Shown: positions 1 through 64,000 of the stretch, one piece after another | Position numbering within the stretch: position 1 is the stretch's first letter | Layout: every line of letters begins with the position of its first letter | Source of the DNA: Phytoseiulus persimilis | Taxonomy: Eukaryota > Arthropoda > Arachnida > Mesostigmata > Phytoseiidae | Reading direction: 5' to 3' | DNA length: 64,000 bases | Assembly (NCBI GenBank): GCA_037576195.1 | Contig: CM075101.1 | Coordinates: forward strand, 17,484,001 to 17,548,000 | The notes under the pieces: model-generated | What the model was told of the DNA's origin: nothing | What the model saw: the letters and a program-made list of their open reading frames with translations, nothing else | The model's database searches: none | Position numbers and translations under genes: made by a program

Positions 1-653
1 GCGGGGGCGCTCACATCTGTATGTCGTTATTAAAAACGAGAGCCAAGGAGCCTTTTGAGCGCGCTCTGTCAATCTCGAACACACAACCCCTTCTTGTGTT
101 CTCAACCTCACTCCGTCAGACAGCGTCAGTGTGCCGGGTAGTCTACCAGCAGCCGCTCGGGGACGGGACGGTGAGGAAGTGTCGACCGGGAAAGGCTTCT
201 TCAAACGCTTGTCCATCATTCTCGGTCGCTACGCACTTCGTTTCGCCGTCCCGCTCAGGCGGACTTATTATTTCACAGGTGGCTGGCGTCGGACCGACTC
301 GGATTATTCCGGGTAATTTAATTCCTCATACGCTCCGACGGGACTTTTCGTTTTTGCTTGAGCCCTGGAGGATTTTCGATCTCAACAAGTTTTCCCGATG
401 CCTTTCCAGTAATCGGACCGGGAAGCAACCCTTGCGCGATATCAGCGCTCGCGAACCGGTTCATGAACCCCTCATCGAGACAAGGTTGCCGGACAACGTG
501 CCTCCTTGTCCCGCTGGTCCTCAGCGAGGATTAGTCAACGGCTAGCAGGACAAGGGGAGAAGGCTCTCGCGGCAAAGGAGATTCGGTCGCATCGCACGTC
601 AGCCGACTGGTTGGCTGGCTAGCTGGCCGACCGATCGATCGATCCATCCATCC

Positions 654-687
654 GTCGGTCGGTCGGTCGGTCGGTCGGTCGGTCGGT
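654..687. repeat. (GGTC)n tetranucleotide tract
   Basis: About 8.5 units of CGGT/GGTC follow short (GATC) and (CATC) runs that begin at about 630. Neighbouring units differ by single bases. Confidence 0.9.
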
Positions 688-1020
688 TATTTGACGAAGC
701 AAGAGAGGTGTCACGGCTCCTCGTAAGTCTGAGGAGGCCGCACGCTCGCGCAGCCATCTCCAATCAGGGCCCAATCGTCTTATCCACGCTCCGGTTCTTG
801 GCGTCCGGCATAGATTGCAAATGAAACTCCTCGTGCCAGCGGTCCGCAAGCTGTGTCTCCCAACTCGGCCCGGGGTTCACCAAGCTGCGTTGGAATCCGC
901 AGCTATGATGGCGTTGATCTTCAACGTATCTCTGATCGACCGATTGCGAATGACTTGGCTCTCGGTGGCCACGCAGAACCGCGACGGGGCGATCCTTAAC
1001 TCGGGCTTAGGTCTTTTTCT

Positions 1021-1076
1021 CACCGTTGTCGTCGATGTCGTCGCTGCTGTTGTCGCCCTTGTTGTCGTTGTTGATG
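1021..1076. repeat. Imperfect GTY triplet tract
   Basis: This is a run of GTT/GTC/GCT triplets (GTTGTCGTCGATGTCGTC and onward). Frames here read poly-Val or poly-Thr, which explains the spurious ORFs on both strands. Confidence 0.7.
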
Positions 1077-1855
1077 CTCGCCGCACCTCGTTTGGCTGGA
1101 CCATGGAGGCCATGGAGGTATCATAACAATTAGAGCGAAGGGCCTCACGTTACCATAGTAGGCCCCCATCGCATCAGTCCGGTAGTCTGCTCAAGCAGTC
1201 GACGGCTTGGCTGGCCGGCCAAGATACAAATAGTAACTCTTTGCTTGCTCGCCTCCCCCGGACAACCCGTTACTTGCTGCCTCATCCTGCCGGGCATCTC
1301 ACGTCGATCACATCTCCTCTGACAGCGATTAAGCAGACAGGCCATATATATTCACTTGTTCGTTTTATCCGTTTTATGCCTCTCGTTCGTCTATCGTTAT
1401 GATGTCATATCTGTCCATCCCACCGCCTACCGCTCGCAGAATGCTGCTCAGGCGCATCGAGGTGAGCCTGAGAAAAGTGGCGCCGCTCCGGAAGGAGCCC
1501 CGGTCAGAGCTCCTCTCCGGCAGAAACCGTTCGAGCCCCGCACGGAGCTCTGACTCCGGAATGTCGGGCTCCGCTGCCTCTGGGAGATCGAGCCTCTCCG
1601 GAGCTCGACGCCAATGAGGATTCTCGCGGTCAGAGACGGGATCAACAATCCGGGACTAACTTTTAGCTGGTTTCTGAAGCCTGAGCGCGTGACGAACATG
1701 AATTGCCCCGCGCTCCCGCTCGCGGAAGTCTGCTCATCGAGAGGAATTGAGTTCGAGAGCAGCGACGGAGCGGCGAGTCGATACGCGTGCATCACACGAA
1801 GTTTGCTCGCGCGACTTCTGGTTGAGTTCCTTCGCAGACTTCGTCTCCGAGCCCG

Positions 1856-1922
1856 CGGTTGTCATCGTAGTCGTCAGCTGCAGTCACTGTCGCTGCCGTT
1901 GTTGTCGACGTTGTCCGGGTTG
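1856..1922. repeat. Imperfect GTC/GTT triplet tract
   Basis: This tract has the same character as the one near 1 kb, with degenerate GTC, GTT and GCT triplets. It contributes low-complexity ORFs only. Confidence 0.6.
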
Positions 1923-2010
1923 TATCGATTCTGGTGGCAAGCGTCGGGCAGATCGTCGATATTTGTCGCGGGCTCACCGCATGCCGGGTCGGCTGGCTGG
2001 TAGAAGACAA

Positions 2011-2039
2011 GCGAGCGAGCAAGCAAGCCAGCCAGCCAA
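2011..2039. repeat. (GCGA)(GCAA)(GCCA) tetranucleotide tract
   Basis: Successive tetranucleotides change one base at a time: GCGA, then GCAA, then GCCA. Confidence 0.85.
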
Positions 2040-5000
2040 CACAACTCCGACCCCATCGATTCAGAGGAACGGGTAAACTCATCCGCGGATCGGGATATTG
2101 CATAGTCGACGCTACCCCTTGACTCCGTACCTGAATGCTTTCAGTCTTCATCTGCTTCGATCCCGCGGGAGTACATCGAACGACGAGCGCTCGCTAGTTC
2201 CACGCAATTGCTCGCCCACGGCAAGCGGTGTTGATACGATCCGACGTTTTTTTCTCCGGTTGTTACCAACACTCGAGGGAGCACCTTCTTTTGTCTACTT
2301 TACATTTCGCCTCCGCTCGCTCAGAGTGGATCAAAGCCGAAGCACGAGAAGTCCGTGCTCAGCGATGAAGCGTTTCCGGGCGGCCGAGCGACGTTTTCCG
2401 GAGCCCCCGATTATAGGGAAAAGGAAACTGCCCGTCTTGGCGGGGGATGGGGCTTAAATGAAACGCATAGATCGCGGATGGTTGCACATGACCCTGCGAA
2501 GACCCTCTGCGAATGAGTAGAGAAGCATGCGATGTCGTTATGGAACTGATTTTCGAGTGACGAGCTTCGTAAACATTATCAAAGTCCCGGACTTTTCGAA
2601 ACTCTACCTGACGCCGGAGAGCCCGAAAAATCGATTCCATTATCAACAAGTCGTCTTCTCAAGAATTTTCAAATGCGAGTCGCTCTGTATTCCTTCACGA
2701 GACGTTCATGAACATTCCCGATTCCCACGTTAGAGCAACTTTGGCTGGGACAAAGCTCCCGGGTATCTTCTTCGGTTTCGTTGACCACGTTATTGGTGAG
2801 ATTCCGGACGCTGCTGCTCCATAGCTATCATGTAAAGTCATTGAGCAGGACAGCGTGTTTTCGTTCCGTGTCTCCCGGTGGGAGCCCGTGATGCTCGAAC
2901 GTTTCGTTTGCTCGTGTCGCGGGATCGGTGGGGTAAAAAAAAGCTCACCCGCCCGCCCGCGTACCCGCCCGTTTGCCTGGCGTTTTCCGCGTGGTAGGAG
3001 AGACAGTCGGGTGCAGTGAGTAATCCCAGCTGGATAGAGCGACAGAGGAACAGGACACGAGTCAAGAAGGGTTGGAAGAAGCCGTAGAGCATATGCTTGC
3101 ATTCGGAACTCGTGAGCCAGCCAACCGTGATGAGCTAGCAACCCGCTCCGGCAGTCTTCGCTCGCCGAAGCCCTCAGGGAAAAAAGAGGAGAACTTGTTT
3201 CAACTTGTTACCAACCAACCAACCGATCGGACAGCTAGCCAATAGTGACCACCGCGACCGCTGCCACCGATACGGTCTACCTCGAGGGATCTCAGAGCGT
3301 GCGGCATCTATTCGGACGCAAGCATTGACTTCGCACGCCCGCCCCCCTCTCCACCCGCACGCACGCCCGCTGTTCGATCTAGCGGACTCAGTCCGCCCCC
3401 GCCTGCAACCCTCCGATACCGTTGTCTCCGCTGCGTGTTCTTTAATGAGCGTTACACCGAGGACGTGACCCCACGGAACTCATTCCTCACCAACGAAGTC
3501 TGCCTCCACAGTTTTTGCATCCAGGTTTGTTCCAGAGCGAAAGCCGTTCCAAGTTTTCCTCGCTGTCTTTCGTGGGAACGATTTCCTTCCTGAGGCTTCG
3601 TGCGCACTGAACGTAGCATCCCAGAGCATCCTATCTGGAATACAATTGACGGAAGCGAAGTATTGCAGGAATCGTTGTCATGATTCGACAATGTCATGTG
3701 TCATGCGAGTTCCTGGGCAATCACTCGAACCAATGAAGCCACTGCAGATGGAGGGACTGCAATTGCGCTACGCCATATTGTTGAGTGAAACACTCATTTC
3801 AATCGGTGATTGAGGGTGAATATCAACAACTAGGCGATTGTTCACAACTATCTTCCGCTGTTATCAAGCTTCCCCCTGACAAATTGGATTGACTTCTCAA
3901 TGCTGAGCTATCGAGAAGCCACCCGCATCCATTCTGCCACGGGCAGATGCTCATCGCCGGCTTTCTTACGAACGATCTCTAGGCGGTCAGGGTGCTCTTG
4001 AATCAGCCGACAGAATGAACGGAGAACCCCGAGAGAGTAACAGCAAGTGCCGGAGCGAACGGTGCGACCGGTTCCTGTTTGTTCGGCCGACATCCCGTTA
4101 TCCACCTTGTTGTCCGTTAGCTGGGTTTGGCTCTGGAACGAACGTAGAGCGGCCGGAGCGGCGGCCACAACCCACGCACCGTTAGAGGCCATGCATGTGT
4201 ATACAATATTTATTTACGTTCGTGACGCTCGTCTTTTTCCCGCCACGATGCCGCATTGGGATTCTCTCAGTACCGATTCGATCGGTCGGTCGATTTCTCG
4301 TCAAGAGTCGCTTTTTTCCCCGACATTCCCGTCTCTGAGCTGTTGGGGTGTATGTGTGGGTTCACCGGCTTCCTTCGCAGCTGCGGAGGAGGTACCTGGC
4401 TTGGATCACACACAAACCAATAAAGTAAACCATCAACGTCGATGTCGAGATGGCTGGCATCGATTTCCGCCGATTCTGCATCCTCCCCGTGCTCGTAAGG
4501 GATCCAGGTAGTTCGAGAGCATCTCTGCGGACTCGAGTTTGGAGCACGAGGGCCACGGGATCGGGGCCTTCCTTTCGCCACGAGCCCTCGGGTGATCGAG
4601 GCCGTGATCACAACGGTTGAGGACTCCGGACTCGTGAAGACGTGGAAGCTCAGGCTCGAGGCGATCGAGTTCCGCCTCGCGCTGGTGTTTCCTGGAACTT
4701 TTGCTAAGGTTGCCATCTAATGACCGAGCGCGGACACATCGTAGACAGAGCATGAACGCGGAGAAGATTGATGACAGCTTGCTGGCTCATTGATCTCGCC
4801 TAAGCGAGTGCCACGGCTACACACATGGCACACCCCATGCCGCCAGAGCTCAGTAAGGTTGACCATGTTAACACATGACGACAACTACAAAGACAACAAC
4901 GATAAGAGCTGTAGCATGCCGACATGTGGACTCGTGCGAGCAGAAAACATTTGTTTCTGTAACATGTCCGATGCGCGAAAAGCGAGAACAAAGATCCCTG

Positions 5001-7098
5001 TTTGTTCTCGCTAAGTGCGACGCGGCTCGAGCTCTGAACTCCCAGAGCCAGTCCTCCACGCTTTGTTGACTCGGCCCGCTGGTCGGCCGCGGGTCCGTTG
5101 CCGTTGAGGCGTCCTCGGCGGGAACTACCCCTTGGAACCGCGGAGAAGACCGGGCTGTTTGACTCCCACCTCGAAGTCTCCTGAGTAGGTGGTAGGCGAC
5201 GGCGATGGTCACGACGAATCGCTTCGTTTTTAAAGCGCGTGGGTGATCCGACTGGTGCGTGTCGTTGGGTCACTCGGGGTGGTTCGTCGGAAGGAGAAAG
5301 AAGTGGGTGAAATATAAGGAATAGGTTTGAAAGCCATTGGTTTGCTAGTTGACGGTCGATTAGCTAACCGTCATCGACTTTGAAGTTCGATGCTGATGAC
5401 GTCGGTGGCTGCGATGCTCGTCAGATGCAGGCACTTGCTCAACGGCGCTTGAGAATGCGCACTCGGACGACACGAAATCCAGCTCTGCGCTGCGGCCTCC
5501 ACGCGAACGGCGCTCGCGCCTCCCGGTTTCCGGTGTGCAACCGGCCGTTCGACGCCGAACGGACTAAAGTGGAGGTGGCGTCGAGCTTTGCTTATGCAGT
5601 GACTGGCGTGGAAACGTTCGCGAAGAGCCTCCAGCAGACCGATGACCACCGTATAGTGCGCGGGTCATTGCGCGCGCGCGCTCGGGAATTTCAAATGTTG
5701 ACGATGGCGGGGCGGGCGGAGAGACATCGAATGTGGGAGAGAAACGAAAAAAGTGAGGGATACTCTGTCCGCTGGCTGATACATGTCGCGTGAGTGGGAA
5801 GGGAGAGATCGTCTTCTATTCATGTATTCTTTATCTTCCCTAGTTAAGTTAGTAAGACGTCTCGAGTCAGCGTCATGAATTTGAAAGCGGCGGAAACTTC
5901 GGCGACATCCGATGACAGTATTGAAATTCCGCTCTCCTTTCTCGCGAGAACTTCAATCCGCTGGGCCCGCATCATCGAATCGATTCGGATCCGTCCGACG
6001 AGCGTATCGTTTCTCGCTTCGCTCAATGGCTGGCCACCCACGACTCGGGTCGGCGCTCCGCGGACTCTTCCTCGAAAGGGCGGCGGTGGTTCGTCCAGCG
6101 AGTCGGCTCGAGCTCAGCGGCTGGAAGCCATTACTGATCTTCCAGGTGCCCCCGGCGAAAGCTGTTCCGGTGATCTGTTCGGCGCAGGGAAATCCCTCCA
6201 ACATCGACCTTTTCGCCCAGGTCGGACGTGGGAGAGAATCTCGGACCTGATTCGAATCAGTAAGGTGCATAAGTCTTCTCCCAGTCTTGGACACCCGGGC
6301 GCAGCCCGACCGAGTCTAAAGTCTTAATGAGTTCTCCACGGGATCGGGCCGCTTCACATCCCTAATTTCTATGAGCGATTAACCGGCCGCCTTCTCCTCC
6401 CAATTCGAGGCACAGCGATCAAGATTTAAGCCCTCGTACAGTGTGTTCTCCCCCGATACGGATCCTAACTCACCCAACCTGTTGGCCGCTCACTGCGGTT
6501 TGAATTGGATCGAGCCTATCAGCCGACAAATAGCCTTGACGCGCCGTACATAACCGATCTGAGTGCTTTCAGATTCACTGGTTCTGCATCTCTTCCGATC
6601 CGGCTGGCGAAAGCTTTCTAGCCGTAACTCTTCGGGGAGGTTCACAGGGCGCTGTCAGTTTGATATCTCGCTCTGGTTGAGGCTGTTTGGGATCCACGGC
6701 GTAAACCGTGTGACAATCTAAGCAAAGCTAAACTTGGCCGGGAGTCGACCTCTTTCTCTCAGAGTGGTGTCGCGGACGCGATGTTCGACTCTGCTTTGCT
6801 TGTTTCCTTCTTGGGCTGAATCAGGAGATTTCGAATTTCTGTCTGAGATCGGCGGAAATAGTCCGGAGCATCGGAGAAATGAACCCAAACTGACACCTCC
6901 TTAAATTTCGGAGCAGTCGATCGAATCCCACAGTTGTCTCGGAGCTGGCGTCAGAGGAAATCCTCGCCGGGGCGCGGGAAAATCGGTCGGCTCTCGAGAC
7001 AAAAAGTGTTTTGTATGTTCTTCCCGACGCGGCATAGGTAACAGAGGCTCGTTTGTTGGCTTCCCACAGTGCGGCGCAGACTAGTATAAATACACGCA

Positions 7099-7114
7099 TC
7101 TATCTATCTATCGG
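7099..7114. repeat. (ATCT)4 microsatellite
   Basis: ATCTATCTATCTATC lies just downstream of a TATAAATA sequence at about 7085-7092. Confidence 0.8.
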
Positions 7115-10100
7115 AGCGCGGAAGAGCCGATTATTAAAAGTAAATACACCTCTCTCACGGGGATCCCTTCGAGAACCGGGCGTAGGATCCGGGCCTCTCA
7201 GTTTTTGTCTCCGCTATTCAACTCCGATCTGCTTGCTACGAGTGTTTACGAATCGGACGGACGACCGACGCGTAGACTAAACAGCCGGAGCTTACCTTGT
7301 CCGTAACATCATCTCGCGATTGGATCAAGCTAAAAAGAACTGCGGGTCGAAGACGAATCCCAGCTCTTGTTCTACGTCGACAAGAAGCCGCATTCGGTTG
7401 TAAATGAACTTCCACATCAATGGGTCCCGACCGGAGGAGCCTTGGCCTGGTCGTTCGATGATTTTCGAAAACTCGGAGTCCCGATGTTGGGGTTTCCTTC
7501 CCTGGGAAGCATTCAGCTCGGTCAGTTGTTTCCCGTGAGATTGCGGGGAGCGAGAAAGAATTCCGGTAGCTCGAACGGTTGGAACGAGTTCCGGCTCCGG
7601 AGTCCCCTCTGAAACGACGACTCGACCTCAACCTGCGGAAGCACCTGACGAGACTCGGTTCCGAAATCTAGCGATGCTTTCCCGTTCCGCCTCGCCAGAG
7701 GACTGGTAACTATCGGGTCCAGCGACGATGCGGTGTCCGATGCGACAGAGTCGGGCGACGCAACGGAGCGCGGTTCGGCTTCTCGAGTATGTTGATGTTA
7801 CGAGAAGCGGGAATCTTTGTGTCTACCTGGCGCAGAGGGTTCGGGCCGCTGGTTCGTTGACTGGCTGCGCGGCTCGTGGTGACGCAGAGCGCGGTGAAGT
7901 GGTTTTGCCCCACTGGAGTCCCTAAGTGCAATATCTTGTCGGCACGAGGGGCGGCCTGACCGCAAACAATGCCCAGGTACCGCATATTGGTCGGGACATT
8001 GGATAGAGAGCGTAGGCATTGTACACACGCATATGGCTCCGCGCGCTGACAGATGAATTGACCTGACTTCGTCTCTCGAACGAACCCACGAACGAGCTTT
8101 CCGTCAGCAGCCGAGAAGCAACTTCCTGCGATTTACAACATCGACTTTCCCGCCCGAGACGAATTCACTTTCTTAAGCGGTTCACCGAATATAAACATTC
8201 GAGAACACCACGATGATGATGGAAACGGCCGGGCCGTGAGACGGCACCTCTTCTCAGGCCCTCTTATCCTACTGGGAATCATCGGAATAATATCCAAAAG
8301 CAATCATCTTTGACGACGCCGAGCTGGGATGAGCAAGCTCTGCCGCCCCAGCACGGACCCGGACATTGGCTCTGAAATTTACGGCTTCTGGATTTTCGAA
8401 ACTCTTTCTTCTAGAAGGGAAGGGCGCTTCTTTTTCCTCTCGTTATCGAAAGCGGTGGGAAAGCATTCGGGCTTTGTTGTCGGAGTGAATGACCTTCCAG
8501 GAGGGCGGTGGTGTTGCGCTCGTTCAGAGCGCCGATCCCGTGGCGTACGTTGTATCCTCGTCAACAGCTTGAGCTCTGCATGAGTTTCGACGCGTTCACA
8601 CTCATGACGAAAGCCTCTACGAACACGCATAAATGTCGGGGTCCAAGAACCCACGCGCTCATCTGAAAATCGATGTCGCGGTTCAAATGACAAAGATGTC
8701 GTTCGCTACGAGTGTCCCAGAAACAAAGGTGCTTTTTGTTTTCCGTTTCGAGACAGATGATAGAGCACTTCCACAAACACCGCTGCGGTCCTGCACCATT
8801 TCAAGGTGCTAGCAAAGCCCAGCAAACGATCCGACACAGATCGAGGCGTTAAAAGACAGCGTTCTCTTGGTCGCTCTGCTTCTCTGGATGTTAGTTCCGG
8901 AGAAAAATGCAGACACCTCCGATGTTCGGTCGGAGGTCTCTCTGTCGTTAACAGAGAAGCTTTTTTGTGCTCCAACAGAACCGTCCACACTTGTAGGTCC
9001 TTGTTAACACAATGCACACGTTACCATGCTTGGGCCATCTCCGACTCGGGACTGACCTGACTCAACTCCAGCTGACAACGTTGCCGACACTTCTGTTCCC
9101 TGCGTCGGGCACTAGTAGACAGATACGCGCTGATCTCCAGGAATCATCACGCATCGGAGAAAACGTGGGTCGTCGACAGGTGTTTTTGAAGTGTCCCATG
9201 GTTCCGGCAGGCTCCGGTCGCTGCTCTTGGAGTTCCGGCGCTCCCGTTCCCCAATGATTATCGGAGCTTTAGGCTCGCCATGAAATACGCGTCCGACGCC
9301 CCCGGGCGTTCATTATGCTCGAGCTTAAAGCGTTCGTGCGCCGGCACCCCTGCAAGTGGCCCCTCCGATTTCGCGATGCCTTTTCCCAGGCGTCCCGGTG
9401 TGCCTTTTAGGAGTTACTCGGAGCCCCCTCGCTAACTTCCCGATTCCCCTCATCCGCGGCAGGTGAGCACAGCGGGAAACTTCGTGTGGTCGCTGTCACC
9501 TCGCGGGATCCAAACTCCTCACTCACTGCTTTACCTTAGTGCACAGCCGAGCAGGTCCGTCGCTTTCCTGGTTTCCTGTTAGCTCGCGGGATTGGTAGCC
9601 AAGCTCAACAACACCAAAAAATACGACCCGCAGCTTGTCGCGGAACTTGTTGCCGCAAACTTTTTGCCTCAATGTTTTTTCGGGGTTCACAGATTCGCTA
9701 GGGAAGAGGAAAGCACATGAAAATCGATCCAAATCGTCCGCTGGCATGTTTCAGGCCGAGAACGGTCAAGGAAGTGCCAGAGAATTCTGCTGCCCATGTG
9801 GAACGGGCTTGATTCAGGTTGGAGACGAACAAAAGGGAAAAAAGCGGGCGCGGTAGAACGCGTTCGGCTTCCAAACTAAATGCATCAGCGAGAATAAAAA
9901 CCGAGAGCAATACGGTGAGACAGGGACCGAAGAACCGACTGAGAACGCGAAGAAAGGGGGCAAATACAAGCGTAATGGAAAAAGACCGGCCGGTTTGGCT
10001 AACTGAGTCGCTTGTTCCGTTCCCCCTTGATCCGCCCCCGCTGTAGTTCGCATGCCCCCCCCCCTTCCCTCCTCCCTCGTGGACGCGACCATTCACCGCA

Positions 10101-11726
10101 TCACAGACGAGAAGCAGCGGGCGAGAGGAGGAGGAACATTGGAAAACTGATACGAAAGAACGCCGTGCACGGCAGGCATGTATGCAACGGACAGGGAAGC
10201 CGACGAACAAACAGAATGGCGCTTTAAAAAATCGCAACCGACAACCTTATTATAATCAACGTTGTTCCATTAGCTGTTGGCGGCGGTGCTCTCCATCGTC
10301 ATGTTTCAAACAAAGCTCCGCGGCAACCCGAGGCCTCGAGAGACAGACGACTCTCTGATTGACCGTTTTCTGAAAGGACGAACAAACGACCGAATCGACG
10401 CGCGACAAGCAAGCGCAAATGAAGGCATTAAACGGAAAACGCTGCCAGCTGAGTCCCAGTTGCCCCTCAGTTCCGCCTGTGGAGTAGCACGGAATATCTG
10501 AAGCTCTCACTCTACTATCATGGTGTCTGAAGCACAGATATCAACGGGTTTCATGTAGGGTTCCGTTCGATTCACGCCTACTTCGTCCTGTTTTTTTCGA
10601 CGACCGTTGTCCATGTCGTGCTGATAACGATGACCATTCAACGCGTCGCAAAGAACTGCAGGCTGCCAACAGGTCTTCTGCGAGCAAGCTTTTGCAACCA
10701 GTGGGGGCATGGGTTCAGGGCGCGGGAGGGAGTTCAGTGCTACGGGAAGTTCATCGGCCGTGCGGGAGCAGAGGAATAGGAGAAGGAATCGAGAAGGGGG
10801 GGCACTTAGCCAATGGAATGTTTTGGTACCTCTTGTGGGACAACTTGCAAGCGAAGCCGAATCACAGGAAGAAGCGTGCGAGGGAGAACGCGCGCGCGGG
10901 TTGCATTAGTTAGATGAGATGAAGAAGTTAAATCAATTTAACGCCTTCGCTGCTAGCGACCCTGTCTGTCCGTGAAGTCTGGTCGCTCGGCGAACCGGCT
11001 CCGAACGTTTGTGTGCCTCTATGTGAGCGCCCACGGGCCCGTCGTGTGGATCCGCTAAGCCCTACAATGGTTTGTTCGTGAGTTGCCTACAGGTAGCACC
11101 TTTAACTTGGGCAGGACGGGCGAGAGTCGTGGGTAGGGCGTCGGGCATATCATGACGGGGCTGCTTCAACTGCGGCGCCTTTCACCCAAATATCGTTCGG
11201 AGGTGTCGCAGGGCGACTGCCATCGCGTTCGTTGTCCACTAGATTCCTATTCGGGTGACTCGTGAGTAGCGAACCGCAACTCACAGAGCTACGGCGAGGC
11301 TCCGCTGCGTATCCAGCTCTTTTGTGTTATTCCAGGGACTCGTGGGAGCGCAGCAGGGGAAAGCCGCTCACACATTCAGATTGGACGACTGAAAGTTATT
11401 TTGAGGAAAGTCAATCGTGTCATCGACGAAAACGGACCGAGTCGGGAATACGTGCCAGTGCCTTGCTGTTTTGCAGTTTCGCCGTTTCCTGAGATGGTTA
11501 TGCGAGCTATGCTGTATGATACAATTGGACGATGCAGGGTCCGGTCTACGGAGTCTCGGCCAACGAACAAACGAACGAGAAAGGGAGATAGCTTTGGTGT
11601 TGATGTGAGCATGTCCGTTCCCGAAGGAGCCGTACGAGAACGTGTGGCTATGGACGCACGCCGTCTCAGCCGGCGATTGTTCGAACGTGCCACAATTATA
11701 TCCCTCACTCATCGATAGATTCTCCA

Positions 11727-12065
11727 TCACATCACATGAGGCCTCTCGGAGGTAGATGTAAGAGCTACCCCCGACGTGACAGCAAGCCGACCGGACAAAA
11801 ATGCCCGAAAACGCTCCGATCTCATCGGATACTTCTCTGTCGAGGTGTGTGTTGGGGAGGCTGCCAATTCATCCAAGACGAACCCCGTTGTTTCCTCAGG
11901 ATCTTGCGCTCCCACATCCCGCACGAGGAAAACATTCTCCCAACTCCTTGGCTTCGTTGCAGATGATTCAGAACAACCATGAGCTGTTAACATCCGTGAG
12001 CGGCGGCCCGGCTCGAAGGACACGGAAAAAGTACAGGGTTTCCGATATTTCTCTGCCAGGCCCAT
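11727..12065 (-). CDS. Candidate 112-aa ORF, unknown
   Basis: The ATG at 12065 is in strong context (A at -3, G at +4). The 112-codon frame encodes a soluble Ser/Thr/Glu-rich protein with a DPEETTGFVLDEL stretch near the middle. No domain, signal peptide or membrane span is seen. Both strands carry open frames here, which weakens the case in GC-rich DNA. It was preferred over its overlaps for the start context and balanced composition. Confidence 0.22.
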   Translation of the reverse strand: MGLAEKYRKPCTFSVSFEPGRRSRMLTAHGCSESSATKPRSWENVFLVRDVGAQDPEETTGFVLDELAASPTHTSTEKYPMRSERFRAFLSGRLAVTSGVALTSTSERPHVM

Positions 12066-14376
12066 CGTTCGCCGCTGAAATCAACGGCGACTGAGGGCCC
12101 CGCGTGGCGCAAAAGGAGGATGGAACGGGAAGCAAGTCGACTTTCGAATACAACTTTTTGCGCTGCGACGAATGGAGCAGATCCCTCACACAAAAACTTA
12201 GCCACCCTGTGTTTCGAGGAAAAAGAGATGGAGAGGGAAAACACCGAGGGACGACGGGGAGGATGGCGGCACAGCACCTTTGTGGCCGTATCCGCGGTGC
12301 CATTCTTGATCCTCCATAGATTCGACCGGGACTTGTTTGCTTTGGCTGGAAGGCCAGCGAACCAGTCAGTTGGTCAGTCGAACGGCTCTAAAAACCCGTA
12401 TAAATCATGTTGTAGGAGGACTTGTCGTTCTAAATATCGCACCATTTTTAGAGAAACCAGATAGAGAGAATGAAGATTCCAAGGGGGGAAGAATGAAGGC
12501 TATGGAGATGGATACAGCTGCACCGAAGAGAGCCCCAGAAGAAGTTGCGGATTCTCGACGCGTCCAGGATTTTTTGAGGTGCTTTCCGCTGGTCTTGCCG
12601 AGCCCGCTCCTCCTCTTGTCGTCCTCTTGCTCCTTGGCATCCTGAGTTGAGTCAGGACGACAACCAAGGTGCACGGTTTTTATGGATGGATTGCCCTCCC
12701 CACATCGGATGACGAAGGCGAATGCTCTAACCAAAGCATGACAAAGCGATATCGGTGAACGTTTTTAGGCCAGGGCGCTTCACCTAACTCGAAGTTGACA
12801 CCCTACGGAGACAAATTCACAACGTCCGGAACATATCAGCATCCAGACTCTGAGCCGAGGCGATTCGTAGTGAAGCGCTGAAGCGGATCTCGTCCTCAGT
12901 TTTTCCTGGTCGATTTCGTATCCAACAGATTGCGGTTTCTAGGACATGGTCGCGAACTCTCCGCGTGATTTTCTTGCACTCTCTAAACACTACGAGCTGG
13001 ATGAGACTGGAGCCGTGTTTTTTGAGGGAAACTCTTCAAATACGAAAACCGTTGCTGTAGAACCTCGTGATTCGCAACGCGTCAACGGTCTCATTTTTTA
13101 GCTCTCCTCTTGGTAGCATAACTCCAGGATCATCATGCCACGATCCCTCCGCATCGGTTCGGCCACTTCTGACATTTTGGATTTTCATTCCCATATGTTC
13201 TCAGAATGTTGCTCTCTCCGGAAAAGAAAGAGCTCCTCGCCGCGTATTTTCGGACAGCTCGTCGTATTCGGGCAGCATCGTCCCATTGCATATCGATACT
13301 TTATGCAACCAGGTTCAAAGCTTTATCATGAGAGACTTTCACCCTCTCTCTCATGCAGCATGCGAGATGATCGCCCTGCGACGAAGCGAGCAAAATAAGA
13401 GAGCTCGGTAGGGCTGTGCTGACTGTACTTGGAAAACAGTTGCGAGTAGTGGTGTTTGTGTCGCCGCTTCGTTCAAGCACTCAAGAACCCGTTGGTCTTA
13501 AGGATAGCTGTAGTCCCGTTGTTGAGCGTAGCTTGTATTTATCTTATTATAATAGAAACGAGGATTGGCACAATCTGATCAGAAAAAGAAAGCTGAGGAG
13601 GAAATAGAGGATCTAGAGCGTCGAGTAGACGACGGCGACGACGACAACAGCAAAGAAGGCAGCCCACCAGCCGGTCGGCCAGGTAGCCAAATCCCAGATT
13701 AGACTCTGCGGCTTAGAGCTACGCCGGTCAGTCGCCCCTCCCCGAGATCTGCCCTCCCGACCCCAAGAACCTTTTGCTCTACTCTGTCGGCTTTTCCCGC
13801 TGCCTCGATGGAGGTACAACAGTTTGCTAACTAACTCCGTCCGCGAGTCCCAACGTCAGAGGAAAGAAACATCTCGACAACTCTCTGCTTCGGACTTCTT
13901 TTTGTTCTTTGGCTGCGCTGCTCCATGGCTCGCATTCCTTTATCTATCGCTCTCATTCCATCGTTTCAGTCTAATAAGCAAATAGGGATGGGCGATCCGC
14001 ATCGTTAGCCTGGTGGAGCCGAGGGAGCGGACTACCAGCCAACAGTGCTGGGCCTTCGGTCAGCCTTCGCGATCTTTGTCGAGTAATACCAAAATAAACA
14101 TGGCCATGCCCACCCCGTAGGAACCACGAGAGAAACAGAGATAGAGACAACAGCGACCAACGCGAATTAGAACTATTGCCGCACCGAAGACCAAAGCAAA
14201 CGACATCATCAACCAACAATTGGCAGGACAACAACTGCCTATAAACTTTCACGTCCGTTCCTGTGGCTCGCATCTGCGATCCAAGGTTCCAATTTTTTTC
14301 CCGGTCGCTTCGCCTAGAAGTCTCCTGTTCGTTTTCTTGAGATGCTCCAGAGCGGAGGGCATTTCCTTTCCGACAG
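12066..14376. other. Non-coding block
   Basis: I see nothing beyond purine/pyrimidine-biased stretches and a GAC/GAT triplet run near 13.62 kb. Confidence 0.4.
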
Positions 14377-14390
14377 GAATGGAATGACCT
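14377..14390. repeat. SINE target-site duplication, copy 1
   Basis: GAATGGAATGACCT is identical to 14607-14620 and abuts the SINE 3' end as read on the minus strand. Confidence 0.75.
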
Positions 14391-14606
14391 CTCTGTTTTC
14401 GGCTGAACCTCTCAGCCAGCCCTCAGGAGTGTCCCGGAATCACCTTTCGGTATTGCTTCAGTAACACTCCCTATCGCCTCGCAGATCCCATTGCGGGCGG
14501 TGGGCTTGGGTCTTAAGATGGTTCAGATTTAATTCTGATGTAAAGTAAATCTTTTTTTTTTTACCACCTAAGAAATTTTGTTGTCCCGGCCGGGGATCGA
14601 ACCCCC
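14391..14606 (-). mobile_element. 5'-truncated tRNA-derived SINE
   Basis: Read on the minus strand, the 216-bp insert begins with a tRNA T-arm: a 5-bp stem around GTTCGAT, containing the pol III B box GGTTCGATCCC at 14593-14603. It continues through the acceptor-like GCCGGGA, an 11-base A run near 14552-14562 and a unique 3' body with a near-palindrome around CAGATTTAATTCTG. It is flanked by a perfect 14-bp direct repeat, GAATGGAATGACCT. That length is typical of insertion by LINE machinery. The left half of the tRNA region, including the A box, is missing, which fits incomplete reverse transcription. The copy should therefore be transcriptionally dead. Confidence 0.75.
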
Positions 14607-14620
14607 GAATGGAATGACCT
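14607..14620. repeat. SINE target-site duplication, copy 2
   Basis: This second copy of GAATGGAATGACCT directly abuts the tRNA-like B-box end of the insert. Confidence 0.75.
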
Positions 14621-17600
14621 GAGAGAACGAGTTTCCACTCTCCGCCGTTCATCAGATAAAAACTCTCGAAGCGAGTTCGGAAATTCCCAAATGCGTTCTA
14701 CGATCGCTGCATTCGAGGATGAGGCTCCTCTCGAAACAGAACAGGCACGAACTCGATGCGTCTTAATGATACGAATTATCGCAGGAAAGTGAAAGATGCC
14801 TTACCTTTTGTTCAGAGCCCACTCAGGGAGCAATGTACAAGATCAGACTGTTCGAGCACCGACTTCCCTGGAAATCGAATCATTCGGTGAACGCTTTGAA
14901 ACAGTTTGAGAGGTCCGATTTCACCCTCGGGAGCTCGCCTCGTGAGAGTCAGGGTTGTAGGTGGAATTATAGGGATATGTTGAGTCCAAAAAAAAGTCGA
15001 AAATCCGGTGCTCGTGGATATCGAAAAAGCTCTTCTGAGTAAACTTCCGAGAAAGAACGCTCCTTCTTATTCCTATGGCGTCCAGTCTTCGTACGACGGC
15101 ACTCGAGTGGGGTTTCACAATCGGACTTTCGAACACAAACAGCGTAAATAGAGGTTCTGAGTTGTGTTGGCAGAGGGTCGGAGCTGACCGGGAATCTCTC
15201 ATTACGCGTTAATCAAGAACGCTGCTCATGACGAGTGTGCGTCAAGGAAGAGCTCGAAGAGGGACTGAAGGAGAGCTGGCGGAAAAAGGAGAACAGGGGA
15301 ACGAGAGGAGCAGGATGACCAGACCGGTCGGTTGACTAGCCGCTTGGCTAACGGAAGGAGTAATGCCTTAGTTTCCGGAGCGAGCACTTAACCTCTGATG
15401 AAGATGGAGGAGAAGCGATGCGCTCAACCGATGCGCTCGCATGCCACCGCCATCGGATCTCTTTCAGAACCTTTCACACCCGTCCATTGACATCGACGAA
15501 CGTGTCCTCTCGTCCTCTCGGATTGGAAGTGCGGAACAAAACCCCGAATGACCCCGTAGCCTTTCCCGCCGACTCGGTCATGGCGCACCGTCGACGCGTC
15601 CATCTTATATCGAGCTGAGACTTGATTTCACTTGAGTCTCAGTTACGCCACCCTAGTGAAGCTGTCTCCGAAACTCTGGATTGCTGTTCCTGCATCGGAA
15701 CGGGGTCTGATTTTTAGCGGGAGATCGGAACGAGTTCGAATCACCTCATGAACATCTTCCGGAAGTACGCAAAGTCCTTTCGCATGACACGTGACCGATT
15801 TCGGCGGAGGCTACTTGTCCGTCTTCCGAGGCTTCAAGCAAATGCCTTCGGAACCGGTTTTCACCGTTGAAGCATAACATCTGCCACTGGGCAACGGAGA
15901 AATGAAGACACGTCATGCACCGTGACAGATCGCCTAACCAACCCGATGTCCGTAGCCATGTGGAGGGTTTCAGCGTCATAGAAAATACTCTGCTCCGCGT
16001 GGTTTTGATGGCGCTGGTGGGCAGATCTCAAAGACGCCTTCCGGTGGTAATTAACAAAAAGCTCCTCCACCACTTCACACTGACGCGAGGAAGGGGGAGG
16101 GGAGAGCTGAAATTTGCTGCCAGACACGAGTTAGGGATTTGCCCTGGTTCGCTGACTGGTTGCTTACATGCTTGCTCCACTCGCCAACGAACAGACAGGC
16201 GGCCAAAACGAGTTAAGGGGCAAAAGGCAGGAAACTGAAATTCTCCGTTAAATCAGATCAGTGTCGGCTGGATTTTGGGAGAAATTAGACAACTTTTGTA
16301 GATCGGTGGTCTGGCTGACCGAGTCTGGGTGTGGGATCGTTCGGCTTTTTAGCGCCGCTGTGCAAACCCTCACGGGCTTTCCTCCTATGCCCTGCGTAGC
16401 TACACATTTTCGTATTTGCTCTCGGTGGCGCCTATTGTCTGTCTGTCGGGCTGCCCGTTCGCTTGCCCGCCTGTCTTCTGTTTTGTTATATTCCTCGCCC
16501 CCACCAGAGTCTTGAACCCTTCACTTGCCACGCGGCACGCACCTAACTGTTTTTCATCTTCTTAGTTTGTGGTCGTGAAACTAGGCAGCAACCCTACCCG
16601 GCTCGGCTACGCTGTAACTTGAAGCGCACCCATATTCAGGTACAAGAACCAAAAGTCAAGGGTATCATAAATTCAGGCAGAGCAAACGGGAAACCGGCCA
16701 CGAACAAAAGCAGGCGGCTGCCCGACGTACAGACGAACGGAGCGAGCAAGCGGGCGGGCGGGCGGGCATGCGAGCGAGCAACGGACGACGATCAGCCCAA
16801 GTTATTCGTTTTCTTCGCTCGTTGCCTGGCTTTTCGTATGCGACTTGTGTGTTTTATGCCCGCCATCGATTCCATCTTCCTACGTAGCTCGAAGCAGCTC
16901 AACCTCCAATGCTGTCGGTTGGCATGTCTCCTGGGACACCTGCACACGGATATCATATAGCAGGAAATCGCGAGAGAGAAAGAACGATATCTCCTGGAAT
17001 TCTCAGAGGTGCAGAAATCTGAACCGACGATCAAAACGCGGGATGTATCTACAGGACCACTCTTGATTCCAGTAGGCTCGGTTTCCATCCGCACGATATA
17101 GATTTGAAAACGTGCCGACAATGTTGGCGGGATTAACTCCACTTGTCGGACACTCTACCATACTGCTCAGGTGTCGAAGGAGTGCGGAAGTCTCACAACT
17201 CGCGGCCGTGTGCTCGCTCGCTGTAGTTGCTGAGCTCGGCGCAAAGGTGTGGGTTGTCTCATGAAGATAATCCATTCCTGTGGAGGCTGCCGATCCGGAG
17301 AGATGTGAGGAAGGGACTCGTGAAGAAAGAGCATGCAATACAATGGATGTTCTTTTTCGTTCCCCCGCTCCCTGGCTCCTGCTCTTAAGTAAAACCTGCA
17401 CTCAGGGTACCTGACGACTTTTCACGCGCTGTTTGCCGCAGGGATGGAGAGGAGAACGAGGAGCGGCAGCGGGGGCGAGGGTAGGCAGGTGAGTGAAGCC
17501 ATGGAGAAGGTGGCAAAAGGTGAGAAGCAAAAACGGGGAGCGTCAGGGTAAAGCGCCGGGCTCGGACCATGAATTCGAATGGCCCTTCCTGGCACCTCCA

Positions 17601-18130
17601 TAAAAAGGGGGCTTGATGGGGGAAACGGAGGGAAGGGGCGGAGGTAAAGCACAGAACGAGCATTTCTCCCGGGATCTTTCTCGGCTGCCGCTACCCTTAA
17701 ACGCTTTGCTGGCTTTGCAGCATTTTCCCCTTTCAACAAAGGTGGGCTTCGGTGCGGGAGTTAAATATTCCCTTGATTCCTTCCGCGTTTCAATGTTGTC
17801 GTTCGAATGTTTCGGAACCGCGTCTGGATGCTCGACCTCTTTTGCGGACTAAACTCTCGGGATCCATCCATAGATCATCACACAAAGAGTCCTTGCGAAT
17901 TTATCGAATCCCGACGCGAGTTCTGATTGGCTTCACACGAGGTCGGTAACTCACTGAGATCGGCTTGCATCAGGAATGTCCATCGTACTTCCGATGGTTC
18001 AAGTCTGACTAAACTCTCCGCCTGTCGATGGGTTATGTGGAGCTTTGATTCGAAAACTGATGTGCGATCTCGAACCCCTCTTTTACTCTACAGAAACAGC
18101 CGTGACATCACGATGATGGCACCTCGAATC
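14621..18130. other. Non-coding block
   Basis: Apart from the GC tetranucleotide tract near 16.75 kb, no element or gene could be supported. Confidence 0.4.
16741..16782. repeat. (GCGA)/(GCGG) tetranucleotide tract
   Basis: AGCGAGCAAGC is followed by four GGGC units and then CGAGCGAGC. This is another unit-switching GC tract. Confidence 0.85.
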
Positions 18131-18181
18131 TCAAATCATTTCGAGATCAAGAACGAAGGCGTGGAAATGCGACGACGAGAC

Positions 18182-18800
18182 TGCCATCAGAACGAAAGCG
18201 GTGACCGCGGCCCCCAGGCGCAACAGGCTCGCATACTGGCGCAAAACTGATTTGACGGAGTCCATGAAAGGGGCGCAGGTGTAGCCGGCGAGCCAGCCCG
18301 ACCGCCAGTCGGTGAGGAACAATTTGAACAGCAGACAGACTTACACCCATTGAAGAGCCACTGCTCTTCATTCCTCTCCTCGGTTCGCTAGCGGCTCTCC
18401 CCCGTTCTCCTCGATCCTCGCCCAACCCTCGTTCTTCTCCCATGAAGGCACTGCTCAAGGAGCATTCGCGCACCTGAGTACAACAGAGGAAGGCTTCTCA
18501 ATTGTTTCCTTACTTTTCTTCCTTCAATCCCTCCGACAGTTCCTGGCAGTTTCCTCCTTTCATCCCTACCTTTCAGACTCTCTTCTTTTTCCCGCTCTGC
18601 CTCCTCCCTGTGTTGGGCTGGCTTCGCTTGTCCGTCTAACTCTTCCCTCAAATCGCTACCACTTTCCTCCGGTTTCTCTCTTCCGCGGCCGACGCACACC
18701 TCTAGCGATTGAATATAGGGAGAAACGACTCGCCGATGAATCGACTTCCAGTAGCCGGCTCCTTTTTCTCGAACGTTGATCTTCAACGTCAGAACGTCAG
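18182..18800 (-). mobile_element. LINE (non-LTR retrotransposon) remnants
   Basis: Two minus-strand segments look like parts of a LINE ORF2. At about 18700-18800 the peptide has the hinge between endonuclease and reverse transcriptase, with VLTLKIN followed by REKGAGYWKS. In L1-type elements an acidic-charged linker follows a G-x-W-K pattern, and here a highly charged stretch follows. At about 18182-18265 a segment with SVLRQYASLLRLGAAVT resembles the helix and GA-V turn that follow the catalytic aspartates of LINE reverse transcriptases. The YxDD motif itself is not visible and the two parts lie in different frames. This is an old, collapsed copy, assigned by pattern recognition only. Confidence 0.4.
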
Positions 18801-18932
18801 CGTTCCAGGCAGGGACGCTTGACTCGCCCCTGGGCATCGAGTTCCACTATGAGTAAAACTCCGACTTTTTGAGGTTTGATGTTTGCGACGAGAGCATTCA
18901 CGAGCGACCAGACTTTAGTCTTGCCCGGTCAT

Positions 18933-18938
18933 TTTATT
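18933..18938 (-). promoter_or_regulatory. poly(A) signal for the orphan membrane gene
   Basis: TTTATT on the plus strand reads AATAAA on the minus strand, about 250 bases after the membrane-protein stop. This gives a reasonable 3' UTR. No closer canonical hexamer was seen. Confidence 0.45.
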
Positions 18939-19189
18939 ATCACGCAACGGGAAACCAAACATACAGAAATGCGTGAATACTCGTTCAATTTACGAGGCAG
19001 GAAACATCGAGGGCAAATTCACAAAGTCGGCGAGAACTTAACCTATTGATTGGAATAAATACGTTGTCTAGCTGAGCGGTTTCTTGAGCGCTTCTGAGTC
19101 ACTGAGACGGCCGGCGGCATCGTTTTATCAAAGGTCTGCACGTGATGCGAAGCTCGTCTTCCAGCGCGGCGAATCGATTTTCTCTCCAG

Positions 19190-19858
19190 TCAGGAGTTGA
19201 GATCCGTGATCTTGACTTCGACACAGATGTAGTTGTTGTTGACGAAACGATTGATTATATCCAAGGTGCAGAAGTTGGTTCCCCAGGATGATCCGTTGGG
19301 TTCCACGAACATGATGGCGCCTTTCCCGATTTCCTCGCGAGTGCTGAATTGCTTCTGGATTCCCAAATCGTCGTCTTGAGGATTCAGAAGCAGAATCGAA
19401 ATCATTTTGTGCATTGGGAACACGAGACCGGAGATCGGTCTGTATTTGATGCTTAGGTATTCCGAGGCCGTCGAGGCTTGCACCACATCGAGCTGCAGCT
19501 GCCCTCGGTATCCGGAGAGGGTGAAGTCGGCACTGGTTATGTTAGGAGTGAGGGCATTCGACTTTGTCATGAACATCCTTGCGCTGGAAACTGTCACAAA
19601 ACACTCGACGTGTCTACTACGGAAGTCGAGGTACTCGAGCGACTTATGCGCCGTTCCCACGATCTCGAGCCGAGAATCCAGGTACCGTATCCGATCGTAG
19701 AGATAGACGACAGCCACAGAGAACACCGCGATGATGGCTAACAGCGAAATCGAGAGGAAACTCAGGCAGCAACATGGTTTTCGTTTTCCTCGCACCGGTT
19801 TGGCGATGTGAGGTCGAGGTGGTCTTTTGTAGGGAGTCAGAAAATCGTCAGCCTCCAT
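19190..19858 (-). CDS. Orphan type II membrane protein, 222 aa
   Basis: This is an intact single-exon ORF with the start ATG at 19858 in good context (G at +4). The frame is open five codons further upstream without another ATG. The protein has a basic proline-rich cytosolic tail (residues 1-28, ending GKRKP), a CCC triplet at 29-31 placed for palmitoylation, and one transmembrane helix at about 32-54. The ectodomain of about 165 residues has three cysteines (86, 197, 212) and two N-glycosylation sequons (NIT at 106, NGS at 188). No cleavable signal peptide is seen, so type II topology with a lumenal or outside C terminus is inferred. I recognise no family. Even spacing of hydrophobic residues, coding-like codon use and a downstream poly(A) signal support a real gene. 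Upstream minus-strand sequence at about 19.86-20.15 kb also looks coding and could be an earlier exon or another gene. Confidence 0.7.
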   Translation of the reverse strand: MEADDFLTPYKRPPRPHIAKPVRGKRKPCCCLSFLSISLLAIIAVFSVAVVYLYDRIRYLDSRLEIVGTAHKSLEYLDFRSRHVECFVTVSSARMFMTKSNALTPNITSADFTLSGYRGQLQLDVVQASTASEYLSIKYRPISGLVFPMHKMISILLLNPQDDDLGIQKQFSTREEIGKGAIMFVEPNGSSWGTNFCTLDIINRFVNNNYICVEVKITDLNS

Positions 19859-19861
19859 CTC

Positions 19862-21069
19862 ACGAACGACCAACGTGGAAACTGTCTGCCCGTTGTCTTT
19901 TGAGTGGGATTATCGGCGGAGATGACAACTCGCGGAAAGTGAGTTCAAGTGGCCTGAGATTCCCCGGGCACGTAACGGCAACCGGCTTTGCGTCACCCCG
20001 CTTCGAGAATGCATTGTCTAAGTGTGCTTGGACCGATATATCTACGATGATTCGTCCATCGGAAGCGTCGAATATATTCTTCCGACCGTCACGCTCTTTA
20101 AGAGTTTCGAGGAATCGGGACGATGCCCGGAGAGCGGTACCTGAGCTATGGGTTGTGCAACAGAAAGGATCCACTATCTTACTATTCAGCAAGAAGCCGT
20201 TACGCAATGGAGACTGATTGTGAGAATGAGCCCCGGAACGGCCACAACCTGCCATTCTCGATCTCACTGTGCCGACATACGAGAGCTGATCATCGGAACT
20301 CCACAACTTTTCGAATGAGACCCATGAGAGAATACAGAACGTAGCTCGAATCGAACGGGATTCCGAATCACATCTCTTTGTTCAGCAACTTTCTGAGTCC
20401 GTTGCATTTTGGGGCTCATGAGATATCGGGAAGTTCCTCTCAGACTGGTTAGAGCCGGGCACAGCACACTTCAGAAACAGCCCACCGCTCTGCGATCAAT
20501 CAGCGTTTTATGGACATCTATCTATCGTGAAGATCAAAACTGGAGCAATAGGGGAGGTTTCTATGATAACTCAGGGCGTCGGAGTGTGCAACGTACCTCC
20601 TCCGTATTCGAATGAGATCTCGAAAAGGAGAATGGGTTCAAATCTGCACGCGAGCTGTGAGTAAGAGCTCAAATTGTATAATAGACGCCCCTTCTGAGAG
20701 GTGGCCAAGGGCTACCGTGAATTGTGTCGAAGAGGGAGCTTCTTCCTCGTTTCGGCAATAGAGTAGTGTGTGTCGAAACGCCTGCTTCTCGAGAGGGTTG
20801 TACGCTGGTAACATTCTGCATGGGTTGCTCAAACGAAACAAGGGATTCCGTGGGAGACCGAGCAAGAGGACAGACGTATGGGTGGTCGGTCCGTTGGCTG
20901 GATCGCCACTGGGTGGCCAGCTTTTCAAATGTAATAACGGTCCCTGGCCACCGACCAGATGTGCAATTAGGGCTGTTGCAATTTAAATATCATAACCCCG
21001 TTACTATTTAATAATAAGGGAACGAGACAGCAGTGGTCTCATCTTGCCCACAATAAAAGGAGGAGGAGG
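19862..21069. other. Less GC-rich block with minus-strand coding-like segment
   Basis: The minus strand at about 19.86-20.15 kb and again at about 20.26-20.42 kb reads as protein-like. It lies just upstream of the orphan membrane gene, so it may hold earlier exons or decayed sequence. Nothing is recognised. Confidence 0.3.
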
Positions 21070-21342
21070 ATGACTACTGCTCAAAAGTCTCGATGTGCGA
21101 TGCAAGCGCGAGCAGTTCTCGAAAATCACCCCACAACTGCCGCCCAGCCGACCGACCGAGGAACCAGCCATTCCACTCTGGGCGAGATCGGCAACGAACT
21201 GAGCACAGCGGCGGATCTCAGCGTCTCGGAACCTATGATTCTGGATCTCGCTCTGGAATATTGGGGAGAATCGCTATCTCGACATCAGGCTGCGGTCAAA
21301 GGCATCGAAGCAATCCACCGCACCCAGTTGCCAAGATATTAG
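21070..21342 (+). CDS. Candidate 90-aa ORF, unknown
   Basis: The ATG has A at -3 and lies directly after a GGAGGAGG purine run, with CAATAAAAGG just upstream. The 90-codon frame uses codons in a coding-like way (CTC, ATC, GAG, GGC) in its second half. There it predicts an amphipathic helix around ILDLALEYWGESLSRHQAAV, ending in LPRY. It has no signal peptide, membrane segment or recognised domain. It sits in a less GC-rich area that also holds coding-like fossils, so it may be a real small gene, one exon of a larger gene, or a remnant. Confidence 0.3.
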   Translation: MTTAQKSRCAMQARAVLENHPTTAAQPTDRGTSHSTLGEIGNELSTAADLSVSEPMILDLALEYWGESLSRHQAAVKGIEAIHRTQLPRY

Positions 21343-22786
21343 GAATCGATGGTGACTGATCCTCCCATATTACATACAATATTGTTACCGATTTCAGTCA
21401 ACTCGTGTACTACACAACAATGATTGGAGAAGAAGAAATATAAGCGGGAATATCGGGTGTTCCAGATGAGCACGGATATCTCGCTTTCTCCTCGCAGTCA
21501 GTTATTCAAGGGAGCTGAGATGAGAGAGAGAGAGCGTTCAGGAAACTCGTAAGCGATGTCTTCCGTATTGGCTTCTGAGCAAATCTGAATCTGATCAGGA
21601 ATTCGCTAGGAGTTCACGGCTGCCGGCGTGGAGGTTCGGACGTGATGGAAACGGGGAAGCACTCATTGAGCATATGAGGGCACATCACAACTGGCGGACA
21701 CTCAAGAATCCCAGATAGACTCTCAAACAAAATTGACGAAGCGAATAGAAGTACAATGAATGGAATCCGTGTTCCTTTTTTCCGCTGCTGTGTGAATGCT
21801 GTATCTGGGTTTGTTTTCCGTGGGGGTGTCTTCATTAACAGTTTTTGTTCCCTTTTTCCTGAATAGTTCCCCGATCCTGAGCAGGAGACGGTTGCTCTGA
21901 TTCAACCGTTGCTCCACTTCTCGATTGTGAGAGCGAATCTGAGATGAGAAGCGAAAGCGCCAACGATAGGGGACAGGCGGGAGGATATAAATATCGTGGA
22001 GACAGACCAGTCGCTTGTTAAATGACTCCCACTGTGTTAGTTTCCGCCAGGCCACCAACAACACGCTCTTGTCACTCTACGGCTTTTAAACTCACATGTT
22101 GGACTCGGGGAAGTGGAGTAGTGGGGTGTCGTCAACAAAAGTCGTAATCGAAATAGTAGTGACACCGATCGAGGCATGTCACAGGCAGCACCACTGCTCA
22201 GTCTGTCATTGTTTTCCTCGGAGAACGAACTCGAGGATGACGAGATCAAGAAACGAGCCTCAAAAAATTGGAACCCCCTGACTAATTTAGGAAAACAGGC
22301 AAACTTCACTAGCCGAGACCTGTGTGGTTCGAGAACTTCACCGAGTTTGTGTAACACAACCGCTGCTGAGTGCCCGAAAAACCTCACAAGAAACTGATTC
22401 TGCGATGAAAAAAGTTTGCTCCAATAAACGTCCTTTGGGTTCCTGGAGTGTTCGGTTTGATCCATCGAAAAACGGGGGCTTGGTCGCTGAACCACAGAGA
22501 ATGTCGTTCGGCACCGAATCTTCCTCGACTGCAGGATATTGAAGGACACATCGACTCTCGGAAGACTCCTCCAATATCATCATCTGGAGATCATCTCATC
22601 TCAAATGTCTCGAAATAAAACAACACATTCGGATGTGGAACGCGGTCCGCTCACAGAATGCGGGTGCGACAGAGACAAAACAGGCAGCGTCGCTGAAATC
22701 GATGAGGGAATTCAGTGACAGTCGGAGAGCGCATCGAGCATTACGAAGTATTAATCGCTTTGCTCCGGAGAGACTCCGAAGGACAG
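21343..22786. other. Block between the small ORF and the Rab6 unit
   Basis: No supported gene. The 3' part may be a non-coding first exon of Rab6 ending at the donor at 22787. A TATAAATA at 21986 has no clear initiator. Confidence 0.3.
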
Positions 22787-23437
22787 GTAAGTTAGTCTCT
22801 CGTGGAGACCCCGCCGATCTGATAGCGAATACCCGACGCGCTCTTCCTGAGCAGGATTACAATCATCTGACACCTCCACACCTCAGAGCTGTAAACCCGA
22901 GCTCGAGGTTTCAATACACAGCCTGGCGCTGGGAACGACAGTCTTCCGTGGAGGGATTGAAGACTGCCCGGAATCTTACCCTCCGTCCCCGTTTTGGATA
23001 GCTGAAGCGATCGAATAACGTTCAAGCATGAGAGTTTCATAATTTTGCCGTCTCAATGGAGTTATTGAAACGGATAGACTTTCTAGAAGTCATGATAGAT
23101 TGTGCCGCTCAGCGGGTGAGCTCTCGGTCTACATCCAGCGAAAACGCTCTCAAATACATCCGGTGACCAAGTTCTCCAGTTCGGGCGGTTGTAGTGCTTC
23201 CTGCCGGACTGTTGAACGAGAGAATGAATGCAGTTTCCCATCCATGGCTGAGAGCGACACAACGGTGCGTCCCTCGAACCTCCGAAGACGTCTTAAAGCC
23301 CTCCCGGTCAGAGCGCAATGCGTTCATCCACCCGGTAAACAGCGGAACTACGGTCTGAGGTGTGGCAGCAGCAGCAGCAACGAGCAGCCAACTGACGTGT
23401 GGCTTGGTAGCGGCTGCCGCTAACAACCAGCTTACAG
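22787..23437 (+). other. possible Rab6 5' UTR intron
   Basis: A consensus donor, GGACAG followed by GTAAGTTAG, lies at 22787 on the Rab6 strand. A plausible acceptor, TTACAG at 23432-23437, is preceded about 16 bases earlier by a branch-point-like CTAAC. If both are used, a non-coding first exon ends at 22786 and the Rab6 ATG lies 177 bases into the second exon. This is inference from splice-site appearance only. Confidence 0.25.
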
Positions 23438-23448
23438 GACGCTTCTAG

Positions 23449-24237
<789 letters not shown>

Positions 24238-25169
24238 GGATTCACTTTTTCTCCTGAGGAGGGGGTGCACGACCCGTAGCGGAGGTGAGCATTATCGTGA
24301 CTTCGCTTCTAAACGCTTGCATGTCGGATCGCCTGGTCTCTCCGGGGGCTGTTTTGTTGGGCTCCCTCTGCGTTCTTCGATTGTCGCGCGGCTCTTTGGT
24401 TGCTCCAAAGGTGATGCAGTAATTGCACGTTCAAGTCACCGTCAAGAGAACGCAGGCCTGGGAACCCACCTGGTCGTCACAAACGCACAAGCAAACCGGC
24501 AAGCAACCGAGCCACCGATTAAGCAAGCTGACTCATGTAGCCAAAGGGCTTCGAATGTGGGACACACGTCTTCTGTCGAGCTCTCCATTGTGAGATTTGT
24601 CATGTCGATTCCGATTGCCGCTGAACGAGTCACCAAATCGGTGTTTACTGGACCCCGTTTCGGGGAGCCCATCTTTCATCTAGAGCTCGATCCAGGATTC
24701 TCGGAGAACCTACAGCCTCACCAATTCTAACGTGAGGGTCAGCTGATGCACTGTCAGGTGATCTCCGTCGTTTAGGACTATGTGGAAATTGACGGATCCC
24801 ATACTGATTCTTTCGCCCAAGTCCCTAGCTGTTTTGGAATCATTGAGCAGCTTCGGAAACTTGAGGGAGATTGTGTGACGCAATCTCCGATTCGCCAAGC
24901 TCGTTTTGCATTACCGTTCTGTACTGTTTGGACACACCTCATGGTGGCTGGAGCAAGCGCGTGAATTTCGGGCTGCCTGTATGGGCGATTCATGGCAGTT
25001 TTATACCTCCATCCGTCCTCATTCGCTACGTCTCCGAATTGCAGGAAAACATCATATCTCCGCCGTCGCTGTGATAGCTGGAGGCTGGTAGAGCAGCCCG
25101 CTGTGAAGGCTGACTTGTCTTGTTCATCTTGTCAACAGTCAACTTCGGTGTGTGTGGTGCGTGCCTGAA

Positions 25170-25177
25170 TGTAAATA
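25170..25177 (+). promoter_or_regulatory. Pumilio response element TGTAAATA
   Basis: This is an exact match to the Pumilio/PUF consensus UGUANAUA, 11 bases before the Rab6 poly(A) signal in the presumed 3' UTR. PUF proteins bind this octamer to repress or destabilise mRNAs. The match is real, but an octamer can occur by chance. Confidence 0.4.
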
Positions 25178-25187
25178 CGAACTTCAC

Positions 25188-25193
25188 AATAAA
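25188..25193 (+). promoter_or_regulatory. poly(A) signal AATAAA (Rab6)
   Basis: This is the canonical hexamer on the Rab6 strand and the first good one downstream of the CDS. It is the likely end of the Rab6 transcript. Confidence 0.5.
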
Positions 25194-26705
25194 TTCTCTC
25201 ACAGAATCGATAGATCTGTCGTCGCATCCGTGTGAGACTAATCCGTGGCCACGACGGGACCCTCCGCATCGGACGAGAGAGTTCCTCAAACACACGTGCG
25301 AGGCCGAGCATGCGAGAGTCGAACAAGCCTAGCCCACGACCCCTCGCCCCAATTCTTCTCAACCATCGGAGTTTTCTAGAAAGGGTTAGAGTCGAGTACG
25401 CTCCTGGTAACCAACCTCTTCTGACTTTCGCACATCGAATCTGAATGGGAGTCACAATACCTTGTAACGACGTTTTGGAATCGTCGCAGCCGATGCCGCC
25501 GACACTATTTCAGTGTCGACTCTTTCAACTGCCGACCTGGGATCCTTTCGACTCGGCAACTCATTTGACAGTGCCTCCTCAGGGAGGCGACTTGCATCAC
25601 GGACGTATTCCCCAAATTGAGCTCTATTCACGTCGAGGCATGACCTACGGCGTGCGACTCAGCTACGATGGTTGATCGCATCCATACAGAGCGCGAATGT
25701 TGGTTTAGACATAATATATTCAAGATTGAAGAAACCGAATGAAGGAACCCAATGCTATCATCAAGGAATTTGATAACCATGCGGAGACGGCAGGATCATG
25801 AGCAGCAAAATAAATGAGACGATAGATCGTAACCTCCCATAATCGATTTTTTTCTCTGTGGGGACTTCGTGTCTGTGTTCAACAGTCGCAGTCTCTCTCC
25901 CTAGTGTCATTGTCGATCAGGCCACCCTCCGACCCCGAGAATCTACGGAGTAACATTCGAAGATTAACGCGTGTGTTCAGGTCAACCATGGTCGAAGTAC
26001 ACTGCACGAATGTAGACTTTTCCGGAATCGCTGAGACTTCCGTTTTGCAGTCTCTGTTTCTATCGTCGACGGTGGAGCGGCGCCATGGAAGAAAGAATTT
26101 GACGCCGAAATTGTGTTGAGATGAATTTCAGTCACTCAAACGTGCTGTCGTCCCAGGCCCCTCATTTATCGGGCGATTCTCCCAATGGAATTCCATGACG
26201 ATGCCGTCGATCCATACGATATTTGTTGGAGCGAATGACCGGTGCAAAAGCTGTGGCGCGACTTCATCCATGAGTGCAAAAAGACTCACGGCGATTCTCG
26301 CACCTGAACAGAAACTCTATTCTGGAGCGGCCAAAATTTCGAAACCATTCGGTTCAGTTCAGAATCGAACTCTCCATATTATTCGAGAAACATGATCTGA
26401 GTCGCGTGTTGAAACGCATATTTCTGATTGAACATTCCGACTCCCAACAACTGGAATCGACAATCGGGGGTTCACACTTCTAACCGATGCGTGAAGCATT
26501 CAAATGCAAAGCATAAATAGAGAACGAAGAGAAATCTCCACTTTCCTGGGCATCTCCAGTTGGGCGCACAAGGAGGTCCTTCAAACTTATATTCCATACG
26601 ACCATACCTTTAGCTTTACATAGCATGGGAAAGATTTGAATAACATGAGGATGAACGTGAGCGAGAAGTGTTGGGAACCAGCTGAGGTTAACACTGCGTG
26701 CATTG
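25194..26705. other. Intergenic block downstream of Rab6
   Basis: No gene was identified. A short plus-strand coding-like stretch occurs near 25.5-25.67 kb and an AATAAA at about 25.81 kb, with no supporting start or splice sites. Confidence 0.3.
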
Positions 26706-28846
26706 TCACCCTAGTAGTTTGAGCATGTAGAACGAATTCGAATCACGACAATTGATGAGAGGAATAGTACCCCAGTCCCGTTTTGACATGAAAGAACGGG
26801 GCCCTACCAATATACGAGGTGTTACGTCATGTACTGCGAACGGTCGACCAGGATGGATGCTCTGCACTACGAAACCGTTCCGGCGGAAAGGACGAGCTAT
26901 CCGACTCAGGAGGTATCTCCAGTCATCCACCTCCGATCCGGAAACTAAGCATCACGCTCCAGAAAAACCCAATCATATGATTCTCATTGCTCGCAGCCAC
27001 GGATCGATGTTCATGCACCGCTTGCTTCGTGTATTTTCTCGGTGAAGAGCTCTGGAGATTGAGATCGGTGACTTCTGTGAGAACTTCGCTCAATTTTGAA
27101 AATACTGCACTTATCTCCTCTACACGCATTTCGGGAATAAGGGGCCACCTCTCGTCGATGGACCCTTCTTCATATCTCCGGATAATCTTTTTGATGAATC
27201 CCAATTCCGACTCTATACTAGAGTAGACCGTTGTCCGCGACAGTAAGAACCACGACGGTCAATGAATCATAATTGGAGTCTGTCAGCTAGATGATTAGCA
27301 GCAACAGTAGATAACTTGTCAGTTTGGCGAGAGGTCATTTTATACACCCAACTCGGGAAGAGCTTTCAATAAAAAATGTAACCAAACAACCCGCTGTCTG
27401 TTCATTCGCCCTCTGTATCAAGCGGAGAAAAATCCCTTCTGACTGAGGTGGAAGAGACTCCTAGAGTTCTGATGAAAAGCGTCTTGCTTGCGCGAAGCCC
27501 ATGCTTCCCTGCTAATGAGTTTTTGGGCGCTATTTTCATGTAGCAGCCCATGAGGTACGTGTTTCTGTGCGAACTTTCGAACCTTGCGCGGGGATCAGCG
27601 TCTCGTGAAACCCGCGCGAGTTATAGTGTCTCGTAAAACCCGCGCGTGGTCGACGTCTTACACCAATCATCGATGCATGTTCAGTTCTACATCGGCCCGC
27701 AGCCAATCGAATCTTCTTGTGACTGACTTGTCTGATTGTGAAACGAGGTCAAGCTTCGCCATTCACAGTTCCGTGATGACAAATAAGAATTTGGAGGTCA
27801 CTGCAAGACAGACTACAACAAATATGTTCAACGTTGCTTCCAAAAGCTCCTTCGATGGGGAACTTGAATGAATAGCTAAGCACTCCGGTTCTCAATGTAA
27901 GTTACAAGACGTCATCGCAGCAGTCTGGGGATGAGCGCCGGGAAATGTTTTGGCAGTTGACCCCTGAGGACAGAAAACTTCGTTTTTGTAGTTTCTCTCA
28001 ATCGAGACGAATGTTTTTTTTGCTGTCACAGATGATCCAGCTTTCAGCAGACTTTCCAGCAAAATGGAAGACGTAAAAAGCGTGACCGAATTGCGGTGAA
28101 CTTCCCGTTACTGGTAACGAATGAAAACTTTGTTTAAACATCACAATGGCGGACTTCCTCGTCCGTAACACTGTCAACTGACCCAATCTCCGTTGTTTGT
28201 GGCTGAGCCGTATCCGGAGCGGAATGGACTTCGTACAATTCATAGCAGCTTGGAGCAGAGATGGAACTTCTACTACATGGCAGGTTATGGAGTAATGGCT
28301 TCGTTCATTCGGTCTTCTCCCAGAATCCGATGAACATTCCACGGCGTGGATTGGGAGGAAGCGGCCTGGTTCTTGTTTCGGAAATCCACGGGGACCATCC
28401 GTGGGACGCGCTGTGCAGAGAGAGCTGCTTTCCAGGATCGTGGGCGTGACAGACTCGTGGGTTTTTCGGGATTTATTTTCTGATGACCGGCCGGCAGTTC
28501 ACCGCCGATGCTGTGGATGGCTCGGACCGTTTCATCGTTTTCCGCCAAACGTTGCGCTGCGTAGTTCGCCTTATTGTTGGTCAATTCTCTTCTCTTGTTT
28601 CGCGCGATCAGACGTACCGGAAACGCTTTAATCCTCGATGCACGTGGAGCCAGTCCCATGGCTCAATAATTCGCCGAGTTTTCCCGGTATGGAATATTCG
28701 TTCAGCGAGCCATCGAAGTTCGGGAGGACTGTGTCGATTTCTGGCCTCCGATCATAGCCGCTCCGTGCAGACGGTGCAAACACGGTGTTGGGTGCAAGAG
28801 GAATAAATGTCTTGGGCAAGAAGACGATGAGCGATGGCTCGGGCAT
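26706..28846 (-). pseudogene. Old coding-like fossil, unidentified
   Basis: Several minus-strand stretches here have a protein-like composition, for example near 26.7-26.9, 26.9-27.2, 28.0-28.1 and 28.65-28.8 kb. No single frame spans the block and I recognise no family. The block looks broken in several places and old. It may be a decayed gene or a decayed mobile or virus-like element, and no function is assigned. Confidence 0.3.
27601..27646. repeat. Two-copy 28-bp-spaced repeat, TCTCGTRAAACCCGCGCG
   Basis: An 18-mer at 27601-27618 recurs at 27629-27646 with one mismatch. Both copies are CpG-dense in an otherwise less GC-rich zone. The origin is unknown; it could be a protein-binding pair or the end of a transposon. 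Confidence 0.7.
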
Positions 28847-31800
28847 GAGTCGGATGCATCAAGCGCTGCCGGGGCTTCTTTCTCGGCAATGTTTACCTGT
28901 GTCCCCCTCCCCGGCTCCCCTCCGCTGCCCCTGTCCACATCCCATAGTTCTCGTTGCTCGTTCCTCCGACGATACTTCTCTTTTTCTCTCGCACCACGCT
29001 ATCATCCTACCCCTGTTCCGGCGAACTGTGTCATCCGTCTTCTGTGGAGGCAAGCTGATAGCCCCATTAATTTCTTGGGTCCTTTGCTTAAGCAGGAACA
29101 GAGGCAGCAGCAGCAATCGTAGCGAGTCCGGGTGACGTGGAACGATAGCACCTGAGGCGAGCGAGTGTCGAGCCTCTCGTCCGGCTGGAGGCATCCGGGC
29201 GAACCTGGACCCAAGAACGGACGATCTTGCCAGCCGAATAAACAATGACGGCGTTCAAATTCTTCGAGAGTCACGCTTTTCGAAATCATCGAACGTTGCG
29301 GCGCCCGATCAGAAGGAGGAGCTCCTGGACGCTGATCTTGGATTTTCTCCCCCTCTCCCTATTACTCTTCCCTTCGATCAGAACAACGACCGCTCTGAGG
29401 ATGTCTGCAATGATGCCAGTTGACTCCTCGTGGATTATGTGATGCTGAATATGTCAGCGAGGTCACATGAGAGCGAGCAACTCGGGGCATACGGACAGAG
29501 GACCTGATACGACCGAGCGAATAGCAGAACGAATGAAGCAACGCGAACAACGGACAGGCATCAATGCGAGCGGCGACGGTCCGGTCAGTGGGACGGCCAT
29601 CAGGTAACCTGCTCAAGACCAGGCCTCAGGAGAGCGGGGAAGAAGAGGCCGCTGTATATAATTAACGCTATCAATAGCTTCTTATCATCTGTCAACTCCT
29701 GATCCGTCCCTCCTGCCCCGCGGGGGGACGGGCATGCGAGCCACTGCCAGTCTTCCATTCCGGCTTGCTAAGCGGCAGGCAGGCAGGCGGTCGGTCGGTC
29801 GGGCAGGCAGGCAACGAAAGCGACCAGGTAGCTGACTCTTGCAGAGAAGGGGGAGTGTCTGCCGTCCTGTCCTTTCCCGTCGGGCACAGCGAAAAACCAA
29901 ATCAGCCAAACCTTCTTCCCTGCTCGCCTTTTCATCAGAACCCCTCAGTCGCAACTCACCGGCGGCGGTCGACTCACAAACTGCGATTGCTCCTTTTGCA
30001 ACCGCCATTTGAGCTTGGAGTCAGACCTCAGTCCTATTCTATGAGTGAGTCTGCGACATCTCATCCGTCCGAAAGGACGATGAAATAAAGGAGAGAGAGA
30101 CGACCGCCGCTCCTGGAACTTCTACGGGCGGCAATCGAAACCGATCCCGGTGAATCGGTGATTCAGTCGAACGCGGACTCGGAGTTGTAACCTCTATCCG
30201 GAGTCAACCTCCGCTAACTTGGTGGAGATCGGGTTGGCGAAGGGGCCTCTGTATCAATCATGAAGGTGCTATGAAGTGAGGTGCCGTGAAAAGATTTTGT
30301 TCGCCGCCTGACTAGAACCCCTGCGCGGCTCACTGACTGCTGGTGATCCTGATCCCGGTGGCACCGCTACCGGTGGTGATCGTCGCGGCGAAGTCGAGAG
30401 AAGCAGAAAGGTGTCTTTGCCGCCGACGATGAATCGACTTTCATTGAGGCTTTTAGTCCGCCGCTTGTGCTCGTCGGCTTACTGGCGTTCAGCAAGCTTA
30501 AATAGGTGTGTAGCCGTTCTTTAACACAAAGGCTCTATAGAATGGCTGGTTGGCTGCGTAGGGAGCGAGCGAGCGACGGACCGACCGACTATGAGGGCTG
30601 ATTCCCCCCTCGACGAGTCGTGCCGAACGAAGCAAGTCGAACCAAGCCGGCGGGCGGGCGAGCTCGTTGCCCGTGGCCACGGCTGCTGGAGGTAAGGGCT
30701 AAACGGAGCAGCCCCGGCTCGATCCATCAATGTCAACCTGGGGAAGGCATGGAAGGTAAACTTAAATAATCCCTTTGCCTTCCTTTGCTCGTCTGATAGC
30801 GGCAGGCAGTAGCAGCAACGACGGGCGCGGAAGGAGCGCTTCCAAAGATCTCTGATAAGGAAAAGACCGCCAACACTTGCATCGTATGAATCCGGGGAGA
30901 TATCCTCCTTCGGCGGAACCTGTTCCCTCTGGAAGCTAAATGTTCCCCCCATCGCCAGGAGCCCCGCTAGGAATACGCGCGAGAACGAGCAGAGAGTCCT
31001 GGAAGTCTCGACACGTTCCTCGGTACTCCTCTCGCGATAACGTGCTGCGATTGAAGCTTGTCATGAGAGTTGTCGCCCTGTCAAGGGGTGGGTATCCTGC
31101 CTTCGAGAGTAGCCTCCCGCAGAAATTCACAAGTTCTCGGTGGAACGCTGGCCAGTTGCCCGGACCGCGTGGGAAGTAGCCGCGACGCGGAAATCCTTTT
31201 GCTAAGTTCGTCGGAGCCGGGATAGGCTCGAAGGGGAGATGCCGGAACGCGTGGATTCCTCACGGGATAGTTCAGGCAGCAATTGAGAGGCGGCTCGAGT
31301 GTTGAGCACGATATGCACGACCGACGGGCCTCGAGATAGGGCATTTCTTTCAGAGGGGAGAATCGGCGGCAGGTAGACGGGCGCTGCGGTGTCCCAGGGG
31401 TGTGATGAGCTAACGGACATTGAAACTTGAAAAAGAACCGACTGGATATATCTTCGGACGTCCGCCGGAAGCTGGCGCTGTTCGACTTGACTAGCAGCTC
31501 GACCGGCCTCCCGGCTGGTGGTATTCATTAGAGTCATTTGGTCCAAGGGGGCTCTTCATCTCTTGCGCGCGAGTATCTAGATCTGCCGCCGCGGCTGGCG
31601 GATCCTCTAAAGGAGATATATCTACTGGTGTCCGCTCAACAGGGGCCTTGGGAACCATTCGCAGGATAATAACAATAAAAAGCTGAAAAAGGAAGACGCG
31701 AAAGGGTGAAAAACCCTGTTCATCAGTCTCAGGCCAAAGCCAGAATCTTCTCCCTTAAACATCTATCTATCCGTCTGTCGGTCGCTCGTGCTGGTTACTC

Positions 31801-33126
31801 CCGAACGATTTTGCTTGGTCATTTGCGATTCAGCCCTCCGCCCGTCCTTTTCCTGCCACCCCCTCACATCCCCCACACAATCCTTCTCCTCTCCCCGTGC
31901 ACTGTTGCCCCTCTGTGCTTCTTGCATTTTAATTTCGTTTCTCGACGCCGCTTTTGGTGATTTGTTGGACGCTCACCCGGAGTTGCGTTAGCCGCGAATT
32001 TCCGGACGAATCCCTCACTCGCAAACACGCTGCCGTTTGCTCTGAGGTTCCATTCGTTCTCAGCAGCCTGGTCTAGCCTCCGGGTGACTCATGCATCCAT
32101 AACGAATAACTTTCGAAATTAATTTCGGGAAACCATTCTTGGTTCTTCTCGGTATCGACCGAGGGAAATTTCGGACGCGGCCACCTAGTTGAATAATCGT
32201 TTTTCAAGCAGTCGACGTCACCGTTGCGCAGGTATCGAGATGAAAGCCCGGAACGAAGTCGACGGTGTTATTGGAGCGTCCTTCAAACTTATTTTCCGGT
32301 TCCCCTCTCCGTTCAGGGAAGAACCATTCTTCGGTTTCCGGGACAGAAACAACTTGAGGCGCCCTCGTTCGTCTTCGTCTTCGAGTGTGCACGCCACAGA
32401 ACGACGAAACGAGACCAAGTGCGCTCTTCCGAGCATTGGGCTGTCGGCCGTTCTTGGAGTCCTGAGGTGAATTTTTCCTCTCTTCTCGATTCTCTCCCTC
32501 CGAGCAATGCCGCGACTCCCCGGATTTTCCGCCGTGGCGAGGGCAATCGATTTCTTGAACCCGCAGCGTTGGCTCTCATACTCCTCGGCTTTCCATCCGA
32601 TTCGCCTTCGGTGAGCCCCCGGCTCGCCCCAAACGAGCCCTCACCTTGCGCCCCCCACCAATAGCAGCAGGAGCACCTCCAGCGCCATTCTACTTCCTTC
32701 TAAAGCCGGTCTGAACGACCGATCTCGATTGCTTTTTTTTATTTTGCCTTTTTCAGGTGAAGTGCTCTTCTAGTGCGGTGCAGGTGACCGACCCCGGCCA
32801 TTCTTAGTTTCGACCACCCGTTACGAGCTCTGCCTGCCCGCCAGTCAGCCATTTACCCTCCCAACTACCCATTCGCCCCCGCGGGGGTTCCCTACCCCTC
32901 CCCAGTCATTCCTCCGACTCCGTTCGGATTGACTATTACGCCGATTTCCTTGTGATTCACTTTCAACTCAGAACGGGTGGGTGGGCGCTCGGTTCCGAGC
33001 TTTGTGCCAGGTAGCTCGAGGCGACTCGCCACGGGATGAACACCACATGGCACGACATTTAGGGGCAGTAGAAAAGGTCCGGGACCTTTTGTGAACAGCC
33101 CGGGACGGAGGGATCCCCGGCGGCTC
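28847..33126. other. GC-rich non-coding block
   Basis: It contains a tetranucleotide tract and, at 32736-32756, a textbook-looking polypyrimidine acceptor (TTTATTTTGCCTTTTTCAG) on the plus strand. A plus-strand Pro-rich frame follows at about 32.79-32.95 kb, but no in-phase partner exon was found. Confidence 0.4.
29772..29813. repeat. (GGCA)(GGTC)(GGCA) tetranucleotide tract
   Basis: A GGTC core is flanked on both sides by GGCA units. Confidence 0.85.
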
Positions 33127-33134
33127 ATCACGAG
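33127..33134. repeat. hAT target-site duplication, left (ATCACGAG)
   Basis: This 8-bp direct repeat is identical to 33985-33992 and abuts the left TIR. Confidence 0.92.
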
Positions 33135-33984
33135 TAGGCCTTCCAAAGATCCGCAAATTCTGAGATCCGTGGATCCGGGATCCGCGATTCCCGTGAAGTA
33201 GGATCCGCGGATCTCTGCAGAACGGATCCGCGAAGTTTCACGGTCGACTCAAACTGTTTCCAGCTCATTGTTGCCAAATAGACTCGCAACACGCTGTCCT
33301 CGAGGCGTGGTTCAGTGCATCTTCTTTTCATAGCTTGATATGGGGGAGGAGTGAGAGAAGAAAAGCCAAGTACATACTATATGAGCTCTTGCATTCATGT
33401 GGCAATTCGCCAAGTGAACGCATTGTTTAATTTACTGTAAAAGAACAAGCAAACAATGAACTATGTACATCACAAAGCGAGTTAGGGAACTCTTGAGAGG
33501 GCTGTATCCTATCATTACGGATTTCTCATCTACAAATTCTTGCTCGGATCACCGGTGGAATTTGTTGGCTTCCTTCTTGCCGATTCAAACGCTCTTCGGA
33601 GCATGAAAGCATCGTTCAAACTTTCTGGTTCGAGGCTCACGCGGTTTTCGCCGAGGATCATTGGCAAGATGCTGAAGTCCCGTTCGGGCTGAACGGAGGT
33701 GGGCGGTAAGGACTCAAAAGTCTGACAGCTGCCTCTGAGCTACTGTGGCGCGATACAGACACACAAACAAACAAACAAAACAGAATCGGGCTCGAAATTC
33801 CCGACTTAAAAATACCCTGTAGGGTTGACACCATCGGGCTACGGATCCACGGGCGATAACCACAACAAAAGACAGGTAATCCGTGTTTGCCCTACGACCA
33901 TTCATTCATGGAATTTCACGATTAAATGAGCGCTTGTCGTGCGGATCCGGATCCGCGAATATCTCGTGGATACTGGAAGGCCTA
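33135..33984 (-). mobile_element. hAT DNA transposon, 850 bp internally deleted copy
   Basis: The element is bounded by 11-bp perfect terminal inverted repeats, TAGGCCTTCCA at 33135-33145 and its complement at 33974-33984. Similarity continues weakly inward to a shared ATCC. It is flanked by an identical 8-bp duplication, ATCACGAG, the target-site length typical of hAT elements. GATCC-containing words (GATCCGCG and variants) crowd the subterminal zones: seven between 33148 and 33229, and three at 33844, 33944 and 33950. Such arrays are typical hAT transposase-binding regions. Inside, on the minus strand, lies the C-terminal dimerisation end of a hAT transposase, so this is a deletion derivative of an autonomous element. 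It is far too short for a full transposase (usually 600 or more residues) and would depend on a helper. Perfect duplications and repeats suggest a fairly recent insertion. Confidence 0.9.
33530..33739 (-). pseudogene. hAT transposase C-terminal fragment
   Basis: The frame is open for 69 codons to a TAG at 33530-33532. It contains SLPPTSVQPERDFSILPMIL followed by an N-R-V-S-L-E-P-E-S-L-N pattern. This matches the hAT C-terminal (dimerisation) signature, in which a P-x-T-S-x-x-x-E-R-x-F-S core is followed by a K/N-R-x-x-L-x-x-E-x-L block. The catalytic RNase H-like core and the N-terminal BED zinc finger are absent from the element, so it cannot encode an active enzyme. Orientation places the gene's 3' end next to the left TIR, as in full hAT elements. 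Confidence 0.8.
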
Positions 33985-33992
33985 ATCACGAG
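33985..33992. repeat. hAT target-site duplication, right (ATCACGAG)
   Basis: This second copy of the 8-bp duplication abuts the right TIR. Removing the element and one copy restores a continuous GC-rich flank. Confidence 0.92.
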
Positions 33993-35260
33993 GCCGGGGG
34001 GCATTCCCAAACCCCAACCCTCTCAACATTTGATGTTGCCTTCCGAGGCAGCTCCCGATCCGCGGGTGGGGACACTGATAACGAAGAATTCCAATCCGTT
34101 TGGAGGAACACCAGTTGTTTCTGTTTCGGTCTTGGCATGTGAGAGTTTTTCGGAGCATTTCGATCCAGTTCCGAAGCTCATCGATCCTTAGCACCGGATC
34201 TCGGCTCAGACCCGTTTGCGGTTGTGTCACGCTAATTGTTCCTCGTCCCCGTGTTTCTCAAATTCTCACCGGGACGCTCGGCCGCTCGCTCTATCACAGG
34301 AGGTTAACCTGATGTAGTATCCTGATGGGATGTGACAAAGTTGGTAAATTATGCACTGCGTCTCGCGTTGATCGCCTTTTTGTTAGTGAGCTCGCCAACG
34401 GGGTGCTAATTCGATTATAGAGCTCAGCCACGGCGGCGTACCTGCTATTTTTCAGGCACGCTGCTTTCTCCGGAGTTCGGCTGTGCGATACATGAATTTA
34501 TCAGGAACGGGATACCCCCTTCTTCCCTGCCCAAGAGATGACGACGGCGCGGTAGAGAGCCGCGATCGAGATCGCGGGTCGCGAAATACCGCACACTATG
34601 CCGAGTCGCGAGTTCTCTTTCTCTTGGGGGGCGTAGCGGCTTGAGAGCTTTGGGCGAAACCTTCAAATTCCATCCGTGGTTCTCGATCCGCTCGATGAAG
34701 TGATTTACCATAGTCCTCCTGAAACTTTGGCAGCGTCTGCGAGCGAACTTCTCACGAGAATTTTTTTCCTTCCAAGGGTTAGAACCCTGAGGACGATATG
34801 ACACCGTTCTCGGGGATACGGAGGGGGGCGGCCCGAGTGGAGCCCACAGCCACGAGTTGGAGGTAGACGGGGGAGGACTATGTTCAATATAGTTGCGCAT
34901 TGCCGTCTCATCGACATGAGGCTCGTGACTCCTTCTTTCCCCTGCTACTGCTACTGTATTTCGCGAGCTGTTGACATTTCAAGGTAGAAGGTATGCGACG
35001 CCCACAGCACGGAGCATACCTGATCCGCTCGCTTGCTCGTCTGCCCCTTCGCGGGGTCGACATTCCTCGGCCTCACGTACCTCCGTTGCTTCGTCGTCGA
35101 GCTACGGAGGAATTCACAATTTGGAAGCCAGTGTGTGCTCCTGCTGCGGCCAGCAGCTACGTCAAGGAAGGGGCAAACGTAGGCCAAAAAGAAGAGGAAA
35201 AAGTAGACGCACCGGGCTGAATGAAGACGGTGTCACGAATACAGAGGAAGGAAGCCCACC

Positions 35261-35299
35261 AGTCAGTCAGGCCGGCAGGCAGGCAGGCAGTCAGTCAGG
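35261..35299. repeat. (GTCA)(GGCA)(GTCA) tetranucleotide tract
   Basis: A GGCA core is flanked by GTCA units, mirroring the arrangement at 29.8 kb. Confidence 0.85.
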
Positions 35300-37463
35300 A
35301 AGAACCTTCAGGACGGAAGGGCTCATGCAGGACCCGGGAGCGAGACGATCGAGGCAAAGGTAGGCGGCCGCCGCCGGGCTCAGTCAGATCGCAACCATTG
35401 TGGAGCTTGCCCAACTTCTTGTTCTCCGCTCCCGCCGCTCCTCGAACAGGAGTAGCGGGAGCAGCCGATAAGCGTCTACCTTGGACAACAACGGTGACGG
35501 TGGCGACTCGTTGCTTTGGTTCGCGCTATTCACCGCACGTCTATCTCACTTTGTCATGGACGGCTCTCTTCTCAGAGCTCACCTCCGCCGAGAAAAAGGT
35601 ACGCGCCGTCCGGGGAAAGAAACCTGCCTCACAGCCAGTGACCAACAAGGGAAGCGATCGAGAAGAACTAAGTCAACAGACCAACCGAAGGCCCAGCGCT
35701 GAGGGAAGCAAAGTTTGCTGACCGGCTCTTGCCTCGGCGAGGTTCTCGTTCATCCTTTGCCGGCCGCTCGACTGTCGCTTCAACTCCCAGGAGAAAGATC
35801 ATCAAGACTCGAGCGCCAGTCCGGCCGACCAGCCTGGCAGCTTGCTCGTCCGCCCTGCCCCTCCCTCGGATCCCTACCAACTCCACCACTCGTGAGCTTC
35901 AGTCCACAAGTAGTTACATCAAACGTTCCGGACATCATGAACATCACCGGCTCGGGCTCGGACCTCCGAATCGTAGCCGCTCTCCAGCTATTCCATGATT
36001 TGCACTCCTCGGACTTCTCGGCTGTGAGGACGTCGAATCCGTTCTTGGATTTCCAGCTAGAGTCGAGAGTCACGATCGAGGGAAAACTCGACAAGTACCC
36101 TGTGGAGTGAAATTTACTTGAGCGCGTGTACTTGACTCCATGACTGCAACGGCAACACCGCGATCCGGTTAACTCCATCAGCGCGTCAGATGGGTTGCAC
36201 AGGTAATGAGACAACGGGGCTCGCACGTGCGGGATATCTCTATTCAGACAGGAGTCAGACAATTGTTCGTTCTGTCGGTCCGACAGTCGGTAGAGGAAGC
36301 AAACGGACGAAAGCGTTCCACTCATCCCGAGGCTCCGCGCTTCTCCCCATCGCGTTCCTGTGTCGATCCAAATGACATCATTCCTCTCCCGCCGCAATCA
36401 GCCTCCACCAGCATCCAGGTAATGTTCAGGGCTTTTGCGGGGCTTAACTTTAAATATTATAATTACCTGCAGAGAGGGGCGCGCCGAGCTCCTCTGCTAG
36501 TGATCCTGCCTGCCCCTCCCGACCGCCCGACGATCCGAGCCAGCCAGCAACCCATCCATCCCCTTGCTCGCTTCCGAACCGAATCTGTTCAATTTAGCGT
36601 GCGATGAGCTAGCTTCACCCTCAGTGAGTTCGCTCGTCGACTTACCTTCCTGTCTCGGTTGGAGAAAAATAAAAAAAACGAGCGTGAAGAGTACCTCTGA
36701 TGCCACCACCGCTCCGTTTGTCCGACTTCACTCACTGGGCATGGACACGAGTACTCTCTGGTTTAAGGTTCGTCTGAACTCGCCGCGGCAACTTCTGCCG
36801 CGGTCCGCTGATCTACCAACTCGGTTCTGTCCTCGAACGAACTCCACGCTCGGATCCGAGCGTTGAAGGTTCATCTGTCCTTCTGATCGAGCACTGCCCG
36901 GGATCCGAACCCTCTGGATGACGGAGTCGAGAGTCGGGCTCCAGGACCTGGCGGAGATCGCCCCGCTTTCCTCGTCGGTTACGTCGGCAGGAGTCTCCGT
37001 CAATTATGAGACGAATCATTTAGGTCGGACAGGAGGCATGGCGAGGGGACAAACCGACTTCTGGCGAAGCGTCGACCGAGGCGAAGCGAACCGGCTGGCC
37101 GGTTGGCCGACTGGCTAGTGAGCGGATGAGGGGCAAGGGAGCAAACAGGCTCAAATAGAAGAACAAAAGCAAGAATGGTCCTCAGCGGAGAGAAACACTC
37201 ACAGGGGCGGCAGAGAGGTAACAGCTGTACGAACCAAAGGTAGTTTTAGCCGAACGCCACGAACGAGCCAAATAGGGGTGTTCGGCGGAAGCACAGAAGA
37301 GACGTCGGTGAGCTGGGCGGAGGAAGCCAGGAGGACGAAAGCGGGGGGAAGGTGGGGGAGCAAAAGGTATCAGGCTCGAGCTGGTGATTGATGCTCTATT
37401 GAGTAAATGGAGAGTTCGCGCGAAATTAGCTCGAGGGAGACCGCGCGGAGCAGCGTGGGATGT

Positions 37464-37477
37464 GGGGGGGGGGGGGG
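37464..37477. repeat. G14 homopolymer
   Basis: This is the longest of several G or C runs. Others are at 10055-10064 (C10), 41496-41508 (G13), 41828-41836 (G9), 44842-44854 (C13) and 48934-48944 (G11). Confidence 0.9.
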
Positions 37478-38738
37478 TTGAACTTGACGTCGACGGAAGG
37501 CCCCAGTCAAGGAGGCCTGCTCCGGACCAAGATAAACAGACGGAAACGGAAGTCCCAGATGGACAAGGTGCAGTAGCACGAGCATGATGTCCTCTCTCGC
37601 TCCCATGATGAAGTGGCCACAGGCTCTCTTGCCCCATTAGACTATCTCTCCCGCAACAACCTTTGCTGCTGTTTCTGTCTGCGGAGGCTGCGTCTAGACT
37701 AATGTGGCTATTAAAAGTACTCTGTCCGCCGAACACGTCTAAACTCTCGACCGCCGACTCAGTTAACGATATGTTCATTGTGCGTGTGCTCGGGCGTTCT
37801 GTTTCCCAATCCGCGACATGGCCACCTTCCGTCTGTCCGTCCCTCCACCCGCCCGACGGGGGAAATCGCCAACGCATCAAACGGTATCTGTTCTAATGAA
37901 GCGGAGAGATAGCCGTCACCTCCGCGGCTCGTTCGCTCCTTGGTCCGCGGAGGAAGAGCTCACGGATGCGCGGAATGAACTGCCCAACGCACCGAGAGGC
38001 CTCCGACGGAACTCCTTGCGGGCCGGAACGGAGTTCCCATCAGGAGCTCCTCGGTATGCCACCACGTTCCTCATCGGAGCCGATCAGTCGCCGACCCTGC
38101 CGGGAACGGCTCGGCAGCAGCGCAGAGAAATTCGAGAGCGCTTTAGGAAGTTTTCCGAGAAGAGATAGCGCCACTGAACGAACGAAAGAAAACGGTCAGA
38201 AAGAACGAAGGGCGAAGGCTAGCTGCCCGAGAAACATCTGGACTTTAATGGTGTTGGCTCAACTGTGTTAATCGAGTGGTCGCGAATTCGGGGAACTTTG
38301 AAACAACACTCGGACAGGCCTCGCATTCAGGAGCGATTCCTCCGCGAGAGGGAACATTCACTGAGTGACCACTCGCGTTCCAGAGAAATCCCCGATCCGC
38401 TGTCACCCATCCAGCAGGATAAAAAGATTGAGGGAAGCAGGAACTCACGCAGCGACCGTAGGAGCAGTCTGCATCTCCGCTGGCATGCGTGCCCATGCTC
38501 TGACCACGTGCGATATCCCGGCGAACGACCCCATGAGCTGGAAGGAGGGATCCACGAGCGGAACATCAACTGCTCGAGGGAGAAGCGGAATTCGGAGTAA
38601 CTCCTCACTGATCATTCGCCAGGAGTAGCATCAGAACCAAATGCCTCCCCGAACGAGTGTTCCTATGCGCGCGAGTCACACCAGGTTCTCGAAGGTCCCT
38701 CGATTCTGAGCGCCCGGAGCGCGGCGCCGAAGGCGAGA

Positions 38739-38770
38739 TATAAAGCGTGACGTCATTACCCACCTTCATC
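38739..38770 (+). promoter_or_regulatory. Candidate TATA/Inr promoter with an internal CRE
   Basis: TATAAAG at 38739-38745 and TTCATCA, with its A at 38768 (29 bases away), fit a core promoter. A perfect palindromic CRE, TGACGTCA at 38748-38755, sits between them. No ORF follows that I can name. CRE sites normally lie upstream of TATA, so this may be a stand-alone CREB/ATF or bZIP site. Confidence 0.28.
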
Positions 38771-40978
38771 AGGCATACAACGGCTAGATAATGGTGTAGT
38801 ATATACAGTGCATTTTATACTCGTACTGCGCCCGGTCGTCTTGGCCAGCCAGTCTGTTAGAGCAGCTTTTCACTGTCTATACGCTTTATGGTAGAATCCT
38901 TCGTACCTCATTAGCGTAGACGTAGGCGGCGATGATGTCCAGGAGGAGACGAACAAATACCACCCGGCGGGTATCTCCCCTGGCGCGTGAGGCCCAGACT
39001 CGGTGTTTCCCGATCAGTACTCCCGCGTAAAATGTGCCTGGAATGTTCCGGCTCTTCTTCCACAAGGAGCAGCTCTTCCGAAGCGGGCTGACCGCTCTCG
39101 AACTCCAGGACGACGTCTCTCCACTCGGCTAGAGCATGATAATTCAGCCACGTAGCCGCTTGCGAGGCAGCCGGAGCCGGCGATCTCGGCTTTGATGTTC
39201 GATTTCCTGCCAGTTGTCGACCGTCTGCCTTCCACCCACCGGCGCGGCGGCTGGCACTCTGATATTGTTTAATATGAGACGTACCTGCTTGCCAATAAAA
39301 TATGTTTCTCTGTGATTGAGCTCCTCAAAGTTCAGGTAGCCCGTTGATGCCCCCCTCCGTTCCTCAACAACCTCTCGCCGCCACCTGCCCGACTCCAGAG
39401 CCCGTCTTCCCTGTCGGAACTCCCCAGTTGACCCTGTCAGATCTCCTCGCAATTTTCGTTGACAGCCGAGATGCCTCGCCAGCTCTCTGTGGCTCCCCCT
39501 CCGTTTCCAACTATCCGCCTTGTTCCTTTGCCGGCCTCCCCGGCCCCACCTGCGCCCGAAGGGTCGTTCGTTCCCGGATCGCTGCCGGACCCCCGATGCA
39601 GACCGCCGTTCGTGGCAATCGAGTGGCAAACACAGAGGAACTCACTGCCGAGGTTGGCTCGGCTCGACCGGCAGAGTTCGGGAGGGCAAGCAGGGCAGTT
39701 TTATAACCGTCAAGCATAGTCGTGTTTACCGCAAATTGCCGGAGCTCATTATGGTAAGAAAGCCTATCTCTCGCATGTGCTGCTGGCGGAGGCGGCGGCC
39801 GCAGTGTTGTCGTTGTTGTTGTTTTCCTTGCCGCTCACTTCTCCTCTTGTTCCTCTTAACCGCAGCGTAACGCTATATAATCGGAGCTGTAAACCCCGCG
39901 CAACCCACACCTAGTTCGCTATCGCCAGATGCTCTCTAACCTGACCGTAAACCCTCGATAATAAACGGAGTTAAGCATACATCCCATATTTTGAAGCTGT
40001 TGCCACTCACTCGCCCCGGTCTCACTGTTTCCCCGGGCATCTTGTTCGGGTCGAGCTTCGTTCTCCTGATGTATCCGTGGTCGGAGAGCCATCTCGACAC
40101 GGGGAAGAGGTCGCTTCGATTTTGTCGTTCCGTGCGGCTCCGTCAAAACCTGCATAGTTGCTGCAGTTCATCTTCTCCCCGTGTATCTCTCGCTTGGAGG
40201 AAGTAATCCTTGATATTGATGGCTACCTGACCCGGGAGCTCAGGACGATCGTTCGCTTCCGCTGACTCTTTTCTTTTGGCAATCACATTTAAGCAGTTTT
40301 TATCTGAGCCCTGGAACTCCCCGTCGGCGCCCGTTTCTGCCGCCGCCTGTCCCCTCTTTGAGCCCCGACTGTTTCTCGCTCAACTGGCTTCGGCGCACCT
40401 CAACCTTTCGCGGCTCGCTCAAGCATTCGAGTAAATACCCCGCTATAGACTTTCTCCTCTTCAAAATTCTTCGATAAAAAGCTTTGCTGAGTTCGTCAAC
40501 GGACCGGCGCGAACCGCGCGGCGGAACTCCTCCGTTGCTGGGATCGATTCCATCACAAACTCTTTCGGTTGCGTTCCAGCGCTCCAGCCGGAAATCTGGC
40601 CTCGCGGGGAGAACCTGATATTGCAGGGACGCGCGAATACCTCGAATCTGAGAATTGAGTTTCGATTTCGGCCAACGCCGGGGTCTGAGGGCTCATCGGC
40701 AGCCGAAAAGCGCCGACCGCCGGCGTGGCGCGCTGAACACCGGACGAAAATGCAGCCCATCACGAAATGCACTCTGTTTACCGTCACTAAACGAGTGTTT
40801 GCCAATCGTCTAGTAACAAGACGGTCGGCTGGCCTCCTGTGTGTATTGTCCCTATTTTCAAAACACCTCCATCTTCCGGGCCAGCTTGCAGGAAGTCGCA
40901 AGAGCGACACTGTGGGCGCTGTAGCCTCGGCAAAGTCGACGACGGCTGCGAACTTCATAGGTGGACGAGTGGGGAGAC

Positions 40979-41017
40979 GAGCAGGCGGGCGGGCGGGCGA
41001 GCGAGCGAGCGAGCGAA
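40979..41017. repeat. (GGGC)(GAGC) tetranucleotide tract
   Basis: About three GGGC units run into five GAGC units. Confidence 0.85.
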
Positions 41018-42235
41018 GAGACCATCAAACAATTTTTGACTCGGCTACCCCGTACTTGAGTTTCATCGAGCGAGCGCCTGCCCGACTCGTCGTTCCCCGG
41101 ATGTTTACCTGTGATGATATGTTCCGCGCTCCTGGCCGGAGTCATCCTGCATGCCTGCACGCGAGACTTCTTGGTCGGTCGTCCGCCCGCCTGCCCGCCC
41201 GAGAGGAGGAACGCTTCCGAGGGAAGAAGTGGCAGTCAAAAGGCGAACGAGCTGAAAATTCTCTCCATCATGTCGTTATGTCGAAGGTTCTTTGGCGTGG
41301 CCGACGGTCCATCGAGAGCCTCACCGAAGTCCTCCTATTCAAACTCGATTCGCACTCGGACTTGACCCCATTCAAGCTCTATCTGTTTTCGAAATTGATT
41401 CCAATAGTGGCTCGACCTCGCCGGCCGCGGCTCAACTGAAGCCGACCGTTTCCCCGTTCGAGCCGGACAGGACCGAATTGAGCTATCCGAGAGAAGGGGG
41501 GGGGGGGGCAAGCCTCGTTTCCCAGACGAGCGCCTCCAGGTACTCCGAGCCGAGGCTGCATTCGGCGCTTCGGGCCTCCAGCCAAGGGAGAGACCACCAT
41601 CCATCGGGAGTATCTAACAACTGGGCTCGAAGGCCATTGATTTTCAGGTAGCAGGGAAGCGCATGGGAGGAAATAAGAAGAAAACACCTAATTATTTGCT
41701 ACTCAGCAGAGGAACAGCCGGAGGTGGGCGGCGGCGGCGACGGCGACGGTAGCAGTCGCAGCAGAGGTATGGGAGGATGTTTGGCAGGGAGTCGAGGCAA
41801 GCCGAAGGGCGCGGGGGCGAGGAGGAGGGGGGGGGGCAACTCCAGGAACATAGGTAAGAAGCTGGCAGGAAAAGGGGGCAAGAAAGAGCTACAAAAACTG
41901 ACTTAAAAACCCCTCGCAGCCGCCTGCCGTGGCTGTTCACGGTGAAGGTAAGCGAGTCGGAGCAGGCGGGCCGGAGTCAGACAGCGAGCTTCCTCGCTAG
42001 ACTCGATGAGCTTACCGCCAAAGTCATCAGCTAAACGCCCTCATATCCTCGTTTTCCCGCTCAGTTTGGCTGTAGCACCGCCTGAGGGGCTCACATGCAT
42101 GCCTTCAACGCCTGGCCCGCAGCTGGATGACTTTGCGTGAGTGTGCGAATCCGATAGGGAGTCAGTCCGTCCGTCAGACTCCCAGTCAGGTACGTGGAAG
42201 AGGAAGTGGCTCAAAGGGCGCTGAGCGCGTAAGAA

Positions 42236-42270
42236 TATAAATATATGATGCGATCGTTCGGTTCACCTCA
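42236..42270 (+). promoter_or_regulatory. Candidate TATA/Inr core promoter
   Basis: TATAAATA at 42236-42243 is followed by TTCACC, whose A at 42265 lies 29 bases from the TATA start, the usual spacing. A DPE-like GGACC lies about 32 bases further on. Downstream the plus strand looks like a GC-rich leader, but no protein could be assigned. Confidence 0.3.
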
Positions 42271-45200
42271 CCGTCGTCAGCAGCTCATTTCGTTCAGGAC
42301 CCAGGTGTAAACCCTGTCCGCCGGTCGAGCTCGCTTAAACCTTCTTCAGCTGCCGTTCGCGCTCTCTCCCGATTCTGCCGACGATGCTGCGTTCCGTTTT
42401 CTTCCGTTCTCTCGCCAATAAAAGACGAAGGACTGCTTCGGAGTGGACGACGTTTGCGATTGTGGAACTTTTCCCGAATCCGTCTTCGCCCATCTCAGTT
42501 TGCCCGTGGGCCAACTCCTGGAAGTCTCTGCGTACGTGCAAGAAGCGGGTCCAGGAGGAACGCGTACCGGGAACGGCTTGAGAGGAGTAGCAACCCGACC
42601 CTGGTCCTGATCCTCCCCGTTTCGGTGCTCTGTCTGAGCTCATTAAGGAATATGAAGAGGCAGCAATGCGAGGAGCGGCACGATTCCCGACGCAGGTTAA
42701 ACACACCGGTGTTGCTAGTCGCGGCTGCACTACTAAATTACACCTTTATGGCAACCTTCTTGTGGTACGGCGAATTTTCCGCCACAGCGATCCGGTTTCC
42801 TGGCATCTGGCCTGCGTTCTCCTTACCATCGCGGCGTCGTATTTGTTTCGTTGTCACTACACGCGCCCTGAACAGAATTATCGAGCACTTATTTTCTGCT
42901 CTCCCGACTCTGATGCCCACGTACCCACCACCATTCCCTCCTCGTCCTCCTCATCTCGCGAGGAAAGGTCACTGCGGAAGATCGCTCGAGAGTCTGCAGC
43001 TCCTCCCAGAGGACCTGAAGCCCTGACGAGGATGAATTTTCTCGCGAGGAACAACGTAGGATCCCTGAAGGCAGGGACGGCTCGCAAAATCAGACGAAAG
43101 GAAGTTATCTCGGGCTTCCTCGCAGGTCGGTGGACCGCCCGGCGACCAGTCAGTTGAATGGATCTCGGACGAGAGTCCGTCAGAAGCTATTTTCTCGGCC
43201 GGCGCGGCGTCAAATTTCATGACTCTTCGACACCTCTGGTTTGCAAGGGAGAAGAGGGGCCCCGGATGGACGACCGAGCGGAAACCACGGGAAGCTTACC
43301 CTGGACAAAGAGTCAAAGACTCTCATCCGTAGGTTCTGCTCGTCGAGGCTCTGAATGGCGACTTTCATCCTTACGGAGGAACTCGGCATCGATTCGCCGG
43401 CCTCCTGAGTTTCCCCCATATTTGTCCTGGAGAAGCTCCGTGCCGTAGGTGGGCTGCGGCACGGAGTTCCTTTCGACTGCAATCATCTCCCCGATTCAGG
43501 AGAGGGAGGAGGACAAACAGCATCGGGGAATTTGCGACAAACGAGCAAGGTAGAACCGAGGAGATAGGAGGGGACGGGCGAGGAGGACACCGAGGTAAGT
43601 TCGAGATCAAGGTGCGGGAGGGACACAGCAACACAGATAGATAGCCGAGCTGGCGCGAGAAATGAAGGAAAGTAAAGGCGGACAACCAAAAGGGAGGGGC
43701 GAAACGCAGGGGTGTCGCGGCAACGGGAGTCGGGGCCTCCGGTGGGGCTCGGCCGAACAGCAGTTAGCGAAAGACGGTTGATAGAGCAAGAGAAGAAAAG
43801 AGAGCAGGAGATAAGCCATTGTGCCATTGTTGTGCCGCGACGAACGGTGAGACGGCACATCCTGAATTCATCTATTTAGAGTTGGCTGGCTCCGTTGCTC
43901 GGAACGATCCTGCCATGATAGCCAGAGCTGCAACTGCCGCTCGCCTCGCGAGACGTCTGAACAGTGGAGCGTCGGCTCATCCTGTTTTGAAAGCTCGTGA
44001 GTGCCTTTCTCAAGCGTTCAGAAACGTATTCCTCAACTAGTATTCGTTTCACCGTGCTCAGCTCAGACTCCAGCCCAACCGCAAATGATCTTAAACTCTG
44101 GTTTCCGCGGATATCCTGCTGATAACGTATGGAAAAACGGCTGGAGCACGCAGAACAGGAACGGCCCGCTTTCTCTGAGCTCCAGAAAACACGACCTCGA
44201 TCAGCATCGAGCTTGGAGTTCCGGAGACTGGATTCCTCCGACGGATAATCGACGGCACCGAGCGGCAGTCGCGATTCTCGGCGAAGTAAATGTCGCTTGC
44301 TAACGGACGAGACAATCTCGAGCAGTGCACGGTTCCGCCAACGAGTACGACGTGCACGGTGGAAAGCGGGGGACATGAGATTGTTCAGAGCAGTTTTTTT
44401 TTTGTTTCTGGGGGAAATTGCAGCCACCGTACCCTCTTCTCGAGCTGGAGTCCAGGCTCACCTTCTTTGGGTTGACATCACAAGACAAATGATAGCTAAA
44501 TTCAGACGGGCGGTTGCTTGCTGGCTAGCCGGGCGGGCGGCCGGCCGAGCGGCTCGGTGGACATCGGAGAGGTGGACAGGTAGAAAGGATCCTCCTGGGT
44601 CTTTTCCATAGCTCCCACTCGCGGCCTCTGTCCGTTTTTCCTCTCTTCGGCCCCTGTCTGTTCGTCGTTGTACGACATGGGCGAGGGGTCTTGCACTCAC
44701 TCAAGATGACAGAGACATACCAATGCCAACTGGAGGGACTGACGACATACCACAAAAAGGACATCGAACTCGAAACTCGAGGGACTACTTGACGCAGCAC
44801 AGGTCCAACTCCGACTCTGTTGAAGCTTCGGAGTCACCGCTCCCCCCCCCCCCCTCCATGTGCTAATGTGATGCTTGGAATCGCTCCGAGCATGATGAAA
44901 CGGGAGCACGATGACGGCCGATTGCCGTCAGCAATTCAGGGCGTCGCGCCGCCAGCTCGACGGAAAGAAATCTCCAGACGGTGTCAGGTATCATCAGAGA
45001 GTTTCATATCTGGTGAGTTCACATGACCCCCTTGATATCCCTGAGGAGATTCAAATTTTCGATATCACAAGAGTTGATGTGGTGAGTGTCCGTTGGCCAT
45101 TCGAAGGAGTTCAGATACTGTTGGCGAGGCTGTGTCGCGTGGGAAGAGCGCACACTGTGCGCATGTTCGGCGAACCGCTCGTCCGATCATTGGCGGCTTA

Positions 45201-47141
45201 GCATCGATCTGGAACCTGGAGGAAGCTTGTTTCTGACTGGTATCACATCTTTGAGCCGGCAGGGACGTAAACAAAAGCTTCTCAGCCGGGGCCAGTTGCG
45301 CAGCGCACGGGAGTGGAACTATTGTACGATCGAGCTGTTAGAGGGGGACCCGTTAATTGTAAAAGGGTTTACCGGATGTCAGCTGATCCAGTTCCCGGGG
45401 TTCAGTCTTGCTTGTCGTCATTTCTTAACCGGTGTTCATTCTTTTCGAGAGGAAACCATCAAGTCGGAATGGTCGTGGAACGGCTATTCTGTTGAGGAAG
45501 ACGTTTTTCCATCCGATCAGCTAATGAAGCGTCCTCGATTATCATTCGTCGTGCAGGGACGGCCGAGCTCTCCTACGGCCCCAGGAAAGACATTGTCGCG
45601 TGTCCAGTTCAGGACTCATGGAGCCCGACGGTCCGCCAAACCTAACCCGAGTACTCCAGAGTATTTCATCCGAAGGGTCATGGGTTATCCAACGGTGGAA
45701 GCTCAAGGCGGATCTCGTTGTGGAAGACCCTTCCGCTGCAAGGATCGCGTTCCCGCCACGCACCGTGCGTCGCCTAGAGTTCGCTCATGACCCTTTCTGA
45801 CACTGGTTGTGGTTCGGATGAGAGCCGATCCAAACAACGTCTCACATACCCCTCCGAACATGAAATCACAAGACCAGCTCTTTTGAGAGACGGTTAAACT
45901 GCGTCGCGACGGAGGTTTCCGAAAGTTCGGGCACAAGAACAGACACGCCTTGAGTCCACCCCACGAATGCATAGCTACAGCGATTCAGAGGAAGTCACTG
46001 TGGCTGCTTATCGATGAGTTCAGCTCAGGTAGACCGCCTATCTGACCCGTGGGCCCTACTCAGGTGGGCCCCAGGAGGCGGAGTCTCACCTGACGCTTCA
46101 CCTGGAGCCGTACCTGGAGCCTCAGGTGGGCTGCAGCCCAATGGAAAGCAAGCTCGGCTTCACCTGCGAGTTTCCCACCAATGAGCACGCTAGGGGCCCG
46201 CCGCAGGTACGAAGAGCCGCGGAGCTCACAACGGTGGAGGGAAGGTACAAACGCCACACGCTGCAGGGAGAGCGGTGGATATAGCGAGACACACTCACAC
46301 GCGCACCCGGCCCACACTCCCGGCCGAGCCTATACACAGCTAGCTGGCTGGCTGGCACCCTCGCTCGCTCACTTACGTGGAGTCACAGACTTGCAGAGCT
46401 GGAGGGAGACTCGCAGCTGGGCTGGCGAGCTCGCTAGTAGCTGACGTTACACCCAACTCGCAGGCCTCCCGCAAGTCCGCGTGCATGCAGCGGGAATCAA
46501 CTGCAGGTTTGGGCAATTGAGCAAGCAACTTACAACAATAACAGAGCCCGCGACCACCGCCGCAACGACAGCAGCAGCAGATATACCCGAACAGCGACGC
46601 ATGCATACAAATACGAGTTCGTATATTCCCGGCGGAAGATTGATCTCCTCAGGTACAATGAACTCGACGAGAGAACTCTTCGAAACATCCTTATCTCACG
46701 AGCAAGGTACAACAAGATTTGAGCATAACTCCAACAAGCTCCCCGGCCGCTCATCCGTGGAATCCCGTTCGGCCGGATGCACCTTTTCCCGACCTGCCAG
46801 ACGGATGGCGCGACTCGTTTCATGGGAGTGATTGCGAAAAAGATTCAGCTTCGGTTTTTCATCCATGGACCCTCTTGGACCTTGACATGGAGTCTACCTG
46901 AGCCGCAACCGCAACGCGGCAACCGAGAAGATCGAGGGCTCAAGGAGGTTCGCGCTCAACGCTCCTGAGGTCAGGCTGAGAGAGAAAGGGCGAAATTCGC
47001 TCGAGCAAGGAAATCGCGTCCCAAGGTGAGGAGAACTGGATGAGGTTCCGAGCGACGAGTCGGAGCTCGTGTACAGAATGGCTCTTACGGAGAGGGGCGG
47101 CATCTGTTACGGTCGCTAGTTGCTGTTGTTGGCAAGCACGC

Positions 47142-47180
47142 CGGCTGGCTGGCTGGCTGGCTGGCTGGCAGGCAGGCTGG
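47142..47180. repeat. (GGCT)n tetranucleotide tract
   Basis: About six GGCT units are followed by GGCA units. Confidence 0.9.
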
Positions 47181-48954
47181 TTGTTGGCACACCTGTGCCT
47201 AAAAAAAGGAAAAAATAACGCTGGGCGGCATTTGCAGGAGAAGCCAAACTTCTTTCTGTGTGGTGTATCGCAGCGAACCACCAGCTGCAAGAACACCGCA
47301 GTGCTCTGAGCTTCCTTATAGAGCTGGCGAGTCAGTAGACAGCCCGTCCGTGCGTCCGCTCGCCAGCTAGCTAGTCGAGCGAGGCGCAGCTGGACAAGGT
47401 AGTTGGCATTTGCCGTAGACGAATATTTTGTCAGTTTTCCACTTTTGCTCCCTCGTTCTCCTGAGTCGATCCTTTTCCTCTCTATACCCTTCTCCTCCCG
47501 CTCCTGTATCCCAAGTCTCCTGGTCTCCCGCTGCTGCTCATGCTGCGGCGGCGGCCTTCCCCTCTTCCTGCCGTTCTCCTGGCTCGTCCGTTTGCGCTCT
47601 CCTGCCGTCCGTTTTCCCGGATCCCCCTCATTCCGCCGCGCTCCTGTCCTTCTCCGTGCTCGTTCTCTCATGAGTTTTTTAGAGGTGGAAAAGGAGAAAG
47701 GATCCACCTTGAAGGCAAAAGCTATTCAGTCTGATTTGGCCAAAGGCCAAATCTCCTGAGTTCTTCCTCAGAAATTTAACTCACACGCACCCTGGCAGAC
47801 GGACAGTCGGGAAGGCGAGTGCGCGGACGGCAGAGAAAGGAGAGCCGAACTCCTGAGCCGGCTGCGTGGCTGCTTAGCTGCGACGGACTTTCTCAACCTT
47901 TTGATCGAGCGCGTGAGGAATCGCCTGAAGAATATCCTTCGATCTTGCCCGCTGGCCTCAGTCGTTCTCCTTGGGCGTTCTCCTTCAGAGTTCTTCCTTG
48001 GAGAGTATGGAGCAAACTCAGGGAAGCGGCCTTGCTCATCGAATCGAGTGTCGCCAGGAGGGATTCAGATCGATTAATCCGAGGTGATGGTACGAGTCTG
48101 GAGCTCTAGGTCCTCATCCTGGTCGCAGATAGAGCGAGCAAACTGGGACGATTCAACGAGGCAACAAATTGGACAGAGCGGAATGAAACTGCCGCTGATG
48201 CATGTTCCGCGGTGTACAGCACTTTAATGGAACAAGAAGACACGACGTCGGCGGGGGCGAGAAGAAAAGAAACAGAACGAGAAACACAAGGAGTTCCAGC
48301 TCCTGCTCCCGGAGCTGCGGAATCGTTCATGAGCCGCACGAGGAGAGAGCAGACGAACGCGAACGCTGTGATATACACTGGAGCAGCGCCTGGAGGGAAG
48401 CGATAAAATTTCGCGGGAAAGAGTTTATATTATAGACCATTATGAAGCGGCACGGAACGAGCTCCACCGGCTGCAGGCCGCCGCTGTGGCATCGGCGAAC
48501 CAACAACCTAGGGGAGCGCATGATGCGTTTCCCGGGAACGGAGCGAAAACTGAGGAATGACTCGTCAATCGTTCTCTTTGGAGAGTTTCCGATCCCGTCG
48601 AAGTTTTTCCACTCAGTCCATCCTCGGCGGTACTTCTGGACCCAGAGCTCGGGTGCTGCGTTCCTCCTCACGGGAAATCTCCGATTCCTATGTTCCTCCC
48701 GTCTGCCGGCACCGGTGTGGACAGATCGATCCCGGTCTCAAATATTATACGGCTGTTTGTACTTAAGGGCCGAAGTTCCGCCCTTCCGCGAGCCAGTCAT
48801 CTCGGTATCCTAACGATATCCCATTGTGGTATTCCGCGACCCGCCTGCCCGACCGACCGACCGCTTGCCACGGCCAGGTGTATGTCGTTCAGCTGCTCTT
48901 ATTAGCTTTACTCCTCACAAACCTAGGGAGAGAGGGGGGGGGGGCAATCTCCCT

Positions 48955-48985
48955 CTGTCCGTCCGTCCGTCCGCCCATCCGCCCG
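48955..48985. repeat. (GTCC)n/(GCCC) tetranucleotide tract
   Basis: Four GTCC units pass into GCCC-like units. A short (GACC)n lies 100 bases upstream at 48847-48863. Confidence 0.85.
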
Positions 48986-51235
48986 CTTCTCCCCCCATAG
49001 ACGATCCCGGACACAGCTTTGGTAGGCCGGACGAGGAGCCGCCAGGAAAATGGGGCGCACGGTCGAGGGGCGGGGAGCAAGGTACCGAGCACATTTGCCC
49101 GTTAGAGGAGCGGCGACAGCGGCACACAAACTGATCAATGGCATCCGATACGCAGTCAGGAGGGCACTTATCATTGAGCCTTGTGTGCGTTTCAGATAGG
49201 CTCGAGACCATTCCGCCGCTAGTTCGGACAAACTGTCTCGGTTCACCTGCGACGATCGAACGGGGCTCTTCGAAACGTTCCGTGCCCAGATCCCTGCGCC
49301 GTGCAGCCGTGCTGATTGGTGAAAATTCTCCGGAATCGGAACGGCTCAATATCGGATGATTAGGCAATTGAGGAGCAATTAACGTCTCGATGTCGGTTCG
49401 ATCGTGACAGACAGGAATTCTATGCCGATGGTTCGTAACGATATTTGTTCGGTTGCCCAGGTGAAGCAGCAGTTGCCGAGGGGAAGGGGCGGCCAAAAAG
49501 GAGAGACCAAAGCGAAGATCGGCGGAAAAGAAGAACGAAAAGACGACGACGACCAAACGAGAGTCTATTGTCAACGGTGAAGACGACGCCGGTGTCAGGT
49601 GTCGTGGTCCACACCTCCGTCTCCGGGATACTGGTCCGGACTCCCACTGCTGGCTCGCTCGCCCGCCCGCTCGCTCGAGTGCGGCAGTCGCCTGCCGGCC
49701 TGCGGAGTAGAAGACCTGGCGAGAAACCGCGAGAAGAACTGAAAGGGACACCGAGAGCAGCGTTCACCGCCCCAGGTAGTTTGTGGAGGTAGGGAGCGAG
49801 CGAGCGACGGAGGTGATCATTGCAAATGAAATTATGAGATTTTTGCACGAGCTCAGGTGAGCCAAATGAACTTAATGAAGTCGCCTGAATGCTCGCGGCC
49901 TTTTTATTCAAAGCCAAGCTCGCTCGGGGCTCGGTTCCCTGTCGTTGCGGTGAGCCGGAGCGGAGGTTAACAGCAGTCAGGGCGACCGGTACCATCAGTC
50001 TACTGAGGGCGACTTTGAATGGATTCAAACTGATCCAACGAGGCGTCGCATAGTTCCCAGTTGTCTCGTTGGACGATCGGACCTTCGATCGTTTCCGATG
50101 TTCTTCAAAGTCGAACAAAGGGCTCCAGAAATCAGAGTCAGGAGTCCAGCACGCGAAGGAATTTCATGCGGGCGGCAGCAGTTTCCATGCGAGGTGTCAT
50201 GGCGGCTCTTGGGGGATCGCCGATCCGGTCCCGCCGCCTACAATCCATTGAGTCGCAGCTTTGGCAGGGGGACCGAAAATATCTTCCAAGCGACCAAGCT
50301 CCGCGCGCATCGGGGAAACCAGTCAAGGATTCCACTTTTTCGATGACGGCGACTGTTCAGGTGTAGAGGGGTGTCAATTTGATTATCGCCCTCGGTCCGG
50401 CGATTGATAAGGAGATTACAGAGCGCGCTTGTTCGCTCGCTAAATATCTGAGCAGGAGTTTGTCGCGTTCGTCGATGTGTCGGGCGTCAGTCCGTGGTTG
50501 CTTGCGATCGGACTCGCTGCTGCGAGGGCTCAGCGCCTGGCCAAAGCTTCGTTTGCAGCGTTTCGAAGCTTCTCGTCTTTGTTTGGACAGCGCGAACGTG
50601 AAAGAGGCGCAGGATCCAGGTGCCTCGTGCAATGCATAGTAACGACTTGAGCCCCAGACAGACGGAGGCCGCGGTGGCACCACCAGCAGCGGCGATACCT
50701 CAGCTGCCTGCCTGATGACTTCATAGCGTTGCCGCGTTCTCTTTTTTCTCCCTCCTCTTCGAGGTTTGAGGATTTCTGGCGAGCGCCTCATTCCGCCTTT
50801 CTGTGACGAGCCGTCGTGTCCTCGTGAAGTGATTCCGGCGCAATCCGAGTTCATACCTCTTTCGTAGCTGTCGACTTTCGCGGACGAGAAGCCGTAAACA
50901 ATGGATCGCTTCAGACAGACACAGGCTCGAGATCCGGTCAGCTGCCCTCACTGAGATGAAATGTGTCGACAAGGTGAAAATTTCGTTTTCGTTCGTTGAG
51001 GACGTCGTGGCGACGACCGGGAGGAACAGGGAGCACACCCTGAGGAGCGAGGACGGCGAAAATAGTGGGCGAAGAGCGGGAATGGAAGGAGGGAACCGGG
51101 AGACACTTGCTGTTCAGGAGACTCACGTCCTATAGGTATTTCGTCTCTTCCCCTTCGATGACCACCTGGTCTTCCGCTCTGTCAAAAGTTGTCGCCTCGC
51201 TGGTCACCTGAGAGAAGCCTGTTTGGCTGCCTGTC

Positions 51236-51650
51236 GTGTTGTTCAAAGCACACGGACAAACGTTCGCCGTTGATTATATTTTCGTTGCTCACGAACAGAG
51301 GGAGTTCCGATTCTTCCCGCATCCCGCGGAGTTATCATCTGGATTCACCGAATTCCCTGGGAAAATTTTCAAATGCATGGCTACAGCTCGGTGTCCCGAA
51401 AGTGGCAGCAGCTCCTGTGAGCGGACTCCTGGACAGTACGATGGACACGTAAGAGACGAGCGAGCCGAGCGCATGAATCGCATGGCTGCAGCGCATCGAA
51501 CCCGATGTATTGGAGCTGTTTATTGTTTTCTACCCGGCAGAGTCCAACGGGTTAGAGCTCGCTGCAAGTTTGAAGAGTGGCGTGCGCTGTCTCAAGTGGC
51601 TGGATCATGGTCAACACAGGGCCCAGGAGAGGAGGCTATTTCAAAGCAAA
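51236..51650 (+). CDS. Possible first exon of an unknown spliced gene
   Basis: The frame is open from about 51211 to a TAA at 51685 with balanced codons and spaced cysteines (KCMATARCPESGSSSC, then RCIGAVYC). A modest donor, AAA followed by GTAATT at 51651, would join in phase to the exon at 51895. No ATG begins the open stretch, so a more upstream start or a chance frame is possible. No family is recognised, and this is the weakest of the three candidate exons here. Confidence 0.2.
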
Positions 51651-51894
51651 GTAATTTCATGCTTGTTCGACCTCTGCCCATCTAACTTTAGCTCTTTTGT
51701 AATCGCCGGGAGCTTGTGTCTTTAAGTGTGCGCGCCTCTCTCTGTGAGTGTCGATGCAAACGCGATTGATTCCCAAGAATGCCACCGCCAACACAAAAGA
51801 ACCGACCAGGGGCCCTGTCCTCGGGACGAATGATCAACCGGACGGACGGGAGGGGGCTCCGAGTTTTTCCGACCATCCTGAGGCTCATTCCCAG

Positions 51895-52167
51895 GAAACT
51901 TCATTCCTCGATCGGCTGCAGCTCTGCTCAGTCGGTATTCGACTGAAATTTCCAGGAGCTGCCGGCGCCGGTTGCGCCGAGAGCAAATCTCAACATTATC
52001 CGCAGCTTTGAGCGGAACCAAAGTTGGCTCGAGTCGGGATCTACAAACCGATCGTTTCGCTGCCGAAGTTGCGCGGGCATCTAATCCATCCGAATCGCCA
52101 TCAGGTGATGCCCAGTCGGGCCTAAGCTGGGAGACTATTTCATCCCAGAACTGGCCGACAACCCCAG
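51895..52167 (+). CDS. Possible internal exon of an unknown spliced gene
   Basis: A frame is open from 51881 through CCCAG followed by GTTAGT at 52168. The upstream acceptor is CATTCCCAG at 51894. The encoded segment is Arg-rich at first, then Ser/Pro-rich (ASNPSESPSGDAQSG). The donor joins in phase with the strong acceptor at 52377. No domain is recognised. Confidence 0.3.
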
Positions 52168-52377
52168 GTTAGTCATGCTTTCGCCGAGGCGGACTCCCAC
52201 AAACGCGATGCCACCGCGGCGGCTGCCGCCAATGGGGGCTGAGGATGAGGCATCGAAATGAGGTGCTGAGTGAGAGGAGACGCGATCTCCGCTCAAAAGG
52301 GGCTCCGAGCGGTGTACCTATCAGTGAGGACATCCCGGATCCATCGGCTTTCGCATTTTTTTCTTTTACACCCTCAG

Positions 52378-52475
52378 TCTCCGAGATCGGGGGGATGCTC
52401 CAAGAATGCTACATGGCTGAGTATCGTAAAGCCCTCAAGTGTTCTCCGAGATACCTTTCCTGCATCGTATCGTAG
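52378..52475 (+). CDS. Possible terminal exon of an unknown spliced gene
   Basis: This exon is preceded by one of the best acceptors in the window: a T-rich tract, TTTTTTTCTTTTACACCCTCAG, ending at 52377. Joined in phase to the exon ending at 52167, it adds about 32 residues containing SEIGGMLQECYMAEYRKALK and ends at TAG 52473-52475. Intron length would be 210 bases. No AATAAA was found close downstream, and the opposite strand is also open, so confidence stays modest. Confidence 0.33.
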
Positions 52476-53275
52476 TTGAACATCAACGGAGTCGATTGCG
52501 CCCGCGTCCATTGATTCTGCGCGGTGTACCTCCACCGTGAGGAGTGGACGTCGACTCGATGTTGGTAACTTACCGCCGAGCGTAACTTCCAGCTCGCGGA
52601 GTGGCGATGCCGACGCGCGACAAAATCTTCGACATACGGCCCTGCGCGTTAATCGCTTGCCCTCCCTAACAACGATGATGAGGGAAGAAGATGCCATTAT
52701 AATGTTAGAGGGATCAGGCCCTCTGAAGCTAAGCCAATGCCCTAAGTACCTTGGCGCCTCCGCGGCCGCCTGCCCGCCCGCCTGCAGGTAGCAGCTATGC
52801 AGCCAGCCCCCCAGGCCGGCCGGCAGGCCCGCCCCGCTCGGTCGGGCGGACAGGAAGGCAAGCAGACTTGGTGGCTGTCTACCCTGCGAGCCACCCTGTT
52901 TATCCCAGCTTGCTAGCAGCCCAACGAGATTAACATGAGCTCCTGAAGCGATGCCAACGCACAACCACACACTGTTCCGCTCCGACCGGCAAAGTACACA
53001 TCGAAGCAAGCAGCCAGGCCCCGATCGCCTCTCTGCCTCCTCTAACACGATCACCCGCAAATACAAAGTAACCAGCTCAAGTTCGGAGCGAGAACAGCTA
53101 GTTGCGGTCTTCCGGTGGCAGCGAACCACCGGGCTACTCGTTCACTCCAGCGCCCGACGACGTCACGGAAATTCCAGCGCTGAGGTGGAAAAAGTCCTGA
53201 GATCGGTCCAGAGCGGAACTTGTCGAGCCCTGCCGGCAGTGTTTCGTTCTTCACGTTAGAAATGGCGGTGGGCGG

Positions 53276-53306
53276 CAGAGAGAGAGAGAGAGAGAGAAAG
53301 AGAGAC
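53276..53306. repeat. (GA)n microsatellite
   Basis: A dinucleotide GA run with one interruption (GAAAGAGAGAC) lies at the edge of the GC-rich zone. Confidence 0.9.
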
Positions 53307-53599
53307 AGCGGTGCTCAGGAGTCTCAGTCGTGTTGTTGGAATAGGTGGACGAATCTCTCTCGCACCTCGTTCAAGTGCCCGAAGTTCTTTAAGTCTGCTC
53401 AAGTGGTCGATCCGGGCGAAAAATTCAACAAGTCCTCCAAGTTGAAACTCGAGGCGATCCAACCATGCCCACTCCATGCTTCATCGGGTGGACGGAACGA
53501 CAACACACTCTCATTCGTATCGGCTGGTGTCAGGTGAGACTGAACGTGGAAAACTAAAGCCTGTTTCCGAGCCCACTAAAGCTGTGAACCCTCGGAAGA

Positions 53600-56500
53600 G
53601 CGCTGAAAATATTTCGAAAGGGCGAACTCACGTCAAGACTCGGCGGCATCGCTGGATGTGATGGCACTTGATAAGTTCACGTGTTGGTTTGTTTATCGAA
53701 TTCCGTGGAAGAGTCACTCCGCCTGCGCGTGTCAGTTTCACTAGGCACTAGCACTTCGGCTCACTTGAGGATAGCAGTTGTGACGGCTCGAAACATTTCT
53801 GAATCCGGTACAAACTCCGGAAAAGCGTCGTGGCGTGAGGCTGGCAGCAGGGAACCGTGGAGTGGCCTTCCTCGCGAGCAACACGGGCCTAGGTGAGGGT
53901 ACGTTGAAGGCGCTTAGGTGTGCGCGCGCAACCTTTTCAGGCCACGTAAGGGCCCCAAGGTGGAGGCAGGAGCTACGTTCAACTCAGGAAGAGGAGAAGA
54001 GGCAGGAGAGGGTCCCGTACGGACTGCAGGAAACCCCAAACCGGACCGGGCAGGTACGGCGTCCCGGAGATGAGCGCCGTAAGGTGCGCAGATCATTATG
54101 GACACTATTACTGCTTGTTCAACGTGTTGTGCGCGGGGTACATATCGTGCCGGGTCGTCATTCACGACTTGAAGGTGTCAGCGAATCCTCGTCGGAAAAT
54201 CTTCAGCAAAGGTTCTCGAAATCAGGGAGAAAACTTGACCTCAGAATTTGATTACTGACGTCGTAGCGTCTCAGGATCGCACTCACGCGAGGAGGGTTCC
54301 CGAGGAGGTAGGACCCGATTCCTTCCTATGCCCCGGAAACGCCATCACGTCTTCTATAATTACCAAGTACTCTCCCCAGTATTCGAATCATGTTGGTATG
54401 TCAGTGTGCAAATATCGGCGTGCATTCATCCGTCATATCCTTCCTCCTCTTTGGCTCCCCAATTTCACCATCGCTGTCCTGAGTAGTTTTGTGCGTCGAT
54501 GGCGTTATTCCAAGGTAGTCGTAGGAGATCCATACCGGAATAGTTCGATTCCAAATGTTGAGCGGTGTTTCGGTCGCCGAAAATTGGATACATTACTCGG
54601 CTTCCACTTTCCCGATTCCTGTCTGATGCCACGCGATTCAGGGATTTATATCATGAACACATTCTTACTCGCGGTTACCGTACTCAGCATCATCTCGTTG
54701 TCCGCTCATGGAAGTTCTGAAATTCCCAACATCGGCATTTCTTCACTCTATCGTACCTCCTAGTGGAGTTTTCTATTCATCCGGTTGTATGTAACTAGCG
54801 GAGAATAGTCGTATGCTTTCGGACAATCCAGGAATGATTCGATAACCGATGTCAGTGAGCACATACAATCATCTCCACGGCGTTGTTGTTGGGGACAAGA
54901 TTCTATTTCGACGATGGCCCCGCTTTTGTCCATCCTGTTCTGGATCTCTTCCATGAGTGTCCGGGCGAAAGCCTCGCGCAGTACTGGTGATACCGTGATC
55001 GGTCCATGAGTGTTGATTTTTTTCCTTCCCCCAACCGTTCAGGGACATACTGGCGATGTATTCATGGCCCGCTGCCCCCAGCTAATTGATCTCGTGAGCT
55101 ACCGTGCCGTTACAACCCATCTCCCATTCCTGGAAGTTGCAACATATTATCGTTGATGCTCTCAAGATTGAAGAACTCGTGGACAAGTTCTGCCTTCAAT
55201 AATTCTCGGGTGTCCGCTTCTCGACTACTTCGACCAGGAGGGCAAAATCCAGCAAACTCGTTTCACGGGACGAGCTGGACTCTGATGGGATGGGGGAAAG
55301 TTGTTGAGGTCCGCTGCGATGGCTGGGAATCTCCTCGATGCACAATGGGAAAGAGCATTCCCCATGAAGCAGAAGTTGAATCACACAACTCTGGGAGCAG
55401 TGTAGCTGGTGATCAGAGAGGGAGAAACTCGACGATCGAGAAAACCGCAATTCTGCTCTGGGCACTATTGTTTCCATCACATGTTCAAACCCTTTGTTTG
55501 GGATTGGAATCATGAATACGAGCGAGCGTCTACGATTTACGATTGACTTTGCATCACTGATACGAACGATCGCTCAAATCGGTGTCAACGCTTCAGCGGA
55601 TAACCGACTCCGAGCGTTAAATTGAAACTTTCATCCTTTTTCTCAGGGATCGCCTAGATGACAGAAAGAGGTGTGCATTGCACGCCCCCCTCGCTGGAAC
55701 AGTCCTTCGAAGCTACGGGGACACCAAAATACCCCATCTCAGAATTGGGTTGCATTCTTGTCCTCATAATACAGTCCAACCTCGACCATATCAACAATTC
55801 CTGCGATGAAAGGCGATGTTATCCAGAGTCGATACGCAAAATGGAGATATAATTGGGGGAACCATCTGCCTTGCAGTGAAGAGCATCCGTCTCATTTCTG
55901 TTTGAAGTTTTGCCCTCCCAGGAAGTGCTATCCGCTATTTAGACTTTTCGAGAACTGTCCAGCCAGCCAGAAAGGAAACGAGATCCGCTTGAGCGTCAGT
56001 TTTTTATTTTGTTTTCGCCGAAGACCAATCTCGTCCACTTCGATTCTCATCAGGTTTGTGCTGCTGGAAAACGACATGACTCACGGTCGTTGTGAGAATC
56101 AAGAGCCGGGAAGCAGGTTTGGATACCCTACACAATAGGTCGAATCAGAAGCGCGACTCCGTCGATCAAGCACTTCCTGCCCACAACAGATTTGACAATT
56201 GAAGCGCTACCTGGTAAGAGTGTCTCAGTCGCATCGATTCGATTCCGAGAATGGCGAAACCGAACTTTTCGGCTTCGCAGACTCGTAAACTTAGTGGGTG
56301 TATGACCGCGTGAGACTGACGTGAGACAAATAGAGAGAGCGGCGTCTCCCATCTCCGATCGCTGCATTTCCAACGTGCCGATTGTACGACGGTGCGATAC
56401 GCACCTGCCCCAGTACATGGCCCGAGTGCGTTATTCAAACTCGAATATCTCGAGCCCCTCCAATCAGCTGAATCCGCTATGCAAATACCGCGGAGGAAGG

Positions 56501-59500
56501 ACGAAGACTATTATGAGATACATCCGCTGGTACTTCCCCGACCGCGGGATCTCGCTGACGTCACGCGGCTGGGCGGCAGCGACCTCAACCCATGTGCCAT
56601 GCCTCCGTTTGGCTGGATCGTGAAAACGGTTTATTGAATCGTTATATCCGAACCTATATTCGAAGTTTTCAGGGAAAATGGAGACATGAAAAGGAATGCA
56701 GCGCGGCCGGAACCAGTCACTCTCTTGTTTCTTTTTGCCTGGGAATCGACATCATGGGAATCTCAGCCGCGGCTTGACAAATATCCATCTTATTTGTGAA
56801 TATTGGTCGTGTCCCTCATGGGGATATGTCTATCGGGCTCATCCAACATTCCCAACCTGGCTTGGTGTCTTCCCTCGCTCTTCTCGATGTGACTCCAGAA
56901 CTCTTTGGGTGTAGCGTGACCATTGAACGTTCATTATTCGATCACACGTAGTACGATCCTGGATTTTGAGTAAGAACCACCAGCTTGCCGCCGCGGTAGT
57001 TCAGTCGGCTCTCAGTAAATGTAGAGCTTTGGGGTCAGAATCAAGCGTTCACAAGCAAGCGCTCGGAGAGTTTCTTTCTTCGAATCTGGTCAGATAGTTT
57101 CCAGAGTGCATCCTGCTCGATCACAGGAAGTGCGACCGCGTCTCGATTCCAACATTCCTCATCGCGAGTCTTCCTCACCATGCTAATACCCCTGTCCAAA
57201 AGCAATTGATGAATGCTAGGTCCGCGTCGTTCTGAGCCGCCTCGTGACTCTCCCATCGAGACATCAGGCAATCGGGCAGATCAGGGCAATCGTAGCGGAC
57301 GAGAGACGCCGCACACCTGACGACTCTTCCTACCTTACGGCGACGGCCCGCCCGTCAACGGAACGGTCATGCAGCCACCGGGCCAGCCCATGGAACAAGA
57401 TGGATGGCCCCATTCCATATCGATATCTATATCAGATAGCCCTCACGGCGACCCCTGGCTTTTCCTTCTACTGCGAAACAAAGAGGCTTTTTTCTCCGCA
57501 CCTGCGAACGGTGGTAGCCGTCCAAACAGCCAGCCAGCGGGCGAGCGAGCGAGGGAGTTATTTTCATTTGCTCACCTCTACGTCCCTGAGGGCAAAGTCT
57601 GCGCCTGCTGAAAGGGGAACTGAAGGAGTCGGCTGGTGGCCAGCAATGCTCAGCTCGCTGCCTGGCTTGGGACCGACCTGAGGGGCGAGCGAGGGGATTG
57701 GCAACGAGAAACAGCCATGCTATCCTTTATGAGGCGTACCGGGAGATCCCTTTCCCTGGTCAATGATTAGAGGTGAGCACGGGAGTTGCTTGTTGATGCA
57801 AATATATACACGGAGACCCGGAGCCTGCTTACCTTACTTTGCTCTTGTGTGGTCGCCATTCGCAACACCGCAGGAGTCAGCCACAGCGGCCCCCGCAACC
57901 CCGACGACGATGACCAAGACGGCAGTAGCGACAAACACAAAATATGGCAACCCAGCTACAGCCGACGGTGAGCAAACAACGCCAGTGACAAAGAGCGGGT
58001 TTCGCTGAACTCACGCGCGGGATTTCAAGAACCGAGTCGTTCCGAGATCACCGCAACCATCGCCGATTTCGCGGAGAGCCTGCTGGCGTTGCGCTTCTCT
58101 CCGCCATTTTCCAAGAGTGCCCGTGCAGCTGATGTCCATGGTATCGAAAAATGGTGCGTTCTGCAGGTTCACGTTGAAATCAAGCACCGACGGCATGGGC
58201 GACGGGGAAAGTCGTTTTAGAAATGACTGGATGAAATCCAGGCTCCCTGATCACGGTCGCTGTCTATAACAGATTAATATGACTGTATCGAGTGTTGAGC
58301 TCTGGTTGCTAAGGTCAGCGTCTGGCCCGGCGATTATCCCGCTGGAATTTTACAAACACACATCGTGTGTGCAGCGGAACGGACGCAGTCGGTCCTGTCC
58401 AAAGTATGCTCATGCACGGGAACGACAGCTGTGTCCAGACTATGTCCTCCATTCCATACCATGGTCTATATAGCATGAGTTGGTTCCGAGTCCGGAGCCC
58501 TGCTCGAATTCGATGATTCAGTCTTTCTCCTAGGCTCGAAGAGCTTTCGCCTTCCGGATGTCGGAGGAACCATCCATCCGCCGACGGGAAATCCGAATCT
58601 CTAACACAGGAGCAAGACAAGCTCGCGCAATTTCAGCCGAGACACGTTGTCATAAACCCGCTCCGAAGTTCATGAGCCCGCGAATCCCGCATTCCGTCTA
58701 CCACGACATGGCCGCCGCAAGGCTTCAAATTTGGCCGCAGTTCGCGATTTCGCGAAACTCGATCTCGACGCATCGGAGCCTGAAATCCGGTCAGTGTTTC
58801 AGCAAATGTTTAATACGTCGGTTGAGATGACCGGGGGTCTGGAAGGCAGCGCGGGACTAGCTCGTACCCATTGACTCTTCCCTGAGCAAATGATTCTCTT
58901 GCGTCACTCGGTGGCTGAAATGGACAAGGCAGGATACTCAGGTGGTACAGAATCCGATTCAGAATGGAGTGACCTGTAGATCGGGGCGCCACTATTGCTG
59001 GATGAATGCCCGTAGGTGCTACTCAGGTCAAAATGAAGGAGTTTTCACGTCAAAAATATTTGTTATATTGTCGGGGATACTCTTCTCCAGAGAGTGAGCT
59101 CGATTTCGCTCCGATTTGAACTTCCACGGCCAGGAAGGGCTTGAGCTCTACTCCTGATTCCTTTGGAGGGTCGGTAAATCGTTTCCAAGTGAATCAAAAA
59201 GATCGTCGAGAAAAGTAAACTTATTTTTGTCCTGTAGTGCCTGGAGACGCAAGCCGACTTGGATCTGATAGGTTACTCGGCCATCTCGTCAGTCGAATTC
59301 AGGATTGAGAGCTCACATGCGGTCAGTACGAGGAGGTATGAAGAAGGTGTCGAGAGCTGGTCGTTTGACCGGTTGAACTTCCACCTAAAGTCAGGCTCCG
59401 AATGGATTCGAAACGCCGGGTTAGTGTAATAAACGATGTCATGAGGGATGGATCAGAGGGAACATTCGGTATCGGAGCGGGCGTCTGATGTTGGAGAAAT

Positions 59501-62500
59501 CATTTGTAAATGGATTCCTTCAAATCGGGTGAGATGATCCTTCCAAACTCCTTCCAAACATGCGGATCGCAGGAGGTCTTGACAAACCCCCAGGAAGCTA
59601 TAATATCAACGAAGAATCATCGATGAACTTCGTTCTGTTCCAAGTCTCTGCCTGTGATCTTACAGATTGGTAAATGTCGGCCGATATCGCGAATTCTTTC
59701 TTATGAATTGCTGCGAAGCGGATCGAACGGAGCGGTTGGGATCGGATCGGTGGAGCCGGAGCTTGCGTCCGACCTGACCTGATTCCCAATATCACGCGAA
59801 GTACGGATGATCCGGAAAACAAGTTGGGATAGTCGATGGGACTCCACGGCAGAGTACAGGATGTTCTCCGTACTATCCGTTTTTTTCTTCATAATACGGA
59901 GAATCAACCTAACATCTGAATTATTCTGATACTGATATCTGTACATCGTTGAGTGTTCGGGGATAAACTATTTCATTCCGGGAGAGTTTTCGCTGACTGC
60001 TTACGATGCGGTACGGCTGAATCTTGGAATGAAGATAAAACGCAATACATGGGAAAAGCCTGTCAATGACAGATATTTCCCAAGCCACTCGAATCGTCGG
60101 TGAGATTGACATCGATGAATCGACCGGGGAGCGCTTCGAGGAGAATTCCTCACCCTTTTTGAAAACATGATGAAATCATCCCTGTGTAGCCGCCTTGATG
60201 AACGACAATGGAAAGGTTGCGAGCATAGAAGCATAGTAGATGCTCACATCGACTGAGCGGGCTTGTGGCGCCGCCTGGTGGCTGAATACAGAGCCTCTCG
60301 GAAGGGGCTTCACGTTAAGGTGGGCACAAGGCGCTCGACCTGGTGGTTCTTGAGTGGTGGGCGCACGAGTGGCTCACGGTTTTGCCTGGCCCGCATAATG
60401 GTGGGAAACATCTTCGTTCAGGGGAATACAAAATCGAGGTGGAGCGAGGTAGATGATTTGATGGGGATCCAAGAGTCTCCGCTATTCAGAGTCTCGAATG
60501 CGTTTGTGAAAACCTCTGCTGTGTTGCCTTCATCGGGCCTTAACAGATACATCGCCTCACTAGCTTCATGACACGTTGCGCGCGTTGGGCAATGAGCCAG
60601 GCCGCGTTCAAAACCACTTATCTTCCCGATTCCGAACCTCGTTCCTCAGCATCTCATCGATGAGTTCTATTCGCGACGAGAATTCTCCACTCTCTTCTCT
60701 TCCTCCCTGCTGTACGTCGCCGTAGGTGGTCCTCAGACCCCTGGTTCCACCCTTGACGCACCAAATTACGGTTTTTTTGGGCGAGTCCTTCGTTCCGCGA
60801 TCTGGAGGCTAGGGGCACTGGTGTAGTTAGGGGGGCGGTCTGCTCCGGCCATGACATCGCTAGGGGCATCAAAATGTCACTCCGTTCCTGGTACGTAAGG
60901 AAACTTGACTTCTGCCTGGAAGATTCCTTCACGGGGTCCTCTGGAGTGGGGCAAAAAGCCGACTGTTATATCTGATTTCTCGACCTCTTGACGATCCGTC
61001 ATCCATGTTGTGCTCTCCTTCATGATCGAGAAGCGAGATTCAGTTCACTTTATTATACCATACTCAGGAGGGTTGGCTCCTCGGTTCATGTGTCGATTCA
61101 GCTCGAAAATCCGTCTTCCAAATATTTTTATGATGCTCCGGCTCTTTCGAAATCTCGGCAGAATTTGTGCCGCACGCAGAATGCGCTTGTGGGGACTGAA
61201 ACTCGTCGAGAATCATTCACGATCCACCATGTCACGAATGAGGTTTTCTAACCTTATCATCCTGTCTGTTGTGCAATCCGTCAATTCGAGGAGTTGGACT
61301 TCAAGGTTCCATAGAAGTGTTCGTAACTCTTTCGAGGAAAAAAACCCTCTTAAGAAAGCCAATACAGTTCGTCATGTAACAATCCAGTTGCTCACATCTC
61401 TGGTAGCTCGCGCGAGTTGTTTCCATGCTTCTAAAAGTCTCGTCGGGGAACTCAATTCCAGTTATTCATTTTTGGGTACTTTGGATTATCCAAGAAATCA
61501 GCCAGGGCGCGCCAAACGCGGTCCTTCCCTTGGACCTCACGACAAACAGGGGGGGCACTAAGTCACCGGTCCACCCCAAGCATCACGGAGGCTCGTCGGA
61601 GTTGGTCCCTATCGATACTCCGCACCGGATCCAAGAGGAGCGTTCGAAAATCAAATTCACTCGACGAGCTCCTCCGATGACGGGACAGGTCATTTTGAGG
61701 AGAGACTCACTCAGGAAAGGAAAGAGCTCCGGATTATTGTGCGTTTCATCAGAAACCGTAATGTTTGCCAAGCTGATATTGGTCATCCATTAGTTCCCTC
61801 GAATCTTCCACCGGGGTGTTTCTTCCAGGATGTTGGAATCATCATTCGGTTCCACCCGTCGATGTCCTGGGCCAATGACCGCGGACGACTGGCGTGGGGA
61901 AGAGGGGATTTCGTTTTCATTCGTCACGATTACCCGTCGGAGCGGGAACTCCGTGTCAGGTGAATTCGAAACCTCTTTTGAGGAGAGGGCTGACGAACAG
62001 ACCGAAACCCAGACAGACAGTGAAAGAAGAGATTTCCATATAAACAGAACACATCTACTACAAAGCCTACTCGAGTGGTAAGTAGCATTCTCAAAAAAGA
62101 CGTGCGTAGAGCTCCTCTACATATAGTGTGTGGAATCTCGGTTGTTTTCCTCGAGCTTCTCTACTCTAAAAAGGACGAGGAATCCTGCATCATTTCATCG
62201 GAGATGGGATAGTCTCACGTGTCGCGGGGTTTTCGATCTGCTCCAAATACCCCCAGAACCGATGCCCGCTCAGTTGTCCTCTTACGTAGAGCATCTCCGC
62301 TGACGCGCTTGTGCCGCTCTCAAAAGCCAGCTCGTCGCCGACAACACCGTCGCTCAATGCTCAACTCGGCAGACCACACCTGAGCCTCGCTCCGTTCTGT
62401 ACCGATACCTGCAGGTCAAAGGCTCAGGTTAGCCCTGCAGTGACGTTCACTCGAAACAGGGCTCCCGAGAAGGTTTCTTGCAACAAGGTTAAAGTTGATC

Positions 62501-64000
62501 TGGTAAAAGACGATCGAACGTCAGAAATCCCGCTCTTTTGTCTACCCTTCGTAGAGAGCTTATAGAATTACTGACTGAAGAGATTCGGTGAGTAGGAGGA
62601 CTCTCCCGAATGCGTTGCGGTACTTCAGACTCTCGAGTTCGTTCTGAGCGCGTCCGAGAAACATACAGGTGGGGATGTCCAACGCGGTGATTCCTTCAGA
62701 CATCTGCACCGCTCCGCAAAGAGACGCCTACCACGGACATTGTTGTGCAAATCAGGAGAAAGCGCGCTTCCGACAAGAGCTTGTACACCTGCGGTCACTA
62801 GATGCTTCAACAGCCATTCACGGCAGCTGCCAGTTACACTGACGCGGCAGCTAACATTAATCTTAAAAGTTCCAGTCCAGAATGGATGCGTTGGACAGCC
62901 TGCACTCGGAGGAGCCCTCCCTTCTGTTACGCAATCTGCGATGTGCTGCTGATGTCCGCGTGAGAAATTACTGGATAGTTAGCCGGCCTTCGCACTCCCT
63001 GGGGTTGACTCAAGCTTCAAGACCGTCCTTCTCGGCGCGACGCGAGGATCTCGATAGAATAAAAGCGCGTTCATGACGCCTTCACACCATACTGGGGGAG
63101 CGTACTGAGCAGGTGAACGGAACGCTGTTCCCGTGAACGCTGATCATGAGAACCCTTGAAGAGGCTCGTCTTGTGATCTCAGCAGTATTTGAATCACAGC
63201 AGGCTGCTATCACACAACACCGTAGGCGTCCTCTGTAACTTTTGAAGGTGCTGGAGACAGTTTCTTCAAGAGCCATTAGACACTATTCACATGGATGACT
63301 AACTGGCGGAGCAACTGGGCCCGTGGCATTATTATTGTGTTCCCGAGAGAGTCGCTGAGCTTTTGTTATAGTTCAGAAACCGGTGCATTCTGAGAGCTGT
63401 GGTTGAATCATGACACGCCATAACAGCATAATCGAATCTCGAGTTGCGACACGGCTAATTTCCAAGTTACACGTGATTCTTGTCTGAAAAAGCACGAAGG
63501 GATCCATGAGAGCCACGCTCAGATTGCACGGAATGCTCGCGACTCGAAGCTCGAACCGGATTATAATTGCGATTGGAGGCGCTCCCGCTGAATGATTCCT
63601 GCATTTTTTGAATGTGATTATCGTATTTCCAAGACAGGACTGATAACGTTATCACTGCCGAGGACCTTGCTAAGGTCTTCATAAAATATACCTTCACCTT
63701 CGGGACCACCTTTAGAAGGCGCTCATTGGCTGGGCCCTTCCCTTCCCTCCACCAATAACAGGAGCTCGGGCGCACAGGCCCCGAAAGGTACGGCCTCAAC
63801 ACTGAGCCACGTGCGCCGAGTCCCCGTGTGGGTGCTACCGGTGAGGATTGAAACGAATTTAAATTCATTCTCAAAGGTCCACAATCTGCGTGACAGTCGG
63901 CTGGGTTGGTAGTTATTTTACCGGCGAACCCATATCCTGAAGTTGTCGATGACACTCTCCGGCAGCGACGTCGTGGACCTAAACTAATGGAGCCCACGCC
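53600..64000. other. Less GC-rich block with old coding-like fragments
   Basis: Short protein-like stretches appear on both strands, for example plus 56.42-56.63, plus 58.69-58.85, minus 59.6-59.9 and minus 61.58-61.79 kb. No intact gene is visible and no family is recognised beyond the weak protease match. This looks like a graveyard of old insertions or decayed genes. Confidence 0.3.
54760..55015 (-). pseudogene. Possible clan CE cysteine-protease end, virus-like fossil
   Basis: A minus-strand open stretch of about 80 codons contains ESCPQQQRRGDDCMC. This resembles the conserved Gln plus nucleophile-Cys segment of adenain/Ulp1-type (clan CE) proteases, followed by a hydrophobic helix and a proline-rich tail as in adenain. 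Such proteases occur in Polintons/Mavericks and in some DNA transposons. The match is short. The surrounding 53.6-64 kb holds other old coding-like fragments but no polymerase, integrase or capsid signature that I can recognise. If this is an element, it is a broken and old fossil. Confidence 0.2.

Follow-up and report, generated by a model that had tools for sequence, protein, structure and literature searches.

A non-autonomous hAT element of Phytoseiulus persimilis and the composite long copies of its subfamily

An N-terminal BED zinc finger is common, but not universal, in the hAT superfamily of transposons, and the target preference nTnnnnAn applies to the Ac group of this superfamily. 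Ac, Buster and Tip are named as hAT groups in the excerpted text of one survey (PMC3942097). The preference nTnnnnAn is described for Hermes in the excerpted text of PMC10368747. The Drosophila hAT MITE known as mar is represented by short non-autonomous copies with terminal inverted repeats (TIRs), according to the available part of PMC3517528. Foreign filler sequence and short microhomology at breakpoints have been reported in animal TIR elements, mostly hAT and TcMariner, and most single-copy filler cases are argued not to be driven by transposition in the excerpted part of that study (PMC8277862).

The window analysed here is the whole stretch of 64,000 bp of Phytoseiulus persimilis DNA. 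It contains a genuine, clean and ordinary non-autonomous hAT element, which belongs to a well-delimited new hAT subfamily (family A). The element resembles Hermes-like hAT elements in its 8-bp target-site duplication (TSD), nTnnnnAn target, short TIRs, subterminal repeats and BED finger at the family level, but it differs from Hermes in TIR and sequence, and its subterminal word is GATCCGC, whereas that of Hermes is AAG(T/C) (PMC10368747, excerpted text). It is likewise comparable to the short mar copies, although the sequence differs and the window element, at ~850 bp, is long and has a remnant of the last exon that is still readable (PMC3517528, available part). As in a MITE-like subfamily, numerous short copies have the same structure and lack a full gene (14 of 32 delimited copies). 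The parts of the window element are as follows.

33127-33134, unstranded: left copy of the TSD, ATCACGAG, identical to 33985-33992 and fitting nTnnnnAn
33135-33984, unstranded: whole non-autonomous element, 850 bp, delimited by TIRs and TSD
33135-33145, plus strand: left TIR TAGGCCTTCCA, 11 bp, exact match, common to family copies
33148-33231, unstranded: left subterminal array of seven GATCC sites, five of them GATCCGC, counted; presumed BED-finger sites
33530-33725, minus strand: remnant of the last transposase exon, ~64 codons and stop, from the reading frame; end of the hAT dimerisation region
33726-33936, unstranded: region R, probable older right interior, not present in any long copy examined
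33941-33957, unstranded: right subterminal array, two GATCCGC in the window copy and more units in relatives
33974-33984, minus strand: right TIR TAGGCCTTCCA, 11 bp, exact match
33985-33992, unstranded: right copy of the TSD, ATCACGAG, read from the sequence

The 8-bp duplication and the 11-bp inverted repeats are exact, as an earlier sequence-only reading of this DNA had stated. An exact 8-bp direct repeat just outside an exact 11-bp inverted pair, at most 5 kb apart, was found once in the window, and the same scan of 20 mononucleotide shuffles of the window gave no match. The five GATCCGC of the left array start at element positions 14, 45, 68, 73 (minus strand) and 91. GATCC, counted on either strand with palindromes once, is present seven times in the first 120 bp and twice in the last 120 bp, with one further site at 33843-33848, so the earlier count of seven left and three right was correct for this copy. 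Elsewhere in the window, the mean was 0.26 per 120-bp bin and the maximum was 3 (1572 overlapping bins). The exon remnant scored 20.5 bits against PF05699, below the cut-off of 21.4, and a BED zinc finger is absent from the window copy. The C-terminal exon, formerly described as kept, is represented by its end and not by the whole exon.

The 11-mer TAGGCCTTCCA was rejected as a stand-alone family marker: with one mismatch allowed, at least two occurrences were also found in 14 of 100 shuffled windows, and the genome contains 127 exact matches vs 107 for the reversed control. Family identity was instead assigned from paired ends, TSD, array and homology taken together. The part of the literature searched gave no description of family A, and the 11-mer turned up in five papers on other matters, as judged by their titles. 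An open frame resembling a Rab-type small GTPase, judged by eye, is located at 23449-24234 of the window.

The window element is very probably a non-autonomous cut-and-paste hAT element whose ancestor was gutted internally, with the ends kept, and which was moved by transposase made elsewhere. An internal deletion would have removed nearly all of the transposase gene of the ancestor, leaving both ends, and the ~850-bp form would then have multiplied via transposase supplied elsewhere. A predicted transposase of 656 aa, composed of BED finger, central core and hAT dimerisation region, would presumably read the GATCCGC arrays by its BED fingers, cut at the TAGGCCTTCCA tips and join the DNA to a staggered 8-bp nTnnnnAn target. 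We infer the splice pattern of its gene, the binding of the arrays by BED fingers, activity at the present day and the movement of the window copy by the enzyme of the long copies.

Copies of family A were searched in the genome (181 Mb, 127 contigs). Forty of 113 candidate places were scored in the first family search, and the copy counts given here are therefore lower bounds. Forty places (L009-L048) were fetched, L048 being the window copy; L001-L008 duplicate eight of them and were excluded from the counts. Other copies with the same ends exist, as the sequence-only reading had expected: both TIRs (at most three mismatches each) and a TSD (at most one mismatch) were found at 32 of the 40 places, with an exact TSD at 22, and eight places (L025, L026, L027, L034, L036, L044, L046 and L047) were not delimited. 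The pattern nTnnnnAn fits 13 of 21 exact TSDs vs 6.2% of the background (binomial P ~2e-11), the background being 8000 8-mers taken from the fetched flanks and L030 being dropped as a duplicate. At L024 (oriented 301-2159), two short copies lie head to tail inside one outer end pair in a composite-like arrangement of 1859 bp, the TSD of which has one mismatch. Matches to the hAT dimerisation family number at least 145 genome-wide (150 of 444 candidates scored), and none was found in 14 control genomes.

The flanks are common to L029, L030 and L033, which therefore probably represent a single insertion borne by a host repeat. A query of 320 bp was made from the joined flanks of L029, with the junction at 160. 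At all 40 places scored out of 157 candidates, it matched unbroken over the junction (query bases 44 or 46 to 320), with 94-99% identity and the 8-bp target present once. The first 44 query bases match separately, ~60 bp further out, and the L029 repeat therefore also differs there. At least 40 copies of this host repeat lack the insertion. Empty sites reading the target once, as had been proposed, are thus found for this sibling but not for the window copy, whose own locus was the only match for its query part (8 of 8 candidates scored).

Longer relatives with a BED-finger transposase, also foreseen earlier, are present as six long copies, L009, L010, L011 and L013 (4467-4468 bp), L014 (4439 bp) and L018 (4449 bp). 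Their TSDs are all exact, as are their TIRs save one base in L018, and five of them are 98.7-99.7% identical to L009. A four-exon gene was predicted on the minus strand of these copies from splice signals and frames. The predicted transposase is open for 656 aa in two of the six (L011 and L013), the frame of exon 1 is shifted in L009, L014 and L018, and one splice anchor of the predicted gene was not found in L010. The L011 prediction contains zf-BED (PF02892, 31.1 bits, cut-off 20.6) and Dimer_Tnp_hAT (PF05699, 23.3 bits, cut-off 21.4). For the central core, neither Pfam (above cut-off) nor the PDB structures gave a match; its position and motifs suggest that it may be an RNase-H-like DDE catalytic core, with candidate residues picked by eye.

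The short copies could be thought to have arisen by recent direct deletion of the present L009-type long element. The left 591 bp of the window copy is 94% and its terminal array piece 92% identical to L009, and the left 591 bp is as near to the long-type copies as to the short ones (best match L014, 94.5%), in keeping with such a deletion. Region R nevertheless makes it very unlikely. This region gives only chance-length matches with L009-type copies, but L019 and L052 contain it, as does, in diverged form (70-75%), L059, where it starts ~200 bp past the exon-1 region. No long-type copy also holding region R was found among the scored places (40 of 87 and 40 of 52 candidates). In all six long copies, the region is replaced by a stretch (element ~3132-4350 in L009) that matches another hAT family, C, at 83%, and this match stops just inside the right GATCC array. 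Because the long copies have 1.2 kb from another hAT family in place of their former right interior, the window copy appears to derive from an older form, and we read region R as the probable old right interior. The promoter of the predicted gene would lie in the replaced stretch, and the replacement may have affected expression. The window copy was rightly described earlier as a deletion derivative, but it did not arise from today's long copies by deletion alone.

A copy of family C was delimited at C3 37074657-37076780 (2124 bp), with exact TIR TAGGCTTTGCA and TSD GTGCCTAC/GTGCTTAC, and C-like pieces are common in the genome (40 of 394 candidates scored). The filler in Pack-TIR elements and in filling by template switch is captured host sequence, whereas the filler of the long copies of family A matches another hAT family; unlike those cases, the composite of family A is shared by six or more long copies that are nearly identical (PMC8277862, excerpted part).

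The comparison of the left 591 bp also argues against direct deletion. With L039 left out of the short copies, mean identity is 92.9% among short copies (78 pairs, 13 chosen) vs 98.6% among long-type copies (45 pairs, 10 chosen), and 93.4% between short and long (130 pairs). Since the short copies differ more among themselves than the long-type copies, the short form is the older radiation. The short structure, with its match unbroken over the internal junction, is found in the 14 delimited copies mentioned above, the window copy included, with lengths of 761-876 bp. This shared junction supports a possible single founder of the short copies, which the left-end tree does not. In the tree of these 591 bp, the short copies are not one clade: L029-L033 are placed with L017 and L028, and L037 and L041 are among the neighbours of the window copy elsewhere. 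Many nodes of the tree are weakly supported, and the split could be due to exchange of left ends.

Queries from the right 267 bp and the upstream part of L019 (scored as given above), the transposase (97 of 287 candidates scored) and the exon-1 region (13 of 13) gave no full-length copy that combines an intact transposase with region R at the right end. L059 is the only place that matched both the L019-upstream and exon-1 queries, and it is diverged (79%) and internally deleted. L055 (transposase 95% identical) was rejected as a full-length partner; it holds an insertion and is similar to L009 only as far as the start of exon 2. Six copies (L012, L015, L016, L017, L021 and L028) are deletion derivatives of the long type, each with a different junction, and all have TIRs and exact TSDs. 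The longest runs shared at these junctions are 5, 7, 9, 2, 5 and 1 bp, respectively, and the probability of a run of at least 5 bp at random cut points is 0.006 for each junction. These junctions fit interrupted gap repair or template switching, of the kind reported for animal TIR elements (PMC8277862, excerpted part).

The asymmetry of the arrays, with seven sites left and two to three right, had been offered as a trait defining the family, and it might be a functional mark like the one-sided BED binding in Hermes, where BED fingers bind the left end but not the right (PMC10368747, excerpted text). In 6 of the 32 copies the left count is indeed at least double the right, but the reverse holds for 3 of 32, the mean over all 32 is 5.5 for the left 120 bp and 6.3 for the right 120 bp, and right-hand sites (10-11 GATCC) outnumber left-hand ones (5-8) in the six long copies. 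The right array of L009 repeats in 34-bp steps, and the content of the right array differs among copies. The asymmetry was rejected as a family trait and is copy-to-copy variation; that it is a functional mark of the family is very unlikely, and the low right count of the window copy is likely due to loss of right-hand units. Least credible of all is that the insert was shortened only after landing at the window site and was never mobile as a short form, for although the empty site of the window copy was not found, its TSD is still perfect and other copies with different TSDs have the same internal junction, and the short form itself was therefore mobile.

The tips of the element had been called unusual, but related families in the same genome carry the similar tips TAGGGCTTCCA, TAGGCTTTGCA and TAGGCATCGCA. 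Besides family C, the delimited copies of these families are the following.

L051, 272-3566: family B, 3295 bp, TSD ATTGTGAG
L062, 318-3598: family B, second copy, 3281 bp, TSD GTTGCGAC
L060, 845-3941: family D, 3097 bp, TIR TAGGCATCGCA, TSD ATCGTAAC

The TIRs of family B are TAGGGCTTCCA and TAGGCCTTCCA, and its transposase is ~50% identical to that of family A over the core. L051 has 9 AACCGC in the 150 bp at one end, 11 in the 150 bp at the other and no GATCCGC there, and the ends of the 32 copies of family A contain 338 GATCCGC and 2 AACCGC. AACCGC is present at both ends of family D and mostly at the right end of family C (9 vs 1). The CCGC/GCGG cores of five of the seven left sites of family A (L013) lie within one base of those of family B (L051) on the same strand (P ~0.003), and four of nine coincide at the right end (P ~0.015), in a test by random placement that was devised after the pattern had been seen and used one copy per family. 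The second half of the BED finger is VLKNGRSTSPLMKHLRVAH in A, VLKNDRSTSSMIAHLRKKH in B, LKNERSTSSLSEHLRTQH in D and VLRNGKSTGSVEKHLKTKH in L061, and both finger and array were read in A, B and D only. L061, a 60% relative, is undelimited, and its 3.4 kb contain two AACCGC and no GATCCGC. L056, with a transposase 81% identical to that of family A, contains five AACCGC and no GATCCGC in 4.2 kb, with a C-like piece inside; its element ends were not found, and it could be an exception to the word pattern or a copy simply without its ends.

By analogy with Hermes, the arrays are presumably BED-finger sites. It is tentatively suggested, as a reading more doubtful than probable, that near-identical tips were kept while the word of one family changed from AACCGC to GATCCGC in both arrays, at some sites in the same position and strand. 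The composite long element fits such a word switch, because the foreign interior reaches the inner edge of the array while the GATCCGC array and the tip are kept. The part of the literature searched gave no co-change of arrays and BED finger. If the suggestion is true, a switch in the specificity of the BED finger would have been accompanied by a coordinated change of ~17 sites. The long copies show a hAT element swapping its interior while its ends stay, and families A, B and D, present in one genome with a different word in A, constitute a natural experiment on recognition by the BED finger.
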